A stretch of DNA of 64,000 nucleotides, from assembly GCF_024609325.1 (NCBI RefSeq), contig NZ_JANHMQ010000002.1, positions 620,001 to 684,000 of the forward strand, written 5' to 3'. Shown here one piece after another: positions 1 through 64,000 of the stretch. The stretch's first letter is position 1; each line of letters opens with the position of its first letter. A model generated the notes under the pieces. It ran no database searches, was not told the DNA's origin, and saw nothing but the letters and a program-made list of their open reading frames with translations. Position numbers and translations under genes: made by a program. This stretch comes from Geothrix fuzhouensis. GTDB lineage: Bacteria > Acidobacteriota > Holophagae > Holophagales > Holophagaceae.

Positions 1-159
1 GGCCGCCAGGCGCGGATCCGGCACATCCACCACACCCGTGTTGGGCTCGATGGTGCAGAAGGGATAGTTGGCCGAAGCCGCGCCCGCACGTGTGAGGGCG
101 TTGAAAAGGGTGGACTTTCCCACATTGGGCAAGCCCACGATGCCACAGGCGACGGCCAT
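1..159 (-). CDS. ychF: Redox-regulated ATPase YchF (Obg family), N-terminal part
   Basis: The 53 visible codons carry the Obg-family start: a short beta strand followed by the Walker A motif [15 protein letters not shown], then the [10 protein letters not shown] segment typical of YchF. A GGAGG Shine-Dalgarno stands 7 nt before the ATG at 159. YchF is a cytosolic P-loop nucleotidase, preferring ATP over GTP, that associates with ribosomes and is linked to translation and oxidative-stress control. The rest of the gene lies beyond the left edge. It is transcribed away from the biotinyl-domain genes. Confidence 0.93.
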
Positions 160-288
160 GCAATCCTCCAAGCCTTCCAGTATCACGTACCGGACATGTG
201 ACGAAAAGAACGGCTTCCGGGACTTGCGCGAGGGCTCCAGGCGCCATACTCTCCCGGCCAAGGTCACAGATGGGCCAGGGGAGGCAGC

Positions 289-525
289 ATGATCGTGCGG
301 GCGGAATGGCCGGGCTATGTGGTGGACGTCCTCGTCCGCCCCGGCCAGGAGGTGGAGGAGGACGAGCCCCTGATGATCCTTGAGGGCACGGATTCCTCCC
401 GCACCGCCTTCTACATCAATGCCCCGGAATGCGGGAAGGTCCGGGAAATCCTCATGGAAGAGGGCGACTTCGCCTATGAGGACGACGACCTGGTGGTGAT
501 CGGCGACTCCGACAAGGACGAATAG
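289..525 (+). CDS. Small biotinyl/lipoyl-like domain protein lacking the attachment lysine
   Basis: This 78-residue protein starts like a biotinyl domain ([27 protein letters not shown], split here as the first hammerhead strands) and continues with the second half-domain ([17 protein letters not shown]). At the hairpin where biotin carriers have ESMKM it reads [14 protein letters not shown], with no lysine. It therefore cannot be modified in the usual way. A GGGGAGG ribosome site precedes the ATG. It lies 46 bp upstream of a true biotin carrier and probably shares its transcript. It may be a structural or regulatory relative of carboxylase carriers; the function is unknown. Confidence 0.7.
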
Positions 526-571
526 CCTCGCTCACGGCTAGACTGGAACCATTGTCCTGATGAGGTGCTCG

Positions 572-784
572 ATGGCGTTGGTCCGTGCCGAGATGGCTGG
601 GAAGGTTCTGGAGGTTTGTGTCGCCGAAGGCGATGCCGTGGGCGAGGACCAGGACCTGGTCATCATCGAGAGCATGAAAATGCAGATTCCCGTGGGCAGC
701 CCTGAGGAGGGGACGGTCAAGAAGGTCTTCGTGACTCCGGACCAGTTCCTGAACGAAGGGGACTCCATCGTTGAACTTGGGTGA
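572..784 (+). CDS. Biotin carboxyl carrier protein (stand-alone biotinyl domain)
   Basis: A 70-residue, single-domain carrier with the canonical biotinylation hairpin ESMKMQIPV; the lysine is residue 36. In this family the domain shuttles carboxybiotin between a biotin carboxylase and a carboxyltransferase. An in-frame ATG lies upstream at 560, but the start at 572 is preceded by GAGGTG at good distance and gives the usual MALVRAEMAGKV beginning. The downstream enoyl-CoA hydratase suggests an acyl-CoA (leucine or propionate type) carboxylase rather than housekeeping acetyl-CoA carboxylase, whose accB is at 39162-39740. Its last 105 bp are repeated downstream (850-954). Confidence 0.85.
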   Translation: MALVRAEMAGKVLEVCVAEGDAVGEDQDLVIIESMKMQIPVGSPEEGTVKKVFVTPDQFLNEGDSIVELG

Positions 785-849
785 GGTTCCTCGTGCGCAG
801 AATGCTTGGTGTTGAGGTCTCGCGTATTCCCGCAGGGGATACCGAGAGG

Positions 850-954
850 ATGCAGATTCCCGTGGGCAGCCCTGAGGAGGGGACGGTCAAGAAGGTCTTT
901 GTGACTCCGGACCAGTTCCTGAACGAAGGGGACTCCATCGTCGAGCTGGGCTGA
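850..954 (+). pseudogene. Duplicated 3' tail of the biotin carrier gene
   Basis: These 105 bp repeat positions 680-784 with five differences, all at third codon positions and all synonymous (one Phe codon, then the last four codons). The first half of the domain and the biotin lysine are missing. The longest reading frame through it starts at ATG 802 and has 50 codons, whose first 16 have no resemblance to a carrier. Its stop codon overlaps the ATG of the enoyl-CoA hydratase (TGATG), so this tail looks like the original end of the carrier gene in the operon. Confidence 0.75.
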
Positions 955-1739
955 TGGAACTCCGCGTCGAACGCCTCGCGGGAACCGATGCTGGCATCGT
1001 CTTGCTGGGTCTGGACCGCCCTGCCGCGAAGAATGCGCTGGGGCGGCAGCTCCTGGCGGAGTTCCGCCAGGCTCTCGCGGATCTGCGCTTCGACCCGGCC
1101 GTCCGGGTGGTGGTGGTGCATAGCCTCGTGCCGGGCGTCTTCTGCGCCGGGGCGGACTTGAAGGAGCGGGCCGGCATGGCCCCGGCGGAGACCGCCGCCT
1201 TCGTGCATGGCCTGCGAAGCGCCTTCACGGAGCTGGAGGACCTGCCAATGCCGGTCATCGCCGTCCTGGAAGGCGTGGCCTTCGGCGGTGGGCTGGAGCT
1301 GGCCCTGGCGGCGGACCTCCGCGTGGCGGGGGCCGAGGCGAAGCTGGGTCTGGTGGAGGCGTCCCTGGCGATCATTCCGGGCGCCGGAGGCACCCAGCGC
1401 CTGCCGAGGCTCATCGGCGCTTCCCGCGCCAAGGAGCTGATCTTCACGGCCCGCCGCATCGGAGCGGAAGAGGCCGGGCGCCTGGGGATCGTGGACCGGG
1501 GGGTTCCCGCGGGCGGCGCCCTGGACGCGGCCCTGGCCTTGGCGCGGGAGATTCTCCCCAACGGGCCGGTGGCCCTGAAGATGGCCAAGCTGGCCGTCAA
1601 CCGGGGGATGGAACTGGACCGGGACTCGGGCCTGGCCTTCGAGCAGGCCTGCTACGCCCAGGTCATCCCCACCCAGGACCGGCTCGAGGGGCTGGCCGCC
1701 TTCCGGGAGAAGCGGAAACCCCAGTACCGGGGCGAGTGA
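954..1739 (+). CDS. Enoyl-CoA hydratase/isomerase family protein
   Basis: Crotonase-fold enzyme of 261 residues, the normal family length. The oxyanion-hole segment CAGADLK (64-70) and AFGGG (109-113) are present, as are both catalytic glutamates, E115 in GLELALAAD and E135 in LVEASLAIIPGAGG, so hydratase activity is expected. The sequence resembles AUH/methylglutaconyl-CoA hydratase and short-chain enoyl-CoA hydratases; substrate cannot be decided from sequence. Its start overlaps the stop of the duplicated carrier tail, and its stop overlaps the start of the CDF gene, so the three are probably one transcript. Confidence 0.9.
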   Translation: MELRVERLAGTDAGIVLLGLDRPAAKNALGRQLLAEFRQALADLRFDPAVRVVVVHSLVPGVFCAGADLKERAGMAPAETAAFVHGLRSAFTELEDLPMPVIAVLEGVAFGGGLELALAADLRVAGAEAKLGLVEASLAIIPGAGGTQRLPRLIGASRAKELIFTARRIGAEEAGRLGIVDRGVPAGGALDAALALAREILPNGPVALKMAKLAVNRGMELDRDSGLAFEQACYAQVIPTQDRLEGLAAFREKRKPQYRGE

Positions 1740-2677
1740 TGTCGGATCACCACCATCACGGGCCCAGCATCACCGGGCGCCTGGCCTGGAGCGCCGGCAT
1801 CTTCTTCGTCAGCTTCATCCTTCAGGGCCTCGGCGGGTGGTGGACGGGTTCCATCGGCCTGGTCAGCGACAGCCTGGAGAATCTTAACGATGTGCTGGTG
1901 AACAGCCTGGGCATCCTGAGCCTGTGGCTGGCCAACCGGCGGGATCCCGACGACCGCTGGACCTTCGGTTGGCACCGACTGGAGGTGTTCAACAGCCTCG
2001 TGGGCGTGGGTTTCCTCCTGTTCCTCGCTGGGGCCGTGGGCTGGGAGGCCCTGGCCCGCTTCCGCCATCCGGTGCCCATCCATACGGGCTGGGTGCTGGT
2101 GTTCTCCGGCATCGGCCTCCTCCTGAACATCGCGGCCACGGTGGTGCTGGTGCCTCGGGACCGCAGCCTGCTGGAGCGGGATGCCAATCTGCGTGCCGCC
2201 TACCTGCACGCCTTCGCCGACAGCCTCACCAGCGTCTCGCTGGTGGGGAGCATGCTCCTCATCCGGCTCACGGGTTGGCGCTGGGTGGATCCGGCCATCG
2301 CGCTCGTGATCCTGGTGGTCATCCTGCGGGGCGCTGTGCTGCTGCTGCGGGATGCCGTGGGCATCCTCATGCACCGGGCCGCTTTCGAGCACGAGTCCGT
2401 GAAGGCGGAGCTGATGGCGCTGCCGGGCATCCTCGGCGTGGAGGACTTCCGCAGCTGGAAGATGTGCAGCCACCTCACCATCGCCACGGCCCACATCATC
2501 GTGGAGGCAGACCGGCTGGGGGACACCGAGGCTCACCTCGAGCGCATCGAGCGCCTGTTGTGGGATCGCCATGGCGTCCGCCACCTCACCGTCCATTTCG
2601 AGACCCGGGAGATGGCGGATCACCACCACCACCGGTTCATCCACCAGCACGAGGTGGAGGCCGACCATCATCATTAA
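1739..2677 (+). CDS. Cation diffusion facilitator (CDF) family metal exporter
   Basis: A 312-residue inner-membrane protein with six predicted transmembrane helices and a cytoplasmic C-terminal domain. CDF proteins exchange Zn2+ or related divalent ions for protons. The TM5 metal motif HAFAD (HxxxD) is intact. TM2 reads DSLENLND, so ExxxD replaces the usual H/DxxxD, which may change selectivity. Histidine clusters occur at both ends (HHHH near the start, HHHH and HHH at the end). The ATG at 1739 overlaps the upstream stop; a GTG at 1736 is also in frame. Confidence 0.9.
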   Translation: MSDHHHHGPSITGRLAWSAGIFFVSFILQGLGGWWTGSIGLVSDSLENLNDVLVNSLGILSLWLANRRDPDDRWTFGWHRLEVFNSLVGVGFLLFLAGAVGWEALARFRHPVPIHTGWVLVFSGIGLLLNIAATVVLVPRDRSLLERDANLRAAYLHAFADSLTSVSLVGSMLLIRLTGWRWVDPAIALVILVVILRGAVLLLRDAVGILMHRAAFEHESVKAELMALPGILGVEDFRSWKMCSHLTIATAHIIVEADRLGDTEAHLERIERLLWDRHGVRHLTVHFETREMADHHHHRFIHQHEVEADHHH

Positions 2678-2696
2678 GCCGCATGTCATGCACGGC

Positions 2697-2731
2697 AAAA
2701 CCAAGGGCGGCCTGGGGCCGCCCTTGGTTTT
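2697..2731. terminator. Bidirectional rho-independent terminator
   Basis: A perfect 15-bp inverted repeat (AAAACCAAGGGCGGC and its complement) with a 5-nt loop. A-tract and T-tract flank it, so it can work on both strands. It separates the convergent CDF and SPFH genes. Confidence 0.9.
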
Positions 2732-2765
2732 GCTGATGGGGGGAGAACGGAAGTCGGGACTGGCC

Positions 2766-3812
2766 TCAGTTTCCCATCCCATGCTTCTTCATGATGGCGG
2801 CGCGCTGGGTGTCGTATTCGCCTTGGGTGATGAGCTGGCCGTCGAAGAGCTCCTTGAGCTCGGTCAGCTCATCCTTGAGCGACTTGGCGGGGACCGCAGG
2901 TGCGGCGGGGGTGCTGCCGGCAGGGAAGCCCTGCTGGCCCATCTGCTGGGCGGCCCCGGTCATCTGCTGGCCCATCATGTTGCCCATGCCGAAGCCCAGG
3001 CCCACGCCCATGCCCATGCCGGCGACGCCGCCGGGGTTCTGGGCGGCGAGCGGGATGCTGTCGGCCACCTGCATCTGGGTGTAGGCGCCCATGACGGGGG
3101 CCATCATGCCCACGCCGGTGCGCTTGTCCATCATGGCTTCCACTTCCTCGGGCAGGCTGATGTTCTCCACGAAGAACTTGGACAGTTCCAGGCCCATGGT
3201 CTTGAACTCGTCCATGAGCTTCTGCCGAACCAGGTCCGATAGCTCGTCGTACTTGGCGGCCAGGTCCAGGGCGGGGATCTTGGACTCACCCAGCACGTCC
3301 GTGAAGCGGCTCATGATGGTCTTGCGGAGCTGTTCCGAGATGTCGGGCATGGTGTAGACGCCGTTGGTGCCCACCAGCTGCTTGAGGAAGGTGCCGCTGT
3401 CCACCACCTTGATGGAGTAGATGCCGAAGGCCCGGATGCGCAGCATGCCAAAGTCGGCGTCGCGCATCATGATCGGGTTCGAGGTACCCCACTTCAGGTC
3501 GTTGTAGAGCTTGGTGGAGATGAAGTAGACATCGCTCTTGAAGGGGCTCTCGAAGCCGTACTTCCAGCCCTTCAACGTGGCGAGGATGGGCAGGTTCTGG
3601 GTGGTGAGGTTGTGCGTACCGGGCTTGAACACGTCCGCCAGCTGGCCTTCGTTGACGAAGACGGCCTCCTGGCTTTCCCGCACGACGAGCTTGCCGCCGG
3701 TCTGGATTTCCTGGCCCCGCATGGGGAAGCGCCAGGCCAGTGTGTCGTTGGAATCATCCAGCCATTCGAGGATGTCGAGGAATTGGGCTTTGCCCCAGTC
3801 CATCAGACCCAT
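2766..3812 (-). CDS. SPFH domain protein with C-terminal SHOCT domain
   Basis: The 348-residue product has an SPFH/band-7 like region over roughly residues 30-240, including VFKPGTHNL, and is close to the YdjI/virion-core-protein type. A Gly/Met-rich linker follows (about 245-300), then a SHOCT domain (LKDELTELKELFDGQLITQG) at the C-terminus. There is no clear N-terminal membrane helix, unlike classical flotillins. Such proteins form membrane-associated scaffolds or take part in stress and quality control; the exact role is not known. AAGGAG stands 9 nt before the ATG at 3812, which is preferred over an in-frame start at 3833. Confidence 0.85.
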   Translation of the reverse strand: MGLMDWGKAQFLDILEWLDDSNDTLAWRFPMRGQEIQTGGKLVVRESQEAVFVNEGQLADVFKPGTHNLTTQNLPILATLKGWKYGFESPFKSDVYFISTKLYNDLKWGTSNPIMMRDADFGMLRIRAFGIYSIKVVDSGTFLKQLVGTNGVYTMPDISEQLRKTIMSRFTDVLGESKIPALDLAAKYDELSDLVRQKLMDEFKTMGLELSKFFVENISLPEEVEAMMDKRTGVGMMAPVMGAYTQMQVADSIPLAAQNPGGVAGMGMGVGLGFGMGNMMGQQMTGAAQQMGQQGFPAGSTPAAPAVPAKSLKDELTELKELFDGQLITQGEYDTQRAAIMKKHGMGN

Positions 3813-3929
3813 GTGTCGTTCTCCTTGCGGCACTGGCCGCAGGTACGATTCTAGGCCGGGCTGTCAAGCTGGACAGGCTGCGCGATGGGAAAAACCGGCG
3901 AACGGTCGCCGCCCGCCGGACAGTGGGCG

Positions 3930-4283
3930 TCAGCGGCTCCCCTTGATCATGCGCACGGAGCCGTCGGCCTTGCTTTTGGCACCCGGCTGATCGATGCGCG
4001 CCTTGCTGTGGACCATGTGCGTGTCCGAGTCGATGATGCAGCGCCAGCCGCGCTCTTCGTTCGGCATCCGCAGATCCACTTCCCAGCCGCCCGAAGCGCC
4101 GTTCAGGGGGATGCGCCGGGCGCTGATGGCATGGCCACCCGTTTCTTGTTCGGCGATGGCCTTGGCTTCCTTGGCGGAGCTGATCGGCCCGGTCGCGTGG
4201 TGCCGGCGCGGCTTGGTGGAGCCAGCGGACAGGACAAGGGCAGGGACGAGCGCCAGGGCGGCGCCAAGGGTCAGAGAACGCAT
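3930..4283 (-). CDS. Exported PepSY-like small protein
   Basis: 117 residues with a signal peptide (MRSLTLGAALALVPALVLSA). The mature part contains a PepSY-like helix-strand unit: KEAKAIAEQETGG followed by a GGWEVDLRMPN strand and a terminal strand with MVHSKARI. PepSY domains are periplasmic and often inhibit peptidases or bind envelope partners. The ATG at 4283 is the only start that puts the signal sequence first. It lies downstream of the FabH-like gene on the same strand, about 120 bp away, and may be a separate unit. Confidence 0.65.
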   Translation of the reverse strand: MRSLTLGAALALVPALVLSAGSTKPRRHHATGPISSAKEAKAIAEQETGGHAISARRIPLNGASGGWEVDLRMPNEERGWRCIIDSDTHMVHSKARIDQPGAKSKADGSVRMIKGSR

Positions 4284-4403
4284 GGTGACTCCGGGGTGTG
4301 CCAGGATTCTAGTCTTGCCCGGGTGTGGTCTGCAATTGGAGCGCCTGACAAAACACCACACGAGGCCTGCCAGCGCGGCCTGCGGGATTTGGCAGGCCTC
4401 CTC

Positions 4404-5462
4404 TCAGGCCCGATAGAGCGTGGCCCCCCAGTGCAGGCCGGAGCCCAGGGCCGTGAAGGCCACGAGCATGCCGGGCTGGAGCCGCCCGTCCTCCAGGCAT
4501 TCGTGGAAGAGGATGGGCAGCGTGGCGGCCGTGGTGTTGCCGTAACGCTCTATGTTGTGGGGCACCTTTTCCGGCGGCAAGCCCAGAGCCTTCTGCACCC
4601 CTTCGATGATGCGGAGGTTGGCCTGGTGGACCAGCACCAGGTCCAGATCCTCCACGGCCACGCCGGCCTCGGCGCAGACCTCGCGCACCGCCTGGGGCAT
4701 CAGGGTGACGGCGGACTTGAAGACTTCCTTGCCGGACATGACGGGGAGCGTCTCGCCGGTCTGGATCTGTTCGGCGGTCACGAAGGGGCGTCGCTTGAAG
4801 CTGACGCCCGGCATGGTCAGCACGCCCGCGCCGGAACCATCGGTGAAGAGACGGGTCTTCAGCAAGCCTGCCACGCCTTCCCGCGCCTCGATCACCATGG
4901 CCCCGGCGCCGTCGCCGAACAGCACGGTCCGGTCGCGGCTCAGGGTGTTCTCCGCCCGTTCGGCCTCAGTGATCGCCCGGGTGGACTGGCCGATGAGGGT
5001 ATCCCAGCCCAGGTGCCAGGGCATGAAACCTGTATGCACCTCAGCCCCCACCAGCAGGACCCGCCGGTAGCGGCCACTCTGGATGAGGAGGTCCGCCAGC
5101 TCCAGGCCGTACAGGAAGCCACTGCATTGCTGTCGGAGGTCAAAGGTGGGCAGGTCCGTGCGCAGGCCCAGGGCCGCCTGGAGCAGTGGGCCGTTGCCTG
5201 GGAGCACATGGTCCGGTGTCATTGTGGCGAAGATGGCCGCGTCGATATCCGCCATGCCGAGACCGGCCTTGGCAATGGCGGCCCGGGCGGCGATGACCCC
5301 GAGGTCCGTGGAACCCTGCCCCGATTCCGCGTAGCGCCGCTCCTGGATGCCACTGCGCACGCGGATCCACTCATCCGATGTATCCATGAGCCGTGACAGC
5401 GCTTCGTTAGTCACGATATGCGGAGGCAAGCCAATGCCGCTTCCAGTGATGACACTTTGCAT
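4404..5462 (-). CDS. 3-oxoacyl-ACP synthase III (FabH-like)
   Basis: A 352-residue thiolase-fold ketosynthase with the complete KAS III triad: C113 in RQQCSGF, H279 in LVHQAN, N309 in RYGNTTAA. FabH condenses acyl-CoA with malonyl-ACP to start fatty-acid synthesis; relatives act in specialised pathways. It is somewhat longer than E. coli FabH (317). It follows an ArnA-like formyltransferase by 97 bp on the same strand rather than a fab cluster, so a side-pathway role is possible. The ATG at 5462 gives the standard MQSVITGSGIGLP start. Confidence 0.9.
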   Translation of the reverse strand: MQSVITGSGIGLPPHIVTNEALSRLMDTSDEWIRVRSGIQERRYAESGQGSTDLGVIAARAAIAKAGLGMADIDAAIFATMTPDHVLPGNGPLLQAALGLRTDLPTFDLRQQCSGFLYGLELADLLIQSGRYRRVLLVGAEVHTGFMPWHLGWDTLIGQSTRAITEAERAENTLSRDRTVLFGDGAGAMVIEAREGVAGLLKTRLFTDGSGAGVLTMPGVSFKRRPFVTAEQIQTGETLPVMSGKEVFKSAVTLMPQAVREVCAEAGVAVEDLDLVLVHQANLRIIEGVQKALGLPPEKVPHNIERYGNTTAATLPILFHECLEDGRLQPGMLVAFTALGSGLHWGATLYRA

Positions 5463-5559
5463 GGAACGCCTTTCGGTAGGACGGGAGCGCGTCAGCATAG
5501 CCGGATTTGAAGTGCCGAACAAAACCCCTCCCGTGATGATGGGGGGCGGATGGGTGCCT

Positions 5560-6480
5560 TCACCGTTCGGGCAGGCCCAGAAGCCGAAGGGCGGTGGCCT
5601 GCTCGGTGGGGCGCTCGAGGCGCGCTCCATCAGTCCTCAGGGTGAGGATTCGCAGTGCGCCATCGGCGAAGCCCAGCAGCACCCCTTCCCGCGAGGTCCG
5701 GAAACAGCCCTGAGGGCAGGGCAGTTCCGTGGGCAGGGCCCAGGCCACCTTGAGCGTCCCTTCCGCAGTTTCGACGAACGCATTCGGCCAGGGGTCGGCC
5801 ACGGCGCGGATCTGGTTGAACGCCGCTCCGACGCTCATGGTGAAGTCGAGGCGGGAGTCGGCGGGCTTCCGGCCACCGAAGTAAGTGGAGGGGCCGAGGG
5901 TTTTCTGGTCGATGCGGGGGAGGCTGCCGTCCACCAGTCCCGGCACAGCTTCGCGAACCAGGCCACGGCCGGCATCTGCGGCCTTGAGGGTGAGGCTCAA
6001 GGCCGTCTCATCCCAGTCGATGGACAGCCGCGCCTGGGCCAGAATATGGCCGTCATCGGGTTTGGGCGTCATGGCATGCAGGGTGACACCGGTTTCAGTT
6101 TCGCCGTTGACCAGCACCCAATTGATGGGCGCCCGGCCACGATATTTCGGCAGCAGGCTCCCGTGCAGGTTGTAGGCGCCGAGGCGGGGGAGCTCCAGGA
6201 ACCGCGCCTGGATCATCTCCCGGAAATAGAAGCTGAAGAGGAAGTCGGGCTGGTGGGCCCGGATGGCCCCGAAAACCTCATCTGTATTTAAGGATGGCGC
6301 CAGGTGGACCGGAATGCCATGCGCCTTGGCCACGACTGCGGGAGGGGTGAACCATTGCTCGTCCACTCCCTGGGCGTAGGTGTATAGGGCCTTCACCTCG
6401 ACCCCGGCCTCCAGCAGGCCCTCCAGGGCCGCGGTCCCCACGCTGGAATAGGCACATACCACGGCGGTTGGGCTCGGCAT
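5560..6480 (-). CDS. ArnA/Fmt-type formyltransferase (stand-alone)
   Basis: 306 residues, matching the N-terminal formyltransferase domain of ArnA very closely, e.g. NLHGSLLPKYRGRAP and WVLVNGETETGVTLH. The catalytic residues are present as N104, H106 and D142. ArnA uses N10-formyl-tetrahydrofolate to formylate the 4-amino group of UDP-4-amino-4-deoxy-L-arabinose for lipid A modification. Here the dehydrogenase/decarboxylase half of ArnA is absent, so the substrate is probably another amino sugar nucleotide or supplied elsewhere. A C-terminal OB-like extension (about 210-306) resembles Fmt. It is probably transcribed with the downstream FabH-like gene. Confidence 0.82.
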   Translation of the reverse strand: MPSPTAVVCAYSSVGTAALEGLLEAGVEVKALYTYAQGVDEQWFTPPAVVAKAHGIPVHLAPSLNTDEVFGAIRAHQPDFLFSFYFREMIQARFLELPRLGAYNLHGSLLPKYRGRAPINWVLVNGETETGVTLHAMTPKPDDGHILAQARLSIDWDETALSLTLKAADAGRGLVREAVPGLVDGSLPRIDQKTLGPSTYFGGRKPADSRLDFTMSVGAAFNQIRAVADPWPNAFVETAEGTLKVAWALPTELPCPQGCFRTSREGVLLGFADGALRILTLRTDGARLERPTEQATALRLLGLPER

Positions 6481-6557
6481 GGTTCCTCCGCCATCAGCAT
6501 CTCATAATCCGTTGACCTTCCTGTGCGTAGCCCTATGTTGTGCCAGGGAGTCACCCC

Positions 6558-7616
6558 ATGCGCCTGCGTGTCCTGCCCCTCTTGTTCGGCGCTGCGCTGA
6601 TGATGGCGGGCGAGGATCCCTTCGAGGCGCCTCCGGAGGTGCAAGCCTTCGCCCGCGAGCACACGAACATCCGCGAGGGCGTTCCCGCCAAGGTTTCGGC
6701 CCTGCTCAAGGCCTTCTTCACCCCCCCCGAGGAGGGCGGACTGGGAATCGTCTATGACAACGCCTACACCCGGACTCCCAAGGAGGTCTGGCGTGACCGC
6801 AAGGCCAACTGCCTCAGCCTCACGGCCCTCTACGTGGTGGCCTGCAAATCCATCGGCCTTCAGGCCCGGTATGGCGAACCGTTGCGCATCAGCCGCTGGC
6901 GGCGGGTGGGAGCGACTGTGCGGTTCGAACGGCACGTGGTGGCCGTGGTGCAGGGTGGAACCCCGGGTCAGGAACTGGTGGCCGACTTCCTGCCCGAAGT
7001 GCGCCGGGACACCATGCTCATCGCCCCGTTGGAAGCCAGCCGGGTGCGGGCGCTCTTCTACAGCAACCGCGCCGTGGAACTGATGGCGGAGTCCCGCATG
7101 GAAGAGGCCCTGGCGTCGGCCCACCGGTCCCTCGAGGTGGATCCTGGCTCGGGCGTGGGCTGGAACATCCTGGGCGTAGTCCAGCGGGCCCAGGGGCTGG
7201 ACGCCGACGCCGAGGCCTCTTTCCGCAGGTCCCTGGTTGTGGATCCCAAGGATGGCGCCCCCTGCGGGAATCTGGAAAACCTGCTGCGGGCCCAGGGGCG
7301 GCTGGAAGAGGCCCAGGCCTATCGGGAGCGCGGGCTGGAGATCCGGAAGCGCGATCCGTTCTTCAACGCCTTCCTGGCCGAGGAGGCGCTCGGAGAGCAG
7401 CAGTGGGATGAGGCGGCCCGGCGCATCAAGCAGGCCATCAGGCTCCTCCCCATGGAACCCGAATTCTACTGGATCCAGGCGCGGGTGGCCCTGGCCCAGG
7501 GGCGGACGAAGGACGCCATCAAGGCCCTGGAGAAGGCCAGGAAGTGGGCCCAACCGGAAGCACAGGCCCGCTATGACAGCAAGCTCAGCCTGCTCCGGAA
7601 CATCAAGCCGGAGTGA
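6558..7616 (+). CDS. Transglutaminase-like/TPR exported protein
   Basis: 352 residues with a short signal peptide (MRLRVLPLLFGAALMMAG). Residues about 60-160 form a transglutaminase/cysteine-protease-like fold with possible catalytic Cys (KANCLSLTALY), His (FERHVVAVV) and Asp (LVADFLPE). The C-terminal half is a row of TPR units (SNRAVELMAESRMEEALASA and following). An AGGGAG site precedes the ATG at 6558. Proteins of this build are found in acidobacterial and proteobacterial envelopes; substrate unknown. It is convergent with the next TPR gene, 12 bp apart. Confidence 0.75.
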   Translation: MRLRVLPLLFGAALMMAGEDPFEAPPEVQAFAREHTNIREGVPAKVSALLKAFFTPPEEGGLGIVYDNAYTRTPKEVWRDRKANCLSLTALYVVACKSIGLQARYGEPLRISRWRRVGATVRFERHVVAVVQGGTPGQELVADFLPEVRRDTMLIAPLEASRVRALFYSNRAVELMAESRMEEALASAHRSLEVDPGSGVGWNILGVVQRAQGLDADAEASFRRSLVVDPKDGAPCGNLENLLRAQGRLEEAQAYRERGLEIRKRDPFFNAFLAEEALGEQQWDEAARRIKQAIRLLPMEPEFYWIQARVALAQGRTKDAIKALEKARKWAQPEAQARYDSKLSLLRNIKPE

Positions 7617-7628
7617 GGCCCGAGGACG

Positions 7629-9311
7629 TCAGTTGGACTCCAGTTCCGCCAAGGCGGCCTGGGCAGCCTCACTGTCGGGGTGGTGCAGCAAGCACTCGCG
7701 CAGGTAGCGGCGGGCCCCGTCCAGGTCCTCCAACTCCCGCCTGGCCTCGGCCAGGTGGAGCAGGGCTTCCTCGGATTGGCCGTCCACCTGGAGGGCCTGC
7801 CGCCAGTGGCTCTCGGCGCGATCCCAGTCACCGAGTTCAGCGCAGCCGTGACCTGCGTCCAGAAGGTATCTGAGGTTGCGAGAATCCATGCGCACCGCGC
7901 GTTCCAGGTCCAGGCGGGCGGGCACCTGTTCACTCAGGTTGGCTTGGGCGAGCCCTCGCAGGTGCCAGAAATCGGCCTGCCCGCGGCAGGCTTCACTCAG
8001 GCCGTTCAGGTAGGGCAGCAGCGCCTCCCAGGCGTCCATGCCGGCGAGGCAGTCGGCCTGGAGCAGCAGAAGGCTTGTGTCATCTGGCGCGTTTCGAAGC
8101 AGGGCGGCGACCTCCCCGTAGGCAGTCTCGTACTGCCCCAGGGCCACCTCGACCTGCAAGAGGATCGGCGGATGATGGTCACCCCGGCCTTCGGGCGGCA
8201 GCTTCGCCAGCAGCTCCTTGGCGGAGGTCGGGTCGTCTTCCCACCAGAAGGCGAATTCAGCCCGGCGGAGCTGCCACTCCTGGCGAAGGGCTTCCCCTTC
8301 GGGTCCGGCGGGCAGGGTTCGCCAGGCCCGCTCCAGACTTCCCAGGGCCTGTTCGGCCTCACCCCGTTCGAGGGCGATCTGGTACCGCTCCATCCAAAGC
8401 TGGAAGGCGTCAGGCAGGTGGCTGACCGCAGCCTCCGCCACCTGCCAGGCCCCGGCCAGATCCCCCAGCCGCCGCCGGGCCACGCTCTCCGTGAGCCAGA
8501 GCAAGGGCTGGTCGCGGCGATGGTCGCGGGGGAGTCCCGCCACCAGGGCCAGAGCCTCGGCCGGCCGGCCGTTCCGCAGCAGGTACATGCCGGCGGCGCC
8601 CCGATCCCAGGGCAGGCGGGGATCGCCGTGGTGGGAGGCCAGCACGGCCAGGGCCCGCTCGACCACGTCCTCTCGGCCGTGCTGGAGGCCGGCCAGCATC
8701 AGGTCCTCAAGCACCAAGGGGTCGTCCCAGGCCAGGGGCAGGGCGGCTTCGAAGTGGGCCCAGGCTTCGTGCAGCGCATCCTCGTGGCCGGAGCGCAGCA
8801 GGAGAATCCCCTGCAGGTGGTGCAGCCGTGCCATGCGCGGGGCCAGGCGAATCAGGCGATCCCCCCAGGCCAGCCGCCGGGCCGATGGCGTACCTGGGAT
8901 TCGGCGGAAGATCTGGGATATCACCAAGCGCTTCCAAAGAGGAAGGCGGGCAAGGTGGGCTTCCAGGGCGTCCAGCCAGGCCCGATCCCGGTAGCCCAGG
9001 GCCTGGTTCGCTACGCTCCGCAGAAGGCGGATCCGGTAGCCCAGCTCTCCCGTGGCGAGGGGGGCCTGGGCCAGGCGCTCCGCCACGGCAGAGGCGGGAT
9101 CGCCCGCGGCCCACAGCGCTTCCGCCTGGGCCAGCCGCGCCGGGTAGACCCACGTCTGGCGTAGTGCCCAGCCCACCCAGGCCCCCGCCACCACGGCAAC
9201 GGGGAGGATCCATCCGAAGGCGGGATCGCGTCGGAAGCCTTCCACTGACAGGAAGACCGCCAGGAGGATCAGCAGGGTGCCCAGGGCCGGACGCAGGGAG
9301 ACCTTCTTCAT
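7629..9311 (-). CDS. Membrane-anchored TPR protein
   Basis: 560 residues. Two hydrophobic helices lie near the N-terminus (LGTLLILLAVFLSVEG and GWILPVAVVAGAWVGWAL), followed by about 500 residues of helical TPR-like repeats, e.g. LLDAGHGCAELGDWDRAESH and GDPASAVAERLAQAPLA. No enzymatic motif is visible. It is probably an inner-membrane protein with a repeat domain that organises partners. The gene is followed tail-to-tail by the transglutaminase-TPR gene, which may reflect a related function. Confidence 0.7.
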   Translation of the reverse strand: MKKVSLRPALGTLLILLAVFLSVEGFRRDPAFGWILPVAVVAGAWVGWALRQTWVYPARLAQAEALWAAGDPASAVAERLAQAPLATGELGYRIRLLRSVANQALGYRDRAWLDALEAHLARLPLWKRLVISQIFRRIPGTPSARRLAWGDRLIRLAPRMARLHHLQGILLLRSGHEDALHEAWAHFEAALPLAWDDPLVLEDLMLAGLQHGREDVVERALAVLASHHGDPRLPWDRGAAGMYLLRNGRPAEALALVAGLPRDHRRDQPLLWLTESVARRRLGDLAGAWQVAEAAVSHLPDAFQLWMERYQIALERGEAEQALGSLERAWRTLPAGPEGEALRQEWQLRRAEFAFWWEDDPTSAKELLAKLPPEGRGDHHPPILLQVEVALGQYETAYGEVAALLRNAPDDTSLLLLQADCLAGMDAWEALLPYLNGLSEACRGQADFWHLRGLAQANLSEQVPARLDLERAVRMDSRNLRYLLDAGHGCAELGDWDRAESHWRQALQVDGQSEEALLHLAEARRELEDLDGARRYLRECLLHHPDSEAAQAALAELESN

Positions 9312-9368
9312 GGCTCCAGGGTACGCGACGAGCCAGGGTCGAAACCGGGATCCAGGGGACTAGGGCGA

Positions 9369-9572
9369 TCAGGCCTTGGTGACGTTGGCCGCCTGTGGGC
9401 CCTTGGGCCCTTGCACCACGTCGAAGGTGACGCGCTGCTTTTCTTCCAGGGTCCGGAACCCCTTGGCCTGGACGGCCGAGTAGTGGACGAAGATATCGGC
9501 CCCACCCTCATCGGGGGTGATGAACCCGAACCCCTTCTCGGCGTTGAACCACTTGACGCTGCCTTCGGACAT
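9369..9572 (-). CDS. Cold-shock domain protein (CspA family)
   Basis: 67-residue cold-shock protein with intact RNA-binding motifs: RNP1 KGFGFIT and RNP2 DIFVHYSA. Acts as a single-stranded nucleic acid chaperone in the cytosol. The start at 9572 gives the family [17 protein letters not shown] beginning; an in-frame ATG 30 nt upstream would add an atypical tail. About 200 bp of non-coding sequence lies upstream before the SugE gene, room for the long structured leader that csp genes often have. Confidence 0.95.
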
Positions 9573-9784
9573 GACTTTCTTCCCGGGGACCTGGCCCCTC
9601 ACGCCTGGAGGTTGATCGCGCGACCCGCACCAGGCATGGGGATCGCGGGGGCTTGCGCCCGCGCAGGGACGGGATCCCCGACGGGAGTCCGCCCCACTTT
9701 CACGGTTGTTGAGTTGGTAAAGATAGATGGTTGAGAGGGATTCTAGGGTCGGGGTTTGTGTCCAGCAAGACCCAAATCAGAGGC

Positions 9785-10108
9785 TCAGGTTCGTGTGGTC
9801 ACTTTCAGGCCGATGACCCCGATCAGGAGCAAGGCGAGGAAGCAGAGCCGTGCCGGGGTCGCTGGTTCCCGGAAGAGGAGCATCCCCAACACTGCGGCCC
9901 CGAAGGCGCCAATGCCCACCCAGACGGCGTAGGCGGTACCGATGGGCAGATCCCGGGCGGCCAGGCCCAGCAGGACCATGCTGCCCACGATGGCCAAACC
10001 TGTGAGGATCGAAGCCAAGGGTCGCGTGAACCCGTGCGTGTATTTCAGGCCAATGGCCCAGGCCGTCTCCAGAAAGCCGGCGATGAGGAGGAGGGTCCAG
10101 CTGCGCAT
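9785..10108 (-). CDS. sugE: SMR-family guanidinium exporter (Gdx/SugE type)
   Basis: 107 residues with four transmembrane helices and the essential glutamate in [17 protein letters not shown] (E14). The segments [16 protein letters not shown] and [10 protein letters not shown] match the Gdx/SugE branch rather than the drug-exporting EmrE branch. Gdx works as a dual-topology dimer exporting guanidinium in exchange for protons. The leader contains a rho-independent-like hairpin (10128-10147) ending 19 nt before the ATG. No certain guanidine riboswitch motif was recognised. Confidence 0.9.
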
Positions 10109-10127
10109 GGGGGTCCCGGAACAAAGA

Positions 10128-10147
10128 AGGCGGCCAGGAGGCCGCCT
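10128..10147 (-). terminator. Rho-independent-like hairpin in the sugE leader
   Basis: An 8-bp stem (AGGCGGCC / GGCCGCCT) with a 4-nt loop, followed on the minus strand by TCTTTGTT. It may terminate transcripts of the acyl-CoA dehydrogenase gene upstream or act as an attenuator in front of sugE, whose ATG is 19 nt further on. Confidence 0.6.
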
Positions 10148-10173
10148 GCTGAGAATAGAGCGTTCTCTTCCGA

Positions 10174-10221
10174 TCAAATACCCTGCTGAATTTCCTTCGC
10201 GATCACCAGCCGCTGGATGTC
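10174..10221 (-). pseudogene. Displaced 3' tail of an acyl-CoA dehydrogenase gene
   Basis: On the minus strand this encodes [15 protein letters not shown]-stop, repeating the last residues of the intact acyl-CoA dehydrogenase whose stop is at 10308. The shared 13 codons differ by three synonymous changes (Arg, Val and Lys codons). No other part of a dehydrogenase is visible between 10222 and 10307. It lies just downstream of the intact gene, the same arrangement as the carrier tail at 850-954. Confidence 0.6.
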
Positions 10222-10234
10222 CCGACCGCTGGAT

Positions 10235-10267
10235 GACTTCGCGGCCTCCGGGGGAGGCTGCGAAGTC
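10235..10267. repeat. Strong hairpin between acyl-CoA dehydrogenase and its displaced tail
   Basis: A 15-bp stem with one G-T pair (GACTTCGCGGCCTCC on the left arm) and a 3-nt loop. It has no T-tract on either side, so it is not a classical intrinsic terminator. Confidence 0.6.
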
Positions 10268-10307
10268 AGGATCCGGCGAGGAGGGAATCAGGCCGGAGTG
10301 GGTCCGA

Positions 10308-11453
10308 CTAGTTCCCCTGCTGAATTTCTTTCGCGATGACCAGACGCTGGATCTGATTCGTTCCTTCGTAAATCTGGAGCAGCTTGGCGTCGCGCATGCA
10401 CTTCTCGACGAGGTAGTCGCGGCTGTAGCCGTTGCCGCCGAGGATCTGCACGGCGTCGGTGCTGACTTCCATGGCGGTGTCGGTGGCGAAGGTTTTGGCG
10501 ATGGCGCTCTGCTTGGAGTTCTTGATGCCGTTGTCGGTCATCCAGGCAGCCTGCCAGGTCAGCAACCGGCTGGCCTCGATCTTCTTCGCCATGTCCGCCA
10601 GCATGAAGCTGATGGCTTGGTTGGCGAAGATGGGCTGGCCGAACTGGATGCGGGTCTTGGCGTAGTCCAGGGCGATCTCGTAGGCGGCGCGGGCCACGCC
10701 TACGCCTCCAGCGGCCACGGCGGCGCGCGTCTGGTCCAGGGTCTTCATGGCGATGACGAAGCCCATGCCTTCCTTGCCCAGGATGTTCTCCACGGGTACT
10801 TCGGCATCGTTGAAGTAGAGCTCCACCTGGTTGGATGCACGCTGGCCCATCTTGTCCATGGCCTTGCCCACCACCAGGCCCGGCGTGTCGCGGGGCACCA
10901 CGATGCAGCTGGTGCCACGGGCCCCCTTGCTGGGATCGGTGCTGCAAAAGAGCGCGTACCAGTCGGCGTAGCCGCCGTTGGTGCAGTAGCACTTGGTGCC
11001 GTTGATGATGTACTTGTCACCCTTCTTCTCGGCCCGGCAGCTCATGCCACCGGCGTCGGAGCCGGCGTTGGGCTCGGACAGGGAGAAGGCCGCGAACTTG
11101 GGTTCCTCCGCGAGCATGCCCAGCCACTTTTTCTTCTGCTCGGGGCTGCCCGCGATGAGCATGGGTGTCATGGCCAGGCCGTTGGCCATGATGGAGGTGT
11201 AGAGGCCGGCGCAGCCCCAGGCCAGCTCTTCGCAGACGATGGCCTCCTCGACCTGCTTGGCGCCGGGGCCGCCGCAATCCTCGGGCACCAGGGCCTGAAG
11301 GTAGCCCTGATCCCAGGCCGCCTTGTAGACGTCCACGGCCCACTCGCCGGTCTCATCGTACTTGCGCGCCACGGGCCGCATGATTTTTTCAGCGAACGTA
11401 TGGGCGCGATCTTTTTCGGCCTGCTGTTCGGGGGAAAGTGAGAAACCGAGCAT
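10308..11453 (-). CDS. Acyl-CoA dehydrogenase
   Basis: 381 residues, standard length for short/branched-chain acyl-CoA dehydrogenases. Visible features include the FAD-binding core ([11 protein letters not shown] region, [11 protein letters not shown]) and the C-terminal motif [12 protein letters not shown] with catalytic base E363. These flavoenzymes introduce the alpha-beta double bond and pass electrons to ETF. The ATG at 11453 follows an AGAGGT site; the reading frame open upstream is non-coding. The encoded protein probably works with the enoyl-CoA hydratase and carboxylase genes of the window, but it is in its own unit here. Confidence 0.95.
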
Positions 11454-11547
11454 GAATACCTCTATGAAAAATGGAGGGGAGGTGACGTGGCTGGAAGATT
11501 CCGGAAGCATCAGTCTATCTGCCCACCCGTTTCCGCCCAAGGCCTGA

Positions 11548-11815
11548 GAGTGTGATTTAGAATTCCCGCGAGCCGCGACGGCGGCCAGCCGCGTGATCCA
11601 GCAAGGAAGCGTGCGCAGGGCGATGCGGGACATCGTCCAAGCGCGATGACACAACTGGGCGCGCGGCTGGCAGCCGTCCCTCCGGGCTGGGGCGGCGGGC
11701 GTCGCCTGGCGTCGTCCAGGGCCCTAAACATGGAACCACCATGCCTGCGGGCCCTGTCCTAGCCATGCTCGCCCGGCGCTCCCAGCGCGGCCCGTGCGAA
11801 TTCTAAAACACACTC
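11548..11815. mobile_element. MITE-like 268-bp element with terminal inverted repeats
   Basis: The ends form 30-bp inverted repeats matching at 26 positions, beginning GAGTGTGATTTAGAATTC on the left and GAGTGTGTTTTAGAATTC (read inward) on the right. A direct TGA flanks each end (11545-11547 and 11816-11818), fitting a 3-bp TNA target duplication as made by IS1031-like IS5-family transposases. Nested inside are another 17-bp inverted pair (11577-11593 with 11660-11676, one mismatch) and an 8-bp pair (11717-11724 with 11749-11756). No coding sequence is evident. It fills most of the 436-bp gap between the divergent dehydrogenase and aminotransferase genes. Confidence 0.65.
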
Positions 11816-11889
11816 TGAGGCCCTGACGCGAAGTAGGATGACGACGGTCACATCGTGAGCTCGGGTTAAACTCAAGGGTTGGAGTACCC

Positions 11890-13245
11890 ATGACCATCCG
11901 ATTGACCGATCTTGGCAAGGCCGTGCTCGAGGCCGAATACGCTGTGCGGGGCCCCATCGTGGCCCGGGCCGCGGACCTGGAGAAGCAGGGCCGCGAGATC
12001 ATCTACTGCAACATCGGCAACCCCCAATCCCTGGGTCAGCGGCCCCTCACCTGGAACCGGCAGATCCTGGCCCTTTGCGAGTATCCGGCCCTCATGGAGC
12101 TGGCTCCCGGGGCCTTCCCGCCGGACGTGATCGAAGCCGCGCGGGCGATCCTCGCTGGCACGAAGTACGGGTTGGGCGCCTACAGCGAAAGCCGGGGCGT
12201 GCGATTCATCCGCGAGGCCGTGGCCGAGTTCATCCTGGAGCGCGATCACATCGGGGTGGATCCCGACGCCATCTTCCTCACGGACGGCGCCAGCAAGGGC
12301 GTGCAGACCGCCCTGCGCCTGCTGATCAGCGGGCCCACGGACGGCATCATGATCCCCATCCCGCAGTACCCGCTGTATTCCGCCACCATCACGCTCTACG
12401 AAGGACGCATGGTGCCCTACTACCTGGACGAGGCCAACGGCTGGAAGCTGAGCCGTCCCATGCTGGAGGCCTCCCTGGCCCAAGCCAAGGCCGAGGGCAC
12501 CCATGTGAAGGCCATCTGTGTCATCAACCCCGGCAACCCCACGGGCGCGGTACTGGACGAAGCCAACATCGAAATGATCATTGCCTTCGCCAGGGACCAC
12601 GGGCTCACGATCCTGGCGGACGAGGTCTACCAGGAGAACATCTACCTGCCAGGTGACGAGTTCGTGTCCTTCGCCAAGGTGCTGCACCAGTCGGATGCGA
12701 AGGAGGTCTCCCTTTTCAGCTTCCATTCCTGCTCCAAGGGCTTCCTGGGCGAGTGCGGCGTGCGGGGCGGCTACTTTGAGTTCCGGAACGTGCCTCAGGA
12801 TGTGGCCGCGCAGATCCTGAAGCTCCAAAGCGTGAGCTTGTGCGCGAACCTCGCGGGCCAGGCGGCGACTTATGCCATGGTTCGTCCACCAAAGCCCGGG
12901 TCTCCCTCCCATTCCCGGTACCTCCAGGAGAAGGGGGCCATCCTCGATGCGCTGAAGCAGCGGGCCATCCTGCTGGCCGAGGGGCTGAACCGCATCGAAG
13001 GCATCTCTTGTAATGTGATCGCCGGAGCCATGTACGCCTTTCCCCGGATCACCCTGCCGAAGGGGCGCACCGATTCCGACTATGCCATGGCCCTGCTGGA
13101 ACAGACCGGCATCTGCGTGGTACCGGGTTCCGGCTTCGGCCAGGCCGAAGGCACCGCCCACTTCCGCACCACCATCCTGCCGCCCACGGAGAAGATCCAG
13201 AAAGTGGTGGATGCCCTGGGCGAGTTCCACCGCAACTACCGCTAG
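11890..13245 (+). CDS. Alanine aminotransferase-like PLP enzyme
   Basis: 451-residue fold-type I aminotransferase closest in character to the eukaryotic-type alanine aminotransferases (GPT): NIGNPQSLGQRPLTWNRQIL, then VINPGNPTG, LADEVYQENIY (D244, Y247) and the PLP lysine K283 in SCSKGFLGECG. The expected reaction is L-alanine plus 2-oxoglutarate to pyruvate plus glutamate. A TTGGAG site precedes the ATG. The SDR gene follows 17 bp downstream and is probably cotranscribed. Confidence 0.92.
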   Translation: MTIRLTDLGKAVLEAEYAVRGPIVARAADLEKQGREIIYCNIGNPQSLGQRPLTWNRQILALCEYPALMELAPGAFPPDVIEAARAILAGTKYGLGAYSESRGVRFIREAVAEFILERDHIGVDPDAIFLTDGASKGVQTALRLLISGPTDGIMIPIPQYPLYSATITLYEGRMVPYYLDEANGWKLSRPMLEASLAQAKAEGTHVKAICVINPGNPTGAVLDEANIEMIIAFARDHGLTILADEVYQENIYLPGDEFVSFAKVLHQSDAKEVSLFSFHSCSKGFLGECGVRGGYFEFRNVPQDVAAQILKLQSVSLCANLAGQAATYAMVRPPKPGSPSHSRYLQEKGAILDALKQRAILLAEGLNRIEGISCNVIAGAMYAFPRITLPKGRTDSDYAMALLEQTGICVVPGSGFGQAEGTAHFRTTILPPTEKIQKVVDALGEFHRNYR

Positions 13246-13262
13246 ATCCTCCAGGAGTCGCC

Positions 13263-14030
13263 ATGCGTCCCGAGCATCCCATCGTTCTCATCACCGGTGC
13301 GTCCAGCGGCTTTGGTGAAGCCATGGCGCGGCTGCTGGCCTCCCAGGGCTGCCACTTGGCCTTGGGCGCCCGCCGCGTGGAGCGCGTGCAGGCCCTGGCC
13401 GACGAGCTCGGGAAGGCTCACGGCGTGAAGGTCTTCGCCGGGGCCGTGGATACACGCCACACCGCCAGCGTGGATACCTTCGTGACGGAAGCCGCTGCGG
13501 CCCTCGGCGGGCTGCATGTGCTGGTGGCCAACGCGGGTCTGGCCAGCGGCACCTTCAAGATGTGGGAGACGCCGGACGAGGATCTGGAAGCCATGATGCG
13601 CACCAATGTCGAGGGCGTCGTGAAGACGGTCCGCGCGGGCCTGCCTCACCTCCGCAAGGCCGGCTGGGGCCACGTCTTCTTCATCGGCTCCACCGCCGGC
13701 CACCAGCCTTATGAGGGCGGCAGTGTCTACTGCGCCTCGAAGTTCGGCGTGAAGGCCATGGCCCAGAGCCTGCGCCTGGAACTGAACGGCGAGCAGATCC
13801 GCGTGACTTCCGTGGATCCCGGCATGGCCGAGACCGAATTTTCGAACGTGCGCTTGAAGGATGAGGACAAGGCCAAGGCCGTCTACCAGGGCGTGAAACC
13901 CCTCACCGCCTTCGACGTGGCCGAGTGCGTGCGCTGGTGCCTCATGCTGCCCGACCACGTGAACATCGACGAGATTCTCGTGAAGTGCGTGGACCAGGCC
14001 AGCGTCCATAAGCTGCATCGGCGGGCATGA
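13263..14030 (+). CDS. Short-chain dehydrogenase/reductase (YdfG-like)
   Basis: 255-residue classical SDR with Rossmann motif TGASSGFG (11-18), structural NAG (90-92) and catalytic S143, Y156, K160 (YCASK). The cofactor site with ALGARRVER suggests NADP(H). It resembles YdfG-type 3-hydroxy acid/serine dehydrogenases. Pairing with an alanine-type aminotransferase would fit amino-acid or hydroxy-acid metabolism, but this is inference. AGGAG lies 8 nt before the ATG. Its stop abuts the stop of the convergent MFS gene. Confidence 0.9.
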   Translation: MRPEHPIVLITGASSGFGEAMARLLASQGCHLALGARRVERVQALADELGKAHGVKVFAGAVDTRHTASVDTFVTEAAAALGGLHVLVANAGLASGTFKMWETPDEDLEAMMRTNVEGVVKTVRAGLPHLRKAGWGHVFFIGSTAGHQPYEGGSVYCASKFGVKAMAQSLRLELNGEQIRVTSVDPGMAETEFSNVRLKDEDKAKAVYQGVKPLTAFDVAECVRWCLMLPDHVNIDEILVKCVDQASVHKLHRRA

Positions 14031-15176
14031 TCAGTCCCGGCTGAGCCTCAGCGCCAGCGGCAACGACGCGAGAATGGCCAGGGCACCCAGGGCCCAGCCG
14101 GCGCGGTAGCCGTAGGTGCCGATGACCCAGCCGAGGCTGAAGCTGCCGAGGCCGATGCCCGAATCAAAGGCGAAAAGCAGGGCGCCGAAGGCCGAGCCCC
14201 GCCGCTTGGGATCCGCGGACTCCAGCAGCTTCGCGTTGATGAGCGTGTGCATCATGCTGTAGCCCGCGCCGTAGAGCAGGGCCGAAATCACGTGGCGGAG
14301 CGTGCCGCCGGGCAGCGCCGCCAGCAGGGCCATCCCCGCGAAGGCACCCACGAGCATGGCCGGCAGCAGGCGGATGGGACGCTTCCCGAAACCCCGTCGA
14401 AGCATGGCGATGCGCATGAGCACCATGCCCACCGCCATGGAGGACAGGAAGGCCGAGGGCACGGGCATTCCCAGGGCCAGGGCCTCCTGGGCCGTATAGC
14501 TCCCCAGGGCGCCGTAGCCCAGCGCCACGCAAAAGAGGACAAGGCAAGGCACCAGTACGATGGCATCAGGCCACTTGAACCCTTCCGCGCGACCGTGGGG
14601 ATGATCCTTCGGCAGGGTGGTTCCCAGCACGCCCAGGAGGACGAAGAGGATCGCCAGGTAATAGCCGATGGGTGCGAAACCCCAGTGCTGGTGGATCCAC
14701 AGCCCCAGCAGCGGCCCCACGATGACGCCACCGGGGCTGGCCAGGCCGTAGAGGCTGAGGCCGTCGGCATGGCGGCCATCCGGCAGCACATGGGCCAGCG
14801 AGGCCATGGTGGCGGTGAGCAGTCCCGACCACACGATGCCATGGGGGAGGGCCAGGACGTAGAAGCCCCAGCGCACGGGCAGCACGGCGTAGGCGCCGAG
14901 GAAAAGCGCGTAGAGCAGGGCTGAGGTGATCACCAGCCGCCGATGGCCCAGCCGATCACCCAGGGCACCCGTGAACAGGGCGCCCAGGGCGCTGCCCGCC
15001 GTGAAGAGGCTCATGAACCGGCCGCTTTCCGCCAGCGAAGCCCCGAGGGCGCGCAGGCGGAGCGGTACCGTGGGAAAGAGCTGGAAGGCCGCAAAAAAGG
15101 TCAGGAAGGTGATGGCCCAGACCAGGGCGAACTGCCGCGTCATCAAGCGCGGCTGCGGGCTCGAAAGATCCTTCAT
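14031..15176 (-). CDS. MFS transporter (second of a coupled paralogous pair)
   Basis: 381 residues, twelve predicted transmembrane helices. The N-terminal half contains FQLFPTVPLRLRALGASLAE and the MFS loop 2-3 motif GALGDRLGHRR. It is clearly homologous to the adjacent upstream transporter: the corresponding segment there is YQLFPVVPLRLRELGADLAE. Its ATG overlaps the stop of that gene (ATGA), so the two are translationally coupled. The substrate is unknown; the family is the large drug/metabolite MFS group. Confidence 0.85.
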   Translation of the reverse strand: MKDLSSPQPRLMTRQFALVWAITFLTFFAAFQLFPTVPLRLRALGASLAESGRFMSLFTAGSALGALFTGALGDRLGHRRLVITSALLYALFLGAYAVLPVRWGFYVLALPHGIVWSGLLTATMASLAHVLPDGRHADGLSLYGLASPGGVIVGPLLGLWIHQHWGFAPIGYYLAILFVLLGVLGTTLPKDHPHGRAEGFKWPDAIVLVPCLVLFCVALGYGALGSYTAQEALALGMPVPSAFLSSMAVGMVLMRIAMLRRGFGKRPIRLLPAMLVGAFAGMALLAALPGGTLRHVISALLYGAGYSMMHTLINAKLLESADPKRRGSAFGALLFAFDSGIGLGSFSLGWVIGTYGYRAGWALGALAILASLPLALRLSRD

Positions 15177-16369
15177 CCCTCTACGATGACAGAGGGCGCC
15201 GACGCGGATGTAACGCCCGGTCTGTGGACGACCCGCTGGGCCATGGGGATGCACAGCGTCATCAGGCCCGCCCCGATGGCCCAGCCCCAGCGGAAGCCAC
15301 CGCGTTGCATGACCCAGCCGAGGCCCAGGGATCCCAGCGCGGTGGCTGCATCAAAAGCAAAGAAGAAGGCCCCGGTGGCCGCGCCCCGACGCTGGGGTGG
15401 GGTGGTCTCCATGAGGTGCGTGAGCATCAGGGTGTGCACCATGCCGTAGCCCGCGCCGTAGACGAGGCCCGAGGTCAGGTGCCGGGCCAATCCGCCCGGC
15501 AGGAAGGCCAACATGGCGTAACCCACCGCGGTCAGGGCGGCCATGCCCGGCATGAGCGCCACCGGCCGCCGGCCCATGCCCGTCAGCGCCAACACGCCGC
15601 GCATGGCCATCATGCCCAGGGCGAAGCAGGTGAGGAACGCCGCCGGCCAGGCCATGCCCAGGGCCTTGGCCTCCTGGGCGCTGTAGGGCGTCATGGGGCC
15701 AAAGCTTAGGCCCACCAGCCCCATCACCGCCACGGCTCCCCACACGGAGCGGTCCGGCCACTGGAAGACTGGGCCTTCGATTTCGCGGGTCGCCTCGCGC
15801 GGCAGGGCCCCGATGAGGGCATACAGCAGCGCGAAGACCCCGGCCAGCAGCACCAGCATCCAGGTGAAGCCCAGGTGGGGCATGAGCCAGAGGCCCACCA
15901 GGGGCCCCACCGCCACGCCGCCGGGGCCGGTCAGGCCGAAAATCGACAGGCCCTGGGCCCGATGCGCCAGGGGCAGGATGCCGCCCACTTTGGCGACAGA
16001 GGCCGTGCGCAGGGCCGACCACAGCAGGCCGTGCAGCGGCGCCAGCAGGTAGAACACCCAGCGCACCTTCAGCAAGGCATAAATCACGAGGATCCCCACC
16101 ACCGCCAGGGAGGCCACCCGCAGCACGCGGCGCGGCCCCAGGCGGTCGCCCAGGGGGCCTGTGAACAGCGCGCCGAAGCCCGAGCCCAGCATGAAGGCCG
16201 TCTGGAAGCGTCCGCTCTCCGCCAGGTCCGCGCCCAGCTCCCGCAAACGCAGAGGCACCACCGGAAAGAGTTGGTAGCCGGCGGCGAACACCAGAAAGTA
16301 GAAAACGCAGACCACGAAGAAGGGCACCGTCAGGAACCCGGGCCGCCTCGAATCATCTGCGTCCAGCAT
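15173..16369 (-). CDS. MFS transporter (first of a coupled paralogous pair)
   Basis: 398 residues with twelve predicted helices. Helix 1 is PFFVVCVFYFLVFAAGYQLF and loop 2-3 reads TGPLGDRLGPRR. The start at 16369 removes an N-terminal stretch that is not MFS-like. It is a tandem duplicate of the downstream MFS gene, with similar helix layout throughout, and overlaps it by 4 nt. Two coupled half-similar carriers could act as separate transporters or as a complex. It is divergent from the carboxyltransferase gene, 55 bp apart. Confidence 0.85.
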   Translation of the reverse strand: MLDADDSRRPGFLTVPFFVVCVFYFLVFAAGYQLFPVVPLRLRELGADLAESGRFQTAFMLGSGFGALFTGPLGDRLGPRRVLRVASLAVVGILVIYALLKVRWVFYLLAPLHGLLWSALRTASVAKVGGILPLAHRAQGLSIFGLTGPGGVAVGPLVGLWLMPHLGFTWMLVLLAGVFALLYALIGALPREATREIEGPVFQWPDRSVWGAVAVMGLVGLSFGPMTPYSAQEAKALGMAWPAAFLTCFALGMMAMRGVLALTGMGRRPVALMPGMAALTAVGYAMLAFLPGGLARHLTSGLVYGAGYGMVHTLMLTHLMETTPPQRRGAATGAFFFAFDAATALGSLGLGWVMQRGGFRWGWAIGAGLMTLCIPMAQRVVHRPGVTSASAPSVIVEG

Positions 16370-16424
16370 CCCTCCAGGGTCGCATGCCAGGCCGCTATGC
16401 TGAAGGATCCATCCCGAGGTTCCC

Positions 16425-17948
16425 ATGCAGCTGGATCAGTTCCATTCGGAAGTTGAGCGCATCAAGAAGGGCGGCTCGACGAAGGCCCACGAGAAAAACA
16501 CCGAAGCCGGCAAGCTCTTCGCCCGCGAGCGCATCCGCCTGCTGGTGGACGAGGGGAGCTTCCTGGAGGACGGGCTCTTCGCGAACGCACTGCACAAGGA
16601 GCTTCCGGCGGATGGCGTGATCACGGGCACGGCCACGGTGGCCGGCCGCCCGGTGGCGCTCATGGCCAACGACAGCACCATCAAGGCCGGCAGCTGGGGT
16701 GCCCGCACCGTGGAGAAGATCATCCGCATCCAGGAAGTGGCGATGCGGATGAAGGTCCCCATGCTTTACCTGGTGGACAGCGCCGGGGCGCGCATCACAG
16801 ACCAGCTCGACATGTTCCCGGGCCGCCGCCACGCCGGCACCATCTTCCACATGGAGGTGGCGCTCTCGGGCCTGGTGCCCCAGGTCTGCCTGCTCTTCGG
16901 GCCCTCGGCGGCCGGCGGCGCCTACATCCCGGCCTTCTGCGACGTGGTAATGATGGTGGAGGGCAACGCCAGCATGTATCTGGGTTCGCCGCGCATGGCG
17001 GAGATGGTCATCGGAGAGAAAATTAGCCTCGAGGACCTCGGCGGCGCCCGCATGCACTGCTCCGTGAGCGGCTGCGGCGACTTCCTGTGCAAGACCGAAG
17101 TGGAAGCCATCGCCCTCTGTCGTCAGTACCTGGCCTACTTCCCGCAACACTGCGAAGCCGCGCTTCCCACCGTCCCGCCAAAGGCGGTATCTCACAAAGC
17201 GAAAGCGCTGGACAACCTGGTGCCGATGGACATCATGGCTCCCTTCCAGATGAAGGACCTGATCGAGGGCCTGGTGGACGAGGGCAGCTTCCTGGAGGTG
17301 AAGAAGCTCTATGCCGGCGAGATCATCACGGGCCTGGCACGCCTCGACGGCAAGCCCGTGGGCATCCTTGCCAACCAGCCCCGGGTAAAGGGCGGTGTGC
17401 TGTTCGTGGACAGCGCGGACAAGGCCACGCGGTTCATGACGCTGTGCGATGCCTTTGGCATTCCGCTGGTGTTCCTCAGCGACGTGCCGGGCTTCATGAT
17501 CGGCAGCGCCGTGGAGAAGCAGGGCATCATCCGCCACGGCGCGAAGATGATCAGCGCCATGGCCAGCTGCAGCACGCCGCGCATCTGCGTGGTGGTGCGC
17601 AAGGCCTACGGCGCGGGCCTCTACGCCATGAGCGGGCCGGGCTTCGATCCGGATGCCACCCTGGCGCTGCCCACCGCCAGCATTGCCGTCATGGGCGCCG
17701 AGGCCGCCGTGAACGCCGTCTTCGCCAACAAGATCGCGGAAAAGCCCGAAGAGGAACGGGCCGCCTACGTCCAGCAGCTCCGCGACGAGTACAACGAGGA
17801 CATCAACCTGAAGAAGCTGGGCGCCGATCTCCACGTGGATGCCATCGTGGCTCCCACGGACCTCCGGGCCGAACTCATCACCCGCCTCGCCCGCGCTCGC
17901 CGCCGGGACGTCTGGCCCGCCAAGCGGCGGGCCGTCACCCCCGTTTGA
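16425..17948 (+). CDS. Acyl-CoA carboxylase beta subunit (carboxyltransferase)
   Basis: 507 residues, the length of PccB/MccB-type subunits, with two crotonase-like halves. The first holds the acyl-CoA site around SAGARITDQ and AAGGAYIPAFCD; the second holds the carboxybiotin site near DVPGFMIGSAVEKQGIIRHG and YGAGLYAMSG. It transfers CO2 from carboxybiotin to propionyl-CoA, methylcrotonyl-CoA or a similar acyl-CoA; the substrate cannot be fixed here. No biotin carboxylase gene is adjacent; the stand-alone carrier at 572-784 is a possible partner. Its 3' end overlaps the convergent GGDEF-EAL gene by 14 bp. Confidence 0.93.
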   Translation: MQLDQFHSEVERIKKGGSTKAHEKNTEAGKLFARERIRLLVDEGSFLEDGLFANALHKELPADGVITGTATVAGRPVALMANDSTIKAGSWGARTVEKIIRIQEVAMRMKVPMLYLVDSAGARITDQLDMFPGRRHAGTIFHMEVALSGLVPQVCLLFGPSAAGGAYIPAFCDVVMMVEGNASMYLGSPRMAEMVIGEKISLEDLGGARMHCSVSGCGDFLCKTEVEAIALCRQYLAYFPQHCEAALPTVPPKAVSHKAKALDNLVPMDIMAPFQMKDLIEGLVDEGSFLEVKKLYAGEIITGLARLDGKPVGILANQPRVKGGVLFVDSADKATRFMTLCDAFGIPLVFLSDVPGFMIGSAVEKQGIIRHGAKMISAMASCSTPRICVVVRKAYGAGLYAMSGPGFDPDATLALPTASIAVMGAEAAVNAVFANKIAEKPEEERAAYVQQLRDEYNEDINLKKLGADLHVDAIVAPTDLRAELITRLARARRRDVWPAKRRAVTPV

Positions 17949-20910
17949 CGAGTGCCTCGAACTCATCGACAGGAAGAGGGTGGCTGAACAGGCACCCCTG
18001 GAAGGCATGACACCCGATGCTGGCCAGGAAGTCCCTCTGCGCGACGGTCTCCACCCCCTCGGCGATGACGCCCAAGCCGAGGCTCTCGGCCAGCGCCACG
18101 ATGGTGCTGGCGATGGCGGCATCATTGGGGTCGCTCAACACATCCCGGACGAACGACTGGTCGATTTTTAGCTGATCGAACGGCATCCGCTTCAGGTAAG
18201 CCAGGGAGGAGTAGCCCGTTCCGAAATCATCCAGCGCGAAGCCCACGCCCTTGGCCCTCAGGAGGGTCATCTTTACGGCGACCTCCTCAGGGTTCTCGAC
18301 CAGCAGTCCTTCGGTCAATTCCAGCTTCAGCCGCTCCGGGTTCACACCTGTGCTTCCAATCACCTCGAACAACTGGTCCACGAAGCCTGCCTGCCGGAAT
18401 TGGCGGGGGCTGACATTCACGGCGACCGTCACATGGGCCATGCGGGGGTCTTGGCCCCACTTTGCCAGCTGAGTGCAGGCCGTCCGCAGGACCCACAGGC
18501 CCAAGGGCAGGATCAAGCCGGTCTCCTCGGCCAAATGAATGAACTCGGCAGGGGGCACTGTTCCCCGTTCTGGATGTTGCCAACGCACCAGAGCCTCAGC
18601 GCCGGTCAGGGCCCCATTCTCCAGGACCTGAGCCTGGTAATGGATACAAAATTGCTGGTGCTCGATGGCCTCGCGCAGGCTCCTTTCCTGGGCAACGCGA
18701 CTGATCACGGCGCTTTCCATATCCGGGTCGAAGAATCGCAAGGCGTTGCGCCCGGATTCCTTCGCGCGGTACATGGCCAGGTCGGCCTGTTTCATCAGGT
18801 CATCGAGGGTGGCGTCCTTGCCCATGAACAGGGTGGCCCCTACGCTCGCCGTGCTCCTGTAGGGATGTCCGCCCAGCTGGTAGTCCGCATTGAGCGCCTG
18901 GATGATCTTCTCCCCGACCAGTTCCGTCGACCGGGCGGCGTCCTCCGTGACCGGACTCAGCCCTGGCAGGACCACCACGAATTCGTCGCCCCCGATCCGC
19001 GCGACGGTGTCGCCCTCCCGGATGCAGGCGGTCAGCCGCTGCGCGACCTGCTTCAGGAGGAGGTCGCCCTGGTCGTGGCCCAAGGTGTCATTGAGCGTCT
19101 TGAAGTGGTCGAGGTCGATGAAGAGCAGGGCGCCGTGGCCTTCATTCCGGGCGGTGGCGGTCATGGTCTGTTTCAGGCGGTCCATGAGGAGGGTGCGGTT
19201 GGGAAGTCCCGTCAACTGATCGAAGAAGGCCAACGCCTGGATCCTCTCTTCGGTCCTTTTCTGTGCCGTGATGTCGAAGTGGGTGCCGATGTAGTGGGTG
19301 ACCACCCCATCCTCCCCCGCTACGGCGGAGATGGTGAGCCATTTGGGATATTCTTCACCGTTCTTGCGCCGGTCCCACACCTCACCCTGCCAACCACCGG
19401 TCTGCCCGATGGCCTCCCACATGGCCTTGTAGAAGTCCTGATTGTGGCGGCCCGACTTGAACATGCGCGGCGTCCGGCCCACGACCTCTTCTGCGGTGTA
19501 GCCGGTGATCTCGGTGAAAGCCTGGTTGACCCGCAGGATGGTCTCCTGGGCGTCCGTGACGATCATGGCCTCCCTGGAATCGAAGGCGGTCGCCGCCACC
19601 CTCAGGTCCGTCTCGATCCGCTTGCGGGCGGTGATGTCTTCGATGATGGACCAGATGGACGGCTGGCCATCCGGCAGCTTCATCAGCATGCCGTTAAGCT
19701 GGATGGAGATGCGGCTGCCATCCCTGCGCACGTATTCCTTTTCGTAGGGTCCGTAGCGCCCGGTGCGCTTCAGGGATTCCAGCTGGCGGGCCTCCTCCGC
19801 CTCGAAGGACTTAGGGGTCAACGTCCAGTAGTCGAGATGGGCGAGTTCCTGCGCGGTGTAGCCGGTCATGGCCTGGAAGGCGTCGTTGAATTCCAGATAG
19901 TGACCCTGCATATCCGTCAGCGCGATGCCCAGGGGGGACATCTCGTACAGCCCCCGGAGCCTCGCTTCCCGGTCGCGGAGGCGCTCCTCCATCCTCAGCC
20001 GTTCGGCCTGCAGGGCCGTGATCAGGAGACCCGTGAGGACCAGGGCGGTCATGTAGCTCCACAGGATCAATTGGCTGAGCTGGGGGTTGAGGAAGCGGGA
20101 AAGCCCATGACCCATGAGCACGGCCCAGGCTGCCGCAAGGGAGAACCCCAGCCCGGCCAGGGCCGTACCCGTTCTCCCAAGGCGCAGGCCGGCCCAGGTG
20201 AGCAAGGGGAGGGTCAGCAAGGCGATGGGCAGAGATCGGCCTGCCTGCGACGGAGGGTGGATGAAGGCCAGCCACACGACCGTGGCGGCGATCATGAGCC
20301 AGAGGACATATTCCCTCCGGACCTGCCTCAGCCGATCGAAGTTTTTCTGGTTGAAGGACAAGAGGAGTGGAGCGGCCAGGAACACGCCCACCGTATCTCC
20401 CATCCACCAGGAGAGCCAGGCGGGCCCTGCGGCCTTCAGCGACATCGATCCCATGAGGAAGAGGCTCGCGGTGCCGAAAGTGGCCGATACGGTCATGCCA
20501 AGGGCGGCCCCGACGATGAACAGGCCGACATCCTTCTGCCTCGAGAAGGCGGTGTCGAATTGGAATCGGGTGAGGTAGGCCAGGCTGAGGAGCGGTGCGA
20601 GGGTGTTGCCAATCGCGATGCCAGCGGCGAGGTGCCAGGCCGAACCGATGGCGAGGTTGACCAGAAAGGCCCCCAGGGCGATGCCGGGCCAGACCCCGCG
20701 GCCCCATTGGAGGAGAGCGGCCACCGCGATGCCCGTCGGCAGCCAGATGAGGGTGATGTGCATTCCCGAATAGGGAGTCTTCAGGCCCAGCCATCCCGCT
20801 GCGAAGTAGGCCAGGGCGAGAAGGCACTGGCGGTAGAACATCGAGGTTCTGGGTTTGGCTTGTTCCATGTGCGTAAGGAGATCCAAGAGGGGCGTGCCAG
20901 GCGCAAGCAT
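17935..20910 (-). CDS. MASE1-PAS-PAS-GGDEF-EAL cyclic-di-GMP protein
   Basis: About 990 residues. An N-terminal MASE1 membrane sensor (eight or so helices, first ILWLPTGIAVAA region) is followed by two or three PAS domains (LRGLYEMSPLGIALTDMQGH; ILRVNQAFTEITGYTAEEVV), a GGDEF domain with intact RIGGDEF, and an EAL domain with EALVRW, DDFGTGYSS, KIDQSFV and AEGVET. Both cyclase and phosphodiesterase sites look intact. It would sense a signal at the inner membrane and alter cyclic di-GMP. The start is uncertain: ATG 20910 is used, GTG 20949 and ATG 20868 are also in frame, and none has a strong Shine-Dalgarno. Confidence 0.92.
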   Translation of the reverse strand: MLAPGTPLLDLLTHMEQAKPRTSMFYRQCLLALAYFAAGWLGLKTPYSGMHITLIWLPTGIAVAALLQWGRGVWPGIALGAFLVNLAIGSAWHLAAGIAIGNTLAPLLSLAYLTRFQFDTAFSRQKDVGLFIVGAALGMTVSATFGTASLFLMGSMSLKAAGPAWLSWWMGDTVGVFLAAPLLLSFNQKNFDRLRQVRREYVLWLMIAATVVWLAFIHPPSQAGRSLPIALLTLPLLTWAGLRLGRTGTALAGLGFSLAAAWAVLMGHGLSRFLNPQLSQLILWSYMTALVLTGLLITALQAERLRMEERLRDREARLRGLYEMSPLGIALTDMQGHYLEFNDAFQAMTGYTAQELAHLDYWTLTPKSFEAEEARQLESLKRTGRYGPYEKEYVRRDGSRISIQLNGMLMKLPDGQPSIWSIIEDITARKRIETDLRVAATAFDSREAMIVTDAQETILRVNQAFTEITGYTAEEVVGRTPRMFKSGRHNQDFYKAMWEAIGQTGGWQGEVWDRRKNGEEYPKWLTISAVAGEDGVVTHYIGTHFDITAQKRTEERIQALAFFDQLTGLPNRTLLMDRLKQTMTATARNEGHGALLFIDLDHFKTLNDTLGHDQGDLLLKQVAQRLTACIREGDTVARIGGDEFVVVLPGLSPVTEDAARSTELVGEKIIQALNADYQLGGHPYRSTASVGATLFMGKDATLDDLMKQADLAMYRAKESGRNALRFFDPDMESAVISRVAQERSLREAIEHQQFCIHYQAQVLENGALTGAEALVRWQHPERGTVPPAEFIHLAEETGLILPLGLWVLRTACTQLAKWGQDPRMAHVTVAVNVSPRQFRQAGFVDQLFEVIGSTGVNPERLKLELTEGLLVENPEEVAVKMTLLRAKGVGFALDDFGTGYSSLAYLKRMPFDQLKIDQSFVRDVLSDPNDAAIASTIVALAESLGLGVIAEGVETVAQRDFLASIGCHAFQGCLFSHPLPVDEFEALVKRG

Positions 20911-21107
20911 GATCACACGCTCTGCTTTGAGGAAAGGCGTGGGTTGCACAGGGAGGTCAGGATGGCATTCCAGGTCCCCTACCGACTCGCTATCGGTCTG
21001 CAGTCGGCGAGGTTGAGTTCGGTTCAGAGATCACTCCGATCCAGGCGCTCTTCCCTCCATCCCCAGGTCGTTGCGTTATGCTTCCGGCAGCTTTGCGGGA
21101 GGCTGGC

Positions 21108-21629
21108 ATGTTCCGTCGCGTGGACGACTTCAAGACCATCTGGCGGCAGGAGGCGGAGAAGACCCTCGCGGTCTTCGCCGCCATCCCCGACGCGGCGGCC
21201 CACCAGGCCGTGGATGAGCAGCACCGGGACCTGCGGCGCATGGCCTGGCACCTGGTGGAAACCATCCTGGAACTCCCCCAGAACCTGGGCCTGAGGGTGA
21301 AGGGACCGGTGGGCCTGGGGCCCGACGGCTTCATCGCCACCCCGCCGCCGCCCACCATGGCGGAGATTATTGCCGCCTACCGCGCCGTGAGCGACTCCCT
21401 GCTGGACCATATCGGCAGCTGGAGCAATACGGAGCTGGGCCGGAACTTCACCCTCTATGGCGAGACCTGGACCGGTGCCTTCGCGCTCTACGTGCTCGTG
21501 AGCCACCAGGCGCACCACCGGGGCCAGATGACGGTCCTCATGCGCCAGGCGGGCCTGCACGTGCCCAGCATCTATGGACCGACAAAGGAAGGCTGGGCCC
21601 AGTTCGGCCTGGCCGCCCCGAAGGTGTAG
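21108..21629 (+). CDS. DinB family protein
   Basis: 173 residues, a four-helix bundle of the DinB/YfiT superfamily. The metal-binding histidines are visible in RMAWHLVE and in SHQAHHRGQM. These proteins are thiol-dependent metal enzymes or related stress proteins, substrate often unknown. GGGAGG precedes the ATG at 21108; an in-frame ATG at 21078 lacks one. It is convergent with the DUF155 gene 6 bp away. Confidence 0.85.
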   Translation: MFRRVDDFKTIWRQEAEKTLAVFAAIPDAAAHQAVDEQHRDLRRMAWHLVETILELPQNLGLRVKGPVGLGPDGFIATPPPPTMAEIIAAYRAVSDSLLDHIGSWSNTELGRNFTLYGETWTGAFALYVLVSHQAHHRGQMTVLMRQAGLHVPSIYGPTKEGWAQFGLAAPKV

Positions 21630-21635
21630 ACGCGC

Positions 21636-22478
21636 TTACTTCAGGGGGAACTCCTTCCAGACGAAGAGGACCACCTCCACCAGGATGAGCACGATGATGA
21701 TCCACTCCAGCCGCTGATCCTTCCGGCGGGCCAGCACGTCCAGCACGGTGGCGCCCGCGTCCTGGAGGTAGGCCACCTTCTGGTTCACGGCGGAGAGGCG
21801 CTCCTCCAGGTCGAACTGGTCGAAGAGGGCGCTGTCGAGGTGGGCCAGGGCCTCGCTTTCCCAGGTCTCCGGCGGATCGTCGAAGAGGGTGAGGGTGTCC
21901 AGTACCGTCGCCCGCACCGCCATGGCGAAGCCCACAGTGCGGAGCAGCTCCTTTTGCCCGAACACCAGCCGTCCCTCCTCGCTGAGCGCTGTCACCACAG
22001 GGCCAAAGCGGGACATGGCCAGACTCACTTCCACCTCCACCGAGTCCAGGGCGACGCTCTGCGCCAGGGCCAGGGAGATGACCTTCAGCTTGTCCAGGGT
22101 GAGCTCCCGGAGCCAGACCTCAGAGAAACCCACCCGGTCGGCCTCGGCACCGAGGTGGACCCGCAGGTCGTCCCGGGCCGCCTCCGCCCGCGCGCCCGTC
22201 CCCGGCAGCCGCACGAGGTCCTGGAGGACCGCGGCCGTGACTTCAGGGGAGACGCCCCAGAACACCGCCGCCCCGAACCGGGCGAGGTACACCCAAGCTC
22301 CGGCCTCTGGTTCCAGCACCAGGGGGTTGGTGGACAGCACCCGGTAGTGGGGGTAGGCCGTGCTGAAGGCCCGGAAGTCGATCTGGCCCTGGAAGTACTC
22401 CGCCCGGAGCAATACCTCGTCGGCGGGGTTCTCGGAGAGTAGGGGCATGCGCTGAAGCGCCAGGGATCCCTGATCCAT
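21636..22478 (-). CDS. DUF155/RMD1 family membrane protein
   Basis: 280 residues, with the DUF155 pattern of the RMD1/RMND1 family: YVFLARFGAAVFWG-like core (here AWVYLARFGAAVFWGVS), a long helical middle, and a single C-terminal transmembrane helix (EWIIIVLILVEVVLFVW). Bacterial members are poorly characterised; mitochondrial RMND1 supports translation. The ATG at 22478 is chosen because the upstream frame has no family character. It is divergent from the chemoreceptor gene. Confidence 0.8.
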   Translation of the reverse strand: MDQGSLALQRMPLLSENPADEVLLRAEYFQGQIDFRAFSTAYPHYRVLSTNPLVLEPEAGAWVYLARFGAAVFWGVSPEVTAAVLQDLVRLPGTGARAEAARDDLRVHLGAEADRVGFSEVWLRELTLDKLKVISLALAQSVALDSVEVEVSLAMSRFGPVVTALSEEGRLVFGQKELLRTVGFAMAVRATVLDTLTLFDDPPETWESEALAHLDSALFDQFDLEERLSAVNQKVAYLQDAGATVLDVLARRKDQRLEWIIIVLILVEVVLFVWKEFPLK

Positions 22479-22717
22479 GGCCCCAGTGTAGGCCTCACCT
22501 TGGTCGGTGAGGGGTATCCGGTCAGGGACTGACCAGGTGGATAGACATTTACCTGGGCGGACCGCCGCCCACCGATAGGTCGGGTTCATTAACCTTCCCG
22601 CTCCGAAGGGTTGATCCAGGGCCTTTCCTTGGCTTTGCTGTTGCTTATATAACCAACCTGCTGTCGATAGTTGTTATGTCACCCGCTGTTCCGTCATCTT
22701 TTGCGGAGGATCTCCAG

Positions 22718-24289
22718 GTGCTCAAGGACCTGACGATCAAATGGAAGTTGAACCTGCTCCTCGGGTTCGCCGTCCTGAGCCTTGGCACGATCGGGGTGCT
22801 GTCGCATCTCCAGCGGCGCCAGATGGAGGTCTCGATCACGTCGATGGTCGACCGTGACCTCCAACTGCTCGTGGACCTCAACCGGGCCCAGGCCGAAGGC
22901 CTGCAGATGGGCCAGGCCACGCGGAACGTCCTGATCGACCCGTCCGACGCCCAGGCCCAGCAGAATTTCGAGGAAGCCTTCCGGCAATCCACCGAGGCTC
23001 TGGAACAGGCGGGCCGGTTGGCCCCTGAAAGTCTGCGGGCGCGCCTGCCGACCCTGCTGGCCCTCTGGGCCGAGGACCACGCCTTGCAGGTCGAGGTCCA
23101 GCGCGAGGCTGGCTTAGGTCACAAGGAGGCCGCCACCACGTTGCTGGTGCAGAAGGAGAAGCCGGCCTGGCGCGCGGCCAAGGCCCTCGTGCTCGGGCTC
23201 ATCGCGGAGCAGCAGAAGGCCTTCACCGCCAGGAAGGATGCGGAGGTCGCCAGCATGGCGAGGACCCGGAACCTCCTCGCCATCGGCCTGGCTGCCGTCG
23301 GCCTCCTGTTCATCCTGTTTACCTTGGCGATCGCCCGCAGCATCGCCAAGCCGCTCCGCCTGAGCATCGAGGTGGTCAAGCAGCTCGCCCGCGGAGACCT
23401 GGCAGTCAAGATCCAGGTGCCCGGAAAGGACGAGGCCAGCTGGGTGCTTTTCGCCATGAAAAAGATGATGGAGAGCATGAACCAGGTGGTGACAGAGATC
23501 CGAAGTGCCGCGGCCCAGGTGGCCATGGGCAGCCAGCAGATCGCGATCGGCGCCGAGCAGATGTCCGGTGGCACCTCCCAGCAGGCCACCTCGGCCGAGG
23601 AAGCCGCCGCCTCCATCGAGGAGATGAACGCCACCATCCGACAGAACGCGGACAATGCCGGCCAGACGGAACGGATGGCGAGGCAGGCCGCGGACGATGC
23701 GGGGAAGAGCGGGGCGGCGGTGGCCGAGGCCGTGGCGGCCATGAAGGACATCGCCGCCCGGATCGAGATCATCGACGACATTGCCTGGCAGACCAACCTC
23801 CTCGCGCTCAACGCCGCCATCGAGGCGGCGCGGGCCGGGGAGCACGGAAAGGGCTTCGCCGTCGTGGCCTCCGAAGTCCGCAAGCTGGCCGAGCGCAGCC
23901 AGGTCGCCGCCGGCGAGATCAGCCGGTTGTCCTCGGCCAGTGTCGACGTGGCGGAGCGGGCGGGCCAGATGCTCAAGAAGCTGGTGCCCGACATCCGCAA
24001 GACCGCCGAGCTGGTCCAGGAAATCAGCGCCGCCTCCCGGGAGCAGGCCACGGGGGCGGGGCACATCAGCTCGGCTATCCAGCAGCTGAGCCACGTGATC
24101 CAACAGAACGCCGGGGCCGCCGAGGAAATGGCCTCGACCGCGGAAGAACTGTCCGCCCAGGCGGAGCATCTCCATACGACCCTCGGCTTCTTCCGGACCG
24201 AGGGGGAGCGACCGGGCGCCGGGCCCGGCGCCAAGCCCGGCCCGGCGGGCAGCCGCCGCCAGCTGGCGGACCTGAACACGGCCAACTGA
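22718..24289 (+). CDS. Methyl-accepting chemotaxis protein
   Basis: 523 residues. TM1 begins at once ([20 protein letters not shown]), a four-helix periplasmic sensor follows (about 35-190), TM2 is [20 protein letters not shown], then HAMP and a long signalling coiled coil. The kinase-control tip is [20 protein letters not shown], the MCP signature. A GTG at 22718 preceded by GGAGG gives the typical [11 protein letters not shown] start; an ATG at 22676 lacks a ribosome site. No che genes are nearby. The sensor is of the MCP four-helix-bundle class; ligand unknown. Confidence 0.93.
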
Positions 24290-24373
24290 CCCCGGCGGGG
24301 ATCCCGAACCTTCCCGCCGCGCCCTTCGTCAGGCCTGGGGTCCAGGGCGGGGCAGCCGATCCCAAAAAAGATG

Positions 24374-24401
24374 TTGCAACATTAGAAAAAAGACCTAGAC
24401 T
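24374..24401 (+). promoter_or_regulatory. Probable sigma-70 type promoter of the YceI gene
   Basis: TTGCAA and TAGACT separated by 16 bp in an AT-rich island. The expected transcription start lies about 30 nt before the ATG at 24439. The overlapping palindrome GTTGCAAC could be an operator. Confidence 0.4.
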
Positions 24402-24438
24402 GATTTGCATGGTGAAACACCTATTCCCTGGAGGCTCC

Positions 24439-25032
24439 ATGCGACACCCCTTCCGCACCCTGCTCGCCATCCTCGCCATGGCGGCCGTGCCCGCCCTGGC
24501 CGGCGAAGACACCTACAAGATCGACCCCGTCCATAGCGAGGTGAGCTTCAAGGTCAGCCACCTGCTCGCCAAGGTGAGCGGACGCTTCACGAAGTTCGAA
24601 GGCACCATCCAGGTCGACACCGCTGACATCAGCAAGTCCAGCGTGGCGGTCGCCATCGACGCCGCCAGCCTGACCACGGACAACGAGGCTCGGGACAAGC
24701 ACCTCAAGTCCCCCGACTTCTTCGACGTGGCCAAGTTCCCCACCATCACCTTCAAGAGCACGGCCGTGAAGGAAGTGGCCAAGGGCAAGCTGGAGATCAC
24801 CGGCGACTTCACGATGCACGGCGTGACCAAGCGCATCACCTTCCCCATCACCAACGCGGGAACGCAGGCGGGCATGGCGCCCGGCACCGTGGTGGCAGGC
24901 TTTGTTGATGGCGCGCTCAGCCTCAACCGCAACGAATTCGGCATCAAGACCTTCCCCGGCGTCATCGGCGAGACCGTGGCCGTCAGCCTGAACGCCGAGG
25001 CCGGCAAGGTCGCGCCCGCCGCCAAGAAGTAA
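24439..25032 (+). CDS. YceI family periplasmic protein
   Basis: 197 residues with a signal peptide cut near AVPALAGED. The mature domain is a YceI lipocalin-like barrel: YKIDPVHSEVSFKVSH at the start, HLKSPDFFDVAKFPTITF in the middle, LNRNEFGI near the end. YceI proteins bind polyisoprenoid lipids such as quinones in the periplasm. The ATG at 24439 is preceded by TGGAGG; a frame-open ATG 30 nt upstream would spoil the signal peptide. Confidence 0.92.
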   Translation: MRHPFRTLLAILAMAAVPALAGEDTYKIDPVHSEVSFKVSHLLAKVSGRFTKFEGTIQVDTADISKSSVAVAIDAASLTTDNEARDKHLKSPDFFDVAKFPTITFKSTAVKEVAKGKLEITGDFTMHGVTKRITFPITNAGTQAGMAPGTVVAGFVDGALSLNRNEFGIKTFPGVIGETVAVSLNAEAGKVAPAAKK

Positions 25033-25061
25033 GCCCCTTCCGATCACGCTGTCCCCATCTG

Positions 25062-25092
25062 CCTCCGGCCGTTCCTCTGGAGCGACCGGAGG
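25062..25092 (+). terminator. Probable rho-independent terminator after the YceI gene
   Basis: Stem CCTCCGG / CCGGAGG extended by CG pairs around a bulge, followed by TGGGTCTTTCT. It lies 30 bp after the stop. Confidence 0.5.
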
Positions 25093-25127
25093 TGGGTCTT
25101 TCTGCCCTTCTTTTCTGGAGGCTTGCC

Positions 25128-25823
25128 ATGGCATCCCCGGCCCCATTCCCCGGTGCCCTGCAACTGGACGCTTCATCGGGCCTGTCCTACCGTGTGATGC
25201 AGCCACCCCCGGCCCAGCCCAGGGCGCTGGTGGTCCTCCTGCACGGGGTGGGCGGTCAGGAGACGGACCTCGCCGACCTCGCGGCGGGCGTGGATCCCGC
25301 AACCCTGGTGGTGCTCGTCCGCAGCCGCCTGCAGCTCGGTCCCCAGCAGTTCGGCTGGTTCCGCGTGGCGTTCACAGCGGAGGGGCCGAAGATCACGGAA
25401 AGCGAGGCCGAGGCCAGCCGCCATGCGCTCATCCGCCTCGTCGACCACCTGCAGTCCCAGCACGGGATCGAGGCCCGCCGCACCGTCCTCGCCGGCTTCA
25501 GCCAGGGCGGCATCATGAGCGCCAGCGTGGCCCTCAGCGCGCCCGAGCGCGTGGGCGGCTTCGCCATCCTCTCGGGCCGCATCCTGCCGGAACTCGAACC
25601 CCGCATCGCCAAGCGGGAGTGGTTGGCGCACCTGCGGGCCTTCATCAGCCACGGCGAGCAGGACCAGACCCTGCCCCTGACCTGGGCCCGGCGGGCGGAC
25701 CGCTGGCTGGACGACCTGGGCATCCCCCACGTCACCCGCCTCTACCCCACCGGCCACACCCTGAATTCCCAGATGCGGGCCGACGTGCTCGCCTGGATCG
25801 GCGGCCTCTCCGGCGCCGCGTGA
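25128..25823 (+). CDS. Alpha/beta hydrolase, carboxylesterase/phospholipase type
   Basis: 231 residues in the Abhydrolase_2 family. The core starts with VVLLHGVGGQETDL, the nucleophile is S125 in GFSQGG, and D179 (EQDQTLP) and H210 (TGHTLN) complete the triad. Members hydrolyse short carboxylesters or lysophospholipids; no signal peptide is seen, so it is cytosolic. TGGAGG stands before the ATG at 25128. Confidence 0.9.
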   Translation: MASPAPFPGALQLDASSGLSYRVMQPPPAQPRALVVLLHGVGGQETDLADLAAGVDPATLVVLVRSRLQLGPQQFGWFRVAFTAEGPKITESEAEASRHALIRLVDHLQSQHGIEARRTVLAGFSQGGIMSASVALSAPERVGGFAILSGRILPELEPRIAKREWLAHLRAFISHGEQDQTLPLTWARRADRWLDDLGIPHVTRLYPTGHTLNSQMRADVLAWIGGLSGAA

Positions 25824-25881
25824 GTTCAGCCGGAAGAACCGCCAGATCAAGGCACCTGGAAGCCTGATGGAAGCCTTATGT

Positions 25882-25981
25882 AAGCGGAGGAGAGCTGAGG
25901 TGTGGAGGAGAGCGGAGAAGACCTTCTCGACACTGGAGGTTCTTCTCTCCGCTTACTCCGCTACTCAGCTTTCCTCCGCTT
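25882..25981. repeat. Palindromic 9-nt-word repeat element 1
   Basis: About 100 bp folding on itself: left arm begins AAGCGGAGGAGAGCTGAG, right arm ends CTCAGCTTTCCTCCGCTT. Arms are about 40 bp with few mismatches and small indels. Each arm is itself made of a 9-nt unit around (A)GCGGAG repeated about four times. It lies between the convergent esterase and restriction genes, and its right arm encodes the last seven residues and stop of the restriction enzyme. Confidence 0.75.
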
Positions 25982-28900
25982 CTTGATGTTGTTCTCAGGA
26001 CTTTGATCTGTTTCCTTCCGGTTCGATGAAGCCCCCGCCTGGTATTCAGGACGCAGCCAACGGATGTGGCCCTGGGCTTCTTCGGCGCCGCGTTCGTGGT
26101 TGAGGGTTACCAGGCGGTCGAGGATGGCGGCGTCGGGCAGGTCCGCAGGCCAGCCGTAGGCGTCGGCCACGGCGGCATCCAGCTTCCGGTGCAGGTCCAG
26201 CAGCAGGCTCACCAGGCCCTTCGCATCCAGCGCCTGTTCCTTGTCCGTGAGCGCGTCGCCGCTGCGCAGGCGCTCCAGCAGGTTGTACTGGGTGATGATG
26301 CCCAGGCCCGCTTCCTGGGCCCGCTTGCGGTGCTGGTCCAGTTCCTCGGCCAGATCGCGGATGCGGGCGGCCTGGGTCTTCGTGGCCTCCGGGAACGGGA
26401 AGGGATCGAAGCAGCGGGATTTGAAATACCGCGGTGTATTGCCTACGCCCAGCATCGCCCCGGCCGCCAGGGCCCAGACCACATGGATGCGGCTGCTGAG
26501 CACGCCCAGGTGGAAGGCATCGGCACTGGCGATGGCTGTGACCGCATTGTCAGGTACCGTGGTGCCATCGAGGAATTGAAAGACACGGTGCTTGGTTGTT
26601 TCCGGCGTGGCGATGTAGCGGGGAAGAGCTTGGAGCATTTGGTGGAGTCCGGGGTTGGGTTCACCGAACAGCCACCAGTTCTTTTTTCTGATGTCTCGAT
26701 TGTTCTGTTCCCGTTCAGGCTTCACGGTTTGAAGCAGGTGCTGATAGATCGCTGGGTACGCCTTTCGAACTTGTTCTTCCGTCAGTCCGAGGAGGTCAAT
26801 GACCATGACTCCCCGGGGCTGATCCACGAGATCACGACCATTGCGGTAGGGATGCACCACGGCGGGCTGCTTCCATGCCTGCCACTGCTCGGGTGTGACG
26901 ATGAAACCGTTGCCATGGAGCTTCACGCCCGGTGTGCAGATCCCGTCATTGGCCTTTAGGGCCTTGGCATCTGTCACCCGGGCCCCGGATCTCAGATCCT
27001 CATGGATGGCGTCCACGGGAAATTCATCGATCACCAGGCCTTCGGCGGCGTGCTCGGGATCGGGCGTCTTGGGCTCAGCGGCGACGCGGGCCAGCACGGG
27101 CGAGCCCTCCAGGCCGCCCACCGTCATGGCGATGCGCACGGCCGCGCCTCCGCCGTGCCAGGGATGATCCGGAATGGCCCAGAGCAGTTTCAAGCCAGGG
27201 AGATCCTGGTCATTCATCACCGTTGATCTCCGTTCATCACCGGCTGATTTTGTTTTTTCAACCGGTGATGAACAGTGATGGACGGTGAGGGGAACGGCGC
27301 AGTGGTGGGCGATGACGCCGCGCTGGCGGACCTGGCTCAGGCTGTTGGTGGTGATGAGGCCGAAGCGCCGGGCGCGGCCTTCGCGCACTTCCAGCGCGGC
27401 ACGGTGCCACCAGTAGAGGACGAAATCCACGGTGTCGGGCACGTCGGGATAGGCCGCCCGCAGGGCTTCCGTGTAGCCCACGCCCAGCTCGCCCAGCATG
27501 GAGGCGTTCCCCAGGAAGGGCGGGTTGCCGATGATGTAGTCCGCCTCGGGCCAGAGGGCGGGCCGGGGGTTCAGCAGCCGGGTGGCGTGGGTGCGGGCGC
27601 TGTCATCCGGCACTTTGCGGCCCCGCGCATCCACCTTGAAGGTCTTGCCATCCCAGCGGCTGGCGCCGGTGGCTTCTTCGTCATCGCAAGCCAGCACGGC
27701 GTCGCGCTCCTCGATGCTGCCGTAGTTCTGGAGCACGGGCTCGGGCGGTGTGCCCGCCGGGTGGCGGCGATGGAACCACTGGAGGTAGGCGATCCACAGC
27801 ACCAGCTCGGCGATGCCCGCGGCCCAGGAATCGAGCTCGATGCCCTTGAACTGGGCCGGCGAGATGCGCTCGTGGGACAAATCGAAGGCCGAGAACCCTT
27901 CGCCGAGATCCTCCAGGCGCTGAAGCACTTCGCCTTCGAGCCGCTTCAGGGTGTCGAAGGCCACATAGAGGAAGTTGCCGCTGCCGCAGGCGGGATCCAG
28001 GAAGCGCAGGGTGGCCAGCCGCTGGTGGAACGCGTGCAGCTGCGCCTTGGCCGCCGCCACGGCTTCGGGCGTATTCCCATGTTCGAGGAGGGTGGCGAGG
28101 TCGCTTTCGATGGCTTCCCATTCGCCCCGCAGTTCCAGGCCGAAGGTGGCGTCCACCAGCCGCTGGATGTAGGCCCTGGGTGTGTAGTGCGCGCCCAGGC
28201 GGTGGCGTTCGTCCTCGTCCAGGGCGCTTTCCAGCAGCGTGCCGAAGATGGCGGGATCGACCTCTTGCCAATCCTTCTCCGCCGCCATCCGCAGCAGGGC
28301 GATCTGCCGCTGCGACAGGGGCGGCACGGAGACCTCCTTGAAGAGGCCGCCATTGAAGCGCAGCACCCGCTTCCAGCCCCACTTGCCGCCCTCGTCCATG
28401 ATCTTCCACCAGTCCTGGAGGAAGGGCACGGCCTGATCGGGATCCTTCTCCAGGTCGCGCAGGCCTTCGGTGAAGGGCTTGCCCGGCAGCAGGCCGATGT
28501 CCTCGGCGAAGCAGGTGAAGACGCAGCGCATGAGGAAGTGGGCCACCTCCGCCTTGCTGCGGGTGGTGCTGCGCAGCTCTTTGGCGAGGCCGCCCAGCTC
28601 CCCGGCGATGCCGCGAGTCACCTGGGCGATGCGGCGGTTGGTGTCGAGGGCCCGGGGATTCGTCCAGATGTCGCGGAAGAGCTGCTGGATGTCGGGCTGC
28701 TCAAGGTCGTCGAGCAGGACGATGCGGCGGGCGCCGAAGCCGCCGTAGCCGCCACCGGCCTTGGGATCGAAGCGGTTCCAGATGTGAAAGCTGTGCCCGA
28801 TGTCGCACACGATGAGAAAGGGGGGCGGCGGCGTTCCGTGCAGGGCGAGGGTCTTGGCGTACTCGATCCCCTGGCCGAAGGCCCGTTCGAGTTGGGCGTC

Positions 28901-29302
28901 GTAGGTGGCGTGGGCGCGGTAGCCTCCGGCGGAGGGTTCTTCCACCAGCCCCGGCAGTCCGGGGGCATGGATCGTGGGCCGTTGGCCGCCCTTGCCACGC
29001 GCGGCGCCACCGCCGCCCGCGCCGGTTGCCCCTTTCGCCCGCAGCTTATCGGACGTGCGCTTGGCTTCCAGGATGAAACATCCGGCCTTGTAGAGATCCA
29101 TGTAGTTCTTGGTGAACTTTCCCTCGGGCGAGTAGTTGGGGACCTGCTTCTCGAAGCAGTAGTCGCTGGAGGCGCCAGCCGGCTCGGGGGACGGAAGCCC
29201 CAGCACCTCTGCCAATTGGAGAAGGAAGAGCTCCTTGTTGCCGCGCTCTGGGCCATCGGCGGCCTGCCAGCGGGCGATGAAGGCGGGAAGGGTCTGGGAC
29301 AT
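25961..29302 (-). CDS. Type IIL (MmeI-family) restriction-modification enzyme
   Basis: 1113 residues in one chain. The N-terminal nuclease site is D69-x9-E79-x-K81, almost the same spacing and position as MmeI. A helical linker follows, then a DNA methyltransferase with motif I LDPACGSGNF (about 434) and motif IV NPPF (about 596), giving N6-adenine chemistry, and a C-terminal target-recognition region. Such enzymes methylate one strand and cut about 20 bp away, with no separate R, M or S subunit, and none is seen here. Residues about 671-695 are encoded by palindromic element 2, and the last seven by element 1. Activity is therefore not certain. Confidence 0.88.
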   Translation of the reverse strand: MSQTLPAFIARWQAADGPERGNKELFLLQLAEVLGLPSPEPAGASSDYCFEKQVPNYSPEGKFTKNYMDLYKAGCFILEAKRTSDKLRAKGATGAGGGGAARGKGGQRPTIHAPGLPGLVEEPSAGGYRAHATYDAQLERAFGQGIEYAKTLALHGTPPPPFLIVCDIGHSFHIWNRFDPKAGGGYGGFGARRIVLLDDLEQPDIQQLFRDIWTNPRALDTNRRIAQVTRGIAGELGGLAKELRSTTRSKAEVAHFLMRCVFTCFAEDIGLLPGKPFTEGLRDLEKDPDQAVPFLQDWWKIMDEGGKWGWKRVLRFNGGLFKEVSVPPLSQRQIALLRMAAEKDWQEVDPAIFGTLLESALDEDERHRLGAHYTPRAYIQRLVDATFGLELRGEWEAIESDLATLLEHGNTPEAVAAAKAQLHAFHQRLATLRFLDPACGSGNFLYVAFDTLKRLEGEVLQRLEDLGEGFSAFDLSHERISPAQFKGIELDSWAAGIAELVLWIAYLQWFHRRHPAGTPPEPVLQNYGSIEERDAVLACDDEEATGASRWDGKTFKVDARGRKVPDDSARTHATRLLNPRPALWPEADYIIGNPPFLGNASMLGELGVGYTEALRAAYPDVPDTVDFVLYWWHRAALEVREGRARRFGLITTNSLSQVRQRGVIAHHCAVPLTVHHCSSPVEKTKSAGDERRSTVMNDQDLPGLKLLWAIPDHPWHGGGAAVRIAMTVGGLEGSPVLARVAAEPKTPDPEHAAEGLVIDEFPVDAIHEDLRSGARVTDAKALKANDGICTPGVKLHGNGFIVTPEQWQAWKQPAVVHPYRNGRDLVDQPRGVMVIDLLGLTEEQVRKAYPAIYQHLLQTVKPEREQNNRDIRKKNWWLFGEPNPGLHQMLQALPRYIATPETTKHRVFQFLDGTTVPDNAVTAIASADAFHLGVLSSRIHVVWALAAGAMLGVGNTPRYFKSRCFDPFPFPEATKTQAARIRDLAEELDQHRKRAQEAGLGIITQYNLLERLRSGDALTDKEQALDAKGLVSLLLDLHRKLDAAVADAYGWPADLPDAAILDRLVTLNHERGAEEAQGHIRWLRPEYQAGASSNRKETDQSPENNIKKRRKAE
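27217..27288. repeat. Palindromic 10-nt-word repeat element 2, inside a coding sequence
   Basis: 72 bp. The left arm starts TCACCGTTGATCTCCGTTCA, the right arm ends in TGATGGACGGTGA; about 33 bp per arm with roughly six mismatches besides the T-rich centre. The unit is TCACCGTTNA, period 10, as in element 5. It lies wholly inside the restriction-modification gene, in frame, between methyltransferase motif IV and the LLWAIPDHPW segment. Confidence 0.8.
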
Positions 29303-29358
29303 GGCTCCATCCTAATCGGGCGGAGGGCTTCCCGTGGCTTCCGGCTTGGCCGGGCGCC

Positions 29359-29898
29359 TTAGAACCGCGCCCCGATCTGGATCTGGATGTCGAAGGCGCC
29401 GCTGTCATCCTCGGAGCTGACGCTGGTCTTCGTGGACACCTTGGCACCGGGGCTGAGGTAGAGGCCGAGGTTGAAGTAGGCGTGTCGGCCCAGGGTCCGG
29501 GTATAGCCACCACCGAGAAAGGGGGCGGTGGTGGCGGCCCGGCTCACCTCTCCGGTCACCAGGGATGCTTCGCGCTTGGACCACCGGAACACGGCCCCGC
29601 CGAGGTACCACGTGCCTGGTGACCCAGGGCGGAGGAGATATGCCACGAGCGGGCCGGATCGCGTTTCGGTCGTTTCGGTCAGCCTGCGACCGGTGAAAGG
29701 ATCATTGAAGTGGTCCCGCCACTGGACGTGCCGGTAGCCGAACTGCCAGGCGCTCGAAGCCGGCCGGAAGCTGATCTGGAAGTCCTGCCCCTGATCAGCC
29801 AGGAGGAACACCCCGATTCCAGCCCGGAACTCCTGGGCCTGCAGCATGGTGGCGCCCATGGATAGCGCCAGCAGCCAGACCAGGGAAAGCCGCGTCAT
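29359..29898 (-). CDS. Predicted outer-membrane barrel protein
   Basis: 179 residues with a signal peptide (MTRLSLVWLLALSMGATMLQA). The rest alternates hydrophobic and polar residues as in beta strands (QFGYRHVQWRD, YFNLGLYLSPGAK) and ends DIQIQIGARF with a terminal phenylalanine, the outer-membrane assembly signature. No enzymatic motif. ATG 29898 chosen because the signal peptide begins there. It lies 29 bp after another barrel gene on the same strand. Confidence 0.65.
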   Translation of the reverse strand: MTRLSLVWLLALSMGATMLQAQEFRAGIGVFLLADQGQDFQISFRPASSAWQFGYRHVQWRDHFNDPFTGRRLTETTETRSGPLVAYLLRPGSPGTWYLGGAVFRWSKREASLVTGEVSRAATTAPFLGGGYTRTLGRHAYFNLGLYLSPGAKVSTKTSVSSEDDSGAFDIQIQIGARF

Positions 29899-29927
29899 CA
29901 GTGCGATTCCTTCCCGTCGGCCAGGGC

Positions 29928-30680
29928 CTAGAACCGCCGCCCGATGCCGAGCCACACGTTGGGCCCGGTGGAATCGGTATCCGCCTTGACGGTGGGTGGG
30001 ACCAGGGAACCGCTGGCGGAGACATCGTGCTTGAGGCGGGCCCAGGTGTAGCTGGCGCCGGCCTCGGCGTACCAGGTGCGATGGTCGGAGAGGTAGAGAT
30101 CCACACCAATCCCCGCCGTGAACATGGGGAACCAGCCATCGTTGTCCACGCGGACCAGGGTTTCGTCCAGCACGTCGTTGCGGAGGGTCAGGAGCGTCCG
30201 GTCCTTCTCGTAGGCCATGCCGGCCCCCGCCTGGAAGAAGGGGATCCAGCGGTGGTCCGTCCCGATGGGCCGGAACTGGACCAGGAAGAGGAGGTCCGCA
30301 TAGACCGAGTACTTCTGTTCAAAACGGAGCGTTGCCGGGCCCGCGGGGGTGTCTACGGTGGACGTGCCATCGATCTTCCCCCGGGAGTAGTCGAGTTCGA
30401 CCCCGGCCTTCCAGAGCGGGTGGAGATCGCGGTAGACCTGCAGGCCGAGATTCAGGTTCGCCACGTCATCCCAGGTCTTGAAGGACGAACCCATGGCCGC
30501 ATTGATGTCCTTGATCTGGCGGTTCGTCTCCGTCTGCTTGGGCCAGCTCTGCTGGACGTAGACGGTGGCGGTCCATGGGTTCCACTCCACCTGGGCCCGG
30601 GCCGTCGTGCCCCCCAGGAAAAGGCCCACGGCGAGCAGGCCGGAAGCGGGTAGGCGGAGACGTACGGGGCGCGTCGTCAT
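29928..30680 (-). CDS. Predicted outer-membrane barrel protein
   Basis: 250 residues. A signal peptide (LPASGLLAVGLFLGGTTARA) is followed by amphipathic strands, many aromatic residues (VEWNPWTATVYVQQSWPKQ) and the terminal GIGRRF with phenylalanine last. Probably an outer-membrane porin-like or OmpW/OmpA-like barrel of unknown function. A good -35 TTGACA lies upstream. It heads a two-gene unit with the next barrel gene. Confidence 0.7.
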   Translation of the reverse strand: MTTRPVRLRLPASGLLAVGLFLGGTTARAQVEWNPWTATVYVQQSWPKQTETNRQIKDINAAMGSSFKTWDDVANLNLGLQVYRDLHPLWKAGVELDYSRGKIDGTSTVDTPAGPATLRFEQKYSVYADLLFLVQFRPIGTDHRWIPFFQAGAGMAYEKDRTLLTLRNDVLDETLVRVDNDGWFPMFTAGIGVDLYLSDHRTWYAEAGASYTWARLKHDVSASGSLVPPTVKADTDSTGPNVWLGIGRRF

Positions 30681-30704
30681 GGCATCACCGGAAGGGTTGC
30701 CACA

Positions 30705-30733
30705 GGAATAATCCCGGAGCCACGAGGTGTCAA
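30705..30733 (-). promoter_or_regulatory. Probable promoter of the barrel gene pair
   Basis: On the minus strand a perfect TTGACA is followed after 17 bp by TATTCC, about 25 nt before the start of the 250-residue barrel gene. Confidence 0.45.
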
Positions 30734-30793
30734 CGCGAAAAGAAGATGATTGGGTGTTCTTGACAGTTCAGGTCCAGATGACAACTCTGGTCC

Positions 30794-31672
30794 ATGCCCC
30801 TCTTCTCCCGACCTGACGGTGACCTTGTCCGTGGCGAGGCCCCGGTGCGGCGCATCATGCCGTACCTCATGCGGGGGCGGAACGAGAGCTGCGTCTATCA
30901 GGAATCTGTCTATCGCATCGCCGCGGCGCGCACCTGGCTCAAGGCCTACAACCGCGCGCACCATCCCCGGGCCACGCTCTTCCACCTGGTGGCCTACGCG
31001 ACGGCCGTGGCCTTGGAAACCCGGCCGCGCCTGAACCGCTTCGTCTCCGGCGGGCGGCTCTACCAGCGTCGGGGCGTGTCCATTTCCTTCGTGGCCAAGA
31101 AGGTCTTCACTGACGATGGCCCGGACGTCACGGTGAAACTGGCGTGCCCCAAGGGCGAAGGCTTTCCGGACTTCTCCCGGCGCATCTCGACCCGGGTGGA
31201 CGAGGCCCGGGACAAGGACTGTGCCGTGGACAAGGAAGTGGCTCTGATCATGCGGCTTCCCGGCCCGCTGGTGCGTGGGCTGGTGGCCCTCGCGCGGGGG
31301 CTGGACCACTGGAACCTCTTCCCGGGCTTCATGATCCGCGATGACCCCATGTACTCGACAGTCTTCCTGGCCAACCTGGGGTCCGTGGGCGTCTCCGACG
31401 TGTTCCACCATCTCTATGAGTACGGCACCGTGTCCATCTTCGGGGCTGTCTCCGCGCCCCGGCGCGCGGTGTTCGCCACCCGGGACGGCGTGACCTCTGA
31501 GGAGGCGCTGTCCGTGCGCTGGACCTTCGACGAACGCATCGATGATGCCTTCTCCTGCGCCCGCTCCATGGTGCTCGTGCAGAAGATCCTGGAGGATCCG
31601 GCGCGGTGGCTGGGGCCACCGGAAGGGACGCCCGTCTGGCGGGGCCTGGAAGCGGGCCCGCGCGAATCATGA
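30794..31672 (+). CDS. E2-like acyltransferase (CAT superfamily) without lipoyl domain
   Basis: 292 residues related to the catalytic domain of 2-oxoacid dehydrogenase E2 and chloramphenicol acetyltransferase, with no lipoyl or E1-binding domain. Conserved parts include FHLVAYATAVALETRPRLNR and YSTVFLANLGSVG. At the catalytic site, where E2 has FDHRxxDG, it reads FDERIDD (245-251), so the histidine is replaced by E247. This makes a normal E2 reaction unlikely. No Shine-Dalgarno is visible; a TTGACA lies at 30760. The gene overlaps the PAP2 gene by ATGA. Confidence 0.72.
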   Translation: MPLFSRPDGDLVRGEAPVRRIMPYLMRGRNESCVYQESVYRIAAARTWLKAYNRAHHPRATLFHLVAYATAVALETRPRLNRFVSGGRLYQRRGVSISFVAKKVFTDDGPDVTVKLACPKGEGFPDFSRRISTRVDEARDKDCAVDKEVALIMRLPGPLVRGLVALARGLDHWNLFPGFMIRDDPMYSTVFLANLGSVGVSDVFHHLYEYGTVSIFGAVSAPRRAVFATRDGVTSEEALSVRWTFDERIDDAFSCARSMVLVQKILEDPARWLGPPEGTPVWRGLEAGPRES

Positions 31673-32538
31673 TCGCCGGGGCGATCGCGGCCCTGCGGCC
31701 CTCCGAGCGGCTGACGGGCCTGGTCCTGACTGGCCTCCTGGCGCTTACCGTTCTGGCGCGTCCCCAAGGGGGAGGTCTCCGGGCCCTCACTTTCGCCGGG
31801 CTGCTCCTGGCCGTTCTGCTGCTGGACCGAGTGAAGGGGAAGCGGGGGGCGGTGCTGCGCGACTTCCTGCCGATCCTCGTTGTGCTCCTCGTGTTCCTCC
31901 TGCTTCAGCCGCTCGTGGTGGCCGTGAATTCCCATCGCTGGGACACCGCGCTCGCCGCCGCCGACGGCCGCTGGTTCGGCCCTCTCGCCGAGGCCTGGCG
32001 GGGCGCCTTCGGCCGGCCCTCGGCCTTCACGGACCTGGTCTACCTCGCCTACGCCAGCTTCTACTTCCTGCCCATCACCGTGGCGATGCTGGCCTGGTTC
32101 CGCCTGGGACCTGAAGGTTTCGAGCGGGTGGCGTTCCGGATCCTCCTCGGGTTCTACCTCTCCTTCCTGGGCTACTTCCTGTGGCCCGCCGAGGGCCCCC
32201 GGGTGCCGGAGGCCGTGGCCGCCGCACAGCTGGGCGGCGGCGCGATCTCCCAGGCCGTGCGGGCTTTCCTCCACGGGGCCGAAGCCACCACCCTGGACGC
32301 CTTTCCCAGCGGCCACACGGTGCTCTCCGTGCTGCCGGCCATCCTGGCCACGCGGCCCTTCCCGCGTCTGGCGCCGCTGCTCTGGGCCTGGGCCCTGGCC
32401 ATCGTGTTCGCCACCGTCTACATTGGCGTTCACTACGTGGCGGACGTGGCGGCGGGCCTCCTGCTGGCGGGCCTCACCCTGGCCGTGGCGCCTCCGTTCT
32501 CCCGGTGGCTCGGGCGGGGCTTCAGCGCTCCAGGATGA
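31669..32538 (+). CDS. PAP2 superfamily membrane phosphatase
   Basis: 289 residues with about six transmembrane helices. Phosphatase motif 2 is FPSGHT and motif 3 includes HYVADVAAG; motif 1 is weak (LWPAEGPRVP). The arrangement resembles the inositolphosphotransferase/PAP2_3 branch. It would remove phosphate from a lipid phosphate or diphosphate at the membrane. The ATG at 31669 overlaps the stop of the E2-like gene, so the two are coupled and probably act together, perhaps in lipid or envelope modification (inference). The 3' end overlaps dtd by 17 bp. Confidence 0.82.
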   Translation: MIAGAIAALRPSERLTGLVLTGLLALTVLARPQGGGLRALTFAGLLLAVLLLDRVKGKRGAVLRDFLPILVVLLVFLLLQPLVVAVNSHRWDTALAAADGRWFGPLAEAWRGAFGRPSAFTDLVYLAYASFYFLPITVAMLAWFRLGPEGFERVAFRILLGFYLSFLGYFLWPAEGPRVPEAVAAAQLGGGAISQAVRAFLHGAEATTLDAFPSGHTVLSVLPAILATRPFPRLAPLLWAWALAIVFATVYIGVHYVADVAAGLLLAGLTLAVAPPFSRWLGRGFSAPG

Positions 32539-32956
32539 AGGTCACCGGGCCATCGTTCACCAATTCCACCTCCATGTGTTCCTGGAAGAAGCCGGACTTC
32601 ACGCGGGGATGCTGGGCCTTGAGCAAGTCGAGGAACCTGCGAAAAAGCACCCGCGCTGCGTCCGGCGCCATGGCCTGATCGAAGGAGGGGCGCCGCCCCC
32701 GGGCAATGCTGCCGGCCAGGGTGAACTGGCTGATGGCCAGGATCTCGCCGCCCACATCCTGGAGGCCCAGGTTCATCTTCCCGTCCCCATCCTCGAAGAC
32801 GCGCAGCGTGGCGATCTTGGCGGCAGCCCAGGCGCAGGTCTCCTCCGTGTCCCCGGTCTCCAGGCCCGCCAGCACCAACAGACCGGGACCGATGCTGGCC
32901 TCCAGCGCCCCGCACCGCACCGAGGCCCGCTGCACACGCTGGATGACGGCTTTCAT
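32522..32956 (-). CDS. dtd: D-aminoacyl-tRNA deacylase
   Basis: 144 residues, the full DTD length. It begins MKAVIQRVQRASV and has both active-site motifs, SQFTL and NDGPVTF. DTD frees D-amino acids (and glycine mischarged on tRNA-Ala) from tRNA in the cytosol. Start at 32956 is the family start; an ATG nine codons upstream is unlikely. It is convergent with the PAP2 gene. Confidence 0.95.
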   Translation of the reverse strand: MKAVIQRVQRASVRCGALEASIGPGLLVLAGLETGDTEETCAWAAAKIATLRVFEDGDGKMNLGLQDVGGEILAISQFTLAGSIARGRRPSFDQAMAPDAARVLFRRFLDLLKAQHPRVKSGFFQEHMEVELVNDGPVTFILER

Positions 32957-33097
32957 CGGAGGACCCCCACCGCACTGTGCCATGGCGGAGGGGCCCGGTC
33001 ATCGGGTGGTTCGGACTCCGAGATTCATGCTCAACCCTCGGGTCAACTTCGGCGTAACCTGGGTTTCCCATCCATTCTTTCCAAGGAGCTCAAGCCC

Positions 33098-35812
33098 ATG
33101 AAACGTCATGTGTCCCTGTCCAGCCTCCTGTGGTCTGGCCTTGTCCTGGCCCTGGCGCTGCCCGCCCTGGGTGCCAAGGTGCCCCCGGTGGCCGAGGTCA
33201 ATAAGAGCCAGCTACCGCCCCTCATCGACCGGGACAAGTTCTTCGGCAACCCCGAGATTGCCGGCGCCCAGCTTTCGCCCGACGGGAAATGGATCGCCTT
33301 CCTCAAGCCCTACAAGGAGACCCGCAACATCTGGGTCAAGAAGGTGGGTGAGCCCTACGCGAAGGGGCGACTGCTCACGGCGGACCCCAAGCGCCCCATC
33401 CCGGCCTTCTTCTGGAGCCGGGACGGCAAGCAGATCCTCTTCGTGCAGGACAAGGACGGCGACGAGAACTTCAATGTCTATGCTGTGGATCCCGCCGCGG
33501 CGCCCGCAGCCGGCAAGGACGCGCCCGAGGCTCGCAATCTGACGGCCGCCAAGGGCGCCCGGGCCATGATCTATGCCGTGCCCAAGGCGGATCCCGACAC
33601 GATCTATGTGGGCCTCAACGACCGCGACGCGGCCTGGCATGACGTCTACAAGGTGAAGATCTCCACGGGTGAGCGTACGCTCATTCGCAAGAACACCGAG
33701 CGCATCGCCGGCTGGGTGTTCGACAAGCAGGGAAACTTGCGCCTCGCCCTGCGCACCACGGACAAGGGCGATACCGAGATCCTCCGCGTGGATCCCGAGG
33801 GCTTCAAGAAGGTCTACGAGTGCACCGTCTTCGAGTCCGCGGCGCCGATCAACTTCCACAAGGACGGCAAGCGGGTCTATCTGGAAACGAACAAGGGTGC
33901 CCGGGATCTCACGGAGCTGGTGCTCTTCGACCCCACCAGCGGCAAGGAGGAGAAGCTCGAATCCGATCCCAAGGGCCGCGTGGACTTCGGTTCCGCCGTG
34001 TTCTCCGATCTCACAGATGAGTTGATCGCCACGACCTACGACGATGACCGCACCCGGATCTACTGGAAGGACAAGGCTTGGGAAGCGGACTACAAGCTGC
34101 TGCAGAAGAAGCTGCCGGGCCGGGAGATCAGCCTTGGATCCATGACTACTGACGAGCAGCTGGTGATGGTGACGAGCTACAGTGACCGGGACCCCGGCAC
34201 GCGCTACCTCTTCGACCGCCGCACCAAGAAGCTGAGCCTCGAATACGTCTCCCGCGAGGAGCTGCCCCGCCAGTACATGGTCGCCATGCAGCCCATCCGC
34301 TACAAATCCAGCGATGGCCTGGAGATCCCCGCCTACCTCAGCCTGCCCAAGGGCGTGCCCGCCAAGGGCCTGCCCCTCGTGGTGGTGCCGCACGGTGGCC
34401 CCTGGGCTCGGGACACCTGGGGCTACAACAGCCTGGCCCAGTTCCTCGCCAATCGTGGCTACGCCGTACTGCAGCCGAACTTCCGGGGCTCCACCGGCTA
34501 CGGGAAGAAGTTCCTCAACGCCGGCAACAAGCAGTGGGGCGACCTCATGCAGGACGACCTCACCTGGGGCGTGAAGCATCTCGTGGCCCAGGGCATCGCG
34601 GATCCCAAGCGGGTGGGCATCCTGGGTGGCTCCTACGGCGGCTACGCCACGCTGGCCGGTGTGGCCTTCACACCGGACCTCTACGCGGCAGCAGTCTCCA
34701 TCGTGGGCCCCTCCAACCTGCTGACCTTGCTGGAAACCATTCCCCCGTACTGGGAAGCGGGCCGCATCATTTTCCACGAGCGCATGGGCGACCCCAACAC
34801 GCCGGAGGGCAAGAAGCAGCTGGAACGCCAGTCCCCGCTGAATTCCGCGGCGAAGATCCACACGCCCCTCATGGTGGTGCAGGGCGCCAATGATCCCCGC
34901 GTGAAGAAGGCCGAGAGCGACCAGATCGTCATCGCCCTGCGGGACCGGGGCTTCCCGGTGGAGTATCTCTGCGCGCCGGATGAGGGCCACGGCTTCGCCC
35001 GCCCCGTCAACAACCAGGCCATGTTCGCGGCCGCGGAAACGTTCCTGGCCAAGTACCTCAAGGGCCGCTACCAGGAGGGTGGCAAGCCGGATGTCATGAA
35101 GCGCCTGCCGGAGATCACGGTGGATCCCAAGACCGTGGTGCTGGCGAAGAAGGCCGACACAGCCTCCGTGACCGTTCCCAAGCCCGTCGCCAAGCCCACG
35201 GCCGGCACCTTCACCTACGCGGGCACCTTCGCCATGGGACCGCGCTCCATGGCCATCTCCATGGTCCGGACGGTGAAGGAAGAGACCGGAACCTGGGTGG
35301 TGACGGATGCCACCAAGCTGCCGGGCGGCGAAGCGGTGGACACTACCACCATGGCTCTGGCTACCTTGGTGCCCCTGAAGCGCCAGGTGAAGCAGGGCCC
35401 GGTGGTCATCGAGATGGCCTTCGACGGCGGCAAGGCCACCGGGACCATGGCCATGGGTGGCAACGCCAAGCCCTTCAGCATCGAGCTGGGCGGCGGGGCC
35501 TACGCGGAAGGCTCCGGGGCCGAGGACGCCCTAGCCTGTCTGCCTCTGGCGGAGGGCTACACCGTCACCTTCCGCAACGTGGACATCCAGCGCCAGAAGG
35601 TCCAGCTCAAGCAGGCCAAGGTGCTGGGCCAGGAGGAGCTGAAGGTGCCCGCGGGCAGCTTCAAGGCCTGGAAGGTGGAGGTGACCTCCGCCGAGGGCGA
35701 TCCCGGCAGCAAGACCCTGTGGGTGGACACCACCAGCCGCAAGCTGCTCAAGACCGTGGAGACGAGCCCCCGGATGGGCGGCGCGGTGGTCACGGTGGAA
35801 CTGCAGAACTGA
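33098..35812 (+). CDS. S9 family prolyl oligopeptidase with C-terminal extension
   Basis: 904 residues, longer than usual S9 enzymes (about 650-700). A signal peptide (SLLWSGLVLALALPALGA) precedes a seven-blade propeller (about 45-400) and an alpha/beta hydrolase domain with S512 (GGSYGG), D599 (GANDPR) and H631 (DEGHGF). From about residue 685 on there is an added beta-rich domain resembling DUF3108 proteins (VPAGSFKAWKVEV, KTLWVDTTSRKLLKTVE). The protein should be periplasmic and cleave peptides. AAGGAG precedes the ATG at 33098. A terminator follows directly. Confidence 0.9.
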   Translation: MKRHVSLSSLLWSGLVLALALPALGAKVPPVAEVNKSQLPPLIDRDKFFGNPEIAGAQLSPDGKWIAFLKPYKETRNIWVKKVGEPYAKGRLLTADPKRPIPAFFWSRDGKQILFVQDKDGDENFNVYAVDPAAAPAAGKDAPEARNLTAAKGARAMIYAVPKADPDTIYVGLNDRDAAWHDVYKVKISTGERTLIRKNTERIAGWVFDKQGNLRLALRTTDKGDTEILRVDPEGFKKVYECTVFESAAPINFHKDGKRVYLETNKGARDLTELVLFDPTSGKEEKLESDPKGRVDFGSAVFSDLTDELIATTYDDDRTRIYWKDKAWEADYKLLQKKLPGREISLGSMTTDEQLVMVTSYSDRDPGTRYLFDRRTKKLSLEYVSREELPRQYMVAMQPIRYKSSDGLEIPAYLSLPKGVPAKGLPLVVVPHGGPWARDTWGYNSLAQFLANRGYAVLQPNFRGSTGYGKKFLNAGNKQWGDLMQDDLTWGVKHLVAQGIADPKRVGILGGSYGGYATLAGVAFTPDLYAAAVSIVGPSNLLTLLETIPPYWEAGRIIFHERMGDPNTPEGKKQLERQSPLNSAAKIHTPLMVVQGANDPRVKKAESDQIVIALRDRGFPVEYLCAPDEGHGFARPVNNQAMFAAAETFLAKYLKGRYQEGGKPDVMKRLPEITVDPKTVVLAKKADTASVTVPKPVAKPTAGTFTYAGTFAMGPRSMAISMVRTVKEETGTWVVTDATKLPGGEAVDTTTMALATLVPLKRQVKQGPVVIEMAFDGGKATGTMAMGGNAKPFSIELGGGAYAEGSGAEDALACLPLAEGYTVTFRNVDIQRQKVQLKQAKVLGQEELKVPAGSFKAWKVEVTSAEGDPGSKTLWVDTTSRKLLKTVETSPRMGGAVVTVELQN

Positions 35813-35828
35813 AGGCTGGAGACTTAAT

Positions 35829-35857
35829 GAAAGGGCCGGGCTTCGCCCGGCCCTTTC
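35829..35857 (+). terminator. Rho-independent terminator
   Basis: Perfect 13-bp stem GAAAGGGCCGGGC with its complement and a TTC loop, 16 bp after the S9 peptidase stop. Being A/T-flanked on both sides it may also serve the convergent murJ gene. Confidence 0.85.
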
Positions 35858-35860
35858 CCG

Positions 35861-37471
35861 TTACCGCCCCAGCTTCTGCCGGATTTTGTCGGATAGTTGG
35901 CGGGCCTCGGGATGACCCAGAACCACCGTGGCGAGACCGTAGGCGGCCGCACAGACTCCGATGAGGGGCAGCAGGCGCAGGGTCAACCCCGCCCGGCGGA
36001 AGGCGTGGGGAGTGTCCATCCCCAGCAGCCTCGCACCCGCCCAGGCCAGCAGGCCCATGAGGAGCGAGGCGGCCAAGGCCTTGGCCGTGGCGTTCAGGAG
36101 GGGGCGCAGGTTGAGGCCGGGCAGGCGCGGGCGCAGGCGCAGCAGCACGCCCAGCAGGCCGGCGAGGCTGGCGAGGCCATTGGCCAGGGCGAGACCACCG
36201 GTGCCGAGGGGCCTTAGCAGGGCGAGGCTGAGGGCCACATTCAACAGCAACGTTCCGCCAGCCAGGGCGGCGGGGCCACGGTAGTCCTTGAGGGCGTAGA
36301 GGGCCTGGTTGCCCAGCCGCTGGGCCGCCACGAAGACCAGGCCCACGGACTGGAACACCAGCGTCAGGGCCGTCCAGTCCGAAGCGGCTGGCGTGTAGGC
36401 GCCGGTGCGGAAGAGCAGGGCGCAGATGGGCCGTGACAGCACCGCCAGGCCCACGGAAGCGGGCAGCACCAGCAGGGCCGAGGCGGAAATGGATTGCGTG
36501 AGGCTGCGGTTCAGGGCCGGCCAGTCCCGGGCTTCGGCCTGGCGCGAGAGGGTGGGCAGGCCAGCGGTGGCGAGGCTCATGGCGAAGAGGCCCATGACCA
36601 TTTCACTCATCATGCCGCTGTTGAAAAGCACGGTCTGGGCGCCGTTGGGCAGCTTCGAGGCGAGGGTGGTGCTGATGAGGGCGTTGATGGGGTAGATGCC
36701 TGCGGCCAGCAGGCCCGGGCCCATGCGCTTGAGGGTCTTGAACACCCATGGATCGCGCAGGTGCAGGCCGAAGGAGAGCCCGAAGCCTTCCTTCCGAATG
36801 GCGGGCAGCAGGACGAGGAGTTGGAGCACACCACCCGCCAGCACGGCAAGGGCGCACACGACGGCGACCGTCTCGTAGGGGACGCGCCCCGTCCGTTCCA
36901 GCACCCGGAGGCTCGTCCAGCCGAAGGCGATGAAGGCCAGGTTCCAGAAGATCGAGACCGACGCCGCGAGCGCAAAGCGGTGGCGCAGATTCAGCAGGCC
37001 CGCGAAGCCCGCGGTAAGGCTCACCAGGGCCAGGTAGGGAAACATGATCCGGCCCAGCCGGGTGGTCAACTCGCCCTGGACCTCGGGCCGCCCCAGGGTG
37101 AGCAGGCCGGCGAGGGGACCCATGAAGATCAGCACCAGGGCCACGCCGAGTAGCAGGATGGTCAGGAGGGTGCCGAGGAACCGGGCCGCCACGGCCCTCA
37201 CGGCGGCTTCGCCCTCCGCGGCCTCGGCTTCCGCCAGCGTGGGCAGGAAGGCCGCGGTCATGGTGCCCTCGGCCGTGAAGCGGCGCAGGAGGTTGGGCAG
37301 GCGGAAGGCCACGAAGTAAGCGTCCGCCGCCGCGCCCGCCCCCAACACGTGACTAAGGAAGAAGGTCTGGAGCAGGCCGGTGAGCCGACTCAACAGGGTC
37401 ATGAACCCCACGACTCCCGCGGAACGGAGCAGGCTGGGGCGGACGGGGGTGGGATCGCTCACGGTCGGCAC
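35861..37471 (-). CDS. murJ: Lipid II flippase MurJ
   Basis: 536 residues with 14 predicted helices of the MVF/MOP fold. The N-terminal motif SRLTGLLQTFFLSHVLGAG and AYFVAFRLPNLLRRFTAEGT are characteristic. MurJ flips lipid-linked peptidoglycan precursor across the inner membrane. The start is a GTG, at 37471 or 37462; neither has a clear Shine-Dalgarno. tRNA-Thr lies immediately upstream on the same strand. Confidence 0.93.
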   Translation of the reverse strand: MPTVSDPTPVRPSLLRSAGVVGFMTLLSRLTGLLQTFFLSHVLGAGAAADAYFVAFRLPNLLRRFTAEGTMTAAFLPTLAEAEAAEGEAAVRAVAARFLGTLLTILLLGVALVLIFMGPLAGLLTLGRPEVQGELTTRLGRIMFPYLALVSLTAGFAGLLNLRHRFALAASVSIFWNLAFIAFGWTSLRVLERTGRVPYETVAVVCALAVLAGGVLQLLVLLPAIRKEGFGLSFGLHLRDPWVFKTLKRMGPGLLAAGIYPINALISTTLASKLPNGAQTVLFNSGMMSEMVMGLFAMSLATAGLPTLSRQAEARDWPALNRSLTQSISASALLVLPASVGLAVLSRPICALLFRTGAYTPAASDWTALTLVFQSVGLVFVAAQRLGNQALYALKDYRGPAALAGGTLLLNVALSLALLRPLGTGGLALANGLASLAGLLGVLLRLRPRLPGLNLRPLLNATAKALAASLLMGLLAWAGARLLGMDTPHAFRRAGLTLRLLPLIGVCAAAYGLATVVLGHPEARQLSDKIRQKLGR

Positions 37472-37502
37472 TGGGCGAAGTGGTCCATGAGGCTCCCCGA
37501 AT

Positions 37503-37578
37503 TGGAGCCGCTAGTCGGAATTGAACCAACGACCATCCGCTTACAAGGCGGGCGCTCTACCAACTGAGCTATAGCGGC
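37503..37578 (-). tRNA. tRNA-Thr (anticodon TGT)
   Basis: 76-nt cloverleaf on the minus strand. The acceptor stem is GCCGCTA pairing with TAGCGGC, the D-arm contains AGCTCAGTTGGTAGAGC, the anticodon loop CTTGTAA carries TGT, and the T-loop is GGTTCAATTCC. Discriminator T is followed by an encoded CCA. Confidence 0.96.
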
Positions 37579-37674
37579 ACGGGATCCAGTCTATCGGATT
37601 TTGCGGCTTTGCTAAACGTCGTCGAGGAAGCCTGTGGCCGACCTGGTTATTATTCTCAGCGGTGCGGGGGCCCA

Positions 37675-37705
37675 ATGTTCAGGCGACATTCAGTCGCCTG
37701 AACAT
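37675..37705. promoter_or_regulatory. Perfect inverted repeat between accC and tRNA-Thr
   Basis: 13-bp arms ATGTTCAGGCGAC and complement, with 5-nt loop ATTCA. No T-tract follows on either strand, so it could be a rho-dependent hairpin, an RNA processing site or a protein-binding palindrome. Confidence 0.5.
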
Positions 37706-37728
37706 GGACCCGCATCCGCTTCGACCCG

Positions 37729-39159
<1,431 letters not shown>

Positions 39160-39161
39160 GG

Positions 39162-39740
39162 CTAACCGATCCGGACCGCGAAGAGGCGCTCGCCGTATTC
39201 GACGGGAGTACCGTTTTCCACCAGCACCTTGACGATCTCACCAGCCACGTCGCACTCGATCTCGTTCATGAGTTTCATGGCCTCGACGATGCAGAGGGTC
39301 TGGCCAGGCTTCACGAAATCGCCGGGGGAGGCGTAGGGGGTCGCGGTGGGGTTGGAGGCGCGGTAGAAGGTGCCGACGATGGGACTGGTGACGTAGTGGA
39401 TCCCTGGTTCCTCCGCGGGGGCCGCCGGCTGGGCCGCGGGAATCGCCATGGCAGGGAAAGGTTGAGGCGCGGGCGCGGCGAGCATGACCGGGGCGGCCTG
39501 GACCACGGGGACCGGGCCATCCTTCCGGATGCGGAAGCGCATGTCGCCGGCCTCGAACTCGAACTCCTGGAAGGGCTCCCGGCCGACCAGGGCGATGAGC
39601 GCCTTGATTTCCTCCAGGCCCAGGGGGCCACCCGAGGTGGTGCGGGGTGGGGTGGCCTTGGGGGCGGCCTTGAGGGCAGCAGGCTTGGGGGCCGGAGCGG
39701 GCTTCTTGGCGGCTGCAGATTTCTTGCGGGAGGTGCTCAT
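39162..39740 (-). CDS. accB: Acetyl-CoA carboxylase biotin carboxyl carrier protein
   Basis: 192 residues. An Ala/Lys/Pro-rich N-terminus, a helical region ([20 protein letters not shown]), a Pro/Ala linker, then the biotinyl domain (about 112-192) with [11 protein letters not shown] and the AccB thumb. The modified lysine lies in AMKL. Paired with accC downstream. Compared with the short carrier at 572-784 this is the housekeeping subunit. Confidence 0.96.
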
Positions 39741-39809
39741 CAGGGCTCCAACGATCGGATCAGGCTGGGGAAGGGAACGAGCATACCAAACCAGCCTGAG
39801 AGGGTCAGG

Positions 39810-40277
39810 TCACGATTCTTCGGGGGGATCCACGGCCAGGGCCTTCTTGCGCAGCCGGGGGCCGGTTTCTTCGGGGCGGAACTCTTTGCGGGCAGCATCC
39901 AGAATGCCATTGAGGAATTGCGTGCCTTCCTGGTCGCTGAATTCCTTCACGATCTCCAGGGCTTCGTTGATGACGATGGGGAAGGGCACTTCCTTGACGT
40001 ACATCAGCTCGTAGAGCCCCAGCCGCAGCAGGTTGCGATCCACGGCGGCCATGCGGTGGATCTTCCAGTGCTCAGCGTACTTCGTCAGCACGCCGTCGAT
40101 CTCGTCCATGTGGCCATGCACGCCGTCCACCAGCCGCCGGGCATAGTAGAAGGCATCCCGGTTCAGATCCTGGATGGCGTAGAAACCCGCAAACACCTGG
40201 TCCGGCTGGTAGCCGGTCAGGTCCATGGCATACAGCATTTGCAGGGCGTACTCGCGCCCTCGGCGACGGACACCCAT
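39810..40277 (-). CDS. nusB: Transcription antitermination factor NusB
   Basis: 155 residues, all-helical, with RRRGREYALQMLYAMD at the N-terminus (RNA-binding) and PFPIVINEALEIVKEFSDQEG with GFLNGIL-like FLNGILDA. NusB with NusE binds boxA in rRNA leaders. It directly follows ribH (adjacent stop and start), the common ribH-nusB pair. Confidence 0.96.
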   Translation of the reverse strand: MGVRRRGREYALQMLYAMDLTGYQPDQVFAGFYAIQDLNRDAFYYARRLVDGVHGHMDEIDGVLTKYAEHWKIHRMAAVDRNLLRLGLYELMYVKEVPFPIVINEALEIVKEFSDQEGTQFLNGILDAARKEFRPEETGPRLRKKALAVDPPEES

Positions 40278-40766
40278 CTACTTTCGCCCCTTGGTTCCAG
40301 CCTTCAGCGTGTGGGCGAGGTCGGCCATCTCAAGGACGCTCTGGGCGGCCTCCCAGCCCTTGTTGCCCATCTTGGCGCCGGCCCGATCGATGGCCTGCTC
40401 GACGCTGTCGGTGGTCAGCACGCCGAAGGACAGCGGCAAGCCGGTCTCCAGGGCCACCTGGGCGGCGCCCTTGGTGACCTCGGCGGCGATCATGTCGAAG
40501 TGGGGGGTGCCGCCGCGGATCACCGAGCCGAGCACGATGATGCCGGCGTAGCGGCCGCTCTGGGCGGCCAGCTTGGCCGCCTGCGGCAGCTCGAAGCTTC
40601 CCGGGACGCGGATGAGGTCCATCTGCTCCTCGTGGCCGCCGTGGCGGAGGATGCAGTCCTTCGCGCCCTCGATGAGGCGGTCGACGATGAAATCGTTCCA
40701 GCGCGAAGCCACCAGCGCGAAGCGATCGCCGTCGTGGACGCGGATGTGGCCCTCAAAGATCCCCAT
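40278..40766 (-). CDS. ribH: 6,7-dimethyl-8-ribityllumazine synthase
   Basis: 162 residues with the lumazine synthase motifs: [36 protein letters not shown] and [12 protein letters not shown] (including the catalytic His in PHFD). It condenses the ribityl-pyrimidine with dihydroxybutanone phosphate in riboflavin synthesis and assembles as pentamers or 60-mers. The ATG at 40766 is preceded by a G-rich site. No FMN riboswitch is seen upstream. Confidence 0.96.
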
Positions 40767-40830
40767 GGGAACCCCCCGAAAGGTGGTCAAGAACTGATGA
40801 GACTAGCATACCCCGCCTGAGCGGTCACCC

Positions 40831-40865
40831 GGAAAAGGCCCGGGGCATGGCTCCGGGCCTTTTCC
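40831..40865 (-). terminator. Rho-independent terminator after acnB
   Basis: 13-bp perfect stem GGAAAAGGCCCGG / CCGGGCCTTTTCC with a 9-nt loop, 14 bp beyond the acnB stop on the minus strand. Confidence 0.85.
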
Positions 40866-40879
40866 GAGGTGGATAAAAC

Positions 40880-43456
40880 CTAAACCTGGACGGTGTCGGC
40901 GATCTCGCGGAAGTCCGGGATCTGGTCGAAGTTCATGTAGCGGTAGATGTCGGCGGACTTCTGGCCGACGATGCCGACCTGCTCCATGTATTCGGCCACG
41001 GTGGGGATCCTGCCGATCAAGGCGCAGATGGCGGCCAGCTCCGCGGAGCCCAGGTAGACGCGGGTGTCGAGGCCCAGGCGGTTGGGGAAGTTGCGGGTGG
41101 AGGTGGACATGGCCGTGCTGCCCTTGCGGATCTGGGCCTGGTTGCCCATGCACAGCGAGCAGCCGGGCATCTCCATGCGGGCGCCCGTGCGGCCGAGGAT
41201 GCCGTAGTAGCCCTCCTGGGTGAGGACATACTCGTCCATCTTGGTGGGCGGGGCGATCCAGAGCCGGGTGGGGATGTCGCTCTTGCCGTCCAGCAGCTTC
41301 CCGGCGGCGCGGAAGTGGCCGATGTTGGTCATGCAGGAGCCGATGAACACCTCGTCGATCTTGTCGCCAGCGACCGTGGACAGGAGCTTGACGTCGTCCG
41401 GATCGTTGGGGCAGGCCACCAGGGGTTCCTTGACATCGGCGAGGTTGATCTCGATGACGGCGGCGTACTCGGCATCCGCATCGGGCGCCAGCAGCTCGGG
41501 CTTGGCGATCCAGGCCTGCATGGCCTTGATGCGGTTCTCCAGGGTCTGGCGGTGCTCGTAGCCGTTGGCGATCATCCACTTCATGAGCGTGATGTTCGAG
41601 GTCATGTACTCGATGATCGGTTCCTTGTCCAAGCGCACGGCGCAGCCGGCGGCGGACCGCTCGGCGGAGGCGTCAGACAGCTCGAAGGCCTGTTCCACCT
41701 TCAGCTTGGGCAGCCCCTCGATCTCGAGGATGCGGCCGCTGAAGATGTTCTTCTTGCCCTTCTTCTCGACGGTGAGGAGGCCCTGCTGGATGGCGTAGTA
41801 GGGGATGGCGTTCACCAGGTCGCGGAGGGTCACGCCGGGCTGCAGCTCACCCTTGAAGCGCACCAGCACGGACTCCGGCATGTCCAGGGGCATGACGCCC
41901 GTGGCGGCAGCGAAGGCCACCAGGCCCGAGCCCGCGGGGAAGGAGATGCCGATGGGGAAGCGGGTGTGGGAGTCGCCGCCGGTGCCAACCGTATCGGGCA
42001 GGAGCAGGCGGTTCAGCCAGCTGTGGATGACGCCGTCTCCGGGCTTCAGCGACACGCCGCCGCGGTTGGTGATGAAGGGCGGCAGCTCGCGGTGGGTCTT
42101 CACGTCCACAGGCTTGGGGTAGGGCGCGGTGTGACAGAAGGACTGCATCACCATGTCGGCGGAGAACTGCAGGCAGGCCAGGTCCTTCAGTTCGTCGCGG
42201 GTCATGGGGCCCGTGGTGTCCTGGGAACCCACGGTGGTCATCCTGGGCTCGCAGTAGGTGCCGGGGCGGATGCCGGCCACGCCACAGGCTTTGCCGACCA
42301 TCTTCTGGGCCAGGCTGAAGCCCTTGCCGGTGTCCTTGGGGATTGCGGGCAGGCGGAAGGTGGTGGAGGCCGGCAGGCCCAGGGCCGCGCGGGCCTTGGC
42401 GGTGAGGCCGCGACCGATGATGAGGGGGATGCGGCCCCCGGCACGGACTTCGTCGAAGATGACGTCGGACTTCACCTTGAATTCGGCGATGACTTTGCCG
42501 TTCTTCAGGGCCTTGCCCTCGTAGGGGCGCAGCTCGATGACATCACCCATCTCCATGCCGTTGACGTCCAGCTCGATGGGCAGGGCGCCGGCATCTTCCA
42601 TGGTGTTGTAGAAGATGGGGGCGATCTTGGAGCCGAGGCAGACGCCGCCGAAGCGTTTGTTGGGCACGAAGGGGATGTCCTCGCCCGTGAACCACAGCAC
42701 GGAGTTGGTGGCGGACTTGCGGGAGGAACCCGTGCCCACCACGTCGCCCACGTAAGCCACCAGGTGGCCCTTGGCCTTGAGCGCTTCCAGCTGCTTGAGG
42801 GGGCCCACCTTGCCAGGCTCGTCAGGGTTGATGCCGGGGCGGGCGTTCTTCAGCATGGCCACGGCGTGGAGCGGGATGTCAGGGCGGCTCCACGCGTCGG
42901 GGGCCGGGGAGAGATCGTCGGTATTGGTTTCGCCGCTGACTTTGAAGACCGTCAGGGTCAGGCTCTGGGGCACCTCGGGGCGGCTGGTGAACCACTCGGC
43001 CTCGGCCCAGGACTTCAGCACGGCCTGGGCGTTCTTGTTCCCCGCATCAGCCTTGGCCTTCACGTCCGCGAAGGCGTCGAAGACCAGCAGGGTCTTCTTG
43101 AGGCCTTCGGCAGCGAGGGTGCCCACCTGGGCATCGTCCAGCAGGTCGATGAGGGGCTTCACGTTGAAGCCGCCCAGCATGGTGCCCAGCAGCTCCGTAG
43201 CCTTCTCGCGGGAGACCAGGGCCACCTTCTCCTTGCCGCTGGCCACACTGGCCAGGAAGGCAGCCTTCACCCGGGCGGCATCATCCACGCCAGCGGGGAC
43301 GCGATGCGTCAGGAGATCCAGCAGGAAAGCCTCTTCGCCTTTGGGGGGCTTGGCCAGCAGCTCGGTGAGCTCAGCCGTCTGTGCCTCGGTGAGCGGCAGG
43401 GCGGGAATGCCAAGGGCGGCACGTTCGGCGACATGTTGGCGATAGGCTTGCAGCAC
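40880..43456 (-). CDS. acnB: Aconitate hydratase B
   Basis: 858 residues, the AcnB length. It has the AcnB domain order: N-terminal HEAT-like domain ([15 protein letters not shown]), swivel domain ([21 protein letters not shown]), then the catalytic part with iron-sulfur cysteines in GSCMTNIGH and CSLCMGNQ. It converts citrate to isocitrate in the TCA cycle and may act as an mRNA-binding sensor when the cluster is lost. The start is GTG 43456 preceded by GGGGAG. Confidence 0.96.
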
Positions 43457-43605
43457 GGTCAACTCCCCTGAGAACGCCACTGGGCGCGAACGGATGGCAG
43501 TGCGGGGCACCGTCCCCGCGTCGGCAGGCGCAGTCTCCCGCCACGTCCATTCTACATGGGCGGCCCTGGGGCATCTTCGGTCAGGGTTCTGATCGAGGCT
43601 AATTC

Positions 43606-45312
43606 CTAGTAGCCTGCCGCCTGGCCGTCCTTCCGCGACTCGCTGGCCCCGAAGTAGACCTTCTGTTTGGGATCCCACCGGATGGCCTGGTAGCCGCCGT
43701 AGCCACCGAACATCCAGCCCACGCCGTGGCCGCGGTTCATCAGCTCGCGGATGGTCTCGTAGGGGAAGCCACTCTCCAGCTGGATGGTACCTGGCAGCTT
43801 GCCCTTCTCGCCCGTGGGCTCAGGTGAGCCGTCGTGGCTCATGCGGGGCGCGTCGCCGGCCTCCTGGGCGTTCATGCCGAAGTCGATCAGGTTCATGACG
43901 ATCTGGACATGGCCCATGGGCTGGAACTCGCCGCCCATGACGCCGTAGCTGAGGAAGGGCACGCCGTCCTTGGTGATGAAGCCCGGGATGATGGTGTGGA
44001 AGGGCCGCTTGCCGGGCGCGTAAGTGTTGGCATTGCCCTCTTCGAGGTTGAACAGCTCGCCGCGGTCCTGGAGGCAGAAGCCCAGGTCGCCGGGCGTCAT
44101 GCCGCTGCCCATGCCGCGGTAGTTGCTCTGGATGAGGCTCACCATGTTGCCTTCGCCGTCGGCGGTGGTGAGGTAGACGGTGTCGCCTTCCTTCAGGGGC
44201 GGGTGGCCCGCCTCCAGGCGTCGCGACGCGCGGTCGCCGATGAGGGCCCGGCGCTGGGCGGCGTAGTCCTTCGAGAGCAGCCAGGACAGGGGCACCTTCA
44301 TGAAATCCGCATCAGCATAGAACTTGGCCCGGTCCTCGAAGGCCAGCTTCTTGGCCTCCGCGAACAGGTGCACATGCTGGGGGCTGCCGAAGGGGATCTT
44401 CGAGAAGTCGTAGCCTTCGAGGATGTTGAGCATCTGGAGCGCGGCGATGCCCTGGCCGTTGGGGGGCAGTTCCCACACGTCGTAGCCGCGGTAGTTGACG
44501 CTCACCGGCTCCACCCAGTCCGAGTGATGGGCGGCCAGGTCGTCGTAGCTGAGGAAGCCGCCGTTGGCCTTCATGTAGGCGTCGATCTTCCGGGCGATCT
44601 CCCCCTTGTAGAAGGCGTCGCGGCCGTCCCTGGCCAGGAGCTCCAGGGTCCTGGCCAGGCGCGGGTTGCGGAATACTTCTCCGCTCACCGGTCCGCGCTT
44701 GCCGTCCACGGTGAAGGTTTTTAGGAAGCCCGGGTACTTGCCCAGCGCGGGCACGCTGCGGCCCCAGTAGTAGGCGATGAGCTCAGATACCGGGAACCCA
44801 TCCTTGGCGTACCGGATGGCCGGCGCCAGCACCTGCGCCATGGGCAGCTTGCCGAACTTCTTGTGCAGCTCGAACCAGCCGTCCACGCAGCCGGGCACGC
44901 TCACGGGCAAGGGACCCTGGGCCGGGATGTGCTTGAGGCCCAGCTTCTTGAAATGGTCGAGGGTGAGGGACTTCGGCGAGCGCCCGCTGCCGTTGAGGCC
45001 ATGCAGCTTCTTCGTCTTGGCGTCCCACACGATGGCGTAGAGGTCGCCGCCCATGCCGCTGCCCGTGGGCTCCATGAGGCCCAGGGCCGCGTCCGCCGCG
45101 ATGGCCGCGTCCACGGCGGAGCCACCCTGCTTAAGCACATCCAGGGCGATCTGGGTCACCAGGGCCTGGCTGGTACAGGCCATGCCGTGCTGGGCCGCCA
45201 CCTCGGAGCGGGTGGCGAAGGCCCGACCCGTGACCCGGTCCCCACCAAGCAGGGGGGACAGGACCACCAGGCTGGCGGCAACCGGGAGCAGGGAGCGGAA
45301 CAGCGGGCGCAT
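43606..45312 (-). CDS. ggt: Gamma-glutamyltransferase family protein
   Basis: 568 residues with a signal peptide ([17 protein letters not shown]). It has the Ntn-hydrolase layout: large subunit with [19 protein letters not shown] and GGDLYAIVW, the processing/nucleophile threonine in [15 protein letters not shown], and [16 protein letters not shown] after it. The residues next to the nucleophile (TVY rather than TTH) fit the YwrD-like branch, so glutathione may not be the main substrate. Periplasmic. CGGAG precedes the ATG at 45312. It follows the metalloprotease gene by 14 bp. Confidence 0.9.
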
Positions 45313-45326
45313 GGGATCTCCGGGCA

Positions 45327-47918
45327 TCAATTCTGGTCGTCGTCCACGCCGGGCCAGCAGGTCTCGATGCCGCGACGGGTGGAGATCGCGGTGGTGAGGC
45401 CGGTCGGAGCGGCGAACTTGGGATCGAGGATTCGGGTGATCTGATCCTTCAGGTCATCGAGGTGGGCGCGGAGGGCCTTGTCGCCGCCGGGCCTGGCCAC
45501 CAGGGCCTGAAGGGCCTTCAGCTCGGCGCGGACCACGCCGCGGGTGTCGTCGCTGGTGTTCACGGGCAGCTGGGACATGCCCAGCCCGCCCATGGCCAGG
45601 CTGGGGGCCGGCGCCTGGTTCAGCAGGTTGCCCAGGAGCTCCAGGTAGGCGCGCTGGAGGTTCCGGCGGGCGGGGGCGACCTTCGCCCCGGGGGCCTGGA
45701 GCTCGGTGAAGACGCCGCCACGCAGATCCGCCAGCAGCCGGGCGGCGGTGTAGGACTTGTCCCCCAGCAGAGTCTCCTGCTCTTCCAGGCGGGACAGGCG
45801 CGCGCGGTCCAGCAGGGTGGTCAGCACACCACGCTGGGCCGCGAGCAGTCGGGCCTGCCCCGCGTCGGGCTCCAGCTTGGCCAACAAGGCGGGATCCAGC
45901 AGCCAAGTGGGCGTCTTGAAGACGGCCCCGTTGAGGTAGTTCACAGCCTCGGCCTGGCGGGTCCGGGGCACGGGCGTGAACCGGCCGCCATCCTGCCCGG
46001 CGTGCTTGTTCTCGGTGTCGAAGCCGCCCACGAGCACGGCCACGTGGCCCAGCTCCCGGCGCCACTGGCCCCAGATGGCCTCGTAGAGGTGGGCGAAGTC
46101 CTTGAAATCCTCGCCGGGCTTCAGGGCGGCCTTCGGCAGGAACCCCATGATGCGCTGGAGGTTCTTCGTGCCGAGCGTCGTGGCCTTCACGGCGTCCGCG
46201 TCACCCACGGCTTCGGTCTGCTCGCCAGGATCGACGCCCGCGCCGCCGGCGGTGGAGAAGCGGAGCCAGGGCTCTGTCTCCTGGACCTTCAGCCACTCGT
46301 TGAGGGTGGCCTTCTCGTCATCGGCGGTCTTCGCCGCGGGAATGGGCGTGTAGCCCCACTTCACGGCGAAGGTGTCGTAGGGGCCGATCTTCGGGATCAG
46401 GTCTGCGGGGGCGAAGCCGTCCTCGGGCTGGGCCACGTAGTTGAAGCGGCAGTAGTCCATCAAGGTGGACACGTGGCCCATCTTCTTGACCCAGGCCTTG
46501 TCGCGGATCTTGTCGAAGGGATACTGGGAGCTGGCCTTGAAGTTGTGAGGGAAGCCCAGGGAGTGGCCCACCTCGTGGGTCACCACGTAGGCCAGCAGCT
46601 CGCCCATGAGGTCGTCTGGCATGGGCAGGGTCTGGGCCCGCTTGTCCAGGGGCGCCACCTGGGTGAAGTACCAGTCGCGCTGGAGCTGGAGGATGTTGTG
46701 GTAGATCACGATGTCGGCTTCGAGGATCTCGCCGGTGCGGGGGTCGCTGATGTGGGGCCCGTAGGCGTTGGCCACCGGCGAAGGCACCCCGCGGATCACC
46801 GAGTAGCGGGCGTCTCCGGCGTCGAAGTCAGGATCCTCCTCCTTGGACGGGGCCAGCTTGGCCACGATGGCCTGCTTGAAGCCGGCGGCCGCGAAGGCCG
46901 GCTGCCAGGCCTCCACGCCCTTCTTCACGAACGGTACCCACTGGGCCGGGGTGGCGCGATCGATGTAGAACGTGATGGGCTTGACGGGCTCGCTCACGGC
47001 GGCGGCGGGATCCTTCTTCTCCAGGCGCCAGCGGGTGATGTAGGTGCGGCGGGCAGCCTCATGCTCGGGGCGGCCATAGTCGGTGTTCCGCACGCTGAAG
47101 AAGCCCAGGCGCTCGTCGAAGACGCGGGGCATCATGGGCTTTTCCGGCAGCTCGACGAAGGAGTAGAACATCGTCACGGTGCCGCTGGTGCCGGGCCGCA
47201 GCGTGGGTGTGCCGAAGGGCGACGGTGCGGGGAAGGGCGCGGCGCCCGCGGGGCTGAAGGGCACGCTGTAAGTCTGCAGGGCTTCGATGTTCAGGTTGGC
47301 CGGGAAGGCCTTCACCTTGTCCACAAAGCTGCGCGAGGGGTCGAACAGCTGGGCGCCCAGCAGCTGGCGAGCGCTGTACTCGGGGATCTCCGTGGTGAAC
47401 AGGCGGGTGGCCTCGATGACCGGTGAGCCGTCCTTGGCGAAGGCCTCCACGGGGAAGCTCATGAGAATGGTGCCGTTGGTGGAAGCATCCACGGCCTTGG
47501 CGATGGGCTGGGTTGGATCGGCCACCACCGAATGGGAGACTTGCTGGAGCAGGACCCGATGCTCCTTCAGCACCCAGCGCACGGTGTCCGCATCGAGCAC
47601 CCGGCCAGCGTGGTCAATGTTGGCCGGGGTGCGGTTGGCCGAGACCACCAGCAGCAGTTCGCGATCCAGCCGCGCTTTGGGGATCTCCAAGTAGAGCTTG
47701 CCCTTCACCTGGTGGACCTTGATCAGGCCCTCCTGGGACTTGGCCTCGGCGGTGATGACCTTGTCGTAGGGTTTGGGTTCCGCTGGCTCCGGTGCGGCCG
47801 CCGGCCGCGGCGCGGCGGTGCCCCCATTGGTGGGCGGAGCTTGGATGGTAGGACGCTGGGCGGTGAGCAGGCTGGCCGCGAGGGCCAAGGCGAGGCTGGT
47901 CAGGCATCGGGAAGACAT
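45327..47918 (-). CDS. Zinc-dependent metalloprotease (DUF5117/DUF5118 type)
   Basis: 863 residues with a signal peptide (LTSLALALAASLLTA). The metzincin-like zinc site is HEVGHSLGFPHN at residue 448, i.e. HExxHxxGxxH. Flanking regions match the DUF5118 lead (about 40-100) and DUF5117 domain (about 100-300) found in large secreted proteases of Acidobacteriota and Bacteroidota. It probably degrades peptides in the periplasm or outside the cell and is likely cotranscribed with the ggt-like gene, giving a peptide-use pair. Confidence 0.9.
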   Translation of the reverse strand: MSSRCLTSLALALAASLLTAQRPTIQAPPTNGGTAAPRPAAAPEPAEPKPYDKVITAEAKSQEGLIKVHQVKGKLYLEIPKARLDRELLLVVSANRTPANIDHAGRVLDADTVRWVLKEHRVLLQQVSHSVVADPTQPIAKAVDASTNGTILMSFPVEAFAKDGSPVIEATRLFTTEIPEYSARQLLGAQLFDPSRSFVDKVKAFPANLNIEALQTYSVPFSPAGAAPFPAPSPFGTPTLRPGTSGTVTMFYSFVELPEKPMMPRVFDERLGFFSVRNTDYGRPEHEAARRTYITRWRLEKKDPAAAVSEPVKPITFYIDRATPAQWVPFVKKGVEAWQPAFAAAGFKQAIVAKLAPSKEEDPDFDAGDARYSVIRGVPSPVANAYGPHISDPRTGEILEADIVIYHNILQLQRDWYFTQVAPLDKRAQTLPMPDDLMGELLAYVVTHEVGHSLGFPHNFKASSQYPFDKIRDKAWVKKMGHVSTLMDYCRFNYVAQPEDGFAPADLIPKIGPYDTFAVKWGYTPIPAAKTADDEKATLNEWLKVQETEPWLRFSTAGGAGVDPGEQTEAVGDADAVKATTLGTKNLQRIMGFLPKAALKPGEDFKDFAHLYEAIWGQWRRELGHVAVLVGGFDTENKHAGQDGGRFTPVPRTRQAEAVNYLNGAVFKTPTWLLDPALLAKLEPDAGQARLLAAQRGVLTTLLDRARLSRLEEQETLLGDKSYTAARLLADLRGGVFTELQAPGAKVAPARRNLQRAYLELLGNLLNQAPAPSLAMGGLGMSQLPVNTSDDTRGVVRAELKALQALVARPGGDKALRAHLDDLKDQITRILDPKFAAPTGLTTAISTRRGIETCWPGVDDDQN

Positions 47919-48043
47919 GGGGACTCCAGGGGATCTGGCCCATGATAGACAGGCTTGCCTCGCAATTCGAGGCTTATGATCGAGATGCCCTTGGAGCCTT
48001 CCCTGGCGGGCCAGGAGGATGTGACACTGGGCCCGAGGTGCCC

Positions 48044-48529
48044 ATGCCCTTCGACGCCGCCACCCGGGAAGCTCATCTCACTCGCTATCGCCAGGGACCC
48101 ACGCTGCTCCGCCAGGCCTGGGAGGACATGCCGGCGGAGGCTCGCACCTGGCAGCCCGGCGAAGGCAAGTGGAGCGCCCACGAGGTGGTGGTGCATTGCG
48201 CGGACTCGGAGACCTATGCGGCCATCCGCATCCGGCTCCTGCTGGCCGAGCCCGAACCGCTCATCGTGGGCTACGACGAGAATGCCTGGGCGAAGCGGTT
48301 CGACTACCACGCTGCCGATCCGGAGCTGGCCCTGCGACTGATCGAGATGGTGCGGGCCCACACCGCGGCCACCCTCGACCGGTTGCCGGAAGAGGCCTGG
48401 GGCCGCATGGGGCAGCACACGCACAGCGGCACCTACGGCACCGATGACTGGCTGCGGAGCTACGCAGCCCACCTGGAGATCCACACCGCCCAGATCCAGC
48501 GGAACCTGGCGGCCTGGCAACAGCGATAG
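48044..48529 (+). CDS. DinB family protein
   Basis: 161 residues, DinB/YfiT four-helix bundle. Candidate metal ligands are the histidines in WSAHEVVVHCADSE and YAAHLEIHTAQI. GAGGTG precedes the ATG at 48044; an open frame reaching to 47942 has no family character. Distinct from the DinB protein at 21108-21629. Function unknown beyond the family's thiol/metal chemistry. Confidence 0.85.
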   Translation: MPFDAATREAHLTRYRQGPTLLRQAWEDMPAEARTWQPGEGKWSAHEVVVHCADSETYAAIRIRLLLAEPEPLIVGYDENAWAKRFDYHAADPELALRLIEMVRAHTAATLDRLPEEAWGRMGQHTHSGTYGTDDWLRSYAAHLEIHTAQIQRNLAAWQQR

Positions 48530-48604
48530 CTCACCGGCCCCCACTATTCCTCACCGATAGAAGCATTTAATCTCCAATCAGCCGGAACCACCCCAGGAGG
48601 ACCC

Positions 48605-48985
48605 ATGCCCCTCGTTCGCATCTCCCACCGGGCTGGAGTGACGGATGCCTATCGCCGGGCCCTGTCGGATGGCGTACAGGAGGCCCTGGCCACGGCCATG
48701 AAGGTGCCTGCCGACGACCGCTTCCACATCCTTACGGAGCACGCCACGGGGCTGATCTTCGACTCACATTACCTTGGCATTGAGCGAACGCCCGAATGGG
48801 TGGCCATCCAGATCACGCTTCGGAAGGGGCGCACCGTGGAGATGAAGCAGGCGCTGTACCGTCGGATCGTCGAGAACCTCGCAAAGGATCCGGGCCTCCG
48901 TTCCGAGGATGTGATGATCAGCCTGATGGAGAACGACCTGGCCGACTGGTCCTTCGGGAAGGGTGAAGCCCAATATGTCCGCTGA
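48605..48985 (+). CDS. Tautomerase family protein
   Basis: 126 residues beginning MPLVRI, so Pro becomes the N-terminal residue after Met removal, the catalytic base of the 4-oxalocrotonate tautomerase superfamily. The two beta-alpha-beta halves are visible (VRISHRAGVTDAYRRALSDG; VAIQITLRKGRTVEMKQAL). Substrate unknown. CAGGAGG precedes the ATG. It overlaps the NAT gene by 11 bp, suggesting coupled translation. Confidence 0.88.
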   Translation: MPLVRISHRAGVTDAYRRALSDGVQEALATAMKVPADDRFHILTEHATGLIFDSHYLGIERTPEWVAIQITLRKGRTVEMKQALYRRIVENLAKDPGLRSEDVMISLMENDLADWSFGKGEAQYVR

Positions 48986-49772
48986 CCTCGACCTGGAGGC
49001 CTACCTGCGGCGCATCGGTTTTTCCGGCGAGGCGCGGCCGGACGTGGCGACCCTGCGGGCCCTGCACCAGGCCCACGCCTCGACCATCCCCTTCGAGAAC
49101 CTGGACGTGCAGATGGGGCTGCCCATCCGGCTGGATCTGGCCTCGCTCCAGGCCAAGCTGGTGCAGCGCCGCCGCGGCGGCTACTGCTTCGAGCAGAACA
49201 GCCTGTTCCTGGCGGTCCTGCGGCGGGTGGGCTTCGCCGTCATCCCTTGCGAAGCGCGTGTGCGCCGGGGCGCCACCACCCTGCTCCCCCGCACCCACAT
49301 GCTGCTGATCGTGCAGGCCGGGGGAGGCCGATGGCTCTGCGACGTGGGCTTCGGCGGCGATGGTCCGCTGCTCCCCGTGCCCCTGGATGGCCAGGCCCAC
49401 GCCCAGTTCCTCAGCACCTTCCGCGTGGTCGAGGAGGCGGATGGGGAACGGCTGAACGTGCTCCAGTCCTTCCAGAACGGCGCATGGGTGGACCTCTACG
49501 CCTTCCGCCCCGAGGAGCGGTTCCCGGTCGACTACGAGATGGCCAACCACTACACCAGCACTCACCCCGAGTCCCGGTTCGTGAAGACATTGACTGCCCA
49601 GCTCGTCGGGCCCGACGTGCGCCGCATCCTCCGGAATCGCGCCTACGCTGAAATCCGGGGCAGCGAGGTGAGCGGTCGCGAGTTGGCGCCGGAGGAGGTG
49701 ATCCCCGTCCTGCGGGAGACCTTCGGCCTGGATGTGCCCGAGGGGGCGAGGTTCCGGGCCTTCGAGGACTGA
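48975..49772 (+). CDS. Arylamine N-acetyltransferase
   Basis: 265 residues with the NAT triad C71 (RRGGYCFEQN), H108 (RTHMLL), D123 (CDVGFGG). NAT moves acetyl or propionyl from CoA to arylamines; the physiological substrate in bacteria varies. ATG 48975 gives the typical length; a GTG at 48963 is also in frame. Cotranscribed with the tautomerase gene. Confidence 0.93.
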   Translation: MSADLDLEAYLRRIGFSGEARPDVATLRALHQAHASTIPFENLDVQMGLPIRLDLASLQAKLVQRRRGGYCFEQNSLFLAVLRRVGFAVIPCEARVRRGATTLLPRTHMLLIVQAGGGRWLCDVGFGGDGPLLPVPLDGQAHAQFLSTFRVVEEADGERLNVLQSFQNGAWVDLYAFRPEERFPVDYEMANHYTSTHPESRFVKTLTAQLVGPDVRRILRNRAYAEIRGSEVSGRELAPEEVIPVLRETFGLDVPEGARFRAFED

Positions 49773-49778
49773 TCCGGC

Positions 49779-50480
49779 TCAGCTCCCGTAACGCTCGGGG
49801 AGGGCGGCCAATTCCCGGGAGAGGTCGCCGGTCAACCGCCGCCGCTGCTCCTCGGGGAACTGCCCAGCCAGGGAGTAGATCCGGTTTTCCTCGAGGGTGT
49901 TGTGGCTGGTCAGCCGCTGGTGGACCGACGCCAGGGTGGCTTTCACCGCAGTCCAGTCCACAACGGGGCTTTTCAGGGCATTCACAGCTGTGGCCAGGGA
50001 GGACATGAAGAAATCATGATCCTCGCGCAGGGACTGGAGGGTGGCTCCCAGGTCCGGCTGGGCTTCCGCCACGGCGGGGAAGAGCACCCTGTGCTCCGCA
50101 CGGATATGCACGGCCAGACGCATCCAAATCCTGTCCAGGGCGTGGTGGGCCTCGGCTTGGAGCTTGTGCTCCACGGCGGCCCGGGCCTGCCCGAACAGAT
50201 GGTCGATCTCGTGGTGGTCCGCCGTCAGCTTGGCGGCGAGGGGATCCGGGGATTCTTTCCGGCCGTCGTGCACGGCTTCAATGATGTGCTCGGCCTTGCC
50301 AGATTCGAAGATTTTCTGCAGTTCCAGGAAGGTGGCGCCCAGGGCGGAACCCTGGGCCCTCCGCTTGCGCCAGTAGATCCAGCCGCGGCTTTCCATCCAA
50401 AGCCCCAGGCGATCCAGGAGGCCGAGGGCCACGAAGACGAGGGCGATCGCGAGGAGGGGGTCGGGTGGCGAGATGGACAC
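49779..50480 (-). CDS. Membrane-anchored hemerythrin HHE domain protein
   Basis: 233 residues. One N-terminal transmembrane helix (PLLAIALVFVALGLLDRLG), a linker, then a hemerythrin-like four-helix domain (about 85-225) with iron ligands in ADHHEIDHLF, HIRAEHRVLFPAV, REDHDFF and TSHNTLEENRIYS. Such domains bind a di-iron centre and sense or carry O2 or NO. Start GTG at 50480 is preceded by GGAAGGAGG at ideal distance; it is divergent from ybaK, 33 bp apart. Confidence 0.88.
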   Translation of the reverse strand: MSISPPDPLLAIALVFVALGLLDRLGLWMESRGWIYWRKRRAQGSALGATFLELQKIFESGKAEHIIEAVHDGRKESPDPLAAKLTADHHEIDHLFGQARAAVEHKLQAEAHHALDRIWMRLAVHIRAEHRVLFPAVAEAQPDLGATLQSLREDHDFFMSSLATAVNALKSPVVDWTAVKATLASVHQRLTSHNTLEENRIYSLAGQFPEEQRRRLTGDLSRELAALPERYGS

Positions 50481-50513
50481 GGGCCTCCTTCCGATTGGTG
50501 GAATCATGGTGCC

Positions 50514-50993
50514 ATGTCCAAGGCCCCGTCCACCAATGCGACACGTCTGCTCAGGCAGGCTGGCGTGCCCTACACCGAACACTTCTACCGCTACGAGGAC
50601 CACGGTGGCACGGCCGTGAGCGCCCGGGAGCTGGGCGTGGCCGAGCATGCCGTCATCAAAACCCTGGTGATGGAGGACGACAAGGGGGCGCCCCTCATCA
50701 TCCTCATGCACGGGGATCGCGAGGTGAGCACCAAGGAACTTGCCCGGCAGATCGGGGCGAAGTCCGTGCAGCCCTGCAAGCCCGAGGTGGCCAACCGCCA
50801 CAGCGGCTACCTGGTGGGGGGCACCAGCCCCTTCGGCACGAAGAAGCCCATGCCCGTGCACGCCGAGGCCACGATCTTCGAGCTGGACCGCATCTACCTC
50901 AACGGCGGCAGCCGCGGCTTCCTTGTGGGGCTGGATCCGAAAGAGCTGGACAAGGTGCTGAAGGTGAATCGCGTGACAGTGGCGATTCCATAG
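50514..50993 (+). CDS. ybaK: Cys-tRNA(Pro)/Cys-tRNA(Cys) deacylase YbaK
   Basis: 159 residues, YbaK/EbsC fold: AVIKTLVMEDDKGAPLIILM, KSVQPCKPEVANRHSGYLVG and GTSPFGTKKPMPV are characteristic. It edits Cys-tRNA(Pro) in the cytosol. Start ATG at 50514 gives family length. A palindromic repeat element follows 29 bp after its stop. Confidence 0.93.
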   Translation: MSKAPSTNATRLLRQAGVPYTEHFYRYEDHGGTAVSARELGVAEHAVIKTLVMEDDKGAPLIILMHGDREVSTKELARQIGAKSVQPCKPEVANRHSGYLVGGTSPFGTKKPMPVHAEATIFELDRIYLNGGSRGFLVGLDPKELDKVLKVNRVTVAIP

Positions 50994-51021
50994 GCGCCGG
51001 CAGACCTGTGAGTGAGTTGTC

Positions 51022-51120
51022 TAACCGCAGATGACGCAGATTCCGCAGATGAAATGCAGAAAGTGCTGAAAGCCAAATCATCTTTGTCTTTCTCTGCGCC
51101 ATCTGCGTCATCTGCGGTTA
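51022..51120. repeat. Palindromic 9-nt-word repeat element 3
   Basis: 99 bp. The left arm begins TAACCGCAGATGACGCAGAT, the right arm ends ATCTGCGTCATCTGCGGTTA; the outer 19 bp pair perfectly and the arms continue with few mismatches to an AT-rich loop. Each arm is the unit CGCAGATGA repeated at 9-nt period. It sits between ybaK and the aldo/keto reductase, both plus strand. Similar CGCAGATGACGCAGAT words are common between genes in many environmental bacteria (recalled, not checked). Confidence 0.8.
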
Positions 51121-51163
51121 AAAAGATTTGTTCGTTCCCCGCGGACCTTCGGAGGACTTCACG

Positions 51164-52117
51164 ATGCGAACCAAGCGCCCCCTCGGCCGCACGGGCCTCT
51201 CGATCTCACCGCTGATCTTCGGCGGAAACGTGTTTGGCTGGACCGTCGATAAGCCGACCTCCTTCGACCTCCTCGACCACTTCACGGCTGCCGGCTTCGA
51301 GACGGTGGATACCGCCGACGTGTACTCATACTGGAAGCCCGGCAATGTGGGCGGTGAGTCGGAAACCATCCTTGGCGAGTGGATGCGCGCCCGTGGCTGT
51401 CGTGACCGGATCACCCTGATCACCAAGGTCGGCATGCCGATGGCACCGGACCGGAAGGGCCTGTCGGCGGCCTGGATCGAGCGCGCGGTGGAAGACTCCT
51501 TGCGAAGGCTGCAGACCGATTACCTCGACGTCTACCTGTCCCACAAGTTCGATCCTGATGCACCGCAAGAGGAAACCCTCGCCGCCTACCAGAAGCTGAT
51601 CGCGGCGGGCAAGGTGCGGGCCATCGGGGCCTCCAACTTCGACGCGGCTCAGCTGCGCGCAGCCCTGGATGTGGCCGAAGCCAAGGGCTTGCCGCGCTAC
51701 GAGGTGCTGCAGCCGGAGTACAACCTTTACGACCGTCAAAAGTACGATGGCGCGTTACGCGAGCTGGCCATGACTGAGGGCCTCGGCGTCATCACCTACT
51801 ACAGCCTGGCCAGGGGCTTTCTCAGCGGCAAGTACCGCAGCGAAGCCGACCTCGGGTTGAGCCCGCGAGGGGGCGGCATCAAGGCCTACCTCAATGAACG
51901 TGGCTTTCGCACGCTTCAGGCGCTCGACGAAGTGGCCCGCCGGCACGGGGCGAAACCAGCTGAGGTGGCCCTGGCCTGGCTGATGGCCCGCCTGGGGGTC
52001 ACCGCGCCCATCGCCAGCGCCACCAGCCTGGGCCAGGTGGACAGCCTCATCAAGGCCGCCTCCCTGGCACTGGCTGCGGAGGACATGGCCGTGTTGGAGG
52101 AGGCCAGCCGGTACTGA
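51164..52117 (+). CDS. Aldo/keto reductase
   Basis: 317 residues, TIM-barrel AKR with the complete tetrad D49, Y54 (DTADVY), K88 (LITKVG) and H127 (YLSHKFD). The sequence TVDTADVYSYWKPGNVGGES is typical of the YajO/potassium-channel beta-like group. NADPH-dependent reduction of aldehydes or ketones is expected. CGGAGG precedes the ATG at 51164; the frame is open further up into palindromic element 3. Confidence 0.92.
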   Translation: MRTKRPLGRTGLSISPLIFGGNVFGWTVDKPTSFDLLDHFTAAGFETVDTADVYSYWKPGNVGGESETILGEWMRARGCRDRITLITKVGMPMAPDRKGLSAAWIERAVEDSLRRLQTDYLDVYLSHKFDPDAPQEETLAAYQKLIAAGKVRAIGASNFDAAQLRAALDVAEAKGLPRYEVLQPEYNLYDRQKYDGALRELAMTEGLGVITYYSLARGFLSGKYRSEADLGLSPRGGGIKAYLNERGFRTLQALDEVARRHGAKPAEVALAWLMARLGVTAPIASATSLGQVDSLIKAASLALAAEDMAVLEEASRY

Positions 52118-52307
52118 GAGCGCTCATTCCATTTACCCATCTGGTGTGCAGATTGCATGGGGAGGTGTGGGCTGGGGCCTGGAGGCTCCGGGATACGCAC
52201 AGCTGTGATCACCGTCATCCTTTACCGGCTGAGGGTGGCAGTCCCGTGCTACCTTCCCTCCCAATCAACCCCATCCGATCCACCTCATCCCGTTCTCGGA
52301 GTCCTCC

Positions 52308-54239
52308 ATGAGCGACGTGGAAATCAGCATCACCCAGCAGAAGACCATCCAGGCGCTGCAGAAGGGGGAGGCCCCCATTCCCATGCGGGGCTGGCTGGCC
52401 AAGCAGGCTGCCATCAACTACGAGGTGGAGCGGGCCCTGGCCGAGGACGATCCTGCGGCCTTCTGGGGCGATAAGGCCAAGGGCCTGGACTGGGCGGAGC
52501 CTTGGACGAAGGTGTTCGAGTTCAACGTGCCCAACCACGCCTGGTTCCTTGGCGGCAAGCTGAACGCCACGGTGAACTGCATCGATCGCCATGTGCACAG
52601 CGACCGGCGCAACAAGGCCGCCCTGCTGTGGGTGGGCGAGGATGGCGACGAACGCTCCTACACCTACAACCGCCTCTACCGCGAGATGAACCGCTTCGCC
52701 AACGCGCTCAAGCGCTTGGGTGTGAAGAAGGGCGACCGCGTCATCCTCTACATGCCGCTCACGCCGGAAGGGATCATCTCCATGCTGGCCTGTGCCCGCA
52801 TCGGCGCCATCCACAGCGTGGTCTACGCGGGCATGGGCCAGGCGGCCCTGCGCACCCGCATCGAGGACGCCGGGGCTCGAGTGGTGGTGTGTTCCGATTT
52901 CACCTACCGCCGCGGGAAGGCCATTCCCCTGAAGCCCATCGTGGACGAGGCCGTGCGCGATCTGACCTCGGTGGATCATGTCATCGTCCACCGACGGGGT
53001 TCCCGCCCTGGCGACGCGCCCGTAACCTTCGCCAGCGAGCGCGAAAAGGACTTCTACGACATCCAGCAGGGCCGCGATATCCATTGCGAGGCGGAGATGG
53101 TGGATGCCGAGCATCCGCTGTTCATCCTCTACACCAGCGGAACGACCGGGAAACCCAAGGGGGTGGTGCACACCACTGGTGGTTATCTGGTGGGTGTGAA
53201 CTACCTGAGTAAGGCCTTCTACCAGATCCAGGAACGGGACATCTACTGGAGCACTTCGGACATCGGCTGGATCGTGGGGCACAGCTTCATCGTCTATGGC
53301 CCGCTCAGCATTGGCGCCACGGTGCTCTGCCGCGAGGGCGCGCCGGACTATCCGAGCCCGGAGGTCACCTGGGAGATCTGTGAGCGCTTTGGGGTGAATG
53401 TGATGTTCACGGCGCCTACGGCCGTGCGCATGTGGATGAGCCACGGCGCCGAGGCCCCGGCCAAGTTCGACCTCAGCAAGCTGCGCCTCATGGCCTGCGC
53501 CGGCGAGCCCTTGAATCCCGAGGCCCACCGCTGGGCCCAGCAGCACCTGGTGGGCCAGGGCAACGGCCAGGTGGTGGACAACTGGTGGCAGACGGAGATC
53601 GCCGGACCGGTGATCGGCACGCTGCCCACCTTCGAGGTCCGGCCCGGCAAGGCTGGCAAGGCCCTGCCCGGGGCCCAGCTGGCCGTGGTGAATCACGATG
53701 GCTCCCCCGTTCCCGACGGGCAGGGCGGGCTGCTGGTCATCAAGTTCCCGCTTCCCTACATGCTGCGCACCGTGTGGAATGACCACAAACGCTACGAGGA
53801 CTACTGGAATGAGATTCCGGGGTACTACACGGTGGGCGATGTGGCCGTGAAAGACGCCGATGGCTACATCGCCGTGCTGGGCCGCTCCGATGACGTCCTG
53901 AACGTGGCGGGCCACCGCATCGGCACTTCCGATGTGGAAGGGTCCCTGATCCGCCACCCGGCGGTGGCCGAAAGCGCCGTGGTGGGGCTGCCCGATCCCA
54001 TCAAGGGCGAGCGCATCATGGCCTTCGTGGTGGTGCGGGCGGGCATTGACACGGGCCCTGGCCTCATCGCCAGCCTGAAGGATCATGTCCGTGAGGACCT
54101 GGGCGGCATCGCCATGCCCAGCGAGATCCAGATCCGCGCCAGCCTGCCCAAGACCCGCTCCGGCAAGATCGTCCGTCGCGCCCTCAAGGCCGAGGCCCTC
54201 GGGCAGGATCCGGGGGATCTGAGCACGCTGGCTGATTGA
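52308..54239 (+). CDS. acsA: Acetyl-CoA synthetase (AMP-forming)
   Basis: 643 residues, Acs length. ATP-binding LYTSGTTGKPKG, acyl-pocket DNWWQTEIAGP, and C-terminal LPKTRSGKIVRR with the catalytic and acetylatable lysine are all present. It activates acetate (possibly also propionate) to acyl-CoA through an acyl-adenylate. The preceding 190 bp show no confident promoter. Likely single-gene unit, ending in a GC-rich hairpin. Confidence 0.95.
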   Translation: MSDVEISITQQKTIQALQKGEAPIPMRGWLAKQAAINYEVERALAEDDPAAFWGDKAKGLDWAEPWTKVFEFNVPNHAWFLGGKLNATVNCIDRHVHSDRRNKAALLWVGEDGDERSYTYNRLYREMNRFANALKRLGVKKGDRVILYMPLTPEGIISMLACARIGAIHSVVYAGMGQAALRTRIEDAGARVVVCSDFTYRRGKAIPLKPIVDEAVRDLTSVDHVIVHRRGSRPGDAPVTFASEREKDFYDIQQGRDIHCEAEMVDAEHPLFILYTSGTTGKPKGVVHTTGGYLVGVNYLSKAFYQIQERDIYWSTSDIGWIVGHSFIVYGPLSIGATVLCREGAPDYPSPEVTWEICERFGVNVMFTAPTAVRMWMSHGAEAPAKFDLSKLRLMACAGEPLNPEAHRWAQQHLVGQGNGQVVDNWWQTEIAGPVIGTLPTFEVRPGKAGKALPGAQLAVVNHDGSPVPDGQGGLLVIKFPLPYMLRTVWNDHKRYEDYWNEIPGYYTVGDVAVKDADGYIAVLGRSDDVLNVAGHRIGTSDVEGSLIRHPAVAESAVVGLPDPIKGERIMAFVVVRAGIDTGPGLIASLKDHVREDLGGIAMPSEIQIRASLPKTRSGKIVRRALKAEALGQDPGDLSTLAD

Positions 54240-54245
54240 TGCTGT

Positions 54246-54277
54246 CCGGGGGTTCCTCGCTGCGCGCATACCCCCGG
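54246..54277. terminator. Possible terminator after acs
   Basis: Stem CCGGGGGT / ACCCCCGG with a 16-nt loop, 6 bp after the acs stop, between convergent genes. No T-tract, so it may need Rho or other help. Confidence 0.35.
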
Positions 54278-54330
54278 GCCCCCGCACTCGGCTCGGATGA
54301 GCCGCGCCTCGCTTTCGCTGTCCCCGTGAG

Positions 54331-55122
54331 CTAGAAGATCCGCACGAGATTGAACCCCAAAGCCCACCGGCTCGGGGGCCTGGGGCCGCCGGCGTAGTCG
54401 CCTCCCAGCACCTGGTGGGCGGTGGTGCCCTGGACGTTGGTGGCGAGCAGGGTGAAACGGTGGCCCTTGGTCTGGAATCGATAGCCGAAGGCGAACCCCT
54501 GCTCGAAGGTGGCGGAGTCCAGGCGGGCGGGGCGGGGATAGTACTCCGCGAGGATGGACTGGCCTTCCACGATGCGCCACCGGATACCCGCGCCGGCGGT
54601 AAAGAGGGCCCGATCCTGAGTGGTGGTGCGGGAAAGCCAGGTGGGGACGAGGCTGAAGGTCACCGGCCCCGCCAGGAACTCCGTGGGCAGTTGGAGGGTT
54701 GCGCCGGTGATGCCAACGGTTCCAAAGGCATAGGTGGCGCGCTGGATGGTTTCGTCGAAGCGCTCACCGCGAACCGCCATGCGGAGGTGCGGCCGGTCGA
54801 GAAGTCGCTCCTGGAGGGCCAGGATCACAGTCTTGCCATCGGAAGTGCGGTAGACCTGGGCGTTGAGGCCCGGTATCGCGGCGATACCGAGATCGAAGCC
54901 CAGGCCGGCGAAGTTGCCGCCGTCCAGACCGTAGAAATCTTTCGAGTTCCCCCGTGCCGGCTCGGCAAAGCGATGGGTGAAGCGGATGGCGGGTTGCCAG
55001 CCGTGGAGGTGGTCGGCCGTGGGCAGGTTGAGGCCCAGGGGAAGTTCGGAATCCTGGGCCAGCAGGGTGGTCGACAAACTTAGGGCCAGGAGGAAGGGCG
55101 GGACGATCGATTGGATGAGCAT
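54331..55122 (-). CDS. DUF5777-type outer-membrane barrel protein
   Basis: 263 residues with a signal peptide (PPFLLALSLSTTLLA). The pattern LNLPTADHLHGWQPAIRFTHRF followed by DLGIAAIPGLNAQVYRTSDGKT, and the final GFNLVRIF, match DUF5777 beta-barrel proteins. Members often lie beside Rieske, YceI or cytochrome genes in Bacteroidota and Acidobacteriota. It is 16 bp downstream of the Rieske lipoprotein gene and surely cotranscribed. Function unknown; outer-membrane location inferred. Confidence 0.78.
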   Translation of the reverse strand: MLIQSIVPPFLLALSLSTTLLAQDSELPLGLNLPTADHLHGWQPAIRFTHRFAEPARGNSKDFYGLDGGNFAGLGFDLGIAAIPGLNAQVYRTSDGKTVILALQERLLDRPHLRMAVRGERFDETIQRATYAFGTVGITGATLQLPTEFLAGPVTFSLVPTWLSRTTTQDRALFTAGAGIRWRIVEGQSILAEYYPRPARLDSATFEQGFAFGYRFQTKGHRFTLLATNVQGTTAHQVLGGDYAGGPRPPSRWALGFNLVRIF

Positions 55123-55138
55123 GGGCGTTCCGGGCGGA

Positions 55139-55687
55139 TCAGGTGAGCCGCGTGGTGGCGGAGACGGGCTTGGAAGGATCGATCACGAGCACGCCGCCCG
55201 GCGTGGACTCGCTGACCTGGTAGTGCTGGAGGATGGCCCCCACCGGCGCCGGTCCCAGGGTCACCGTGCCGTTGAGGTCGTACTGGCTGCCGTGGCAGGG
55301 GCAGCCGAAGCCGGTCTGGGTGGTGTTGAGGCGGCCGCCCTGGTGCAGGCAGCTGGCGTTGAAGGCGTAGATGCCGGCGCTATCACGGACGAGGTAGTAG
55401 CCCTGGGCGGCCCCCAGGACCAGGGGGCAGCTGCCGGACGCGGTGGTGGTGTAGTCCCGCACCGTTCCGGCGGGTTGGCCCATCATGCTGGCCTTCGTTT
55501 CGGAGGTGGTGACCGGGCTGGGCGGAGGTGGCGGCGGTGGCGGAGCCGGGGTAGAACTTCCGCCCCCACCTCCACCGCAGGAGACGACCGCGGCGGCCGC
55601 GGCCAGGGCCAGGGCGCAGGCGCAGAATTCCCGGCGATCGAGACCACTGGCTGGTCCGGCCGGTGTGGAGCGTTCGGGTTGAGACAT
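55139..55687 (-). CDS. Rieske [2Fe-2S] lipoprotein
   Basis: 182 residues. The leader combines a twin-arginine motif (DRREF, 17-21) with a lipobox ending at C37 (VVSC), so a folded, cluster-bearing protein is probably exported by Tat and lipidated. A Gly and a Pro run follow as a flexible tether. The Rieske ligands are C113-x-H115 (CLHQGG) and C129-x-x-H132 (CPCH). The first motif lacks the second disulfide cysteine of bc1-type Rieske proteins. AGGGAGG precedes the ATG. Divergent from the DUF2231 gene. Confidence 0.9.
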   Translation of the reverse strand: MSQPERSTPAGPASGLDRREFCACALALAAAAAVVSCGGGGGGSSTPAPPPPPPPPSPVTTSETKASMMGQPAGTVRDYTTTASGSCPLVLGAAQGYYLVRDSAGIYAFNASCLHQGGRLNTTQTGFGCPCHGSQYDLNGTVTLGPAPVGAILQHYQVSESTPGGVLVIDPSKPVSATTRLT

Positions 55688-55866
55688 GGGACCTCCCTGG
55701 GTTGGGGCCGCAGCGATGGCGGACTGGCTTGGGGATGAGAATGCGGCGGCGACCGGGGAGCCCCCAGATCCGGATGGCAGAAACCGGCCCATCCGGTCTG
55801 GCCTTCGCCCCGGCGGTGGGCGCATCCTCTTGGCAGATGCTGTCCGACCCCTGCCTGGAGCCCGCC

Positions 55867-56352
55867 GTGCCTCCCTTCAATCACGTCCACCCCGCCATCG
55901 TGCATTTCCCCATCGCCCTGCTGGCGACGGCCCCGCTCATCTTCCTGCTGGGCGGCCTCTGGCCGGCCCAGCGCCGGGGCATCCACGCCGTTGCGCTGCT
56001 CCTGCTGCTGCTGGGGCTCCTGGGCGGGCTGCTGGCCCTGGCCACCGGGGATGCCGCGGAGAAACTCGCCCACCGCACGCCGGAGCTGCGCGCCGCCTTG
56101 AACCATCATGAGTTCCTGGCCCAATGGACGGTTTCGATATTCGGGGTGCTGGCCGCCTCCTGGCTTATATACCTGGGATTCCTGCGCTTCTCCCACCGGG
56201 AGCTTCCTCAAGGTTTGGGCAGGCTCTTGTTCCTCCTATGGCTGCTCCTCAGCGCTAGCGGTGTCGTCACACTCGTCCTCACGGGCCATGAGGGTGCTCG
56301 GATGGTCCACGAATTGCACACCCATGCGGGAGACACCCAGAACGGCTGGTAA
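55867..56352 (+). CDS. DUF2231 membrane protein
   Basis: 161 residues with four transmembrane helices and the family start VPPFNHVHPAIVHFPIALL. Histidines at the ends of helices (NHVHPAIVHFP, NHHEFL, TGHEGARMVHELHTH) could bind heme, as suspected for this family. A GTG at 55867 with GGAG before it gives the family N-terminus; ATG 55837 is an alternative. It is divergent from, and probably functionally tied to, the Rieske/DUF5777 genes. Confidence 0.83.
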   Translation: MPPFNHVHPAIVHFPIALLATAPLIFLLGGLWPAQRRGIHAVALLLLLLGLLGGLLALATGDAAEKLAHRTPELRAALNHHEFLAQWTVSIFGVLAASWLIYLGFLRFSHRELPQGLGRLLFLLWLLLSASGVVTLVLTGHEGARMVHELHTHAGDTQNGW

Positions 56353-56376
56353 CGCAACTCCGGTTGGGCTGATGGG

Positions 56377-56469
56377 ATGAAGCCCCGCCAGTACACCGTC
56401 CTCCTACTCCTAGGCTTCGCCCTCTGTACCTGTGGCACGAGGTCAGCGAAGACAAGGTCGATAAATTAG
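56377..56469 (+). CDS. Possible small lipoprotein (30 residues)
   Basis: Encodes a basic start, a hydrophobic stretch VLLLLGFALCTCG and a short polar tail, as in tiny lipoproteins of the entericidin type. The ribosome site is weak. It begins 24 bp after the DUF2231 stop. It may be chance; no homology can be claimed. Confidence 0.25.
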   Translation: MKPRQYTVLLLLGFALCTCGTRSAKTRSIN

Positions 56470-56541
56470 ACCTTCTTCCAGCAAGCGCAGCCGCAGCGAG
56501 GCGTGGGGCGCATAGCCACCGTAGAAAGAAAAGCAGTTTGA

Positions 56542-56605
56542 ACCACCGATAAACACCGATGCACACTGATCAAAACCAATCTTTTTATCGGCGTTTATCG
56601 GGGGT
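56542..56605. repeat. Palindromic 10-nt-word repeat element 4
   Basis: 64 bp. The left arm is ACCACCGATAAACACCGAT and the right arm ATCGGCGTTTATCGGGGGT; 16 of 19 outer positions pair. The repeated word is CACCGATAAA, period 10. It lies between the DUF2231 region and the 3' end of ampG, 27 bp from the ampG stop. Confidence 0.75.
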
Positions 56606-56631
56606 AAATACTTTCTTTGCGAGGTGCATTC

Positions 56632-57870
56632 TCACCCCGCGGCCGCTTCTTCTGTTTCCGGTTTCGCCCAGCGATCGAATCGCATCAGCATCAGCATCCC
56701 CGGCACGGCGATCACGGTGCAGAAGAGAAAGTAGTTCGACCAGCCCCAGTGCTTCACGAGCGAGCCGGCTGGGGCGGCAAGAACGGTGCGGGTGAGGGCG
56801 GTGAGGCTGCTCAGAAGGGCGAACTGGGTGGCGGTGTATTTGAGGTGGCATTGGCCCATGAGGAAGGATGTGAAGGCCGCAAGGCCCAGCCCGTAGCAGA
56901 GGTTCTCCAGGGACACAGTGAGGGCCAGCAGGGAGAGCCTAGGCCCCGCATGGGCCAGCCACAGGTAGGCCAGGCTTGAGATCCCCTGCAGGATTCCGAA
57001 GACTACGAGGGCCCGCTTCAGTTTCATGTGCAGCATGAGTGTGCCGCCTGCCGCCATGCCCACAATGATGGCGCCCGTTCCCACGAACTTTGTAATGGTT
57101 CCGATCTGGGTCAGGGTGAAGCCGACGTCCAGGTAGAAGAGTGTGGGCAGGGCTTGGGCCAGCATGTCTCCCAGTTTGTAGAGCACGGCGAAGGCCAGCA
57201 CCTCCCAGGCACCACGGCGGCCCATGAATTCGCGGAAGGGCTCCACGACAGCCTCTTGCAAATTCTTGGGCGGGGGGGAGTCGTGAAGGGATGGGGGAGA
57301 TAACCAGGTGCCTACTACACCCATTGCCATCAGTGTGGCCATAAGCAGGTACACCGTGCGCCATGAAACATGCTGCCCCACCAGGATCAGCGCCCCCGCG
57401 CCTGAAATCAGCATGGCGATCCGGTAGGAGCCAATGTGAAGGGCGTTGCCTAAGCCCAGCTCTGATGGCTCCAGGGATTCGGCTCTGAAAGCATCAGAAA
57501 CCACATCCTGGCTGGCACTGAAGAAAGCCACAACCAGCGCCAAGGCAGCCACCAGACTCAGATTCCGGGCTGGCTGCAAGTTCGCCAGGGCCACCAGGGC
57601 CAGTACCAATCCCACCTGGGTCAACAGCAGCCAGCCTTTCCGACGTCCCCGGAACCCCGGGAAGCTCGGCGCAAGGCGATCCATGATGGGGGCCCACAGG
57701 AACTTCAGGTTGTAGGGAAGGCCCACCAGGGCGAAGAGCCCGATGGTGGTGTAGTCGACATTCTCCCTTTTCATCCATGTCTGGAGCGTGTCCCCAATCA
57801 ACTTCAGGGGCAGGCCCGAGGCCAGGCCCAATGGGATCCAGACAGCGAGACGGCGGAAGCGTGGGGGCAT
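56632..57870 (-). CDS. ampG: AmpG-like muropeptide transporter (MFS)
   Basis: 412 residues, twelve or more helices. It has the AmpG signature FALVGLPYNLKFLWAPIMDR and the ASQDVVSDAFRAE segment in TM4-5. AmpG imports anhydromuropeptides from the periplasm for peptidoglycan recycling. Ends in a charged tail WAKPETEEAAAG. No nearby beta-lactamase or recycling genes. Followed by palindromic element 4. Confidence 0.9.
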   Translation of the reverse strand: MPPRFRRLAVWIPLGLASGLPLKLIGDTLQTWMKRENVDYTTIGLFALVGLPYNLKFLWAPIMDRLAPSFPGFRGRRKGWLLLTQVGLVLALVALANLQPARNLSLVAALALVVAFFSASQDVVSDAFRAESLEPSELGLGNALHIGSYRIAMLISGAGALILVGQHVSWRTVYLLMATLMAMGVVGTWLSPPSLHDSPPPKNLQEAVVEPFREFMGRRGAWEVLAFAVLYKLGDMLAQALPTLFYLDVGFTLTQIGTITKFVGTGAIIVGMAAGGTLMLHMKLKRALVVFGILQGISSLAYLWLAHAGPRLSLLALTVSLENLCYGLGLAAFTSFLMGQCHLKYTATQFALLSSLTALTRTVLAAPAGSLVKHWGWSNYFLFCTVIAVPGMLMLMRFDRWAKPETEEAAAG

Positions 57871-57942
57871 CTGTGCATCATCGCAAAGAACCAGCGCTGG
57901 AAACCGCAGATTTCGCTTCTGGGGGCTGACCAGGTCCTATCG

Positions 57943-58407
57943 CTATTTGGCCACCGGCCGGTTCGCGCCGCGCCAGGCGCGCATGCCGCCCTTGAGCACG
58001 TAGACCCACTCGAAGCCCCGGGCCAGGAGCTGGCGCAGGGCGCGGTGGGAGAGGGCGTCGGTCTCGTCGACCAGGACGAGGGCCCGCTTGGCCATGGGAT
58101 CCGGGGCCTTGAAGCGCTGCGCGAGTTCCGCGTAGGGGACGTGGAGGCAGCCTCGAATGTGGCCCTGGCGGAAGGCGGCATCCTCCCGCAGATCCACCAG
58201 CAGCACACCCGGTCCCTGCAGGAGTTCCTCGACCTGCAGCGGGTCCAGCACGGGCCGCCCCTTCCCGCGGAGCCAGGATCGGAGCCGCGGCAGGGCCACT
58301 GCGAACAGCAGCACGAGGCAGAACGCCGCGAAGACCAGGCCGGGCAGGAAGGGATAGGCTTCCATCCAGTCTTTCAGCGTCGTCAGATCCTGGGCGAAAG
58401 CGGACAT
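57943..58407 (-). CDS. Membrane-anchored rhodanese-like protein without catalytic cysteine
   Basis: 154 residues. A transmembrane helix (FLPGLVFAAFCLVLLFAVAL) precedes a rhodanese domain with LLVDLREDAAFRQGHIRGCLHVP and a final GFEWVYVLKGGMRAWRGA. The active-site loop reads VLVDETDALSHRA, with no cysteine, so sulfur transfer is not expected; it may bind partners instead. Resembles YibN-type proteins. Same strand as the rluD-lgt pair, 32 bp downstream. Confidence 0.8.
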   Translation of the reverse strand: MSAFAQDLTTLKDWMEAYPFLPGLVFAAFCLVLLFAVALPRLRSWLRGKGRPVLDPLQVEELLQGPGVLLVDLREDAAFRQGHIRGCLHVPYAELAQRFKAPDPMAKRALVLVDETDALSHRALRQLLARGFEWVYVLKGGMRAWRGANRPVAK

Positions 58408-58439
58408 GGTTCCCCCGGTACGGGGATGATGCGCCCGCC

Positions 58440-59420
58440 TCAGAACTCCGGCAAGCCCAAGGCGATGGCCAGGGCCCTGAAGGCTGCGGGGATGGGGGCC
58501 ACCGCGTCGATCCGCGCGCCGGTCACGGGGTGGTCCACCGACAGCTTCCAGGCGTGGAGGGCCGGATGGGGCAGCAACAGAGCTCCGCCGTCCACATCCT
58601 TCCAGCGGCCCGGCCCGCCGTAGAGCGGGTCGCCCATGAGCGGGGCCCGGAGGTGGGCCAGGTGCACGCGGATCTGGTGGGTGCGCCCCGTGAGCAGCTC
58701 ACATTCCACGAGGGCAATGCTCGTGGTGCGAGCCAGCACGCGGATGCGGGTCTGGGCGGGGCGCCCGCCATCCGCCACCACCATGCGCAGGCGGTCCCGC
58801 TTGTGGCGGGCAATGGGCTCGTCGATGAGCAGGCTGCCCAGCTGGGGCAGTTTCGGAGAATGGCGCACCAGGGCCAGGTAGCGTTTCTCCACGGTGCGAG
58901 CCTTGAACTGATCCTGGATGGCCCGCTGGGCTTCCGCGGTCTTGGCGAGGCAGAGACAACCGGTGGTGTACCGATCCAGGCGATGCACAAGGCCCGGCCA
59001 GCCGGAGGCCAGTTCCTCGGCATCCTCCGCTGCCTCGTCGGTGGGCTCGAGGATCACGGGCGCCTTGAGGCGGTGCAGCAGGGCGTTCACGATGGTCCCG
59101 CCCGCATGGCCGGGGCCCGGATGCACAACCATCCCCGCGGGCTTGTCCACGATCCACAGATGGGCGTCCTCGAAGAGGGTGGGCAGGTCGATGGCCTCGG
59201 CCTCCAGATGCGCCGCCGGAGCGGCGATCACCGGCAGTTCCGTTTCCACCAGGTCGCCCGGGCGCAGCTTGACACCGCCCTTGGTCACGGGCTGGCCATT
59301 CACCTTGATTTCACCCGTGCGGACATGAACATCCCAGCGGGCGCGGGGGACTTCGGGAAAGCGGTCGGCCAGGAAGCGGTCCAGGCGGGGGGCGCCTTCT
59401 TCAGCGATGAGTTGCATCAT
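58440..59420 (-). CDS. RluA/RluD family pseudouridine synthase
   Basis: 326 residues with an N-terminal S4 RNA-binding domain (RLDRFLADRFPEVPRARW) and the RluA catalytic domain with D149 in VHRLDRYTTG and GRTHQIRVHLAHL. Length and S4 domain fit RluD, which modifies 23S rRNA helix 69. The ATG at 59420 overlaps the lgt stop (ATGA), so it is coupled to lgt. GGAAGG serves as ribosome site within the lgt end. Confidence 0.92.
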   Translation of the reverse strand: MMQLIAEEGAPRLDRFLADRFPEVPRARWDVHVRTGEIKVNGQPVTKGGVKLRPGDLVETELPVIAAPAAHLEAEAIDLPTLFEDAHLWIVDKPAGMVVHPGPGHAGGTIVNALLHRLKAPVILEPTDEAAEDAEELASGWPGLVHRLDRYTTGCLCLAKTAEAQRAIQDQFKARTVEKRYLALVRHSPKLPQLGSLLIDEPIARHKRDRLRMVVADGGRPAQTRIRVLARTTSIALVECELLTGRTHQIRVHLAHLRAPLMGDPLYGGPGRWKDVDGGALLLPHPALHAWKLSVDHPVTGARIDAVAPIPAAFRALAIALGLPEF

Positions 59421-60229
59421 TTTGCTTCCTTCCGGCGCTGCCAGAACAACCAAAGACCCAGGCCCAGCATCATGAAGGCGATGCCGGTGAGGCGGCCCGT
59501 GCTGAGCCACACCCAGCCCAGCCAGCCGGTGCCTCGATCCACATCGCCCCGCCAAGTCTCCGTGATGACACGGCCCAGGCCCTCCACCAGGAAATAGAGG
59601 GCGAAGATCTGACCCTGGAACGAGCGCTTGCCGCGGGCCACCAGCAGGATGGCCATCACGGTGAGGTTGGCGAGGGAGTTGTAGAACTGCACCGGGTGTA
59701 GGGGGATGCCCAGGGGCGTGCCGCTGAAGGCCTGGGCCAGCGGATTCGTGAACGTGGCGGCCCAGGACACGTGAGTCTCGGTGCCATAGCAGCAGCCGGC
59801 GGAGAAGCAGCCCAGGCGGCCGATGGCCTGGCCCAGGGCTACACCGGGCACCAGGGCGTCACCCGTGAGGCGCAGCGGCAGGCCCTGGCCCTTGCGGAGC
59901 TTCCAGAAGAACACCGCCGTGGCGGCGATGATGCCGCCGTGGATGGCGCCGCCGGCCCGCAGGGTCGAGAGGGTGAAGACGTCCCGGAGGGCCATGGCGC
60001 CTTCCTGGCCGGCGGGCGTGAAGAGACCCACGATGATCATCAAGAGCTTGGACCCCACGATGGCGGCGATCAGCACGGCGATGGCCAGGTCCGTGATGCC
60101 GTCCGGATTCAGGCCATCCAGCTTCGCCTGCCGCTTGGCCAGGGCCGCGCCCGCGAAGAACGCGATGGCCAGCAGCAGCCCGTAGGTCCCGAGGGGGAAG
60201 GAGCCGATCTCGAAAAGAACTGGATGCAT
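59417..60229 (-). CDS. lgt: Prolipoprotein diacylglyceryl transferase
   Basis: 270 residues with seven membrane helices. Signature RLGCFSAGCCYG, a GAIHGG segment corresponding to the catalytic HGG, and HPVQFYNSLANL at the second conserved site. Lgt adds diacylglycerol to the lipobox cysteine. ATG 60229 gives MHPVLFEIGSFPLGTYG. It shares a 72-bp divergent spacer containing a heptanucleotide repeat with lpxD. Confidence 0.95.
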   Translation of the reverse strand: MHPVLFEIGSFPLGTYGLLLAIAFFAGAALAKRQAKLDGLNPDGITDLAIAVLIAAIVGSKLLMIIVGLFTPAGQEGAMALRDVFTLSTLRAGGAIHGGIIAATAVFFWKLRKGQGLPLRLTGDALVPGVALGQAIGRLGCFSAGCCYGTETHVSWAATFTNPLAQAFSGTPLGIPLHPVQFYNSLANLTVMAILLVARGKRSFQGQIFALYFLVEGLGRVITETWRGDVDRGTGWLGWVWLSTGRLTGIAFMMLGLGLWLFWQRRKEAK

Positions 60230-60263
60230 GGTGGATTCCGAACGGATGACTGGAAACTGAGGG

Positions 60264-60291
60264 CTGAAGACTGAAGACTGAAGACTGACGA
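60264..60291. repeat. Heptanucleotide tandem repeat between lgt and lpxD
   Basis: Unit CTGAAGA three times exactly plus a fourth CTGACGA. It ends immediately before the GGAGG of lpxD and lies 35 bp from the lgt start. Less exact copies (ACTGGAAACTGAGGG) precede it. Confidence 0.8.
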
Positions 60292-60301
60292 GGAGGGTGC
60301 C

Positions 60302-61300
60302 ATGCCGACCATCACAGCTCAGGACCTGGCGGAGCGTCTGGGTGGCAGCCTTGAGCATTGTCCCCCGGATCGGCCCATTTCCGAAGTGAAGCCCCTGGAA
60401 GAGGCGGGGGCGGGCTCTGTATCCTTCCTGGCGAATCCGAAATATGCCGCGAAGGCCAAGGAAAGTGCCGCGGGCCTGATCTTCGTGGACGCGACCGCCG
60501 ACATGGGCGAGCACCCCGTGCTGCGGGTGAAGCATCCCTACTGGGCCTTCGCCCAGGCCATCGGCTGGCTGCACCCGGAGCCGGCCCCCGAGTGGAGTGA
60601 CCGCCCCGTGCATCCCACGGCCATGATCGGCGCGGGCTGCCGCATCGCGCCCGGAGCCACGATAGGGGCCCGCACCGTGCTGGGAAAGGGGTGCGTGGTG
60701 CATCCGGGCGTCCATGTGGGCGATGACTGCGTGCTGGGCGAGGGTTGTGAGCTGTTCTCCGGCGCCGTGCTCTACCGCCGCACCCGGCTGGGGAACCGCG
60801 TGGCCATCCACGCCAACTCCGTGGTGGGCAGCGACGGCTACGGCTACGTGCTGGTGGAGGGCCGGCACGCCAAGATCCCCCAGGTGGGCTGGGTGGAGGT
60901 GGGCGACGACGTGGAGATCGGCGCCTGCGTGTGCATCGACCGCGGCGTGCTGGGCCCCACGCGCATCGGCCTGGGCACCAAGATCGACAACCAGGTGCAG
61001 GTGGGCCACAACGTGCAGGTGGGGAACCACTGCCTGCTGGTGAGCCAGACCGGCATCAGCGGCTCCACGAAGCTGGGCGACTACGTCACGCTGGCCGGCA
61101 AGGTGGGGGTGGTGGGCCACATCGAGATCGGCAGCCGCAGCGTGGTGGGCGGCAACAGCGTGGTGGCCAAGAGCCTGCCCGAGGGGAGCTTCGTCACGGG
61201 CTTCCCCGCCCGACCCCACAAGGAGTGGACCGAGGCCCAGGCCGCCCTGAACCGCCTGCCGCGCCTCATGAAACAGTTGCGGAAGGGCGGGGCGCTCTAG
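60302..61300 (+). CDS. lpxD: UDP-3-O-acylglucosamine N-acyltransferase
   Basis: 332 residues. An N-terminal uridine-binding domain (GSVSFLANPKYAAKAKES) and a left-handed beta-helix of hexapeptide repeats with catalytic H236 (VQVGHNVQVG); a C-terminal helix follows. LpxD adds the N-linked acyl chain in lipid A synthesis, showing an outer membrane with LPS-type lipid. GAGGAGG precedes the ATG. Other lpx genes are not next to it here. Confidence 0.95.
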   Translation: MPTITAQDLAERLGGSLEHCPPDRPISEVKPLEEAGAGSVSFLANPKYAAKAKESAAGLIFVDATADMGEHPVLRVKHPYWAFAQAIGWLHPEPAPEWSDRPVHPTAMIGAGCRIAPGATIGARTVLGKGCVVHPGVHVGDDCVLGEGCELFSGAVLYRRTRLGNRVAIHANSVVGSDGYGYVLVEGRHAKIPQVGWVEVGDDVEIGACVCIDRGVLGPTRIGLGTKIDNQVQVGHNVQVGNHCLLVSQTGISGSTKLGDYVTLAGKVGVVGHIEIGSRSVVGGNSVVAKSLPEGSFVTGFPARPHKEWTEAQAALNRLPRLMKQLRKGGAL

Positions 61301-61304
61301 CCCT

Positions 61305-62153
61305 TCAGAACTCCGCGATCATGGCCTGGTCCCGCTCGACGGCGGCGCGGACGTCCGTCTTGAGGCGGGCCAGCACCCCAGGCGCCAGATGGAGGATGTC
61401 CACGGCCTGCCGGGAGGCCGCCTCCAGACGCAAGGGGTCGCCAAGGCCAGCCCTCACCTCCAGGGCCAGCTGATTGGCCAGGGCCACCACGGCGGTCAGC
61501 TTCCGATGGGCCAGGCCCGCCCGGAGGGGCTCGTGGTGCCAGCGCACGGCGGCCTGCAGGCCGGGAGCCAGACTCCACTGGCCGGCCAGCGCCTCGCCGA
61601 CCATGGCGTGATCGAACCCGAAGGCCTCCTGTTCCCGCTCGAGGCAGGCGCCATTCTGCTCGTCGACCGCGCGCAGCAGGGGCCCATAGCGCTCGGGGAA
61701 CTTCACGCCCAGGACCGATTTTCCGAGGTCGTGCAGCAGGCCGCCGACAAAGGCTTCTTCCGTATGCGGAAGTCCCAGCCGCTCGGCGAAGGCGCGGCTG
61801 GCCACGGCGGTCACCAGAGCGTGTTCCCAGAGCAGCCGCTCTTCAGGGCCCACGGTGCCGCGGAGGTAGAGGGTTCTGGCGGAGCTCGCGAGGACCACGC
61901 TCTTGAGGGCGGAGACCCCCAAGGTCGTGATCGCCTGCGTCAGGGTGGTCACCTCGCGCATCAGGCCGAAGGCCGTGGAGTTCGAGACTCTCAGAACCTG
62001 GCCGGCGAGGGCCGGGTCCAGGGCGATGATCCGGTGGAAGTCGCCAGCAGTGGCTTGTGGATCCGCGGAGAGCCGCAGCACCTCGGCCGCCACCCGGGGC
62101 ACGGGCGGGAGGTCGCCGAGGTTTGCGATGAGCTCGTGGGGGGTGATGGGCAT
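61305..62153 (-). CDS. HDOD domain signalling protein
   Basis: 282 residues, one HDOD domain over most of the length: LPPVPRVAAEVLRLSADPQAT, IALDPALAGQVLRVSNS, and GGLLHDLGKSVLG, in which an HD pair remains. HDOD proteins are usually non-catalytic and bind partners or c-di-GMP-linked signalling proteins. Convergent with lpxD, 4 bp apart; acpS is upstream on the same strand. Confidence 0.88.
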   Translation of the reverse strand: MPITPHELIANLGDLPPVPRVAAEVLRLSADPQATAGDFHRIIALDPALAGQVLRVSNSTAFGLMREVTTLTQAITTLGVSALKSVVLASSARTLYLRGTVGPEERLLWEHALVTAVASRAFAERLGLPHTEEAFVGGLLHDLGKSVLGVKFPERYGPLLRAVDEQNGACLEREQEAFGFDHAMVGEALAGQWSLAPGLQAAVRWHHEPLRAGLAHRKLTAVVALANQLALEVRAGLGDPLRLEAASRQAVDILHLAPGVLARLKTDVRAAVERDQAMIAEF

Positions 62154-62225
62154 GGTCGGCTCCTCGCCGCTCAGGTGCTGCTCCGAACCTCGGCCCGATG
62201 GGGGAACCGCGGGGGTCCCGCCTGG

Positions 62226-62594
62226 TCAGTCCTCGATGACGACCACGGCCAGGGCCAGATCTCCATCATGGGTCACGCTGCCATGGAGGTGCCGGATGCC
62301 GCGGGCCGCCAGCAAGCCCTCAAGAGCCCCCACGGCCCACAGGCGCCCATTCACGTACCGCAGCTCTTTCCAGGACCAGCCATCCAGACCCGTGCCCAGG
62401 GCCTTGCCGAAGGCTTCCCGGAGCGCCCAGCGACCAGCCAGCCGCTCCGGCAGTCGCTCCCGGTTGCCCGCCAGCAGGTAGGCTGCCTCCTCCGGATGCA
62501 GGATCCGCCCCGCGCACTTCTCAGCCCCGAAACGCGCGACCAGGTGCCGCCAGCGGCTGGGGGGGCAGAGGTCGGTACCTAGTCCGAGGATCAC
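62226..62594 (-). CDS. acpS: Holo-acyl-carrier-protein synthase
   Basis: 122 residues with the AcpS signatures LGLGTDL at the start (Mg-binding Asp) and RWALREAFGKALG (Glu and Lys). It transfers phosphopantetheine from CoA to ACP. The start is GTG at 62594. The preceding 217 bp contain palindromic element 5. Confidence 0.94.
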   Translation of the reverse strand: MILGLGTDLCPPSRWRHLVARFGAEKCAGRILHPEEAAYLLAGNRERLPERLAGRWALREAFGKALGTGLDGWSWKELRYVNGRLWAVGALEGLLAARGIRHLHGSVTHDGDLALAVVVIED

Positions 62595-62665
62595 TTCAGC
62601 CTCCAGTCCCGTAAAGACAATTGGGGGACGAGAATCTGATTCACCGAGGAGAGGATGTCGTTGTC

Positions 62666-62787
62666 TTTATCACCGTTTCTCACTGTTCATCACCGGTTTA
62701 TCTTTCTTTCTTCTTTGGAGGAGGCACCATCGAGGAGCAAACAGATATAGAAGAAACCAGTGATAAACGGTGATGAACGGTGAGAAA
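62666..62787. repeat. Palindromic 10-nt-word repeat element 5
   Basis: 122 bp. Left arm begins TTTATCACCGTTTCTCACTG, right arm ends GATGAACGGTGAGAAA; outer arms of about 38 bp pair with few mismatches around a loop of some 45 bp. The repeated unit is TCACCGTTNA with period 10, the same word as element 2. It lies between acpS and the GNAT gene, both minus strand. Confidence 0.78.
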
Positions 62788-62811
62788 AGCAATGATTTCG
62801 GTGGGGGGCTT

Positions 62812-63297
62812 TCATTTCAATTCCACGGTGAACCAGTGGTCGCAGCCGCCATGCCCGGTGCGGCCCAGGGGCGCGCAGAGGGGCTTGAAGCCGACCTTGT
62901 TGTAAAGACGGATCGCCTGGTCCATGCCGGTGAGGGTCTCCAGATAGCAGGTGCGGTAGCCCAGGTCCTTCGCCACCCTGAGGCAATGGCGGAGCAGGGC
63001 CTCGCCCATGCCCTGGCCCCGGGCCTCGGGCAGGAAGTACATCTTCCGCAATTCACAAACGCCGGGATCACCGCCCTCCAGGGCCGCGACACCGCCACCG
63101 CCGACGAGGTGTCCGGCCTCATCCACCACCACGAAGTAGGCTGCGCCCGGCACCCCGTAAGCCCGGCTCATGAAATCCACCTCGGAATCGTGGAGGGCGA
63201 AGCCTGGCCCGTCCGCCCCGAATTCCGGCATGACTGCGCGGATGATGGCGGCCACGGCGGCGTCGTCCTCGGGCTGGATGGGGCGGAAGGTCAGCAT
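62812..63297 (-). CDS. GNAT family N-acetyltransferase
   Basis: 161 residues of the GCN5 fold. The acetyl-CoA loop reads LPEARGQGMGEALLRHC (Q/RxxGxG/A) and the C-terminal part has LYNKVGFKPLCAPLG. Substrate unknown. ATG 63297 is the first start that leads directly into the fold (MLTFRPIQPEDDAAV). Divergent from the aldolase gene. Confidence 0.88.
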   Translation of the reverse strand: MLTFRPIQPEDDAAVAAIIRAVMPEFGADGPGFALHDSEVDFMSRAYGVPGAAYFVVVDEAGHLVGGGGVAALEGGDPGVCELRKMYFLPEARGQGMGEALLRHCLRVAKDLGYRTCYLETLTGMDQAIRLYNKVGFKPLCAPLGRTGHGGCDHWFTVELK

Positions 63298-63364
63298 GGA
63301 GTCCAGGTTACCCAAACCGGACCTTCCGGATCCGATCTGGTCCAATCTTGGGGTGGAGGTACCC

Positions 63365-64000
63365 ATGTCCCCGACTCAGTTCCGCGACCGTCTCCGCGCC
63401 GGGGAGCGCCTGCTCGGCACCCTGGTGCAGATCCCCCGGCCCGAGGTGGCCGTTCGCCTGGCCGGCCAGGGCTTCGACTGGCTCTTCCTGGATGGCGAGC
63501 ATGGCGGCTTCGGTCCCGCGGAGACGTCGCGGACCCTGGCTGCGCTGAAGGGGGCCGTGCCCTGTCTGCTGCGGGTGCCCTCCTTGGATCCCGCGGTCCT
63601 CGATGATGCGGCTGGCTGCAGCGCGGCGGGGCTCATCGTGCCCCACGTGGACACCGCGGCCCAGGCGGAGGCCGCCGTCCGCACGGTCCGGGGCCGGGGC
63701 CTCGTCGTGGTGCAGGCGGAATCCGCCGAGTCCGTCATGAACATCGGGGCCATCGCCCGGGTGCCGGGCGTGGACGCCGTGTTCGTGGGCCCCTACGACC
63801 TGAGCGCCAGCATGGGGATCTCCGAGCAGTTCAGCCATCCGGCCTTCCTGGACGCCGTAGCTTCCATCGCCCGGACCTGCCGCGAGGCTTCGATGCCCCT
63901 CGGCATCTTCCGCATGACCGCCGCAGAGATCCGGACCCAAGAGGATGACGGCTTCACCCTGCTGGCCACTGGGTTGGATGGCACCCTGCTGGAAGCGGGC
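63365..64000 (+). CDS. HpcH/HpaI aldolase/citrate lyase family protein, partial
   Basis: 212 codons visible, cut by the right edge. The class II pyruvate aldolase motifs are present: LDGEHGGFGP with the catalytic His, LLRVPSLD with Arg, VQAESAESV with the metal Glu and VGPYDLSASMG with the metal Asp. The usual stretch of about 35-40 residues between VPHVDTAAQAEAAV and the VQAES strand, which carries YPPxGxRG, is missing; here only RTVRGRGLV connects them. The substrate loop is therefore altered. Expected substrates are 2-keto-3-deoxy acids. Confidence 0.85.
   Translation, partial: MSPTQFRDRLRAGERLLGTLVQIPRPEVAVRLAGQGFDWLFLDGEHGGFGPAETSRTLAALKGAVPCLLRVPSLDPAVLDDAAGCSAAGLIVPHVDTAAQAEAAVRTVRGRGLVVVQAESAESVMNIGAIARVPGVDAVFVGPYDLSASMGISEQFSHPAFLDAVASIARTCREASMPLGIFRMTAAEIRTQEDDGFTLLATGLDGTLLEAG

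Follow-up and report, generated by a model that had tools for sequence, protein, structure and literature searches.

The locus and the inserted unit

The window analysed here is a stretch of 64,000 nucleotides of the Geothrix fuzhouensis genome. It contains two divergent metabolic genes, one for an acyl-CoA dehydrogenase and one for an aminotransferase, and in the promoter region between them lies a small, non-coding unit of 268 bp, about 95 bp upstream of the first gene and 72 bp upstream of the second. A sequence-only reading of the window had placed the unit between these divergent promoters, and the gene positions agree with it. The features of the locus are as follows, with the strand in parentheses.

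10308-11453 (-): acyl-CoA dehydrogenase gene, the left neighbour; start codon at 11453
11545-11547 (no strand): target duplication TGA, left copy; from sequence reading, single copy in relatives
11548-11565 (+): left terminal inverted repeat, a type A end; one mismatch against the right end
11548-11577 (+): left arm of the 30-bp outer inverted repeat, the base stem of the fold; from repeats, fold and covariation
11577-11678 (+): arm 1, a hairpin module; 98.1 bits, E 1.7e-21 with model R1, which includes this copy's own arm 1
11688-11784 (-): arm 2, inverted homologue of arm 1; 51.6 bits, E 3.6e-10 with model R1, and profile test
11786-11815 (-): right arm of the 30-bp outer inverted repeat; from repeats and fold
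11798-11815 (-): right terminal inverted repeat, a type A end; from sequence reading and end searches
11816-11818 (no strand): target duplication TGA, right copy; from sequence reading and empty-site alignments
11832-11852 (+): operator-like stretch AGTAGGATGACGACGGTCACA of the host site, outside the element; largely kept in relatives' empty-site alignments
11890-13245 (+): class I/II aminotransferase gene, the right neighbour; start at 11890

The unit proper (11548-11815) is bounded by an outer inverted repeat (11548-11577 and 11786-11815) that matches at 26 of 30 positions and whose arms stretch, in a repeat search, to 40 nt at 85%. Within these repeats are the 18-19 bp type A ends, AGAGTGTGTTTTAGAATTC. 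The flanks read GGCC-TGA on the left (11541-11547) and TGA-GGCC on the right (11816-11822). The interior holds two inverted pairs, one found by repeat search (11577-11593 and 11662-11678; 17 nt, 94%) and the other seen in folds of the unit. The terminal repeats, the direct TGA repeats, the palindromic flanks and both internal pairs had all been described from the letters of the window, and each was found again. The unit folds far better than its composition predicts: as DNA it reaches -98 kcal/mol against -63.1 +/- 3.9 in 200 shuffles (z -9.0), none of which did as well, and as RNA the z is -9.9.

The operator-like stretch contains TGAC...GTCA and is kept in most aligned relatives. It could control both divergent genes. 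The insertion put about 270 bp more between it and the dehydrogenase gene; therefore, a change in the expression of that gene is possible.

Copies, empty sites and target duplications

The unit is not alone in its genome. The search for further copies gave 26 match rows at 21 separate places, four of them nearly full length at 91-100%, so the objection that no second copy might exist falls away. More widely, blastn matches to the element were obtained in 23 of 25 Geothrix genomes. The host locus was matched in all 47 Geothrix genomes (47/47), and 25 of the 27 relative loci that were fetched align across the joined junction with the element absent; the remaining two align solely to the right of the junction. 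These empty sites rule out that the region is a fixed leader conserved among relatives.

The empty sites also bear on how the insertion was made. In several genomes (e.g., G041 and G002), the matches of the two flanks overlap by exactly 3 bases, as a 3-base duplication requires. A second copy (L002, flanked by TAA) gives a comparable picture, its flank matches overlapping by 4 bases in G041, G007 and G015. Empty sites carrying a single TGA had been anticipated. The emptiness was borne out and the exact triplet was not: in the closest relatives, the base before GA is A or G, not T, and for this reason the TGA at the window site before insertion is something that we infer.

Across the family, the duplication depends on the type of end. 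GAG-end copies number 60. In 21 of them the same triplet stands on both sides, and 20 of these triplets are TNA; in 2000 shuffles, the number of copies with matching triplets averaged 7.4 and never exceeded 17. Duplication of TNA is the IS5-type target rule, and the GAG-end copies follow it. The copies with GGG ends (type B) do not: identical triplets occur in 1 of 49, so the 3-bp duplication is absent. Their borders are CTA/TAG in 18 of 49 and TTA/TAA in 5 of 49, which may be read as a TA duplication within YTAR. There is, therefore, no single target rule across the family. Subgroups of the IS5 family use either TNA or TA-type targets.

With dispersed copies, terminal inverted repeats, no transposase gene inside, a target duplication and empty sites, the element has the marks of a type II MITE as defined in a review (PMC10969869).

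The ends and the transposase

An IS with the same ends as the unit was looked for. Type A ends, allowing at most one mismatch, gave 20 matches in 9 of the 47 genomes; for 19 of these a partner end lies within 51-369 bp, and one stands alone. At such distances there is no IS-sized unit, and the 47 Geothrix genomes thus yielded no autonomous IS bounded by type A ends at up to one mismatch. None was evident either among 18 stretches with the exact pattern from a collection of 84,980 species. In the family as a whole, some units are tiny, about 52-55 bp, with two facing ends and almost nothing between them (L139:1107-1161, L140:1063-1115, L112:1501-1555 and L117:1501-1552).

The sister ends of type B are commoner, being present in 30 of 47 genomes, and they do have an IS. 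In G020, several pairs of type B ends lie about 862 bp apart and represent an autonomous IS in several copies. Its ends, CTAGGGCCTGTTTTCAAAGTC, are the same as those of the type B MITEs, and the cores of these MITEs are homologous to that of the window copy. The IS (e.g., L128:978-1840) has two overlapping frames, matching DUF4096 and DDE_Tnp_1, both above the cut-off of the NCBIfam model NF033580 (transpos_IS5_3). Their overlap suggests a programmed frameshift. Relatives of this transposase are found in 10 of 47 genomes. The genome of the window is not among them: neither PF01609 nor the G020 transposase finds a match in it. L152 and L159 hold two more IS, about 834 bp long, with different ends.

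Ends like those of an IS around a different interior are thus seen for the sister type B only. A type B MITE was also considered as an internal-deletion derivative of the IS and rejected, as only about 20 bases of the IS end recur, judged by eye. The IS5-type link is direct for the type B ends and presumed for the window copy.

Very probably, then, the unit is a type II MITE moved in trans by an IS5-family transposase and inserted at a TNA site with duplication of TGA. The transposase, supplied in trans, would act on the 18-19-bp ends of the 268-bp non-autonomous element, and insertion at a TNA site would duplicate the TGA. The copies, the ends, the duplication and the empty sites are observed; the transposase for type A ends is presumed, because an IS with such ends was found nowhere in the searches and no transposase for them was detected in the host. 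The sequence-only reading had proposed movement by an IS5-family transposase. The copies, the empty sites, the TNA signal and the type B IS favor that proposal; the failure to find an IS with type A ends in the 47 Geothrix genomes counts against it.

The elaborate hairpins, conserved at the DNA level, might instead suggest an element of the REPIN/RAYT or IS200/IS605 kind, moved as single-stranded DNA via its hairpins. Such elements are not known to make a target duplication, and the TNA duplications, the precise 3-base overlap at empty sites and the IS5-type element carrying the sister ends make this origin extremely unlikely.

A folded core of two inverted arms

The family was studied in 113 distinct full-length copies. 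For structure alignment, 25 copies with less than 85% identity were used (a second alignment, A2, dropped one of the 25 rows of the first, A1, namely L238). The 25 copies fold alike, the ends pairing into a base stem that carries two arms. Paired cells make up 94.2% of the stems, compared with 73.9% in shuffles, and 75 of 89 stem pairs show a double change, compared with 42.5 in shuffles. The covariation score is 0.543, against 0.167 +/- 0.008 in shuffles and 0.07-0.12 when the columns are slid by 1-3.

The two arms are inverted homologues. Their profile score is 48.3, whereas shuffling of columns gives a mean of 14.0 and a maximum of 23.8 (0/300 as high), and a covariance model trained on arm 1 alone detects the window copy's arm 2 on the opposite strand (E 3.6e-10). 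Copy by copy, the inverted halves give a weak signal: in 12 of 92 copies, at most 5 of 100 shuffles are as good. (The 92 copies of this test and of the mismatch counts leave out, from the 113, five hits in the second orientation and cores longer than 222 nt.) The arm-1 model matches 59 of the 93 genomes of the class, all within one family: 41 of 47 in Geothrix, 18 of 30 in other genera of that family and none of 16 in two other families. In L264, L145, L018 and L029, copies that include type A, B and C ends, arm 1 carries a hairpin insert of about 42 nt in the same position.

Covariation of this strength, the high pairing and the low RNA folding energy are what one would expect of a structured regulatory RNA or leader, in which a working transcript keeps the fold and the terminal repeats serve as its base stem. 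The sequence-only reading had raised such an RNA as an alternative. Some columns are indeed biased as in RNA: two conserved G-T columns in the apex of arm 1 hold 168 GT and 3 AC cells, and the lower stem of arm 2 holds 111 GT and 39 AC. A selected transcript should favor GT on one strand, however, and the end stem shows little strand bias (41 GT and 31 AC among 1656 cells in 92 copies). The inverted homology of the arms also means that each is necessarily antisense to its partner. The site is empty in relatives, no promoter- or terminator-like pattern was found, and 10 loci gave no Rfam match at cut-off; the window stretch had a sub-threshold match to MIR1151 alone (25.6 bits, the cut-off being 90). 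Together with the mode of decay of resident copies described below, these results make a functional RNA very unlikely and leave us with the MITE as the preferred account of the unit.

Exchange of modules and decay in place

Ends are usually the most conserved part of a transposon. In this family, ends and interiors part company: in 114 pairs of copies, the ends are less than 60% alike yet one arm is shared at 88% or more. L017 and L249 have ends 44% alike and arms 96 and 98% alike; L004 and L005 share 93% in arm 1, 53% in arm 2 and 59% in the ends. Ends, arm 1 and arm 2 have thus been reshuffled from copy to copy. Partial matches covering positions 39-176 of the query, at first sight a separate repeat, proved to come from copies whose likeness is greater in arm 1 than in the ends or in arm 2.

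How the parts change also differs. In the subfamily of the window copy (its 15 nearest copies), 28 double changes stand against 3 single ones in the ends, and 15 double against 88 single in the arms. Several copies have one changed end type in common (L004, L224 and L225; L222 and L223), so the 28 double changes stand for about five lineages of change rather than 28 events.

Copies at matching sites in different species allow change to be followed in place, and 11 such pairs were compared. In the six pairs without a swap that scrambles the stems, single stem changes outnumber double ones 26 to 3. (A total of 29 double and 67 single changes leaves out L018/L256 and includes the swapped pairs and L227/L267, at 63% identity with 21 double changes.) Resident copies decay by single changes, and this counts against a fixed RNA role. 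One copy behaves otherwise: L007 and L241, from two species, share 96% of their sequence against 73-78% in the flanks, which speaks against free decay of that copy. L227 and L267 occupy the same site in two species and are just 63% alike.

Replacement is also seen in place. In 5 of the 11 pairs, the two species differ by the presence or replacement of an inner piece, with the ends kept. L264 carries a 42-nt hairpin insert that L073 lacks at the matching site. Between L018 and L256 the flanks are swapped, so that the two species carry the element in opposite orientations at one site; inversion of an IS by recombination between its end repeats has been described (PMC3004938) and fits this pair.

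Template switching during replication within the palindrome could keep the ends and arms matched in another way, while movement might still be of the IS5 type. Homogenisation of inverted-repeat arms by such switching has been described (PMC8604942 and PMC8794818), and long-range double changes without G-T intermediates do dominate in the family. The in-place comparisons show the opposite pattern, 26 single against 3 double changes, and in the subfamily paired changes are the rule at the ends and the exception in the arms, although these are just as palindromic. We consider template switching unlikely.

The best reading of these results is that cores are exchanged between resident copies, whereas the matched ends belong to the transposase partner. 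Copies would swap arms and larger inner pieces with the ends kept, the replacement at matching sites being directly seen; gene conversion is the presumed means of exchange. The two ends would stay matched most likely since the transposase must recognise both, and copies no longer moving would decay by single changes. The long-range double changes in the inner arms are not explained by recognition of the ends.

A more speculative idea, to which we give little credence, is that transposition remakes the element each time from a single folded strand, through a hairpin intermediate that is repaired or copied on itself. If true, the two ends would emerge matched despite change, as would the two sides of each arm in the longer run; the ends could acquire a new transposase specificity at a single step, and one folded core, common to many copies, could travel under many different transposases. 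End-stem and arm-stem mismatches are uncorrelated over 116 copies (rho -0.04), which gives no help to the notion of the whole fold being repaired at every jump.

Comparison with known systems

Like the bacterial type II MITEs outlined in the review, the element is short, non-coding and foldable, has terminal inverted repeats and a target duplication and is dispersed in many copies (PMC10969869); likeness to an IS confined to the ends is seen in its sister type B. Unlike them, the Geothrix family is GC-rich, keeps a conserved core under differing ends, and has two inverted homologous arms and reshuffled modules. With IS5-family IS it shares TNA or YTAR targets and ends of 18-20 bp, the type B ends being common with the G020 element; it differs from them in having no transposase, and no IS with type A ends was found.

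A few copies lie within genes. L007 and its counterpart L283 in G009 are in frame and stop-free inside a gene for a TPMT-like methyltransferase in two species (L007:1172-2038 and L283:1492-2352). At that site, the other aligned relatives are without the element, except for a short remnant kept in a third species (G018; L284). A carboxylesterase gene (L236:561-1700) has another copy in its open frame, between the start and the catalytic domain. In a rough codon test of 112 copies, 29 had coding flanks on one strand, and one of these 29 (L241, in G009) was in frame and stop-free. The palindromic form and the in-frame copies in the TPMT-like and esterase genes recall the Rickettsia palindromic elements. 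The Geothrix copies are larger, are mostly not in frame and have a clear TNA duplication at GAG ends. The window copy itself is intergenic, unlike L007 and L283.

The ERIC, Correia/NEMIS and YPAL repeats are likewise small, dispersed and stably folded with terminal repeats (PMC2229807); compared by that description alone, no relation to the Geothrix family is seen. Among titles and the beginnings of abstracts in the open-licence PMC literature, no description of this family was found.

Concluding remarks

Taken singly, the window copy is an ordinary MITE insertion; it is the family that is unusual. A folded core is common to copies whose ends differ widely from one another and match within each copy. 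The strength of its covariation carries a warning, that a DNA element can covary as strongly as a conserved RNA does. The family offers many natural cases of how non-autonomous elements change their transposase partner.
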